This document shows, in pieces, positions 1-36,820 of a DNA stretch of 36,820 bases. The notes below the pieces were generated by a model that had not been told where the DNA came from, made no database searches, and saw only the letters and a list, made by a program, of their open reading frames with translations. Within the stretch, counting starts at the first letter, position 1. Every line of letters starts with the position of its first letter. The DNA is from Chloroflexota bacterium (GTDB taxonomy: Bacteria > Chloroflexota > Anaerolineae > Anaerolineales > Anaerolineaceae), in assembly GCA_021789855.1 (NCBI GenBank), contig JAJYIW010000007.1, forward strand, positions 1-36,820, in the 5' to 3' direction. Both the position numbers and the translations under genes were made by a program.

Positions 1-2
1 CC

Positions 3-872
3 ATCTTCGTGGCCTACGACAGCGCCGATGCCTGGGCGCATACCGAGTTGTTCTACCTCGACGCTGAAGGCAAGCCGACGGTCGTGGCGGGAGTGCCCCC
101 GGATTACTTCTCCGCCACGGGGCAGTTATGGGGCAACCCGCTCTATCGCTGGGACAAGCACGCCGGAACCGGGTACGCCTGGTGGATCGACCGGATGAAA
201 GCTATCTTCCAGGTGGTCGATATTGTCCGCCTGGATCATTTCCGCGGCTTTGCCGGCTATTGGGAAATCCCGGCGGGTAGCACCACGGCGGTGAACGGCC
301 GGTGGGTCCCTGGCCCGGGGGCCGGCCTGTTTGCAGCGCTGAAAGCTGCCTTTGGCAGCCTGCCCATCATCGCGGAAGACCTGGGGGTGATCACCGACGA
401 CGTCAATGCGCTGCGCGAGGCCTTTGATTTACCCGGGATGAAGCTGCTCCAGTTCGCCTTCTCCACCGATGCGGATGACCCTTTCATGCCGCACAATTAC
501 CCGGTGAACTGCGTGGCTTATACCGGGACGCACGACAACGATACCACCCGCGGCTGGTATGACACCGCGCCGGAGAGCGAGCGCGATTACGCCCGGCGCT
601 ACCTGGCGCGCTCTGGCGAGGACATCGCCTGGGACTTCATCCGCGTTATCTGGAGCTCCGTAGCGGTGATGGCCCTGGCGCCGGTGCAGGACTTTATGAG
701 CCTGGACACGCGCGGGCGGATGAATTTCCCCGGCAAAGCCAGCGGCAATTGGACCTGGCGCCTGCCCGAGGAGGCCATGTCCGAAGCCCTATCGGCTCGC
801 TGCCTGGAAGCCAACACCCTGTACGGCCGCCTGCCCGTCACCGGGCCAAAGGTCATCCGGCGACACCTGTAA
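3..872 (+). CDS. malQ: 4-alpha-glucanotransferase, C-terminal part (5' end outside window)
   Basis: ORF open at the window start; GH77 motifs such as IVRLDHFRGFAGYWEIPAG, IIAEDLGVI and AYTGTHDNDTTRGWY. Confidence 0.93.
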   Translation: MFVAYDSADAWAHTELFYLDAEGKPTVVAGVPPDYFSATGQLWGNPLYRWDKHAGTGYAWWIDRMKAIFQVVDIVRLDHFRGFAGYWEIPAGSTTAVNGRWVPGPGAGLFAALKAAFGSLPIIAEDLGVITDDVNALREAFDLPGMKLLQFAFSTDADDPFMPHNYPVNCVAYTGTHDNDTTRGWYDTAPESERDYARRYLARSGEDIAWDFIRVIWSSVAVMALAPVQDFMSLDTRGRMNFPGKASGNWTWRLPEEAMSEALSARCLEANTLYGRLPVTGPKVIRRHL

Positions 873-1833
873 CAGGCTTCTTTTGCTCGCCTGATTTCGA
901 TGCCACCACGATGCCAGCCAGGATAAGCGCCAGTCCCACCAGCTTGAAGGCCGAGGGGATTTCGCCGAGGATGGCATAGGCCAGCGCCGTCGATCCCACC
1001 GGTTCGCCCAGCAAGGTGATGGAGACATAGGCCGCGGAGAGGTAACGCAAAGCCCAGTTGAACGTGGAATGCCCCACCAGTTGCGGGATCAGCGCCAGGG
1101 CTAAAAATAACAGGTAGGTCAACCAGGGATAACCCACCAGGCTCTGGCCGGCGATGGCCACGATCCCCAGCAAGACAGCCGCCGCTATGCCGTAGACCAG
1201 GAATGTGTAGGCCGGTAGCGACACCGACGGCCTGAGGCGGCGCCCGATGAGGAGATACCCGCTGGCAAACAGCGCGCCGGACAGGGCCAACAGGTCGCCG
1301 ATAAAGGCTTTACCCGCCAGGAAACTGGACAAGGAGGGGCAGCTCAAGCCCGTGGATACCCATTGGCACGAGTCGCTCAGCCCGACCACGGCGCCCCCGA
1401 TCAGGGTAATAGCCATGCCCAGGCGCACGGGCGCAGGCAGGGGCTCTCGCAGTAACAAGGGGGAAGCCAGGGCCACCCACAGCGGCGAGGTGGACACCAG
1501 CACAACCGAGCTGGCGACCGTGGTGTACTGCAGCGAGGTGATCCAGGTGGCAAAATGGAAGGCCAGCAGCACTCCCGAGCCCACTACCAGCCACAGGGTA
1601 GTGCGCCGGGAAAGGAGCTGCCTGATCTCCGGCCGGTGGTGCGCCAGGCTGAACGGCGCCAGGATCAACGTGGCCAGGCTCAGGCGGTAAGCGGCAATGA
1701 CCAGCGAGGGCGCTTGCTCCTGGGCAAAACGGATAAAAATAGAAGCCGTTGAAACGGCCAGGATGGCCACCCCGATCGCCAGCAGGGGGCGGACGGCGGG
1801 GCGGGGTGTGGGGGATGGGGGGTGATGACTCAT
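853..1833 (-). CDS. EamA/DMT-family transporter
   Basis: 326 aa, about 10 hydrophobic segments, two EamA-like halves (ASIFIRFAQEQAPSLVIAAYRL..., LLGEPVGSTALAYAILGEIPS). Confidence 0.85.
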   Translation of the reverse strand: MSHHPPSPTPRPAVRPLLAIGVAILAVSTASIFIRFAQEQAPSLVIAAYRLSLATLILAPFSLAHHRPEIRQLLSRRTTLWLVVGSGVLLAFHFATWITSLQYTTVASSVVLVSTSPLWVALASPLLLREPLPAPVRLGMAITLIGGAVVGLSDSCQWVSTGLSCPSLSSFLAGKAFIGDLLALSGALFASGYLLIGRRLRPSVSLPAYTFLVYGIAAAVLLGIVAIAGQSLVGYPWLTYLLFLALALIPQLVGHSTFNWALRYLSAAYVSITLLGEPVGSTALAYAILGEIPSAFKLVGLALILAGIVVASKSGEQKKPVTGVAG

Positions 1834-1914
1834 GGATCCTCATGGATGGCGCTCAATGCCATTTTGACGGGATGGGCGAACAGCCTTCGCCTAACAAGCT
1901 TTGCTTGACAAAGC

Positions 1915-1943
1915 CCTGGACGTTGACTACAATCAATTTACCG
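1915..1943 (+). promoter_or_regulatory. Sigma70-type promoter for the SOD gene
   Basis: TTGACA (1915-1920), 17-nt spacer, TACAAT (1938-1943), about 85 nt upstream of the SOD start. Confidence 0.7.
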
Positions 1944-2027
1944 GCTTAGAGGCCTGCATTTAACGTTGCAGTCCGCCTGATTCCAAAAGTTAACCTTTTT
2001 TGAAACCTGTGGAAGGAGGTATTGACC

Positions 2028-2633
2028 ATGTCTTTTGAACTGCCTGCTCTCCCTTATGCGTATGATGCGCTCGAGCCTCACATTGACGCGCGCACGGTAG
2101 AGATTCATTATACCAAGCACCACGCCACCTACCTGAAAAATTTCAACGCCGCTTTAGAGAAACACCCTGAGCTCAATGCAAAAACGACGTTAGAGCTATT
2201 GAGCCACCTGGATGATGTCCCGGAAGATATCCGTACGACCGTGCGCTCAAACGGCGGCGGTTACCTCAACCACAACCTGTACTGGGAAAACATGGGGCCC
2301 CATTGCGGCGGGGAGCCCAAGGGTGAGGTAGCAAAAGTCATCGATAAGGCCTTCGGCGGTTTTACGGCGTTCAAGGCAGAGATGGAAAAAACTGGCCTGG
2401 CCCGCCTGGGCAGTGGTTACGCCTGGTTCAGCCGGAAACCGGACGGCACCTTTATCATTCACTCCACGTTGAACCAGGATTCAGCCGTGTCAGAAGGGTT
2501 GACCCCGCTGCTGGTGGTAGATGTTTGGGAGCATGCTTATTACCTGAAATACCAGAATCGCCGGGCGGATTACCTGGCAAGTTGGTGGAACCTTGTTAAT
2601 TGGAGTGTAGTCGCTCAACGTTTGGGTGCATAA
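2028..2633 (+). CDS. Superoxide dismutase, Fe/Mn family
   Basis: FELPALPYAYDALEPHIDARTVEIHYTKHHATY N-terminus and DVWEHAYY metal-ligand motif; SD GGAAGGAGGT at 2011-2020; ATG at 2028. Confidence 0.95.
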   Translation: MSFELPALPYAYDALEPHIDARTVEIHYTKHHATYLKNFNAALEKHPELNAKTTLELLSHLDDVPEDIRTTVRSNGGGYLNHNLYWENMGPHCGGEPKGEVAKVIDKAFGGFTAFKAEMEKTGLARLGSGYAWFSRKPDGTFIIHSTLNQDSAVSEGLTPLLVVDVWEHAYYLKYQNRRADYLASWWNLVNWSVVAQRLGA

Positions 2634-2686
2634 TTAAGGGGAATGAGATTGAGCTCAGACCTAAAGGATGAAGACAGGAGGAAAGA

Positions 2687-3097
2687 ATGACTCACGTAAT
2701 CACCAGCTTGTGCCTGCGAGATGGCGGATGTGTCACGGTTTGCCCGGTCGAATGTATTATTCCCGGTAAACCCACGGATGAATGGCCGCTCTTTTACATT
2801 GATCCCGATACTTGCATTGATTGCGGCGCCTGCATCCCGGAATGCCCGTGGGAAGCCATCTTCCCAGAAGATGATGTGCCAACGGCATTTAAAGCTAAAG
2901 CCGGCCAGAAATTGTCGATGCCGGTGGGCACCGCCGGGTTCACCGAAGTTTACGATGGCACCGATCACGATGGCGAGGCCGTCCACCTTACGGCCACCCG
3001 CACAATGCAGGCTGGTGAGGTGGTCGATTTGACCCCTGATACCGCCGTCAACGCGGAATTTTTCAAGAACGGGCCGGGCTACAACGCCGCAAAATGA
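2687..3097 (+). CDS. Ferredoxin family protein (two Fe-S cluster motifs)
   Basis: C-x5-C-x3-CP and CIDCGACIPECP motifs; SD AGGAGG upstream. Confidence 0.88.
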   Translation: MTHVITSLCLRDGGCVTVCPVECIIPGKPTDEWPLFYIDPDTCIDCGACIPECPWEAIFPEDDVPTAFKAKAGQKLSMPVGTAGFTEVYDGTDHDGEAVHLTATRTMQAGEVVDLTPDTAVNAEFFKNGPGYNAAK

Positions 3098-3162
3098 TTT
3101 ACCGGCTTTCCACCCGTGATTTAATTAACTTATAAGCATATATTAGACATTCAAAGGTGTAT

Positions 3163-3206
3163 AATACGTAAAGGGAGTGTACCGGCTCCCTTTACGTATT
3201 TTTTTT
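3163..3206 (+). terminator. Intrinsic terminator
   Basis: Perfect 15-bp inverted repeat AATACGTAAAGGGAG (3163-3177)/CTCCCTTTACGTATT (3186-3200), followed by a T run (3201-3206). Confidence 0.85.
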
Positions 3207-3229
3207 AGTTGAACAGGGAGAAATCGATC

Positions 3230-4675
3230 ATGTCAAGACAAGAGCGTGATTCATTAGGACCCGTCAACGTGCCCGATGGTGCACTTTATGGGGCACAAAC
3301 CCAACGAGCGGTAGAAAATTTCCCAATATCCGGACTGCGCCCCTGGCGGGCTTTCATCTGGTCATTGGCGACGATCAAACGCGCCGCTGCCGAGGTGAAT
3401 TCCGCTTTAGGCGTCCTGGATCCCCAGCTCGCTGCGGTGATTGTCCAGGCTTCTCAAGAAGTGATGGATGGTCAATGGGATGCTCAGTTCGTGGTTGACC
3501 CCTTCCAGGCCGGGGCCGGCACCAGCCACAACATGAACTCCAATGAAGTGATCGCCAACCGGGCCACCATCCTCCTGGGAGGAAAATTGGGGGAATATAA
3601 GGTCAATCCAAACGACCATGTCAACATGTCACAATCCACCAACGATACCATCCCAACCGCGATCCGCCTGGGCTGCCTGTGGCGGCTGGATGAGTTATTG
3701 GCTTCCGTCCAGGGCCTGGCGGACGCCCTGAAGGTCAAGAGCGTGGAATTTGATCCCATCGTCAAATCGGGCCGCACCCACCTGCAAGATGCAGTGCCCG
3801 TCCGCCTGGGGCAGGAGTTTTCCGCGTATGCTAAAGCGGTGGAACGCGATGGGGAACGCATCCGGCGCAGCGGCGATAATTTGCGCCGGCTTGGGATCGG
3901 CGGCACTGCCGTCGGCAGCGGCCTAAACGCCCATCCCGAATACCACAAGCGCATGGTGGCTCGCCTGTCAGCCATCACCGGGATACGGATGGAGGAATCC
4001 GACAATTTGTTTGAGTCGATGCAGTCCATGGCGGATATGGTAGATTTCTCCGCCTCGCTGCGTACCCTGGCGGTCACCCTCATCCGCGTGGCCAACGATT
4101 TCCGCCTGCTGTCTTCTGGGCCTTCCACCGGCTTAGACGAGCTCCGTTTGCCGTCGGTCCAGCCCGGCTCGAGCATTATGCCCGGCAAAGTCAACCCGGT
4201 GCTGGCGGAAATGCTGGATATGGCCATGTTCCACATCGTTGGAAATGATACGGCCGTCGTCCTGGCCTCTCAGGCCGGCCAGCTTGAGCTCAACGTGATG
4301 ATGCCCATCATCGCCCATGAGCTATTCGACAGCATGGCCGTGATGATCGGGGCCGTGAACGCATTTACTCAAAAATGCGTGGTGGGCTTAAAGGCTAACC
4401 GGCCCAAGGCGGAAGGCTGGCTGGCGAAGAACACCATCATTGTCACCGCTCTCAACCCGGTGATCGGTTATGCCGCCGGGGCGGCCCTGGTGAAGGAAGC
4501 CCTGGCCAGGGACCTGACTATCCAGGAAGTTGCCGTTGAGAAAGCCAACCGGGGCGAGCTGCACAAGCGCGATTCAGCCCAGCCGGTCACGGCGGATGAA
4601 ATCAAAGCGATATTGGGCGACCTGCGCCGCCTGACCGAAGGCGGTATTTCCGGCGGCGGAGGGGGCGGCGGATAA
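3230..4675 (+). CDS. Class II fumarase/aspartase superfamily lyase
   Basis: GSSIMPGKVNP signature, GRTHLQDAVPVRLGQE; ATG at 3230 with upstream AGGGAG. Mixed fumarase- and aspartase-like motifs, so substrate not assigned. Confidence 0.9.
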   Translation: MSRQERDSLGPVNVPDGALYGAQTQRAVENFPISGLRPWRAFIWSLATIKRAAAEVNSALGVLDPQLAAVIVQASQEVMDGQWDAQFVVDPFQAGAGTSHNMNSNEVIANRATILLGGKLGEYKVNPNDHVNMSQSTNDTIPTAIRLGCLWRLDELLASVQGLADALKVKSVEFDPIVKSGRTHLQDAVPVRLGQEFSAYAKAVERDGERIRRSGDNLRRLGIGGTAVGSGLNAHPEYHKRMVARLSAITGIRMEESDNLFESMQSMADMVDFSASLRTLAVTLIRVANDFRLLSSGPSTGLDELRLPSVQPGSSIMPGKVNPVLAEMLDMAMFHIVGNDTAVVLASQAGQLELNVMMPIIAHELFDSMAVMIGAVNAFTQKCVVGLKANRPKAEGWLAKNTIIVTALNPVIGYAAGAALVKEALARDLTIQEVAVEKANRGELHKRDSAQPVTADEIKAILGDLRRLTEGGISGGGGGGG

Positions 4676-4677
4676 AC

Positions 4678-5418
4678 CTATTCCCCTTTTTCAGCCGCAA
4701 GAGCCGCGCCCACGATCCCGGCGTTGTTTAACAACTGCGCCGGGACGACCTGGGCGCGGATGTTTATCGCCGAAGCATAACGGCTGAATTCCTTACTGGC
4801 CCCTCCACCGATGATGACCAGGTCGGGGTAAAACAGGCGCTCAATATGCTGCAAGTATTCGTTGAACTTATCTGCCCAGGCCTCCCAGGTCAGGTTTTTG
4901 CGCTGGCGAGCGGCATCTGAGGCGCGCCTTTCGGCGTCTTTTCCGCGGATCTCAATGTGGCCCAGCTCGGTGTTGGGGACCAGATGCCCATCCACGAACA
5001 GAGCGGTTCCCAGGCCAGTTCCCACGGTGACCATAAAGACCACCCCTTTTTCTTTGCCCTTTCCCACGCCAAAGGCCATCTCTGCCAGGCCGGCGGCATC
5101 CGCGTCATTGATCACATGGACCGGACAATGGGTAACCTCGCCGAATAGCTGGTCGATATTGGTATTGATCCAGCTATGATCCACGTTGGCAGCGGTAAGC
5201 GCAACCCCATTGCGGATCGCCGCGGGAAAACCACAGCCGATCGACCCCTTCCAATCAAAGTGCTTCACCACCTGCTCCACCACCCTGGCAACGTCCTTAG
5301 GCTTGGCCTGATCGGGCGTCGGCAAGCGATACCTGGGAGATGCCAGCTCACCTGTCGTGAGATTCACCGGCGCCGCTTTGATCCCTGATCCGCCAATATC
5401 GATCCCAAATGTGTCCAT
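4678..5418 (-). CDS. ppgK: ROK-family glucokinase, probably polyphosphate glucokinase
   Basis: [21 protein letters not shown]-terminus and [15 protein letters not shown]; start inside the track ORF at 5418. Confidence 0.85.
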
Positions 5419-5496
5419 CGTGTTTATCCTTTCTCTCACGCCCCAGCCATGAGTCAAAATGCTGCACACTCCGCCTGAGCGGTCACGCTTATCCGA

Positions 5497-6693
5497 TTAA
5501 GGGCAGGCGTTATTAACTTGTTCTTCCAGCGTCTTTGCAAACGCGTGCCGGCCCGATCCATCACAACGCGCTCGAAAATAATAATAAGATGTTTGCTCTG
5601 GAAATGCAACCGCTTTGAGCGCCAAAATGGATGGATTGGCGATCGGGCCAGGGGGCAAGCCATCGACCAGGTATGTATTATAGGGTGACTGGACTTTCAA
5701 ATCGTCGGCGGTAAGGGGGTTGGTCCACCAGGTCTGTTGAGCGGTATTGTAGCCCAAGGCATACTGGACGGTCGGATCGCTTTCAAGTTTCATCCCTGCT
5801 GCCAGCCGGTTCAAGAACACGGAAGCAATGACCGGCTCCTCATCGGCCACCACCGATTCTTTTTGAACGATCGATGCCAGGGTGACTGCTTCATACAAGC
5901 TCAAGTTCTGCTGCTTTATCCCATTGAGCATGTCCTGGGTGACGTTCTGGTCGAACGCCTGCCGAAAAATCGCTACCAGGCCGGCCGTGGTGATATCCCG
6001 CCGGATGGTGTAGTGACCCGGCAATAAAAACCCTTCTAAAGATTGAACCTGGGCCGGCATGCCATCAATGCCCAGGGCGCCGGAAGCGTGGGTAGCTGCC
6101 TGGATGAAATCGCCGGGAGAAACGGACAGGCCTGAAGTGGGCAGAGAGGCGGCGATCTCTTCGATCCGCCACCCGGCCAGGATCTGGAAGCTCACATCCT
6201 TCGGCGTGGCATCCTGCAGCTTGTGGGCGATTTGAATCGGGGTCCAGGCCGGGCTCAGCGTGTACGTGCCCGCCTGCAGCCCCGTATCGATGCCGGCATA
6301 CACCAGGTAGTTCCGGAAAGCATCCGCCGAAGGAATCAGCCCCTGATCCTGGAGCTGAACGGCCACCGTTCCAGCCGGCTCGCCTAATTCCACTTTGAAT
6401 TGGCGTTCTGATCCGGTTGGATCGACCGCATGAACCAGGTTATCTTGATTCCACAGCAATTGCGCAGAGTACTCTACGCGCTGCCATGCGCTCAATTTGG
6501 GTGAAGGTGGGCCAAAGCGCGCTCCAGCCTGGCTGGGAATGGCGTTCCACCCGTAGAGCACAACAGCCAGGGCCAGGCAAAATAGCACCAGGATCAATCC
6601 CTCGGCGAGGGTCATTAATGAATGGGAGCGTGTATGGCGGTTGCGTCTCGTCATAGCTAATCGGTCAGGCAGGCGCCGAAGAGTTTTGGGCAT
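5497..6693 (-). CDS. mltG: Endolytic transglycosylase MltG (start may be 6654)
   Basis: YceG-like motifs: LASIVQKESVVADEEPVIASVFLNRL, LESDPTVQYALG, SPYNTYLVDGLPPGPIANPS; N-terminal TM segment. Confidence 0.93.
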   Translation of the reverse strand: MPKTLRRLPDRLAMTRRNRHTRSHSLMTLAEGLILVLFCLALAVVLYGWNAIPSQAGARFGPPSPKLSAWQRVEYSAQLLWNQDNLVHAVDPTGSERQFKVELGEPAGTVAVQLQDQGLIPSADAFRNYLVYAGIDTGLQAGTYTLSPAWTPIQIAHKLQDATPKDVSFQILAGWRIEEIAASLPTSGLSVSPGDFIQAATHASGALGIDGMPAQVQSLEGFLLPGHYTIRRDITTAGLVAIFRQAFDQNVTQDMLNGIKQQNLSLYEAVTLASIVQKESVVADEEPVIASVFLNRLAAGMKLESDPTVQYALGYNTAQQTWWTNPLTADDLKVQSPYNTYLVDGLPPGPIANPSILALKAVAFPEQTSYYYFRARCDGSGRHAFAKTLEEQVNNACP

Positions 6694-7090
6694 CCAGGTA
6701 TGATTGCAGGATCACGGTAGCAGCCAGGTGATCCAGGTGGCCGCGCCGGTGCGAACGGCGGACATCCAGGATGATCCCGGCCTGGCGGGCCTGTTGGGTG
6801 CTGCCGCTTTCATCCCACAAGACCACCGGCATGGAGCATTGTTCCCGTATGGCCTGCGCCAGACGCTCGGCTTTTCGACCTGCCGGCCCGACTTCATTGT
6901 TGTCATCCAACGCCTGGCCAACCACAATCAATTGTACACCCTCCGATAGCGCCAGCGTCGCAATCGACGCGGCATCGATTACCCTGGATACATGGTGAAT
7001 CACGCCCCACGGGTTAGCAATGACCCCGCCCGGATCGCTGATAGCAATCCCAATCCGCTTATCGCCAGGATCAACCGCCAGGATACGCAT
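6665..7090 (-). CDS. ruvX: Putative Holliday junction resolvase RuvX/YqgF
   Basis: MRILAVDPGDKRIGIAISDPGGVIANPWGVI and VVLWDESGSTQQA; start chosen at 7090. Confidence 0.88.
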   Translation of the reverse strand: MRILAVDPGDKRIGIAISDPGGVIANPWGVIHHVSRVIDAASIATLALSEGVQLIVVGQALDDNNEVGPAGRKAERLAQAIREQCSMPVVLWDESGSTQQARQAGIILDVRRSHRRGHLDHLAATVILQSYLDAQNSSAPA

Positions 7091-7091
7091 C

Positions 7092-8597
7092 TCAGGATAA
7101 TCCCGATAACTCAACCCCTATGCGAAAGGGGAAAATCGGCAGCCTGGGCCACCAGGCAGGGTTCAACTGGACGGTCGGCTGATTTTTCAATGGGTAGAGA
7201 TGGGCAAGTCTCACCGCCGCATCGGCCGGCGATAAGCCTTTCGCATTCGCCACCACCTGGTCAGCCGGCAGGCTCGCCATCACCTGGCGCTGAACCTTCA
7301 GGGCCAGGTGAATCCCGGAATCATCGACCCGCGGCTGTCCCGAGGGGCTGACGACCAGAGTCGAATCGATCGGGATAACACCGTGGGGCAGGGTGGCGTT
7401 CAGCGCCTCCAGCGCCAGGGTGTGTAAATCCGAGCCAGAGATGACCCATCCCGAAAACTCCAGGCGTAAGGTCAGGCTGGCATTCTCCGCCGGTTCCCCG
7501 GGGGGAGGAGAGGTTTTTTTATCGAGAACCTGTTTTACCTGGACGCTCTCCTGGATTAGCTGATCGCCGGTTGACAGCATTTTTGACAATTGAGCCAGGG
7601 CCGAACTCTGCAATTGTTTCACCAGCCGGGCATAAAGCTGGTCATAATCAGCCTGCCTGGCTGCCAGGCTGAGGTTAGACGAACCGCCTCTCATCGCATA
7701 GGGGTTGGTGGCAGTCAACACCAGCCCAAGCGAGCTTTCGATGGCTTTGATAGCATGGTCAGCCAGGTTTCCATCCTCGCCCGGGTTGATCGCTTCGACC
7801 GGTAGATCGGTGCTGGTTCCTGGGCCAGCGGCAACCCATCCATCGCTGGTGGTAGCAAAGCGGATAGCTGGCGAACCGGCATCGCTGACCACGGTCCCCA
7901 CCGGTACATCTACCGCCTGGGCGGTCAGGTTGGTAAAGCGCACCATACCGGTTGCTTTTTGGTCCGGAACGGACACCTGGCCTGTCGCAGGGGTCTGGTC
8001 TTGCCCCTCCACGATCACCGTGAGGAGGTGCGCGGGCAGGTTACCGGTCAGGTTGACCGCCCTGGTCTGGCTGCTGGCTATCACCGGGATGGTGAGGGAT
8101 TGGGATGAGGTTTGCGGCGCGAGGACGATCGTCGCGCTGGGGACAAACGATGCGATCAAGGCTACCACGCACAGGATGGCAAGGATAAAACCGGCGTATC
8201 GCGCCCAGCGGTTCTCCACCCAACCGGGCAAATCAGAGACGCGGCTGGAGGCCTGGGCTTCTCGCAACGCCTGCGGCGGACGCCGGTCGGGCAACAGCCG
8301 GCCTGGCTTGTGGTGATACTTCCAATAGGATTTCTGTGCGCTCGCAACGGATGTAAAAACGGGAATCCCCGTCTCACTGGCGTTGCGGATAATCTCGATA
8401 TCCTGGGTGACCAGGCCGAGCTGGGCGCCCATTTGCTGGCTGCTGCGCTGTAGAATCACCAGGTCGAGGCGGCGGGTTAACACCCGCCCGGTATCAGGCC
8501 ACACCAACAAGATGCGCGGCGACTTGGCCCAGGTGATTTTGTCCCGGACAGAGAGCAGATCATCGTGTTGATCAAGGGAGATTATTTGTAATTTCAT
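7092..8597 (-). CDS. Baseplate J/gp47-like membrane protein
   Basis: 501 aa; N-terminal soluble region, one TM (YAGFILAILCVVALIASFV), C-terminal region with GMVRFTNLTAQAVDVPVGTVVSDAGSPAIRF resembling baseplate-J-like proteins. Confidence 0.65.
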   Translation of the reverse strand: MKLQIISLDQHDDLLSVRDKITWAKSPRILLVWPDTGRVLTRRLDLVILQRSSQQMGAQLGLVTQDIEIIRNASETGIPVFTSVASAQKSYWKYHHKPGRLLPDRRPPQALREAQASSRVSDLPGWVENRWARYAGFILAILCVVALIASFVPSATIVLAPQTSSQSLTIPVIASSQTRAVNLTGNLPAHLLTVIVEGQDQTPATGQVSVPDQKATGMVRFTNLTAQAVDVPVGTVVSDAGSPAIRFATTSDGWVAAGPGTSTDLPVEAINPGEDGNLADHAIKAIESSLGLVLTATNPYAMRGGSSNLSLAARQADYDQLYARLVKQLQSSALAQLSKMLSTGDQLIQESVQVKQVLDKKTSPPPGEPAENASLTLRLEFSGWVISGSDLHTLALEALNATLPHGVIPIDSTLVVSPSGQPRVDDSGIHLALKVQRQVMASLPADQVVANAKGLSPADAAVRLAHLYPLKNQPTVQLNPAWWPRLPIFPFRIGVELSGLS

Positions 8598-8668
8598 CCA
8601 ACGGTCATGCCTCGCGCCTGACTTTCACCCGGCCAGTACCAATGATACAATGAAGTATACTATGAACT

Positions 8669-8688
8669 GGTCATTTGATAAAATGACC
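8669..8688. promoter_or_regulatory. Inverted repeat upstream of the Nramp gene (possible operator)
   Basis: GGTCATTT-GATA-AAATGACC perfect 8-4-8 palindrome between divergent genes. Confidence 0.4.
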
Positions 8689-8758
8689 CACTTCCGCTGC
8701 CGGATCGCAACCCCAACCCTCCATTGAGCCATCCGGCTGGCTTGCGGTCAGGAGATCT

Positions 8759-10066
8759 ATGAAAGAGATGAATAGGCAGACCGGAACAAAATCAGGCGAC
8801 GCCGGCACCCTGGCCGCTGCCAACGAGGTGTTATCCGGAAAGAGCAAAAAAAGTGGCTTTGCCCGCCTGCTGCCATTTTTAGGCCCGGCGTTTATCGCCT
8901 CGGTCGCCTATATGGATCCCGGCAACTTCGCCACGAACATCCAGGGCGGAGCGGAATTCGGATATCTCCTCCTGTGGGTCATCCTGGGCAGCAATTTAAT
9001 GGCCATGCTGATCCAGGCGCTGTCTGCCAAGCTGGGGATTGCCACGGGCAAAAACCTGGCCGAGCTGTGCCGCAGCCATTTTCCACGGCCGGTGGTCATT
9101 GGCATGTGGGTGCTGATGGAAATTGTCGCCATGGCTACCGACCTGGCGGAGTTCCTGGGCGCTGCTTTGGGGTTCAACCTTCTATTAGGCATCCCCTTGT
9201 GGTTAGCTGGCATCCTGACGGCTATCGCCACCTTCCTCATTCTTGGCCTGGAAAGGTACGGTTTCCGCCCGCTGGAAGCCGTCATCACGGCGATGATCGG
9301 CATCATCTCGGTGAGTTACCTGGTTGAATTGATCCTGGTAAAGCCGGATTACGCCAGCGTCATCTACCATAGCTTTGTGCCTCAATTAACCAGCCAGGAA
9401 AGTATCCTGCTGGCGGTGGGCATTCTGGGCGCCACCGTCATGCCCCATGCGATCTTTCTCCATTCGGCTTTGACCCAGGGGCGTATCCGGGTCAAGGAGG
9501 ACAACCAGCTCCGGCGCTTGTTCCGCTTCGAAATTTTTGATGTGCTCATCGCCATGGGGATGGCCAGCCTGATCAATTCCGCCATGCTGATTATGGCCGC
9601 CGCTACCTTTTACAAACAAGGGCTGACCTCCATCGTCACACTCCAGCAGGCCCACCTGACCTTGCAGCCATTGTTGGGGCAGGCAGCCAGCACTTTTTTT
9701 GCCCTTTCCTTGCTCGCATCTGGGCTATCCTCTTCTTCGGTTGGGACCATGGCCGGCCAGGTCATCATGCAAGGGTTTCTCCAGCGAGAAATACCTGCCT
9801 GGGTCAGGCGGCTGGTCACCATGGTGCCATCATTGATTGTTATTTTTATCGGCCTTGACCCCACCCGTACCCTGGTGATCAGCCAGGTGCTGCTCAGCTT
9901 TGGGCTGCCCTTCGCCATCATCCCCCTGGTCATGTTCACCCGGCGCAGGGATTTGATGGGCGTTTTGACCAATGGCCGCTTGACCAACATCCTGGCTGCC
10001 ATTTCGGCTGGGGTGGTCGTCTTCCTGAACGTCTACCTCCTTTACCAGACTTTTTTGGGAGGATAA
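8759..10066 (+). CDS. mntH: Nramp-family divalent metal transporter
   Basis: FLGPAFIASVAYMDPGNFATNIQGGAEFGY (DPGN motif) and GATVMPHAIFLHSALTQ (MPH motif). Confidence 0.95.
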   Translation: MKEMNRQTGTKSGDAGTLAAANEVLSGKSKKSGFARLLPFLGPAFIASVAYMDPGNFATNIQGGAEFGYLLLWVILGSNLMAMLIQALSAKLGIATGKNLAELCRSHFPRPVVIGMWVLMEIVAMATDLAEFLGAALGFNLLLGIPLWLAGILTAIATFLILGLERYGFRPLEAVITAMIGIISVSYLVELILVKPDYASVIYHSFVPQLTSQESILLAVGILGATVMPHAIFLHSALTQGRIRVKEDNQLRRLFRFEIFDVLIAMGMASLINSAMLIMAAATFYKQGLTSIVTLQQAHLTLQPLLGQAASTFFALSLLASGLSSSSVGTMAGQVIMQGFLQREIPAWVRRLVTMVPSLIVIFIGLDPTRTLVISQVLLSFGLPFAIIPLVMFTRRRDLMGVLTNGRLTNILAAISAGVVVFLNVYLLYQTFLGG

Positions 10067-10067
10067 T

Positions 10068-10976
10068 ATGGTGTTTAAGCATCTCCTTGTGCCCCTGGAC
10101 GGCTCTGTCCTGGCCGAATCGGCTTTACCCGCGGCCGCTTACCTGGCTCAATTATCCGGTGCTTCGGTGATGCTCTTTCACGTGATTGAAAAGAATCCAC
10201 CGCAGGCCATCCACGGCGAACGGCACCTCTCCGAAGCAGAGCAGGCTAAACAATACTTAAGAGATATCGCGGAAAAGAGCTTCCCCCCCGGCATCCAGGT
10301 GGATTACCACGTTCACTCCGAAGAGCAGAGCAACGTGGCGCATAGCATCGCCGATCACGCCGGTGAATTCACCCCGGACTTGATCGTCATGTGCGCGCAT
10401 GGACATGGCGGCTTACGCGATTTCCTGGTTGGCTCTATTCCCCAACGGGTGATCTCCCTCAGCCGCAAGCCGGTCCTGTTAATCACCCCGCCTTCGGCAG
10501 AGGAAAAACCGGCCTTCTCTTGCCAGCATATCCTGGTTCCCCTGGATAATTCTAGCAAGCACAGCCAGGGCTTAACCCTGGCCGTGGAGCTGGCTAAAAT
10601 CAGCGGCGCTGGCATCCACCTGGTGATCGTCATCCCAACGCTGGGCACGTTAAAAAGCAACCGGGCAGCCGCCGGAAAAATGCTTCCAGCGACCATGTCT
10701 GCTGTGCTTGAGCTTGCTGAAGATGAAGCCCAGGATGCCCTGGCGAACCAGGCGGCTTACCTTCATTCCGTCAATGTGCCCGTCACCTCGGATGTTCACC
10801 GCGGCGACCCGGCTAAAATAATCGCCAGTGAAGCCCAGGCGCATCAAAGCGATTTGATCGTGCTGGCTACCCACGGTAAAAGCGGGCAAAATGCTCTATG
10901 GTCTGAAAGCGTGGCGCCCAAGGTCTCCCGGCTGGTTCATATCCCTCTTCTATTTGTGCCTGTACAAGAAAGCTGA
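10068..10976 (+). CDS. Universal stress protein, two UspA domains
   Basis: Tandem HLLVPLDGSVLAESALPAAAYLA... and HILVPLDNSSKHSQGLTLAVELA...; DLIVMCAHGHGG and DLIVLATHGKSG; 1 nt after the Nramp gene. Confidence 0.93.
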   Translation: MVFKHLLVPLDGSVLAESALPAAAYLAQLSGASVMLFHVIEKNPPQAIHGERHLSEAEQAKQYLRDIAEKSFPPGIQVDYHVHSEEQSNVAHSIADHAGEFTPDLIVMCAHGHGGLRDFLVGSIPQRVISLSRKPVLLITPPSAEEKPAFSCQHILVPLDNSSKHSQGLTLAVELAKISGAGIHLVIVIPTLGTLKSNRAAAGKMLPATMSAVLELAEDEAQDALANQAAYLHSVNVPVTSDVHRGDPAKIIASEAQAHQSDLIVLATHGKSGQNALWSESVAPKVSRLVHIPLLFVPVQES

Positions 10977-10986
10977 CTTTACCAAC

Positions 10987-12477
10987 ATGACCTATTTACT
11001 TGGAATTGATCTCAGCACGACCGGTGCAAAAGCCATTTTAATCGACGACCGCGGCCAGGTGATCGCCAGCGCAACTTCCGAATATCCTCTCAGCACGCCG
11101 CATCCTCTATGGTCTGAACAATCTCCGCAGGATTGGTGGCGTGGGGCGTCTCACAGCATCCGCGAGGTCATTGCGAACGCATCGATCCGGCCTGAGGACA
11201 TTAAAGGCGTCGGGCTGACTGGACAGATGCACGGCCTGGTTCTGTTGGATGCTCACAACCAGGTGCTCCGCCCGGCAATCCTGTGGAATGACCAGCGGAC
11301 GGCCAGTCAATGCGCAGAAATGACCCGGGTAGTTGGGGCAAAACGCCTGCTGGAGATCACCGGCAGCCCGGCCTTAACCGGTTTTACCGCCCCTAAGATT
11401 TTGTGGGTGCGCGACAACGAGCCGGATATTTTTGCCCGGGTCACCCATGTGTTGCTGCCTAAAGATTACATTCGTTTCAAATTATCCGGAGACTATGCGA
11501 TCGATTGCGCCGAGGCTTCCGGCACTTCGCTTTTAGATGTCAAAAAACGCGCCTGGTCGATGGAGTTGCTCAGCCTGCTCGGGATCAACCCGGATTGGCT
11601 CCCCCGGGTGGTGGAAGGGCCCCAGGTCACCGGAACGATCCATTCTGAAGCGGCTGAGGCCACCGGTTTACGCGCCGGAACGCCGATCGTAGGCGGCGGC
11701 GGCGACCAGGCCGCCCAGGCCGTGGGCGTTGGGGCAATTACGCCGGGGATCATTGCGCTGACCCTGGGCACATCAGGAGTCGTTTTTGCCCCCACCGGAG
11801 AGCCTTTTATCGAGCCGGAAGGCCGCCTGCACGCCATGGCCCATTCCGTACCCGGCAACTGGCACCTGATGGGCGTCATGCTTTCGGCTGCCGGCTCGCT
11901 GCGCTGGTTCAGGGACACCTTTTCGCCCGGTTCTTCTTATGACGACCTGCTGGCTCCCGCCAGCGCTGTGGAACCCGGTTCGGAAGGTTTATTATTTCTG
12001 CCTTACCTGACCGGCGAACGCACACCTTACCCGGACCCCCTGGCCCGAGGCGCTTTCATCGGGCTGACGCTGCGCCACAACCTAGCGGCCATGGCCCGCT
12101 CTGTCCTGGAAGGCGTCGCTTTCGGCCTGCGTGACAGCATGGAGCTGGTCAAAGGCTGCGGCCTGGGGCAAATCACCCAGGTGAGGGTGTCAGGCGGGGG
12201 ATCACGGAGTCCCCTCTGGCGCCAGATACTGGCGGATACGCTGGACTGCGAACTGGTCACGGTGAACATCACCGAAGGCGCGAGTTATGGCGCCGCCTTG
12301 CTGGCCGGGGTGGGTTCAGGGGTGTGGGCCTCCGTCCAGGAGGCCTGCGATGCCACCGTTCGGGTGTTAACCACCACCCTCCCTCAGCCAGGGGTGGTCG
12401 AACGTTACCAGCGCATCTATCCATTGTACCGCTCGCTTTACCCGGCGCTAAAACCCACCTTCCCGCTGTTAGGATAA
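10987..12477 (+). CDS. xylB: Xylulokinase
   Basis: FGGY kinase: MTYLLGIDLSTTGAKAILID, GVGLTGQMHGLVLLD, LWNDQRTASQC, VSGGGSRSPLWRQILADTL. Confidence 0.93.
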   Translation: MTYLLGIDLSTTGAKAILIDDRGQVIASATSEYPLSTPHPLWSEQSPQDWWRGASHSIREVIANASIRPEDIKGVGLTGQMHGLVLLDAHNQVLRPAILWNDQRTASQCAEMTRVVGAKRLLEITGSPALTGFTAPKILWVRDNEPDIFARVTHVLLPKDYIRFKLSGDYAIDCAEASGTSLLDVKKRAWSMELLSLLGINPDWLPRVVEGPQVTGTIHSEAAEATGLRAGTPIVGGGGDQAAQAVGVGAITPGIIALTLGTSGVVFAPTGEPFIEPEGRLHAMAHSVPGNWHLMGVMLSAAGSLRWFRDTFSPGSSYDDLLAPASAVEPGSEGLLFLPYLTGERTPYPDPLARGAFIGLTLRHNLAAMARSVLEGVAFGLRDSMELVKGCGLGQITQVRVSGGGSRSPLWRQILADTLDCELVTVNITEGASYGAALLAGVGSGVWASVQEACDATVRVLTTTLPQPGVVERYQRIYPLYRSLYPALKPTFPLLG

Positions 12478-12480
12478 ATT

Positions 12481-12519
12481 TCAGAGCCCTGGAAGCTTTA
12501 AGCGCTTTCAGGGCTCTGA
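12481..12519. terminator. Bidirectional hairpin between convergent genes
   Basis: TCAGAGCCCTGGAAGC (12481-12496) pairs with GCTTTCAGGGCTCTGA (12504-12519), one G-T wobble; no strong T tail. Confidence 0.65.
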
Positions 12520-12548
12520 GAGAATATGCTGCAAGGGTGATAATGGGG

Positions 12549-12755
12549 TTACTTTGCGACGGGGTAATTGATCTCTGCCAGCAGGTCTTCGATTTTTTCA
12601 GCGGTAGCCGGCGCATCATAGGTGATGGTCACTTTCTTAGTATCGACATCTCCATCCACAGTCAAAACGCCATTCATTTCGCCGACTTCACTCTTGATGG
12701 TATGGATACAATGATGGCAACTAATGTTGGGAATTTGATAGGTTACGGTGGTCAT
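12549..12755 (-). CDS. Heavy-metal-associated (HMA/CopZ-like) domain protein
   Basis: 68 aa, MTTVTYQIPNISCHHCIHTIKSEVGEMNGV...; CxxC motif as CHHC. Confidence 0.88.
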   Translation of the reverse strand: MTTVTYQIPNISCHHCIHTIKSEVGEMNGVLTVDGDVDTKKVTITYDAPATAEKIEDLLAEINYPVAK

Positions 12756-12830
12756 GGTTCGCTCCTGTAATTTTTGTACTCATTATTAGATGCTGTGAAA
12801 ATCAATTAAGTTACATAGGATAACGGTTAT

Positions 12831-13187
12831 ATGGATAAAGTGCTCATCAGCGATTTACGAGTCCAGGGGATCATTGGCATCAACCCGGAAGAGAGAACCA
12901 ACCCTCAGGAAATATTGATTAACCTGACGGTGTTCACCAACATGGAAAAAGCCGGCGCCAGCGATAAAATCATCGATTGCGTCAATTACAGCACGCTTTC
13001 TAAGAAAGTCGCAGCGCTGGCGCGCGAAGCGCACCGGTTTACCGTTGAAGCCCTGGCCGGCGACATCGCCAGGCTATGCCTCACTCAAAACGGGGTAAAC
13101 GGCGTGCGCGTGCGAGTAGAAAAGCCTGGCGCTGTTCGATACGCGCTCTCGGTGGGCGTCGAGATAGAACGGGGTCAGGTCGAATGA
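12831..13187 (+). CDS. folB: Dihydroneopterin aldolase
   Basis: MDKVLISDLRVQGIIGINPEERTNPQEILINLTVF...; FTVEALAGDIARLCL. Confidence 0.9.
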   Translation: MDKVLISDLRVQGIIGINPEERTNPQEILINLTVFTNMEKAGASDKIIDCVNYSTLSKKVAALAREAHRFTVEALAGDIARLCLTQNGVNGVRVRVEKPGAVRYALSVGVEIERGQVE

Positions 13188-13339
13188 TCCAGCCCTCCTC
13201 CAGCCTACTGTCATCATAAAAGCTTTTTAAACCAGCTCACAATGCCAGGAAGATCACCGAACACCAGTCCATTCTGGCCGTTAACCAATACCAGGCTTCC
13301 ATGCATTCTTCGTTGGATTATTACTCTTTTTAAAGAAAA

Positions 13340-13379
13340 GCATGGCAAACGCTCTTGCACCGAAGCGCATTTGCCATGC
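13340..13379 (-). terminator. Terminator of the hpf transcript
   Basis: GCATGGCAAACGCT (13340-13353)/AGCG-CA-TTTGCCATGC (13364-13379) stem; minus-strand continuation CTTTTCTTTAAAAAG is T-rich. Confidence 0.65.
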
Positions 13380-13401
13380 CCAATGACATCCGCCTGAAAG
13401 G

Positions 13402-13965
13402 TTACCCTATCAGGGGTTCAATCAAGCCATAGGTTCCATCCCGGCGGCGGTAAAGCACATTAATGGCGTTGGTATTGGCGTTATAAAAAACAAAGAAATT
13501 TTCCTGGCCGAGCATGTTCATCTGTTCAATGGCTTCCATTTCATCCATCGGGATCAGGGTGAATTGTTTATGCCGTGCAATAACCGGCGCTTCCTCTGCC
13601 TCTTCGGATTCCGCGGTTTCGTCGACCAGCCCTGAAGCAGGCGTCCCATCCCCTCTCCCACGAGCTCGTTTCCCTTTGAAGCGTTCGATCTGGCGCTGCA
13701 TCTTCTCTACCGCAGCATCGATCGCGGCAAATATATCATCAGCGCGTTCTTCCGTGCGTAAAGTGTAGCCCTTCCCATGCAGTGTAATCTGCGCCACCTG
13801 GCGATCGGCTGAGCTGCGCGCCGATTTGACAAAATCCAAATCAACTTTTACCTCATCAATATCGGTTAAAAATCGATCCAGTTTCGATATTTTCTTCGTG
13901 ACGTAATCATTGATACGCTTGGTTACTTCCATATTCCTGGCAAAGATTCCTACATTGAGAGCCAT
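13402..13965 (-). CDS. hpf: Ribosome hibernation promoting factor, long form
   Basis: MALNVGIFARNMEVTKRINDYVTKKISKLDRFL... and C-terminal domain HKQFTLIPMDEMEAIEQMNMLGQENFFVFYNANTNAINVLYRRRDGTYGLIEP. Confidence 0.94.
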   Translation of the reverse strand: MALNVGIFARNMEVTKRINDYVTKKISKLDRFLTDIDEVKVDLDFVKSARSSADRQVAQITLHGKGYTLRTEERADDIFAAIDAAVEKMQRQIERFKGKRARGRGDGTPASGLVDETAESEEAEEAPVIARHKQFTLIPMDEMEAIEQMNMLGQENFFVFYNANTNAINVLYRRRDGTYGLIEPLIG

Positions 13966-13991
13966 TGTTCCTCCTTCGGTAAAGTATGGAT

Positions 13992-14747
13992 TCAAGCCAC
14001 TGAAAACCCCTCGGCCGTTTGGCTTCCTGCTCTGGCGAGGGTTAATCCCCAAACACGCTCAGCCCCAGCTTTCAAAAGAGCCTGGGCGCAAGCTTCCATC
14101 GTCGCCCCGGTAGTTGTGACATCGTCCACCACCAAGACTCGGGCGCCATGAACGATAGAGCCTTCCGATATGAACGCACCGGTTACATTCATCTGGCGTT
14201 GCGGCCGGGTCAATCCCACCTGAGAGGTGGTTTCCTTTATTTTACTCAATCCTTTCGGTTCATAGTGGAGTCCAAAAGCCCGCGCCAACGGCTTTGCCAA
14301 TAAGTCTGCCTGGTTGTAGCCTCGCTCTTTCAGGCGTTTGGGGCTGGCGGGCACAGGAAGGACCAGATCGACCGCCCAGGCCTGCTGCGCCAGGCATTCA
14401 ACCAGGTACTGTGAAAATGTATCCCCCAGGCCCAGGTCGTGGTTATATTTCAGCTTGTGAATCGCCTGGCGTAAAGGGCCCCCATAAACAGCCCATGAGG
14501 CTAAGGATTGGTATAAAGGCGGTTCTGCTTTACAGGTCTGGCACACCGTGTGGTCCTGCTGAGGCCTGCCGCAGCGCCGGCACACGTTGGCGCCGAGCAG
14601 CTCAACCTGGCGCTGGCAATCTTCGCACCAACGCAGACCCGGCTTTTCACAGCCGGCGCAGGTAGCTGGGAATAACCAGTCCACACTGCCCCAGAACCAT
14701 TGGTGTAAATAATAGGCCGGGCGTTTTAACCGGCCCGCCTCAGGCAT
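13992..14747 (-). CDS. comF: ComF family protein / phosphoribosyltransferase
   Basis: N-terminal Cys pairs (CAGCEKPGLRWCEDC, CRRCGRP) and PRPP motif VLVVDDVTTTGATMEAC. Confidence 0.92.
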   Translation of the reverse strand: MPEAGRLKRPAYYLHQWFWGSVDWLFPATCAGCEKPGLRWCEDCQRQVELLGANVCRRCGRPQQDHTVCQTCKAEPPLYQSLASWAVYGGPLRQAIHKLKYNHDLGLGDTFSQYLVECLAQQAWAVDLVLPVPASPKRLKERGYNQADLLAKPLARAFGLHYEPKGLSKIKETTSQVGLTRPQRQMNVTGAFISEGSIVHGARVLVVDDVTTTGATMEACAQALLKAGAERVWGLTLARAGSQTAEGFSVA

Positions 14748-14763
14748 AAATTGCCTCCGAAGC

Positions 14764-15720
14764 CTATCTGAACATGGCCCCCAATGCGGAATGCATCAAC
14801 CGCAATCCCGCCGGGGTAAGCAGCACAATCATCAAGGAAGGGAAGATCAGCAAACCCATTGGAATCAGCATCTTGATGGGCGCTTTGTGAGCCATCTCTT
14901 CTGCCAGCTGGCGCCGACGAACCCGCATTTGTTCTGATTGGATCCTCAAAACTTTGGCCATGCTCACACCAAGCATCTCGCTCTGAATCACAGCCGCAAC
15001 GAAACTGGTCATTTCCGGAAGGCCCAGGCGGTCGGCCATATCTCGCAAGGCGTCCCGGCGCAGCTTTCCCAATTGAATTTCCTGGAGAACCCGAGCGAAG
15101 GACAAGGAAAGCTCATTCTGCCATTTTTCGCTCACCTTTGACATCGCCGCGTCAAAACCCAGGCCAGCCTCCACACAAATGGTCAACAAATCCAGTGCAT
15201 CTGGCATGGCTTTCCGAACTTCGTGCTGGCGACGGTTAATCTTGCTGGTCAACCAGAGTTGTGGAAAATAGAAGCCCAGGATCGTAAACAGAAGAATCAG
15301 AAGCAGCCTGAGGCCCACGGACCAGCCGATTTTGGCAAATATAAAAACCAGGACCATTAAACCGCCAAAGGCAATTGCAGCAAAAAACTGGAGGGTGAGG
15401 AACATGGCGGGATCCATATTACCTGGGTTTCCAGCCAGTTCCAGCTTCATATTAATATTGTTTAATGCGTTTTGCGGGGTAAACCTGGTCGCAATATCGC
15501 CCACTTTTCGAGCAAGGGGATAGATAATCCGCTCGGTGAAGGGTTGGGACATCTCAATTTTTTCCAGGTCGACCGTTTCCCCTCGTTGGGCAAATTCTTC
15601 CAGCCGGCGCTGTAATGCCATATCATCGATGTCATCCGGGTTACGTAAGCCGATGACCACCAGGGCCACGGCTCCCCCAATCACCAGCACCACAAAGATA
15701 ATCACAAGCCACGTCATCAT
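14764..15720 (-). CDS. tadC: Tad pilus inner-membrane platform protein TadC (T2SSF family)
   Basis: MPDALDLLTICVEAGLGFDAAMSKVSEKW; KAPIKMLIPMGLLIFPSLMIVLL; position after TadB. Confidence 0.9.
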   Translation of the reverse strand: MMTWLVIIFVVLVIGGAVALVVIGLRNPDDIDDMALQRRLEEFAQRGETVDLEKIEMSQPFTERIIYPLARKVGDIATRFTPQNALNNINMKLELAGNPGNMDPAMFLTLQFFAAIAFGGLMVLVFIFAKIGWSVGLRLLLILLFTILGFYFPQLWLTSKINRRQHEVRKAMPDALDLLTICVEAGLGFDAAMSKVSEKWQNELSLSFARVLQEIQLGKLRRDALRDMADRLGLPEMTSFVAAVIQSEMLGVSMAKVLRIQSEQMRVRRRQLAEEMAHKAPIKMLIPMGLLIFPSLMIVLLTPAGLRLMHSALGAMFR

Positions 15721-15765
15721 TTAATCCTCCAATGATTTGCCATCTGCCTGGCCAACCCTTGGGAG

Positions 15766-16731
15766 TTACACTTCAATATCAGCCAGCCGGGTCATCGCAA
15801 AATAACCGGCAACAATCAACAGCCCTGCCAGAGCCAGCGCGATCATGCCGCACGGGGCATTGGATGGCAGGAAGAATTCCATCATGTACGCCCGGTTCAT
15901 CACGTACAGGATGCCAATCACAATCATCGGCAATAGAGACAGGAAGCGGCCAGAATACATGACCTGGGCCGTCAGCACGCGTATTTCACCTTTGACCCGG
16001 ACGCGCTCACGGATGGTATACGAAATGGTGTCCAAAATCTCGGCCAGGTTACCACCCACTTCCCGTTGGACATTCATGGCAGTGACGACCAGGTCCAAAT
16101 CATCGCTGGGGATGCGCCGCAACAGGTTCTCCAGGGCGCGCTCCATGGGAACGCCTAGCTGCATTTCCTGAACCACTCGCCTGAACTCATCGCAAATGGG
16201 CGCCGGCAATTCCTTGGAGACTGCTTCCATGGCTTGCATGGTTGAGAAGCCGGCCCTTAACCCATTCACCATCAAGTTAAGCATATCCGCAAGCTGGTTG
16301 TTGAACTTAACCAGCCGTTTCTTCTGCTCACTTTGAACATAAAACCTGGGCAAGAACAGGCCGATGATCGCCCCAACAATGGTCAGGAGGATCGATTGGC
16401 CGCCAATGATATAACCGACCAGGCCAACCCCAAAAGCGGCGATGATCATCAAGGCGATGTACTCGCCGGGTTTTAACTTGAGATCGGCCCGCGCCAGCTC
16501 GCGTGAGAGCTGATCGCCGTAGGATGAGCCTGCCACCCGCCGGGTGATCCACTCCGTCACAGGTGCTGGCGTGGATTTACTTCCCCGCTTCGGCCGTTCC
16601 TCCTCTTTCACATACCGACCCAGGCGCTCTTCGACCATCGCCCGCTCACTGGTGATCGACGTCGCAATGCCGACGATCAGAAGGACCAGCGCCAGGGCTC
16701 CGCCAATGCCGAGAAAAAGCATGTAGTTCAT
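15766..16731 (-). CDS. tadB: Tad pilus inner-membrane platform protein TadB (T2SSF family)
   Basis: LADMLNLMVNGLRAGFSTMQAMEAVSKELPAPICDEFRRVVQEMQLG; GGNLAEILDTISYTIRERVR. Confidence 0.92.
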   Translation of the reverse strand: MNYMLFLGIGGALALVLLIVGIATSITSERAMVEERLGRYVKEEERPKRGSKSTPAPVTEWITRRVAGSSYGDQLSRELARADLKLKPGEYIALMIIAAFGVGLVGYIIGGQSILLTIVGAIIGLFLPRFYVQSEQKKRLVKFNNQLADMLNLMVNGLRAGFSTMQAMEAVSKELPAPICDEFRRVVQEMQLGVPMERALENLLRRIPSDDLDLVVTAMNVQREVGGNLAEILDTISYTIRERVRVKGEIRVLTAQVMYSGRFLSLLPMIVIGILYVMNRAYMMEFFLPSNAPCGMIALALAGLLIVAGYFAMTRLADIEV

Positions 16732-16748
16732 GATTTCACCCTGATTGT

Positions 16749-18155
16749 CTAATACCGGCGACGATCGCCAACACCAAATATGGTGGCCGGCAGGTGAATA
16801 CCCGAGGCCTCAATCTTATCCATGAATTTGGGGCGCAACCCCGTCGGCCTTAACCGACCTACCACCCGGTTATTTTCATAGCCTGTCTGTTCAAAAACAA
16901 AGACATCGGTCATGGTGATCACTTCACCTTCCATACCGGTGACCTCCGTCATATTAACGATCTTTCGTGTGCCGTCGCGCATGCGCGTCTGGTGAATGAC
17001 CAGGTCAATGGCAGACGCGATTTGTTCTCGAATGGCCCGCATGGGCAATTCCATCCCGGCCATCAGGGTCATGGTCTCAATACGGGCGATGGTATCGCGG
17101 GGGCTGTTGGAGTGGGCCGTGGTCATGGAGCCATCATGGCCCGTGTTCATGGCCTGGAGCATATCCAGGGCAGCTGCATCGCGAATCTCGCCGACGATGA
17201 TACGGTCTGGTCGCATGCGCAGGGCGTTGATCACCAGCTCGCGAATGGTGATCTCGCCTTTATTTTCGATGTTCGGTGGGCGGGATTCCAGCGTGACCAC
17301 GTGCTCCTGGCGAAGCTGCAACTCTGCCGCGTTTTCGATGGTGATGATGCGTTCATCCTCTGGAATAAAGCCTGATAATATATTGAGCAGGGTAGTTTTC
17401 CCGGAGCCGGTGCCGCCTGAAATGACAATATTGATGCGCGCCTCAACACAGGCCTTCATAAATTGGATGGCTTCCGGCGTCGATGTGCCCAGCTTGACCA
17501 GCTGATCCACTGTGATAGGGTTCTTGGCGAACTTGCGGATGGTCAACACAGGCCCTACCAGTGATATGGGTGGGATAACGGCATTGACGCGCGACCCATC
17601 CGGGAGGCGAGCATCGACATAAGGGCTGGATTCATCCACACGACGGCCCAAGGGCGCCACGATGCGATCCACAATCCGCATCACATGGGCGTTGCTTTCG
17701 AAAGTGATCGGCACGCGGACAATCTTTCCATCGCGCTCGATATAGAGGTTCTTGGCGCCATTCACCATGATTTCTGTAATGGTATCGTCTTCCAGAAGGG
17801 GTTGGAGAGGCCCAAATCCCAGGATGTCAGCAGCGATTTGTTCAAATAAGCGCGCTCTTTCAGGCCGGGATAATACGATGTTTTCTTCACTCAGGATCTC
17901 TTCGAACAGTTCCTGGATGGTTCGACGGACGTCGCTAGTTTTGGTCACATCCATCGACGGTTCCATTCCTGCCAGGAGCTTGTTTTGAACACGCGTTTTC
18001 AGATCCTGGTAGGTGTCTTGTTGGGGTGTCGTGGTAGGTGGTGCAATTCGCCGGGCTTGCAAGGAAGGCGTATGCCCCCCATTCTCAGCCCCCTCAGCAG
18101 GTGCGGGAGATGGCTCGTTACCTTCCCCTTGTTGAAGCCTTCTAAGCAAAGACAT
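16749..18155 (-). CDS. cpaF: Tad pilus ATPase CpaF/TadA
   Basis: Walker A ISGGTGSGKTTLLNIL; MRPDRIIVGEIRDAAALDMLQAMNTGHDGSMTTAHSNSP. Confidence 0.96.
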   Translation of the reverse strand: MSLLRRLQQGEGNEPSPAPAEGAENGGHTPSLQARRIAPPTTTPQQDTYQDLKTRVQNKLLAGMEPSMDVTKTSDVRRTIQELFEEILSEENIVLSRPERARLFEQIAADILGFGPLQPLLEDDTITEIMVNGAKNLYIERDGKIVRVPITFESNAHVMRIVDRIVAPLGRRVDESSPYVDARLPDGSRVNAVIPPISLVGPVLTIRKFAKNPITVDQLVKLGTSTPEAIQFMKACVEARINIVISGGTGSGKTTLLNILSGFIPEDERIITIENAAELQLRQEHVVTLESRPPNIENKGEITIRELVINALRMRPDRIIVGEIRDAAALDMLQAMNTGHDGSMTTAHSNSPRDTIARIETMTLMAGMELPMRAIREQIASAIDLVIHQTRMRDGTRKIVNMTEVTGMEGEVITMTDVFVFEQTGYENNRVVGRLRPTGLRPKFMDKIEASGIHLPATIFGVGDRRRY

Positions 18156-18183
18156 AAAACCTCCTCACCGGTTCCCTAAACGA

Positions 18184-19422
18184 TTATTTCCTGGCTACCT
18201 GTTCGACCTCATCCACAACCTGGCGGGATAAGGTATCCTTGATAAGGTCTGAGATCGCAGATACACTCTTCCCGATAGGCAATGCTTTATTGTCGAGCAT
18301 GAACGGTATACCCCGATTAACCGATAAAGCCACCGTTCGCTCATCGAATGGGATCTGCCCTACAACTTCCTGGCGCAGGCTCTCCCCAACTTTTTCAGGC
18401 GCAATGGCAATCCGCTTGTCATACCGGTTCATGATGTGCATAATGCGTTTGCGGTTAACTCGCATTCCATCCACCACCGACAGGAAGGTTTTAGTGTTTT
18501 TGATTGAAGGAATTTCCTGCGTGGTAATCAGGACAATCAGGTCCGCGATATCGATAATGGATAAATCAATATCCGTCAAAAAAGTTGACGTATCCACGAT
18601 AATATAATTATAAAGCCTTTTTAAGTATACCAATACTTTTGAAAACTGTTCACCGGTGACTCTTTCAGCCATTTCAGGGCGAGAGGGTGCAGCCAGCATG
18701 TGAATCCCACTGGCTGCGTGAGTCACCATCACTTCGGCAATGACGTCCGGATCCAATTCATCTGCCCGTGGTGCAAGATCAAGGATGGTGTATTTGCCCT
18801 GTTCGTTTAAAAATACCGCGACATCCCCAAACTGGAGGTTGCCATCGATCAAGGCCACCTTGGCGTCTTCGGTTTTTAAGCTGATCGCCATGTTCACTGC
18901 CAGGGTGGTACAGCCGGTGCCCCCTTTGGGACTATAGAACATGATAATCTTGCCATCAGATGCCGCGGATCCGGCGGCTCCAACAGAGCTGGCAGTCTGC
19001 ATGGGGGCAGAAGCAGCCGCCATCATGGCGCGCTCCTCATGCGCCAATGCGCCAGCCCTGCGGATGGCCGCACTGAGCTCATCAAAGTTCGGCGGTTTGG
19101 TCAGGAAATCTCCGGCGCCAGCTAACATGGCCCGGCGCATGTAGCTTGGATCGCCCTGAACAGACAGAATGATAATTTTCACATACGGTTGCTTGCGATG
19201 AATCGCCTCCGTCGCCTGGATTCCATCCAGGTCTGGCATGTTGATGTCCATCAAGACCACGTCGGGCTTGCTCTCTTGAGCGACATCAATGGCCTCTTTG
19301 CCGGTACGCGCCACGCCAATTACTTCAACGTCTGCCTCAAATTGAAGTAATCGCCGTATGTTCTCTCGGGTTTCAGCGATGTCATCAACGATGACGACCC
19401 GAATTTTATCATTCTCTGGCAT
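18184..19422 (-). CDS. cpaE: CpaE/TadZ-like protein: N-terminal REC receiver fused to MinD/ParA-like ATPase
   Basis: REC: IRVVIVDDIAETRENIRRLLQF...VVLMDINMPDLDG...TKPPNFDEL; ATPase: MFYSPKGGTGCTTLAVNMAISL, ALIDGNLQFGDVAVFLN. Confidence 0.93.
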   Translation of the reverse strand: MPENDKIRVVIVDDIAETRENIRRLLQFEADVEVIGVARTGKEAIDVAQESKPDVVLMDINMPDLDGIQATEAIHRKQPYVKIIILSVQGDPSYMRRAMLAGAGDFLTKPPNFDELSAAIRRAGALAHEERAMMAAASAPMQTASSVGAAGSAASDGKIIMFYSPKGGTGCTTLAVNMAISLKTEDAKVALIDGNLQFGDVAVFLNEQGKYTILDLAPRADELDPDVIAEVMVTHAASGIHMLAAPSRPEMAERVTGEQFSKVLVYLKRLYNYIIVDTSTFLTDIDLSIIDIADLIVLITTQEIPSIKNTKTFLSVVDGMRVNRKRIMHIMNRYDKRIAIAPEKVGESLRQEVVGQIPFDERTVALSVNRGIPFMLDNKALPIGKSVSAISDLIKDTLSRQVVDEVEQVARK

Positions 19423-19441
19423 GCTTGACTCCTAAGGTATC

Positions 19442-20563
19442 TTATTTACCTGCTACGGGCGTATTGGACGCATTGATTAAATAGTTATTGGGGAGCTTTA
19501 GCACATCCACCCGCGGCTCAAATCCATAGGGCAGCTTTGCCGGTAAGGGGATATTGTACTGATCCATTAAATATTGCATGGTCACAGCCTCAGTCTGTAC
19601 GCGCTGGTCATCCCCGGCGGAACGTAGAACCAAAGAAAGCTGTGCGCCAGAATAAATCAGGTAATTAAGCGTCACGGCATCTTGCGGCGTCACGATCAGG
19701 GTAATGATATCAGGCAGGACCGGAACGGGGGTCGGCGCGACTACGGGCGTGGCACCTGGGGCTGGAGTTGGGCTGGCCGGGGCAGCCGCAGCCGGTTTTT
19801 GATAATCCCCCACCTGCAAAATACGTGCGTCCGCTAAGAGAGTCTGGCTGACCAATCTCGGCCTGGCCACCGACTCGGAAGGAATGACATAAATCGGCTG
19901 GTTCAGGGTAGGATCCAGCTCTGCCCTTCCCTGGGGAACAGGGGCAGGGAGCATCGTCATGTTGGCGGTTAACCCCGCGGCTGCGGTTTGAGAAGCCGGC
20001 CCAGGGGCGGTGACATTCGCAGTTAGATTGGGCAACCTGGTCTGGTAATTCGTATCCAGATCCGTGTAGAGCAATGATGCAATCACGCTCACATGGTCAC
20101 CGGCCTGGGGGAGGAATGACACATAGGAAACCCTATCCTTAATCGGGATAGAGATTGCGACCATTCCCTTGGGAATCATAATAGATTTTAATGACCCCTG
20201 GCTGGGATCAACGACCAGGCTCCTGGTTAAGGGCACCCGCGCGTCCAGATCAAACCGGGCAACCTTCCCAACCACGTCATCAATTTTGTTAAAAAAGGTT
20301 CCCGCAACGATGTCCTTTTTGGGGTACTTGATGGTCGCCAACACATCCGCCGTGATCGTCGTCCCTTGCGGGATGGATTGTTGGGTGATCACGATGTCCA
20401 CCATTTCTACGGCCGGGGTTGCGGTCGCTAATGGCGGTGTGTTGCTCTGGCCCGTGGGGTTGATACCCCGTAAGAAGAGAAAATAAACTAAAACCAAGGC
20501 GAGAATGATAATCAGCGCCAGATAAATAAGTATCCTTCCTCTAGCCCTTGAAGCTTGAGCCAT
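19442..20563 (-). CDS. cpaB: Flp pilus assembly protein CpaB
   Basis: N-terminal TM then VDIVITQQSIPQGTTITADVL (SAF-like), VVGKVARFDLDARVPLTRSLV; Pro-rich linker; Tad locus. Confidence 0.87.
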   Translation of the reverse strand: MAQASRARGRILIYLALIIILALVLVYFLFLRGINPTGQSNTPPLATATPAVEMVDIVITQQSIPQGTTITADVLATIKYPKKDIVAGTFFNKIDDVVGKVARFDLDARVPLTRSLVVDPSQGSLKSIMIPKGMVAISIPIKDRVSYVSFLPQAGDHVSVIASLLYTDLDTNYQTRLPNLTANVTAPGPASQTAAAGLTANMTMLPAPVPQGRAELDPTLNQPIYVIPSESVARPRLVSQTLLADARILQVGDYQKPAAAAPASPTPAPGATPVVAPTPVPVLPDIITLIVTPQDAVTLNYLIYSGAQLSLVLRSAGDDQRVQTEAVTMQYLMDQYNIPLPAKLPYGFEPRVDVLKLPNNYLINASNTPVAGK

Positions 20564-20714
20564 GTTGTCCTCCCGATAGCTGAAATAAAATATTTGGATT
20601 GATCATTTTGATTATACGCCAACATTGAGTCGAGTTTTTTTACATCACCTGTTGCCCGGTGTGTGGCATTGTCTATCGCGGACGCTGTGATTCTTAAGGA
20701 AACTCGGTCATAGG

Positions 20715-22223
20715 CTATTCCTTTATAAAAATAATAGCTTGACTATCCTGGTAAACCCTGGCCCAGAATTCCGACTGGCCTGCCAGCCGGATAAGGTTGG
20801 TTTCTTCTGAAAGGCTTAAAAACAGGGTTTTGACCCCATAGCGGTCCAGACGCTCCTGCCAGCCATTTTCACCCTGGCTTATGGTTATGTAATCCACCCA
20901 TACATTCCAGGGGAACAAATCCAACCTTGGATCGATGAAAACCTTATATGCAGGTTGCCCGGCCCAAATCAGGTAGCTGCCAAACGAGAGATCATTGAAA
21001 ACAGGGCCGGGCAAATGATGGGTGAGGAGATATTGGGTGGCAGCAACAGGCGTCTCAGATGAAATCAAGCCGGCTTTTATCGCAGGATAAGGCAAATCAT
21101 TTTTGAACCAGGGCAGGGAAATGATTCCCAACAGGCTTAATAATGCGACCATGGCAACATTAAGCCTCATCTTTTGAACGGGTAAAGTGCCATTTTTCGG
21201 CGTAAATCGTTTATCCCACGCCTGGCTGACGCTTTGGGCAAGCGCCGGCGCCGCCGTTAATCCAAACCAGATAATCCCCCGTGATGTTTTTATTGCCAAG
21301 CCGCCAAAAATGACGAGCATGGCCCATTGGAAAAATGACAGATGGCGGTAAGTCAGAAGAACAACCATCACACAAATGATGAATCCGAACCAAAATATCG
21401 TCCCCTCCAGGGAATGGAACGAGGGCGGGGCCCACTCAGGAACGAAATTTTGGATCAATGAATTTTTGGTCATACCCATCACATAATTGATAATTCCAAG
21501 GCCAGCCGGGTTTATCAAAACCATCAGCATTGAAACCCCGCCAACCAGCGCCGGGGTCAGGGCGGGCTTAAAAACCTGCCACGACTTTTTGGTTTTTAAT
21601 GCTGCCAGACCCATCCTCACTTCGTCGATTAACCAGAGCCCCAGGAAAACGAACCCTAGCACAAATGTCCCGTGGCTATTTGCCCACACCAGCATGCCCA
21701 AAGGAAATACGGCCAGCCAAAGCTTTTTCTTTCCTTTTCGATAAGCGTATATTCCTGCCAGATAAAGGCTGCCTGTTGCAAGGGCAACTCCCTGAGCTCG
21801 CACATTCCAATCGCTAACGCCTAAAACCGCAGCGAACAAGGTAGCAAATGCAGAAATACGCCAATGGCGAGTCAGCAATCGACAGGTGAAAAGGAGCAAT
21901 AAATATGCCAGGGAGATGACCAGACTGTGCGAAAAGATAATTAATGCTAACCCACCTGCTCGATTAAGATAATAATAACATAGTTCTACCAACCAGAACA
22001 TGGCATAAGCAGGATAAGGCCGTCCAAACGCAGTGTACGAAAAGGTGTCAACGGATGGAACCTGGTGAGTCTGGCTAATTTCCTTGCCAACAGCAAGTTG
22101 CCACCAAAAATCATTGGGTCGAATGGGCTGGGTATTAACAAAAGCAAATACCCCAATAATGACTGCCAGGCCCCAGATCATTTCCACTCTTAAGGTTGAA
22201 GGCCATCTCGATCGAACAGCCAT
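20715..22223 (-). CDS. Polytopic membrane protein of unknown function, possibly GT-C glycosyltransferase-like
   Basis: 502 aa, many TM segments, N-terminal RPNDFWWQLAVGKEISQTHQVPSVDTFSYTAFGRPYPAY; between flp and cpaB. Confidence 0.6.
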   Translation of the reverse strand: MAVRSRWPSTLRVEMIWGLAVIIGVFAFVNTQPIRPNDFWWQLAVGKEISQTHQVPSVDTFSYTAFGRPYPAYAMFWLVELCYYYLNRAGGLALIIFSHSLVISLAYLLLLFTCRLLTRHWRISAFATLFAAVLGVSDWNVRAQGVALATGSLYLAGIYAYRKGKKKLWLAVFPLGMLVWANSHGTFVLGFVFLGLWLIDEVRMGLAALKTKKSWQVFKPALTPALVGGVSMLMVLINPAGLGIINYVMGMTKNSLIQNFVPEWAPPSFHSLEGTIFWFGFIICVMVVLLTYRHLSFFQWAMLVIFGGLAIKTSRGIIWFGLTAAPALAQSVSQAWDKRFTPKNGTLPVQKMRLNVAMVALLSLLGIISLPWFKNDLPYPAIKAGLISSETPVAATQYLLTHHLPGPVFNDLSFGSYLIWAGQPAYKVFIDPRLDLFPWNVWVDYITISQGENGWQERLDRYGVKTLFLSLSEETNLIRLAGQSEFWARVYQDSQAIIFIKE

Positions 22224-22257
22224 GATTCGCTAATTAATCAACAACATCTCTGATATG

Positions 22258-22295
22258 AAAAGAAGAGCCCTGTTCGGAGAAAGGACCCTTCTTTT
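22258..22295 (-). terminator. Terminator downstream of the Flp pilin gene
   Basis: 13-bp stem on the minus strand AAAAGAAGGGTCC/GGGCTCTTCTTTT with two G-T wobbles; 12-nt loop; T-rich 3' arm. Confidence 0.65.
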
Positions 22296-22350
22296 CAAAT
22301 AAATGAAAAAAGCTGATTTAATTAAGAAGGTTGCCACCTTTTCAGGTGAA

Positions 22351-22497
22351 TTAAATGTTAGTGACGATGTTCCTAAAGATGTTGGAGATAGCGGGACCCA
22401 ACAGAGCTAAGATAGCGATGACGACGACCGCAACCAAGACCAGGATTAACGCATATTCCACCAAACCTTGACCCTTTTCCTTTGGAGCGAACAACAT
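22351..22497 (-). CDS. flp: Flp/Fap-type IVb pilin (48 aa); not in the ORF track
   Basis: Hand translation: MLFAPKEKGQGLVEYALILVLVAVVVIAILALLGPAISNIFRNIVTNI*. Has the G/x-LVEYALILVLVAVV pilin signature and SD GGAAAGGAGGTGA before ATG. Confidence 0.95.
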   Translation of the reverse strand: MLFAPKEKGQGLVEYALILVLVAVVVIAILALLGPAISNIFRNIVTNI

Positions 22498-22551
22498 GGC
22501 TTTTCACCTCCTTTCCGTGTTTTATTGTCCAAACAGGTAATTACAGTTTCT

Positions 22552-22579
22552 ATTATACGGTCTTTACAAGAAAAATCAA
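22552..22579 (-). promoter_or_regulatory. Promoter for flp
   Basis: Minus strand TTGATT (22579-22574), 16-nt spacer, TATAAT (22557-22552). Confidence 0.6.
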
Positions 22580-22644
22580 GCGCTACACATTACAACCACT
22601 TAACAAATTCAAAGCGCAGCCGCCTGACTTACCTAGATAATCTA

Positions 22645-22673
22645 TTGTTTTATGAATTGGTTACTACTATAAT
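22645..22673 (+). promoter_or_regulatory. Promoter for the SPFH module
   Basis: TTGTTT (22645-22650), 17-nt spacer, TATAAT (22668-22673). Confidence 0.55.
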
Positions 22674-22738
22674 GATTTGCAATGCTTGAGTCAGATATTC
22701 AGACAGAGATAGAGTTCATCATCTGCCAAGGAGGAACG

Positions 22739-23272
22739 ATGAGCGATATATTTGAGAAAGTCACAAATGACCAGGATATATTCAAGAAAATACTGAGCAA
22801 GGTCCCAGGGTTCAGTGGATATATCGAACGCTCCAACCGGAGGTCATCTGATAAACTTCTTCGAGAAGCGGTAGCCAATCATTTTGAAGAATTATGGAAA
22901 CGGGTATCCTCGCTCGAGCGAGACTTGATCAGCCAGGGGGGCATTGCGTACGTCGGCGATATGGAATCAGCCGCCCTCAAGCTCCGCCAGTTTATCGATC
23001 GGGTCCGAACTGCCTCTTATGGATATTCAGGCCTTTTCGATGCGATCAAGATCAATCAAGAAGAGCTGGCCAAGTTGTACCAGTATGATTACTCCCTGTT
23101 AACCATGGCAGACGATGTGTCGCATGCGATTGACAACGTAGAATCCGCGATGGGCAGCGACGGGTTAAAGGCTGCTATTCGTAACCTGATCAGCAGCACG
23201 CAACAGTGCGTTACAACGTACAACAAACGTTCAGAAGTCATTACCGGCGGGGTAAATTCCGCTGCTCAATAA
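22739..23272 (+). CDS. Uncharacterised predominantly helical protein upstream of the SPFH gene
   Basis: 177 aa from ATG 22739 with SD AAGGAGG; MSDIFEKVTNDQDIFKKILSKVPGFSGYIERSNRR...; no recognised catalytic motif. Confidence 0.8.
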   Translation: MSDIFEKVTNDQDIFKKILSKVPGFSGYIERSNRRSSDKLLREAVANHFEELWKRVSSLERDLISQGGIAYVGDMESAALKLRQFIDRVRTASYGYSGLFDAIKINQEELAKLYQYDYSLLTMADDVSHAIDNVESAMGSDGLKAAIRNLISSTQQCVTTYNKRSEVITGGVNSAAQ

Positions 23273-23283
23273 GGAGATAAACC

Positions 23284-24339
23284 ATGGCTAGAATTTTTGA
23301 TGTGGTCGAATATCCAAGTGAAATGGTGGATGAAATAGTCCATCGTTTCCCAGAAAGCGGCCCGGCCGACTTACGCATTGGCTCACAGGTGATCGTTCGC
23401 GAGTCGCAGCGAGTCGTCTTCTTCCGGGATGGAAATGCCCTGGATACCTTTGGCCCCGGGCGGCACACGATCGTCACCGCGAACATCCCCAAAGTCATTG
23501 ATCTAATTGGTAAAGCCTTCAATGACCGTACGCCTTTCGTCGCCGAGGTCTATTACGTGTCGGCCAAGGAATTCGCCGACCGGAAATGGGGCACTCCCCA
23601 GCCGATCATCGTCAGGAATCCCGGCATGGGCCTGGGCGTGGCGCTTTTGCAGGCTTTCGGCAGCTACAGCATCCAGGTAGCGGATGCCCAACAGTTTGTC
23701 ACCCAAATCGTGGGCGCCCAGGGGATTTACATGATGTCCGACATCGAGAACCGGCTGCGGACCATGCTGCTCTCAAAACTAACCGATTTGTTAGGCGAAA
23801 CCGCCGCTAATCACTCCGTAGTCGAGCTCATTGCGTTGAACGAAGAGCTTGGCGCAGGTGTCCGGGCCAAAGCTCAAGATGATTTCGCGGCCATCGGCCT
23901 GACCCTGAAGTCCTTCTACATCGGCAACCTGAAGCCTTCTGAAAAGTCCGCTGAAGAGCTGCGCGCCATGGGTATGCTGGATATGCAAACTTACACCCAA
24001 TTGCAGGCAGCCGATGCACTTCGCGAGGCCGCGCAAAACCCAAGCGGCGGCGCTGGCTTGACCGCCGGGATTGGAGCCGGGATGGGAATCGGTAACGTCC
24101 TGTCTCAATCGCTCCAGGGCGTGGCAGCGGCCAGCCGGCCTGCGCCAGCAGCGCCTGCCGCAAATGGCGGAACGCCGGTCACCCCAGACGTCATGACCCC
24201 CGCGGAGGCTGCCTCTATTTTGAAAGTCTCCGAAGAGGATGTGATGGCATCCATTCAATCTGGCGATCTTAAGGCTAAGAAAATTGGAAATGCCTACCGG
24301 ATCAGCAAAGATTCGTTGGAAGCTTTTTTGAAAGGCTAA
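23284..24339 (+). CDS. SPFH (virion-core-protein/YdjI-like) domain protein with C-terminal excisionase-like HTH
   Basis: N-terminal IRVES/RVVFFRDGNALDTFGPGRHTIVTANIP SPFH-type region; Gly/Ala/Pro linker; C-terminal MTPAEAASILKVSEEDVMASIQSGDLKAKKIGNAYRISKDSLEAFLKG. Confidence 0.85.
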   Translation: MARIFDVVEYPSEMVDEIVHRFPESGPADLRIGSQVIVRESQRVVFFRDGNALDTFGPGRHTIVTANIPKVIDLIGKAFNDRTPFVAEVYYVSAKEFADRKWGTPQPIIVRNPGMGLGVALLQAFGSYSIQVADAQQFVTQIVGAQGIYMMSDIENRLRTMLLSKLTDLLGETAANHSVVELIALNEELGAGVRAKAQDDFAAIGLTLKSFYIGNLKPSEKSAEELRAMGMLDMQTYTQLQAADALREAAQNPSGGAGLTAGIGAGMGIGNVLSQSLQGVAAASRPAPAAPAANGGTPVTPDVMTPAEAASILKVSEEDVMASIQSGDLKAKKIGNAYRISKDSLEAFLKG

Positions 24340-24377
24340 GCCTTTCGATCATCAGACACGGGCCTGCTCCAAAGAAC

Positions 24378-24422
24378 TCCGCCGCCTAGGCTGATGGGAG
24401 AGTCTCCCCCTACGGCGGCGGA
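24378..24422 (+). terminator. Compound hairpin after the SPFH gene
   Basis: TCCGCCGCCTAGG (24378-24390) pairs with CCTACGGCGGCGGA (24409-24422, one bulge); inner stem GGGAG/CTCCC. Confidence 0.6.
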
Positions 24423-24486
24423 ACTATGTCGTCCAGGTCAGGTCAGCTCGATACGGTCAAACAGGCAGCCAGCCAAAAGGGTGTAA

Positions 24487-24495
24487 TGGTATAAT
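24487..24495 (+). promoter_or_regulatory. Extended -10 promoter upstream of sucC
   Basis: TGGTATAAT about 95 nt before the sucC ATG; no good -35. Confidence 0.5.
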
Positions 24496-24588
24496 TATCA
24501 CCCAGAAGGGCTACAAACATACCGGTTTCCAGGCATCATTTTGCCCTCACAGGGTTCTTTCAAATCCATGGATTAGTGGGATAACAGG

Positions 24589-25728
24589 ATGAAATTACAC
24601 GAATATCAATCCAAACAGATTTTTTCAAGGTATGGCGTACCCATCCCGAAAGGCCGCCTGGCAGTTACAGCGATTGAAGCCAGGCAGATTGCTGAAGAGC
24701 TTGGCAGCCGGGTGGTTATCAAATCACAGGTTCTGGTGGGCGGTCGCGGAAAAGCCGGGGGCATCCGCCTGGCCAAGACTCCTCAAGAGGCAGAAGAGCT
24801 GGCCAGGGCGATATTGGGCATGGAAATCAAGGGCTTACCGGTCAGAAAAGTGCTTGTCGACGAGGCAGCCACGATCGAAAAGGAGATTTACCTGGGAATC
24901 ACCAATGATCGGGCCGCTCTTCGCCCGGTGATCATGGCCTCTGCGTCCGGGGGCGTCGAAATTGAAGAGGTAGCCAGGTTAACCCCCGAAAAAATCATCA
25001 AAGTGCATATCGATCCCCTCCTGGGTTTTTGCGATTACCAGGCTCGTGATCTGGCAGCCGGCATTGACCTTCCCAAGACCTTGTGGCGCTCTTTTGATGC
25101 CATCGCTCATGGTTTGTGGCAGGCTTTTATCCAAAATGATGCCTCCCTGGCCGAAATTAATCCTCTCGTTGTCACCGGCGACAATCGTCTTCTGGCGCTC
25201 GATGGCAAAATGGTGATCGATGATAGCGCTCTGCCCCGCCACCCTGACCTGGCAGAAATGCGCGATCTGGATATCGAAGCGCCAGCCGAGATCGAAGCCA
25301 GGAAATATGACCTTTCCTACATCCAATTGGATGGGCAAATCGGCTGCATGGTGAACGGCGCCGGGTTAGCTATGGCCACCATGGATATTATTAAATATTA
25401 CGGCGGTTCCCCTGCCAACTTCCTCGATATCGGGGGTGGGGCAAGCGCTGAAAAAGTTGCAGCGGCGTTACGGATTATCCTCTCCGATGCGAATGTCAAA
25501 GCCATTTTATTTAATGTTTTCGGTGGAATTACCCGCGGTGATGAAGTAGCTCGTGGTATCCTGAGCGCCCTGGCTGAGGTAAAGCCAGATATTCCGATGG
25601 TGGTTCGCCTGGTAGGGGTCAACGCAGAAGAAGGCCGACGATTGCTGAGTGACGCTCACATGCTCACCGCCGAAACGTTGGTTGAGGCAGCCCAAAAAGC
25701 AGTCAACGCCGCAAAAGGAGAGAACTGA
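24589..25728 (+). CDS. sucC: Succinyl-CoA synthetase (ADP-forming) beta subunit
   Basis: [63 protein letters not shown]. Confidence 0.96.
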
Positions 25729-26594
25729 TGAGCATCCTGATTAATAAAAATACGCGCCTGCTGGTTCAGGGCATCACGGGACGTGAAGGGCTGTTTCACA
25801 CCCAACAAATGGTGGCTTATAACACGCATGTCGTTGCGGGGGTATCGCTGGGGCATGGCGGAGAATGGGTCCTGGGAGATAAGATTCCGGTATTCGATTC
25901 GGTGAAATTGGCCTGTGAAACAACTGGCGCCAATGCATCGGTTATTTTTGTCCCGGCACGGAATGCCCCCGATGCGATGTTTGAGGCTGCTGATGCGGGT
26001 ATCCCGTTGGTAGTTTGTATCACCGAGCGCATACCCGTGCTGGACATGATGCGCGTGCGTGAATACCTGGATCAAAAAAAGGTGCGGCTGATTGGGCCGA
26101 ATTGCCCGGGCATCATCACTGCCGGCGAATGTAAAGTGGGTATTATCCCCGGCAACATCACCATGCCCGGTAACGTGGGGGTGGTGTCTCGCTCAGGGAC
26201 CCTTACCTACGAAGTGCTTTACGCACTGCAGAAAAAAGGCCTCGGCACCAGCACTTGCGTAGGCATTGGAGGCGATCCGATCAACGGGACAAGCTTCATC
26301 GATGTCCTGGAAATGTTTGAAGCAGATCCGTATACGGATAAGATCGTGATGATCGGCGAAATAGGCGGCAATGACGAAGAAAAAGCGGCCGATTTTATGG
26401 CTAACCATGTCACCAAGCCCGTCGTCGGTTTCATTGCCGGCCTGACTGCGCCTGCCGGTAAACGGATGGGGCATGCTGGCGCTATCATTGAAGGCGGAAC
26501 AGGGACAGCTGAAGATAAAATCAAAGCATTCGAATCGGTTGGCATCCGGGTTGCCCACCATCCCGAGGAAATACCTGATTTACTGGGCAAGTAA
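25728..26594 (+). CDS. sucD: Succinyl-CoA synthetase alpha subunit
   Basis: [65 protein letters not shown]. Confidence 0.96.
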
Positions 26595-26640
26595 ATCTGA
26601 GCAACTGCCAGCCTTATCTGAAGACTCGAAACCGATATAG

Positions 26641-26684
26641 ATTCCGCCGCTAGATATGGTTAACTCCATACGTAGCGGCGGAAT
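26641..26684. terminator. Bidirectional compound hairpin between sucD and ACP
   Basis: Perfect 12-bp ATTCCGCCGCTA (26641-26652)/TAGCGGCGGAAT (26673-26684); inner TATGG/CCATA stem; TTTCTTT follows on +. Confidence 0.75.
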
Positions 26685-26711
26685 TTCTTTGTCTAAATCT
26701 ACTGGCGCGAA

Positions 26712-26972
26712 TTATTTTTTATGCGTGTTGACAAACTGAACGACATCGTTCACCGTGTTAATCTTCTGCGCTTCTTCGTCAGAAATTTCGATCCCGAATT
26801 TATCACAAAAGCCATCAATCAAGAAGAACTGATCCATGGAATCCACTTCAACATCGTTGGCGCTTTCTTTTTTCGCCCCTTTCACAAAACGTGTATCCAG
26901 GGTAATATTCTCACCGTCAATTTTCATAACATCCACGATGACCGCTTTAACTTCTTCCAGAACATCAGGCAT
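26712..26972 (-). CDS. Acyl carrier protein
   Basis: MPDVLEEVKAVIVDVMKID...; phosphopantetheine site DVEVDSMDQFFLID (EVDSMD). Confidence 0.88.
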   Translation of the reverse strand: MPDVLEEVKAVIVDVMKIDGENITLDTRFVKGAKKESANDVEVDSMDQFFLIDGFCDKFGIEISDEEAQKINTVNDVVQFVNTHKK

Positions 26973-27073
26973 TGGGTTCCTCCCAGGGATAATTTTAACC
27001 ATTAAAGTATTTTATACTCACTGTATAATCTGTCAAGATTAAATGATAGGACCTTGTGTTATAACCCATAGCT

Positions 27074-28120
27074 ATGATTGAAGTTTCTCCAACCAGCTCC
27101 CGTAAGGACGATCACATCCATGTAAACCTGGAACAGGATGTTTCATCTTCTCTTACGACCGGGTTGCAACGCTTTCATTTTATTCACCAGGCTTTGCCCG
27201 AGCGGGATCTGGAGCAGGTCGACCTGTCTCAAACCCTTTTCAACCGCCAAGTCCAGGCGCCGATTTTAATTTCATCCATGACGGGGGGTTCCGAAGAAGC
27301 CGCCCGGATCAACCAGGTGCTGGCAGCGGCTGCACAGGCTACTGGACTGGCGATGGGACTGGGCTCGCAGCGAGCCGCGATCGAAACCCCTGAACTGGCG
27401 CCGACCTTCCAGGTGCGGCGCTATGCGCCTGATATTCTGCTTTTTGCCAACCTGGGAGCCATCCAGCTCAATTATGGCTACACCCTTGAGCATTGCCAAC
27501 GAGCAGTTGATATGATCGAGGCAGATGCGCTGATCCTCCACCTGAACGCTCTGCAGGAAGCCATCCAGCCCGAAGGGAACACGCGTTTCGGCGGTTTATT
27601 GCCCAAAATAGAGGCTGTGTGCCGCCGCCTGCCCGTCCCGGTCGTGGTCAAAGAAGTGGGATGGGGCATATCCGCCCAGGCCGCCCGCATGTTGGCTTCA
27701 GCCGGGGTGGCAGCCATTGATGTGGCCGGCGCCGGTGGGACCTCGTGGTCGCAGGTGGAAATGTACCGGTTGAGCGATCCGAACCAGGCCAACGTCGCAG
27801 CCGCATTTCGAGAATGGGGGATTCCAACGGCGCAATCCCTCATTCAAGTGCGCCAGGCAGTTCCCGATCTGCTCCTATTCGCCTCAGGGGGTTTACGCGA
27901 CGGCATCGATATTGCCAAGTGTATCGCCCTGGGCGCCTCGCTTGGCGGAATGGCCAGCCTTTTTTTAAAAGCCGCTGCCCAATCCGAAAATTCAACGCTG
28001 GGGGTCATCCATCAGTTGAAGCGGGAAATCCAGATTGCCATGTTTGCTGCCGGCGTTGGAAACCTGGCCCAATTAAAGAAAGCTCCGCTGGTAGAAGATA
28101 TCCATTACGCAAAGGATTAA
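27074..28120 (+). CDS. fni: Isopentenyl-diphosphate delta-isomerase, type 2 (FMN)
   Basis: [81 protein letters not shown]. Confidence 0.95.
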
Positions 28121-28123
28121 CCC

Positions 28124-29167
28124 ATGGGATTGGATGAATTATCAAAACGCTACCTCCCGGCGATCGAAGAAGAATTGCACCGCATCGTCGATCCAGCCTT
28201 CGCACCTGAAACGTGGGAGCTCCACCGCATGATGGCCTACCACCTGGGTTGGGAAGGCAAAAATGCCGGGCGTGAAGCGCAGGGTAAACGCATCCGCCCC
28301 TTACTGGTGTTATTGTGCGCTGGAGCAGTCCCGCCGCCCATTCCTGCCCCAGCGGAAGAAATGGCCTGGAAAAAAGCTCTACCTGCCGCTGCCTCGGTGG
28401 AACTGCTTCATAATTTCTCTCTTATTCATGATGACATCCAGGACAACAGCCCTCTCCGGCGCGGCAGGCCCACCGTGTGGATGGAATGGGGTATTCCGCA
28501 GGCCATTAATGCCGGCGATACCATGTTTAGCCTGGCGCAGTTAGCCATGCTTGACCTGGGGCAGACAGTGGATAGGGCGACCGCGCTGTTAGCCAACCGG
28601 TGGTTGAACCAAACATGCCTGGCCCTGACCGGCGGCCAGTACCTGGATCTGTCTTACGAAAGTCAACCGGTCATCTCCCTGGATGCTTACTGGCCGATGA
28701 TCAGTGGAAAAACCGCTGCATTGCTCTCCACCTGTGCCCGGCTGGGCGCTTTAATCGCTGGCGCCGGAGAGGAGTTACAGGAGAAATTCAAGGATTTTGG
28801 ATATTACCTGGGGTTGGCCTTCCAGGCCCAGGACGATTTGCTGGGAATCTGGGGGGCAAGCGAACAGCTCGGCAAGTCGATCACCAGCGATCTGGTATCC
28901 GGCAAGAAGTCGCTGCCAGTGCTCTATGGTCTCGAACAAAAAGGGGCATTTGCCCGGCGGTGGTTGGCCGGCCCGATCCCCTCTGACGAAGTAGAGGATG
29001 TGGCCTTGCTCCTTGAGAATGAGGGCGCGCGGCAGTACACCCTGGACATCGTCAATCGTTATACCCACAAGTCACTCACTGACCTTGACCAGGCATTGCC
29101 TTCTCCCAATGAAAACGGCAAAGCCCTGGTTGAGCTGGCAGCCATGCTTCTCAACCGCCAGTCGTGA
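28124..29167 (+). CDS. Polyprenyl synthetase family protein
   Basis: GKRIRPLLVLL, first Asp-rich motif LIHDDIQDNSPLRRGRPT, second FQAQDDLLGIWG. Confidence 0.95.
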   Translation: MGLDELSKRYLPAIEEELHRIVDPAFAPETWELHRMMAYHLGWEGKNAGREAQGKRIRPLLVLLCAGAVPPPIPAPAEEMAWKKALPAAASVELLHNFSLIHDDIQDNSPLRRGRPTVWMEWGIPQAINAGDTMFSLAQLAMLDLGQTVDRATALLANRWLNQTCLALTGGQYLDLSYESQPVISLDAYWPMISGKTAALLSTCARLGALIAGAGEELQEKFKDFGYYLGLAFQAQDDLLGIWGASEQLGKSITSDLVSGKKSLPVLYGLEQKGAFARRWLAGPIPSDEVEDVALLLENEGARQYTLDIVNRYTHKSLTDLDQALPSPNENGKALVELAAMLLNRQS

Positions 29168-29295
29168 GACAGGATAATCGCGTTTTCCTTTTTTGATAGT
29201 TCAGTCTACAACCAGGATCTCGGCTGACAATGGCTGGCTGGCCTCACGGGGTGGAGTAGGCAAAATGAGATCCGCTTATTGTCATAAACCGCGAT

Positions 29296-29332
29296 CCTGT
29301 CATTTCCGGCAAAACTTGCCGGTTTTGACGGG
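29296..29332 (+). ncRNA. Candidate structured RNA segment in IS110 left end (possible bridge RNA part)
   Basis: CCTGTCA/TGACGGG outer stem, 3x3 U internal loop, CCGGCAA-AAC-TTGCCGG inner hairpin; further hairpin TAGAAC-ATGG-GTTCTA at 29333-29348. Function inferred. Confidence 0.4.
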
Positions 29333-29541
29333 TAGAACATGGGTTCTATCTATGCTATCCTTTCCATTGGCGATGAGCAAAGGCCCCACAACTCCTTACC
29401 CCAGCGAGGGTCTCAATAAGTTTGGGCTAACACGACCCACCCGCGCCACGCATAGACGTTTCAGTCTCTAAAAAAGAATGGCCCTTTGAGGTCCCGGGTG
29501 ATTCATCGCCGATATGTGGCAGGAAAGGAGCATATTTTCTC

Positions 29542-30792
29542 TTGACACGACGCATCCATGCCAATGGAGAGACGACCGTATCCGCACGTTACCACATCAC
29601 CGGGGGCTGTGACACCGACAAAAATGTGATTGTGGCCGCCATCTTTTGGGCCGAAACCGGCCAACTGATCTCCCGCGAGTTTCAACAACATAAAGCCGAC
29701 GCTCTTTGTGCAGCCGAATGGTTCCAGGAAAACCAGGTCGAACTGGTGATCATCGAGAGCACCGCCAACTACCACATGCTCTACTATGACGTCTTGCGCA
29801 ATGCCGGTGTCTCCATTCTGGTGATCAACCCGATTGTGGTCAAGTCGCTCCTGCGCGTGGAGGGTAAGTCAGACAAAGGAGATGCTATGACCCTGGCCCG
29901 CCTGGCCTCCAGTTTTGCACTCAAAACCTCGAATATGCCCGACACTCTACAGCGAGAGATTCGCCTGCTGTACAAACGGGTGGACACTTGGAAAGTGTTG
30001 TGCACCCAGACCACCAACCGCGCCAACGGCGTGCTGACCGGCTGCGGTTTCACCGTCTTTCGCCTGGCGTCGATCAACAGCCCGGCCGGGCTGAAAATCC
30101 TGCAAGCCATTTTGGACCGGCGCACACCCGCCGAGATGGCAGCGTTACATCGCAACAAAGCCAAACGCGCCCAGATTGAGCAATATGCCTCGGTGGAATT
30201 GCCTGAATATGTCTATCCCTATCTGACCGAGGTGCTGGAGGAGGTCCGTGTCTTCAATCAGAAGATCAGTCACGGTGAAGCCGACCTGCTGCAGATGATC
30301 GAGACTTTCCACCTGGAGGAACAGGTGGCACTGATGCAAAGTGTGCCAGGAGTGACCCGCATGTTGTGCTTGCGGGTGATTTCTGAAATGGGGGCGAACT
30401 ACCACCAGCGCTATGCCAGCGCCGAAGCCTTCGCCAAGGCCATCGGGGTGGTCCCGGCCAATGAGGTCTCCGGCGGGAAACTGCTCAAACGCAAGGCTTC
30501 CCATGGCAACATGCGAGTGAAATTCCACCTGCTTTCCGCGGCTAAGGCCTTTGCCATTCACGGTTCTGGACCGTTACGGCATTGGTTTGACACCTACCGG
30601 GCACGGTCAACTTACCTGAAAGCCACGTCGGCTTTGGCGCGCAGGATAGCCGAAGGGCTGTGGTGGGTAATGGCCCGGCAGGAGCCCTATAAGACCTGGG
30701 AAAGCCAGAAGGCGACCGTCCAGGTTGGCGTGAAATTGGTTGACCCAAAGACCGGTGAGATCGTGGGGGATTCCATTTCTGGGATAGAATGA
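29542..30792 (+). CDS. IS110 family transposase
   Basis: 416 aa; GGCDTDKNVIVAAIFW, LVIIESTANYHMLYY, VEGKSDKGDAMTLARLAS and C-terminal MQSVPGVTRMLCLRVISEMG...AKAIGVVPANEVSGGK. TTG start with SD AGGAAAGGAG. Confidence 0.92.
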   Translation: MTRRIHANGETTVSARYHITGGCDTDKNVIVAAIFWAETGQLISREFQQHKADALCAAEWFQENQVELVIIESTANYHMLYYDVLRNAGVSILVINPIVVKSLLRVEGKSDKGDAMTLARLASSFALKTSNMPDTLQREIRLLYKRVDTWKVLCTQTTNRANGVLTGCGFTVFRLASINSPAGLKILQAILDRRTPAEMAALHRNKAKRAQIEQYASVELPEYVYPYLTEVLEEVRVFNQKISHGEADLLQMIETFHLEEQVALMQSVPGVTRMLCLRVISEMGANYHQRYASAEAFAKAIGVVPANEVSGGKLLKRKASHGNMRVKFHLLSAAKAFAIHGSGPLRHWFDTYRARSTYLKATSALARRIAEGLWWVMARQEPYKTWESQKATVQVGVKLVDPKTGEIVGDSISGIE

Positions 30793-31054
30793 GACCTATA
30801 CGGTTATTAAGGTGCTAGGCCGTCTGGCCGGGCCCTGATGGTCGCGAATATCATTTTGCTTGGCCCACCCCGTGAGAACAGCTTATCTTGTGCAAATACC
30901 TGCCTTGGTCGTCAATGGTTATGCGTTCTTATGGTGACATCGTTCACTCGGTAACATTTAATTTGAAAGAACGCTGTGCGAAGTAAAAATGATAAATAAA
31001 TTTCCATATCCGCAGTAAAATATTGAAGTAAGATATTAAGAAGGAAATGTTTCC

Positions 31055-32269
31055 GTGAAAATGATAAGGGGTTTTACAGCTTTGTTGATTACTCTGGTTT
31101 TTCTTTCTGCATGCAAACCCACAACCAGTGAACCAATCCCGCTAGTCGACACACCCACGAATGCCGAAGTGCAATCCACCAAGATTGTGACTCCTGAGCC
31201 AGAGCAAACGATAACACCAAATATAATTTCAACGGTTACTACCCAACCCACGAATACAATTGCTCCTGTTCCATCGCTGAATGTTTCGGCGAGCAACCAG
31301 ACTGGTCCGCTATATGACCTATCCTTTTCAATTCCGGTTGGCAAGGGTGGTGTTCGTTACCAGGGTGTTGGAGTGGAAAGGATGGAAATAACCGGACCGA
31401 ATGCACTGGCTGCCTTGCCGGATGGAAGATTCATCATCGCTGACCCTCTGGACAATCGCCTGCTGTATTACAAACCTGATGGGAATTTTGAAAAAGCCAT
31501 TGACCTCTTCACCTTGGGTATTGTTAATGTGTCGGATCTACAGGTTGCTGCAAACTGGCTTTTCGTCAAGGAAATCTCTTTCGATATCTCCCCAACCAGA
31601 TATAGGGTAAATAAACTTTCGGTTGAAGGTGAATTAATTGCATCTTACGATATTCCTGCCGAATACCGGCTGGCGGATAATCTTCCAGGAATAATCGTAG
31701 ATGGGGATGGACGATTGTTGTTGGATATTGAGATGGTTGGGATTCCACCCGGATTCAAATACCATTTGCCAAGCAACGTAATACAACTAGTTGATTCACA
31801 GGGCAATTGGTCACCTATAGCCACAGATGGTCTTCGATATAATGAAAGAATATTCCACCATTACGATGCAACAATATCAGGGAACCAAAATGCTGTAATT
31901 GCTGGCGATATTCGCGTTGAAACTGCATTAACTCTAGGGTTCGGAGGTCTACGAATTCTAGGCGTTCTACCGGATGGTCGCTTTTTTCTCACCCGAGAGG
32001 ATGTTGTCCAAGATTCTCCCGTAATTGAGGTTGATCAGACTGTACATTTCATTAGCTTTGATGGGGTCCAACTTGGTGTAGCACGTTATCCCCTTTCTGA
32101 GAGACTTTACTATGTTGAACGAAACATAACCCTAGGTCCAGATGGCTGTGTTTATGCTCTGTTGCCACGCGAAAAAAGCCTGGATGTTCTTCGACTTAAC
32201 TTATACAATAACCTGAATCCATTAATCCCTGGCGCGGCTGAGCCACTGGTTGTGAAAGCTTCGCAGTAA
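31055..32269 (+). CDS. Lipoprotein of unknown function, possible beta-propeller
   Basis: GTG start; signal peptide with lipobox LSAC; Thr/Pro-rich linker; repeats such as LPDGRFIIADPLDNRLLYYKPDGNF and LGPDGCVYALLP. Confidence 0.75.
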   Translation: MKMIRGFTALLITLVFLSACKPTTSEPIPLVDTPTNAEVQSTKIVTPEPEQTITPNIISTVTTQPTNTIAPVPSLNVSASNQTGPLYDLSFSIPVGKGGVRYQGVGVERMEITGPNALAALPDGRFIIADPLDNRLLYYKPDGNFEKAIDLFTLGIVNVSDLQVAANWLFVKEISFDISPTRYRVNKLSVEGELIASYDIPAEYRLADNLPGIIVDGDGRLLLDIEMVGIPPGFKYHLPSNVIQLVDSQGNWSPIATDGLRYNERIFHHYDATISGNQNAVIAGDIRVETALTLGFGGLRILGVLPDGRFFLTREDVVQDSPVIEVDQTVHFISFDGVQLGVARYPLSERLYYVERNITLGPDGCVYALLPREKSLDVLRLNLYNNLNPLIPGAAEPLVVKASQ

Positions 32270-32279
32270 ATATAAAACA

Positions 32280-32513
32280 GACTCCACCCGTCCGTGGGAG
32301 CAGCGGTTTTATCTTCCAGGTAGGGAACAGTTCCCAGCCTTAATATTTGCAGTTGAGCGCCTTTCTCAGGGTTGCTGCGGCTTTGCATTCTCCGCAGCAA
32401 GGATTGAAGAGCCGTCCTCTTTCGGTAGACGGCTTGGCAAAGGTTTGGGTGATCTCGGCTACCGGATCATCCGTAGGGTAATACCCCATTCTTTCGATTG
32501 CAGGGGGTCTCAT
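32280..32513 (-). pseudogene. Truncated N-terminus of a SAM-dependent methyltransferase-like protein (DUF6094-like)
   Basis: Hand translation from ATG 32513: MRPPAIERMGYYPTDDPVAEITQTFAKPSTERGRLFNPCCGECKAAATLRKALNCKY*GWELFPTW...; in-frame TAA at 32342-32340, then similarity continues and the frame shifts. Confidence 0.6.
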
Positions 32514-32739
32514 GTTTGGCTCCTTTATGGTAATTCGAGGTTTTTTTTTGGAGGAAATGATTACAGTTTATGGCTCTGGTGGTATGCCAATACATGGCAA
32601 TAATACAGCGGGTAAAGAAAGTGATTTTCCTGTCATTCGGGGGGAGTGGATTATTACTTACATATCAGTACCACAAGGCTGGTATAATCTCCCCCCAGGT
32701 TCAATGGTGCCATATCAGAGTTTAAGATAATATACAATG

Positions 32740-32811
32740 GAGCGGGCGATGGGATATGAACCCACAATAGGCACAAATTCTTATTTGTGCCGGCTTCTTT
32801 CGTGCTTGGGA
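32740..32811 (-). pseudogene. Inverted, disrupted partial copy of tRNA-Gly
   Basis: 32740-32765 matches the reverse complement of tRNA-Gly 3' end (32928-32953) at 24/26; 32801-32811 matches the reverse complement of its anticodon arm (32912-32922) 11/11; a hairpin lies between. Confidence 0.7.
32770..32791. repeat. Hairpin inside the tRNA-Gly remnant
   Basis: GGCACAAAT-TCTT-ATTTGTGCC perfect 9-bp stem. Confidence 0.6.
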
Positions 32812-32880
32812 TTACACATTAGAGCTCGTGCTTTTTAGTGTATAATTAGAAAACATAGAACAATAAGAGAGTTTTATACT

Positions 32881-32952
32881 GCGGGCGTAGTTCAGTGGTA
32901 GAACGCGTGCTTCCCAAGCACGATATCGTGGGTTCGAATCCCATCGCCCGCT
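32881..32952 (+). tRNA. tRNA-Gly (anticodon CCC)
   Basis: GCGGGCG/CGCCCGC acceptor stem, anticodon loop TTCCCAA, T loop TTCGAAT; TATAAT upstream at 32841. Confidence 0.95.
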
Positions 32953-33236
32953 CTAATCAATATCCGCCGTTGCATGGGATGTGGCATCACCACCACATTA
33001 CCACCCAGCGGCGGAATCCATATATCCACCTTCATCGAACCATACTATAATTTAATTGAATAACCTGCGAACCCTGCCACATGGCTGGCGTTCCCGCGCC
33101 GCTTTTCTTCTGTTCACACCGCGCACCTCCTGGCTGAATCCTTACCACCCGAACCCCAACCATCTACGGATCAATTCTTGCAACACTGACAGGGTGACAT
33201 TGACGTAAAGAGTGGTTGGTCGCAAATGTAATCCTC

Positions 33237-33632
33237 ATGGCTGAGTATACCGTTCTCGTCGTTGAAGATAATGTGTCTAATTTCGTGCTGATCGCGCGTA
33301 TGTTAGGCTACCTGGGGATCCATTGCGAATGGAAAACATCGGGTTACGAGGTGGTGGAATACGCGGATAACATGCCCCGGCTCGACTTAATCCTCATGGA
33401 TATCCGCCTGCCGTACGAAGATGGTTACGCTGCTCTGAAGAAAATCCGATCTTCCGCCCGTTTAAAAGCTACCCCCGTGGTAGTTGTGACCGCCTTAGCC
33501 AGCCAGGATCAGATGAATTTAGCCCGGCAATCTGGCTTTGACGGTTTCTTAGGCAAGCCGCTGGATCCCGATCGCTTTCCAGACCAGATCCAGCGGATTC
33601 TAGCTGGCGATCAAGTCTGGGAGTATGCATAA
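33237..33632 (+). CDS. CheY-like response regulator
   Basis: MAEYTVLVVEDNVSNFVLIARML; LILMDIRLPYEDGYAAL; PVVVVTALASQ; GFLGKPLDPDRF. Confidence 0.93.
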   Translation: MAEYTVLVVEDNVSNFVLIARMLGYLGIHCEWKTSGYEVVEYADNMPRLDLILMDIRLPYEDGYAALKKIRSSARLKATPVVVVTALASQDQMNLARQSGFDGFLGKPLDPDRFPDQIQRILAGDQVWEYA

Positions 33633-36600
33633 TCCCCCGGTAAAAAAAAGTGTTCGCAAGACGATCATAGGCTCGTCCCTGATCGCTGCCTTAGCGATTT
33701 TTTTAATCCTGGAGGGATTTTTTTATTTTCATGACCGGTCACAGCTTCACCAGCAAGCTTCCAATCATCTCAGAATCCTCCTGTCGAACCAGGTAGCTGA
33801 ACTTAACAAAGCGAATGGCGCCCGCCAAAAGGTATTGGATGGTCTGGCCAAACAAGCCAATTGGATTGCCCTGGCTGGCCAGTCGGTGAGCCATCCGAAC
33901 GATCCATCCAATCTGCAAACCCTGGTCAACCTGCTCAGGACGAGCCTGGACCAAAATGGTCAGGGCCTCTTTGATCAGCTCGTTCTGCTGGCACCGGATG
34001 GCCACATCGTGGCTTCCACCCAGGCAGGTTGGGAAGGCAAGCAATTTGGAGCGGTCAACCCATTGCAAGACCATTCGAACAGCGCAAGGGTGATCCTTGT
34101 CCCCTATGCTGCTCCCCTGCTGCCCAACCAGTGGGTTATCGCGACCATCCAGCCCGTCCTTAAAAATGGGACGGCTATCGCCGCGCTGGCAGGGATCACC
34201 TCTCTCGAAGTACCCCAATTGACCCATGCCGTCATCGGTTTATACCCCGGCAGCGATCTCTATTTCGCCGCTCAAGGGTATTTCACCCGCCTCAACCCAA
34301 ACGGCCAGCCAGGCGCAGCCCAGGCCCTGACCAGCCAGGCCAGGCCGGAAATTAATCGTTTGATGAACGCCTCTACCCAACCGGCGGTGATAGAATTTTC
34401 ATCCACCGATCAGGGCGCCGTGTTATCGGCCGGCCAATCCATCCCAGGCCTGAACGCGGGCATTATCATTGAGTATCCTGTTCGATGGCTGGAAGCCCCT
34501 TTGCTCAATAGCTTCCTATGGAGCCTGGTCTTATTACCGGTGATCGCCCTGCTGGCCACAGGGATTGCCTGGCTGGTGTCGGCCCGCGTCACCTGGCCCT
34601 GGCATATCATCCTGACCTCACTTCAGCAATTCCTGGCCGGCGATCGGGAGAAACGGATCACCCTTCAACGGGATGATGAATCCGGGCAGCTTGCAAACCT
34701 GTTCAACCACATCGCGGATGACCTTTCAACGGTGTATACCGAAACAGATCACCGCCTGATAGAAAAAACCCATCATTTTCAAAAGGCTTCTCAGATCATC
34801 CAAACGATCGCTTCCATAGAGACCATCGATACCTTATTTTCAACCACATGCAACCTGATCGTTGAGCAATTCAACCGGTACAACGCCAGTATTTACCTGT
34901 TAGACGAATCCAAAAAGGTCCTTTTCCTGGCTCATCGCAGCGGGCCGGTGGCCGATGGCGTATGGTGGAAGAACAACCGCCTGGCAGTCAATGCCAACAG
35001 CCTGATTGGCTGGACCGCCTCGGCCAACCAGGCCAGGATCATCCAGACGGTAAACCCGTACCCTTTTGCTAACCCCGATTTCCTCCTGCCCGAAATCCAA
35101 TCAGAGGCAGCGCTCCCCATCGCCTATGGAGGACAGATCATCGGGGTTCTCCATAGTCAGAGTGACCAACCAGGTGCATTCGACGACGATACCATGGAAG
35201 CCCTGGCGATCATCGCTGCTCAGCTTGCCAATACCTACCGGCATCACCAAAACCTCCAGGCCACAGAAGATACCCTCCAGGAAATAACGCTTCTTAGTGA
35301 AGCCAGCCGCCAGATCATCCATGCCAGGAATGAAACGGAAATTTACCAGACTACCTCCCTGGCACTCCGACATGTATCCTACCTCTCGGCTGTCCTGGCG
35401 GTCAAATATGACCGGTTGCATTTTGTTTCAATTTACAACCCGGCTACCCATGAACAACCTGATCTCGGCCAATGGAAAAGCATTAAAACCGAGGGTATCC
35501 TTCCTTATCTACCCCCAGGAAAATCTTACTTCATCCAGGAGCTTAACAAAGCTCCTGCCCCTTTTACCGAAATGGTTCTACCCTTGCGGACGATCGGCGG
35601 GCAATCAGCGGTTATGATCCCTGTATATAGCTCAACCCTCTTAGCCGGGCTGATCATCCTGGCCACCCAGGATCGTTCGACCCTGGAGGCCGCCAGGCTC
35701 CAACCTTACCTGGCCCTCGGCGAGATCATCGGCCAGATGATCGCCAGTCTCAGGCAGATTCAACAGGCGGATGACCTCAAAAACAGCCTTAATGCCTCGG
35801 CGGCAATAGGCATGATCGCCGGGCCTGCAATGAGTTTACAGCAAGTCTATTCAACGACTTACACCCAAATCCTGAATTTAATGGGCGATGTCAGCTTCAT
35901 GATCGCGCTTTATCACCCGGACTCAGCTACCATTGATTTTCCATTTGTTATGGAAAACCAGATACCGATCCAGCTTGATCCCATCCCATTGGGTGAGGGT
36001 TTGACCTCACGCCTGATAAAAGAACAAAAAGCGATCCTTTTGGTCGATAACGTAGAGGATGAGGCCAAAGCCCTGGGGGCAAAAACGGTAGGCCAGCCAG
36101 CCCGCTCCTGGCTGGGCGTCCCGCTTGTCCTGGATGACCAGGTTACCGGCGCGATAATCGTTCAGGATATCATCCAGGAGCGCCGCTTCTCAGCCAGAGA
36201 TATTGAAATATTAAATTTTCTGGGCCATCAAATCGCCGTTTCGATCCGCATCGCTCAAGCCGTTGAAACGCTCGGAAAATCGAGCCAGCGCTTACAAACC
36301 GCTGCGGTTATTGCCAGGGAGATTTCCACGGATTTTCAACTGAAGACACTGCTCAAGCACTCCGTTAGCCTGGTGCAGGAACGCTTTGGGCTCTATCACG
36401 TCGCGATCTACCTGTTCGATCCTGCCAACGAATACCTGGTCTTGCGCGAATCGGCCGGCGAGGCCAGCGAACAATTAAAGCTGGATGGCTTTAAATACCC
36501 CCAGGGCTCCCAATCGCCGGTCGGGCGGGCCGCCATGACGGGGTTAACGGTGGTAGCCAACCTGGGGCGCCAGGATGCCAGCGATTCGCCTCATCCTTTA

Positions 36601-36820
36601 TTACCCCTGACGCGATCAGAGGCAGCCATCCCGATCCGATCCGGCGATCGCCTCTTCGGGGTCCTGGACGTCCAGAGCAATCAGGTGGATGCTTTTTCGG
36701 ATGAAGATATCCATGTTCTAACGCTATTAGCCGATCAGTTAACGATCGCTGTGCTCAACACCCAGCTGGTTGAACAACACCAACAGCAGGTGGAACGCGA
36801 GAAACGCCTGTCTGATATCA
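33625..36820 (+). CDS. Large multi-GAF sensor protein (periplasmic/extracellular domain, TM, HAMP, repeated GAF); truncated by window end; not in ORF track
   Basis: Hand translation from ATG 33625 (MHNPPVKKSVRKTIIGSSLIAALAIFLILEGFFYFHDR...) stays open to 36820; TM SLVLLPVIALLATGIAWLVSARV, HAMP-like, GAF-like SEAALPIAYGGQIIGVLHSQSDQPGAFDDDTMEALAIIAAQLANT and RSEAAIPIRSGDRLFGVLDVQSNQVDAFSDEDIHVLTLLADQLTIAV. Confidence 0.9.
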   Translation, partial: MHNPPVKKSVRKTIIGSSLIAALAIFLILEGFFYFHDRSQLHQQASNHLRILLSNQVAELNKANGARQKVLDGLAKQANWIALAGQSVSHPNDPSNLQTLVNLLRTSLDQNGQGLFDQLVLLAPDGHIVASTQAGWEGKQFGAVNPLQDHSNSARVILVPYAAPLLPNQWVIATIQPVLKNGTAIAALAGITSLEVPQLTHAVIGLYPGSDLYFAAQGYFTRLNPNGQPGAAQALTSQARPEINRLMNASTQPAVIEFSSTDQGAVLSAGQSIPGLNAGIIIEYPVRWLEAPLLNSFLWSLVLLPVIALLATGIAWLVSARVTWPWHIILTSLQQFLAGDREKRITLQRDDESGQLANLFNHIADDLSTVYTETDHRLIEKTHHFQKASQIIQTIASIETIDTLFSTTCNLIVEQFNRYNASIYLLDESKKVLFLAHRSGPVADGVWWKNNRLAVNANSLIGWTASANQARIIQTVNPYPFANPDFLLPEIQSEAALPIAYGGQIIGVLHSQSDQPGAFDDDTMEALAIIAAQLANTYRHHQNLQATEDTLQEITLLSEASRQIIHARNETEIYQTTSLALRHVSYLSAVLAVKYDRLHFVSIYNPATHEQPDLGQWKSIKTEGILPYLPPGKSYFIQELNKAPAPFTEMVLPLRTIGGQSAVMIPVYSSTLLAGLIILATQDRSTLEAARLQPYLALGEIIGQMIASLRQIQQADDLKNSLNASAAIGMIAGPAMSLQQVYSTTYTQILNLMGDVSFMIALYHPDSATIDFPFVMENQIPIQLDPIPLGEGLTSRLIKEQKAILLVDNVEDEAKALGAKTVGQPARSWLGVPLVLDDQVTGAIIVQDIIQERRFSARDIEILNFLGHQIAVSIRIAQAVETLGKSSQRLQTAAVIAREISTDFQLKTLLKHSVSLVQERFGLYHVAIYLFDPANEYLVLRESAGEASEQLKLDGFKYPQGSQSPVGRAAMTGLTVVANLGRQDASDSPHPLLPLTRSEAAIPIRSGDRLFGVLDVQSNQVDAFSDEDIHVLTLLADQLTIAVLNTQLVEQHQQQVEREKRLSDI

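What the first reader, a model, noticed from the sequence alone, without database searches (positions are those of the whole stretch)
29243..29541. IS110-like element: structured ~300-nt left end is a bridge-RNA candidate
About 299 nt separate the left inverted repeat from the transposase start, against ~84 nt on the right. The left segment holds an ordered set of hairpins: CCTGTCA/TGACGGG with a 3x3 U internal loop closing CCGGCAA-AAC-TTGCCGG (29296-29332), then TAGAAC-ATGG-GTTCTA (29333-29348). Published work on IS110 recombinases places a bridge RNA in the longer non-coding end; the layout here fits. Target- and donor-binding loops were not resolved by eye.
Basis: partly seen in the sequence, partly recalled or inferred. 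Interest (0 to 1): 0.65.

Follow-up and report, generated by a model that had tools for sequence, protein, structure and literature searches.

The report
Divergent IS110 element, likely bridge RNA
A single-copy jumping gene of the RNA-guided IS110 family carries, ahead of its recombinase gene, a stretch that most likely makes the short RNA choosing where it inserts, and small gene-less repeats elsewhere in the same genome carry the same ends and may be moved by it.

Summary
The hairpins are real and stable (z -4.6, 0/200 shuffles). The gene at 29542-30792 is an intact but very divergent IS110-family recombinase. Small repeats in the same genome share TCCTTTTTTGRTAG (window 29186-29199) and a 38-nt right end, placing CT cores at 29188-89 and 30882-83: 352 nt non-coding left, 89 nt right. 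This CT pair ranks 1 of 72 by complementarity to the left-end RNA.

In the left end, donor-matching segments (p about 0.004-0.0075) and target-matching segments (p 0.006-0.055) lie in the IS621 order. The two strongest hairpins contain none of them. One clade relative (33% identity) shares a 39-nt block there, at a similar distance from the start codon. Its T-run at the end and A-run in the block are both 4, against 6 and 6 here.

Verdict: a bridge RNA in the left end is likely. Individual guides are tentative: two donor assignments compete, only one relative was found, and there is no expression evidence. New member of a known kind; possible gene-less satellites are the more novel part.

The parts
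29542..30792 (+). IS110-family DEDD recombinase gene, 416 aa, TTG start with AGGAAAGGAG (29521-29530) just upstream; D24, E72, D111, D114 and S310 present
   Evidence: Pfam DEDD_Tnp_IS110 and Transposase_20; NCBIfam transpos_IS110 154.9 bits, cut-off 140; catalytic columns conserved; AlphaFold model pLDDT 84, best PDB match IS621; start consistent with L233
29188..29199 (+). inferred left end: core CT (29188-29189) plus right-donor sequence, CTTTTTTGATAG in all
   Evidence: shared with MITE-like repeats of the same genome; relative L233 has CTTTTGATA 246 nt before its start codon; CT pair ranks 1 of 72
30844..30883 (+). inferred right end: MITE-shared segment, left-donor sequence AGAACAG and core CT (30882-30883)
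   Evidence: 89-92% identical to repeats on C237, C132, C28 and C136; copies diverge after CTTA(T)
29237..29275 (+). left arm of the 39-nt imperfect inverted repeat, subterminal (about 48 nt inside the inferred end)
30844..30882 (-). right arm of the inverted repeat
29296..29332 (+). stem-loop with 3x3 U internal loop; candidate 5' stem-loop of the RNA
   Evidence: z -4.56 together with the next hairpin
29333..29348 (+). second hairpin TAGAAC-ATGG-GTTCTA; a similar GAACATATGTTC is in L233
   Evidence: L233 sequence
29382..29428 (+). candidate target-binding loop: proximal stem GGCCC/GGGCU, distal hairpin ACCC-CAGCGA-GGGU, two single-stranded sides of 11 and 12 nt when the guides are held open
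   Evidence: no more stable than shuffles
29388..29396 (+). candidate left target guide ACAACTCCT
   Evidence: best pair in the left end for the insertion sites of the IS and MITEs, p 0.006-0.055; the IS's own site TTTTC-CT matches only TCCT
29413..29420 (+). candidate right target guide TCAATAAG, complementary to CT-TATT
29463..29501 (+). block conserved with relative L233, 40 nt before the start codon here and 45 nt in L233
   Evidence: p <0.001 to 0.025 depending on alignment scoring
29475..29482 (+). candidate left donor guide AGAAUGGC, pairs 8 of 8 (2 wobble) with AGAACAG-C
29469..29476 (+). candidate right donor guide A: UAAAAAAG, complementary to CTTTTTT; A-run length matches the T-run of the end here (6/6) and in L233 (4/4)
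29521..29527 (+). candidate right donor guide B: AGGAAAG, in the IS621 order and spacing but overlapping the ribosome-binding site

Best explanation
[quoted passage not shown] Its 352-nt upstream end most likely yields a bridge RNA whose target loop (29382-29428) pairs with sites resembling TC-CT-TAT and whose donor segment (about 29463-29527) pairs with the joined ends AGAACAG-CT-TTTTTGATAG. The recombinase would use this RNA to join circle and target, as IS621 does. Small repeats of about 130 bp in the same genome that keep only the ends are probably derivatives moved in trans. Shown: intact family protein, shared ends, stable hairpins, a block conserved in one relative. Inferred: transcription, loop assignments, mechanism, mobilisation.
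For: Family and fold: (top PDB hits are IS621 and ISCro4 with bridge RNA). Long left, short right end, as in four multi-copy relatives (left ends about 240-290 nt). Ends fixed independently by MITE-like repeats. The same scan recovers the known IS621 guides and gives donor p 0.004 (shuffles) / 0.0075 (decoy ends) here. The target-guide pair is the best in the left end for seven left and seven right insertion flanks, p 0.01 (whole left end) and 0.006 (upstream part), 0.055 with young copies only; opposite strand and three control stretches show nothing. The CT pair ranks 1 of 72. Relative L233 shares a 39-nt block at the same place, the end motif, and matched run lengths. A mini-IS with 29 and 16 bp ends is mobilised in trans for ISEc21 (PMC11187229).
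Against: With its own insertion site alone the target match is not significant (p 0.30-0.385). Two donor-guide assignments are incompatible: the A-run guide at 29469-29476 overlaps the left donor guide by 2 nt and stands in reversed order, the alternative overlaps the ribosome-binding site. The minimum-energy fold prefers a long-range stem (about 29363-29379 with 29504-29527) over a local donor loop. No sigma-70-like promoter stands out at the joined ends. The left inverted-repeat arm lies about 48 nt inside the end, unlike the layouts described in the papers read. The scoring scheme was written after a first look at the sequence. Only one relative was found; its right end could not be defined.
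Confidence: 0.7

Rival explanations
1. The IS inserted into a MITE-like repeat, so the shared 14 nt on the left and 38 nt on the right are target remnants, and the true IS ends lie further in. The left end would still hold a bridge RNA, but the guides named here would be chance.
For: IS1111 inserts this way into QMITE2 in Coxiella, leaving 10-20 bp of the MITE on one side (PMC5896051); ISPa11 targets REP sequences; the shared palindromic repeat is common in related genomes.
Against: The central palindrome present in the MITE copies is missing here. One inverted-repeat arm would be inside the IS and the other outside. Relative L233, where the MITE ends were not seen, has the same end motif CTTTTGATA. 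The CT pair ranks 1 of 72.
Confidence: 0.2
2. The left end is mainly an untranslated leader: strong hairpins limit read-through and a long-range stem hides the ribosome-binding site. There is no guide RNA here, or it is decayed and the element is dead.
For: The most stable fold pairs 29504-29533 around AGGAAAGGAG with 29351-29379; the strongest hairpins contain no guide; no second copy in the genome; no junction promoter.
Against: Open reading frame and catalytic residues intact; conserved block and matching segments; the IS110-family elements studied experimentally use such an RNA (PMC11208160, PMC11187229). A leader role and a bridge-RNA role are not exclusive.
Confidence: 0.1

Closest known systems
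IS621 (IS110 family; bridge RNA solved by cryo-EM, PMC11208160, PMC11208158)
   Same: DEDD plus serine recombinase fold; long upstream end; CT core; order 5' stem-loop, target loop, donor loop, start codon; donor segments end shortly before the start codon (12 nt in IS621)
   Different: about 18% identity over the structural alignment; recombinase 416 versus 326 aa; left end 352 versus about 190 nt with an extra hairpin; 39-nt inverted repeat; shorter apparent target match
ISEc21 and other IS110-type elements (seekRNA, PMC11187229)
   Same: upstream non-coding region; bottom-strand match precedes top-strand match in the target loop; small derivatives with both ends can be moved in trans
   Different: no subterminal inverted repeats there; left-end sequences were not compared
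IS1111 group (IS4321, ISEc11, ISPa11)
   Same: subterminal inverted repeats; reported association with MITEs or palindromic repeats
   Different: non-coding region downstream in IS1111; repeats 11-13 bp lying 7 and 3 bp from the ends, here about 48-54 and 0-5 nt
QMITE2 of Coxiella burnetii (PMC5896051)
   Same: MITE linked to an element of this superfamily
   Different: there the MITE is the insertion target; here it shares the ends of the element

Membership tests
IS110 family | DEDD RuvC-like domain plus Transposase_20 domain with catalytic Asp/Glu and Ser | tested here: met
IS110 family | no target duplication; same core dinucleotide at both ends | tested here: inconclusive
   flanks of the IS and MITE copies show no duplication and CT fits both ends, but the ends are inferred from MITEs and the IS has one copy
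IS110 group (not IS1111) | longer non-coding region upstream of the recombinase gene | tested here: met
IS110 group (not IS1111) | subterminal inverted repeats absent or only short | tested here: not met
   39-nt, 79% inverted repeat with a 12-nt perfect core
IS1111 group | subterminal repeats of 11-13 bp with 7- and 3-bp outer extensions | tested here: not met
   outer extensions about 48-54 and 0-5 nt with the inferred ends
IS1111 group | non-coding region downstream of the gene | tested here: not met
   the downstream region is the short one (89 nt)
IS1111 group | recombinase groups with IS1111 recombinases | tested here: inconclusive
   the window sits on a branch of 3.86, joined to IS4321 by a fork at which long branches meet
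bridge RNA | one loop pairs with both strands of the target and another with both strands of the joined ends | tested here: inconclusive
   significant donor match, modest target match, donor loop not unique
bridge RNA | guides covary with target and donor across homologues | tested here: inconclusive
   one relative only; run lengths 6/6 and 4/4
bridge RNA | promoter formed at the joined ends | tested here: inconclusive
   best junction-spanning match scores 7 against a shuffle mean of 7.9 for the best site; the host's promoter consensus is unknown
bridge RNA | RNA expressed, bound by the recombinase and required for recombination | not testable with these tools
   needs RNA and activity data

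The most novel reading that the evidence does not exclude
A deep, undescribed lineage of IS110 recombinases (this element and L233) combines an upstream bridge RNA with a long inverted repeat, and supports natural satellites: MITEs that lack both gene and guide RNA and depend on the RNA and recombinase of one helper copy in the same genome.
Probability: 0.45. Interest if true: 0.62.

Novelty: new member of a known kind. Interest (0 to 1): 0.42.

Why it matters
Bridge-RNA recombinases are programmable genome-editing tools, and the characterised examples come from a small part of the family. A deep lineage with a different RNA layout widens the choice of scaffolds. If the small repeats are moved in trans, they show which end sequences are enough (about 14 nt left, 38 nt right) and give natural insertion sites with which to read the target code; the literature searches made here found no described MITE of a bridge-RNA element.

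Tried and rejected
Rfam at gathering thresholds: no match in the left end. Relatives: own genome, 40 relatives, then phylum, order and class samples, genome contigs, viral contigs (L039 and L237 were false positives), plasmids and phages. Only L233 belongs to the clade. Tree placement against IS621 and IS4321 is unreliable because long branches meet. Left-end alignment with Ktedonobacter, Accumulibacter, Enterococcus and S. suis elements shows no similarity. Intrinsic terminator in the left end: none by scan. The copy on contig C136 could not be classified (IS or MITE) because the contig ends inside it.

Full report
WHAT IS THERE. The inverted repeat also exists and is longer than described: 39 nt, 79% complementary (29237-29275 / 30844-30882). 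The open reading frame 29542-30792 is a full-length IS110-family recombinase: DEDD_Tnp_IS110 and Transposase_20 in Pfam, NCBIfam 'IS110 family RNA-guided transposase' above its cut-off, conserved D24, E72, D111, D114 and S310. Its predicted structure (pLDDT 84) matches IS621 and ISCro4 in complex with bridge RNA better than anything else in the PDB. It is very divergent: most relatives found are 22-31% identical, and its branch in a tree is as long as those of IS621 and IS4321. There is one copy in the genome, which is a draft of 333 contigs, 94% complete, 5.6% contamination.

WHERE THE ELEMENT ENDS. A search of the genome with the element found its right 38 nt on four other contigs. On three of them (C28, C132, C237) it is one end of a repeat of about 130 bp whose centre is a palindromic repeat common in related genomes and whose other end is TCCTTTTTTGGTAGGAA. 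Copies share sequence between TC-CT-TTTTTGRT on the left and ACAG-CT-TA(T) on the right and diverge outside. The common dinucleotide is CT, the core used by IS621 (PMC11208158). The element then runs from about 29190 to 30883, with 352 nt of non-coding DNA before the gene and 89 nt after it. Among all 72 pairs of CT in the two end regions, this pair has the highest summed complementarity to the left-end RNA, and the highest donor score.

THE GUIDES. IS621 served as positive control: the scan recovers its known left and right target guides and left donor guide, with the right donor guide at the expected place. In the window the donor match scores 14.0 (IS621 13.5), p 0.004 by shuffles and 0.0075 by decoy ends, from AGAAUGGC (29475-29482) against AGAACAG-C and AGGAAAG (29521-29527) against CT-TTTTT. 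An alternative right donor guide, UAAAAAAG (29469-29476), is a better match by itself. The element's own insertion site alone gives no significant target match (p 0.30-0.385). Using the flanks of all copies, the best pair in the whole left end is ACAACTCCT (29388-29396) with TCAATAAG (29413-29420): p 0.01 (whole left end), 0.006 (upstream part), 0.055 if the two divergent copies are left out; opposite strand and three control stretches show nothing. With the guides held open this stretch folds as stem, internal loop, hairpin, the shape of a target-binding loop, but it is not unusually stable. These p values come from one scoring scheme written after a first look at the sequence and should be read as suggestive.

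THE RELATIVE. A class-wide sample gave one clade member, L233 (33% identity over the full length, E 2e-61). The best local alignment of the two left ends is a 39-nt block, window 29463-29501, 40 nt before the start codon here and 45 nt there (p <0.001, 0.009 or 0.025 with three scorings). None of four more distant elements shows such similarity. L233 also has CTTTTGATA 246 nt before its start codon; unrelated DNA has such a motif 0.022 times per 500 nt. The T-run of that end is 4, and the only matching A-run upstream of its gene, in the conserved block, is 4; in the window both are 6. This is one covarying event, in favour of the A-run as right donor guide.

HOW IT MOST LIKELY WORKS. Established for the family: the recombinase binds an RNA from the long non-coding end, whose loops pair with both strands of the target and, in IS621, of the joined ends (PMC11208160, PMC11208158; PMC11187229). 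Inferred here: the same, with the RNA between about 29290 and 29530, upstream of the gene. The 5' hairpins would correspond to the 5' stem-loop of IS621. Because the same stretch covers the ribosome-binding site in the most stable fold, RNA folding may also limit translation; this is speculation. The small repeats keep 14 nt of the left end and 38 nt of the right end; ISEc21 derivatives with 29 and 16 bp move in trans, so satellite mobilisation is plausible but not shown.

RIVALS. The IS could instead sit inside a MITE, as IS1111 does in QMITE2 of Coxiella. Against this stand the missing palindrome, the inverted-repeat arms that would lie on different sides of the boundary, the end motif in L233 and the boundary ranking. 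A pure leader function cannot be excluded without RNA data.

STATUS. IS110-family membership is met. Assignment to the IS110 or the IS1111 group is not settled: the upstream region fits IS110, the long inverted repeat does not; the repeat's position and the short downstream end do not fit IS1111. I file it as a new, divergent member of the IS110 family with a probable bridge RNA.

Noticed in passing
G000:C28:6942-7075, C132:8754-8884, C237:689-806 (L004, L078, L079); partial or divergent copies on C142, C302, C136, C254: MITE-like repeats of about 130 bp: ends shared with the IS, centre a palindrome TGTCATTGCGAGG...GCAATGACA that is common in related genomes.
   Followed up: partly
L074 (G000:C28:698-917): Two copies of the palindromic repeat, each with a tail resembling the IS right end, stand in direct tandem.
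   Followed up: no
window 29267-29279 and 30875-30887: GAGATCCGCTTAT inside the left end resembles the right end plus flank GAGAACAGCTTAT (11 of 13); the left inverted-repeat arm looks like a decayed inverted copy of the MITE right end.
   Followed up: partly
L010/L015/L017/L018 and L091/L101: Ktedonobacter and Accumulibacter IS110 elements are followed by a second, direct copy of their 3' part (about 227 and 371 nt).
   Followed up: no
L233, just after the recombinase stop codon: The relative's recombinase gene is followed almost directly by a small helix-turn-helix-like reading frame, leaving little room for a right end.
   Followed up: no
model m15d81d199e7f (window 29542-30789): After IS621 and ISCro4 the next PDB matches are TIGR-TasR and box C/D RNP proteins.
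   Followed up: no
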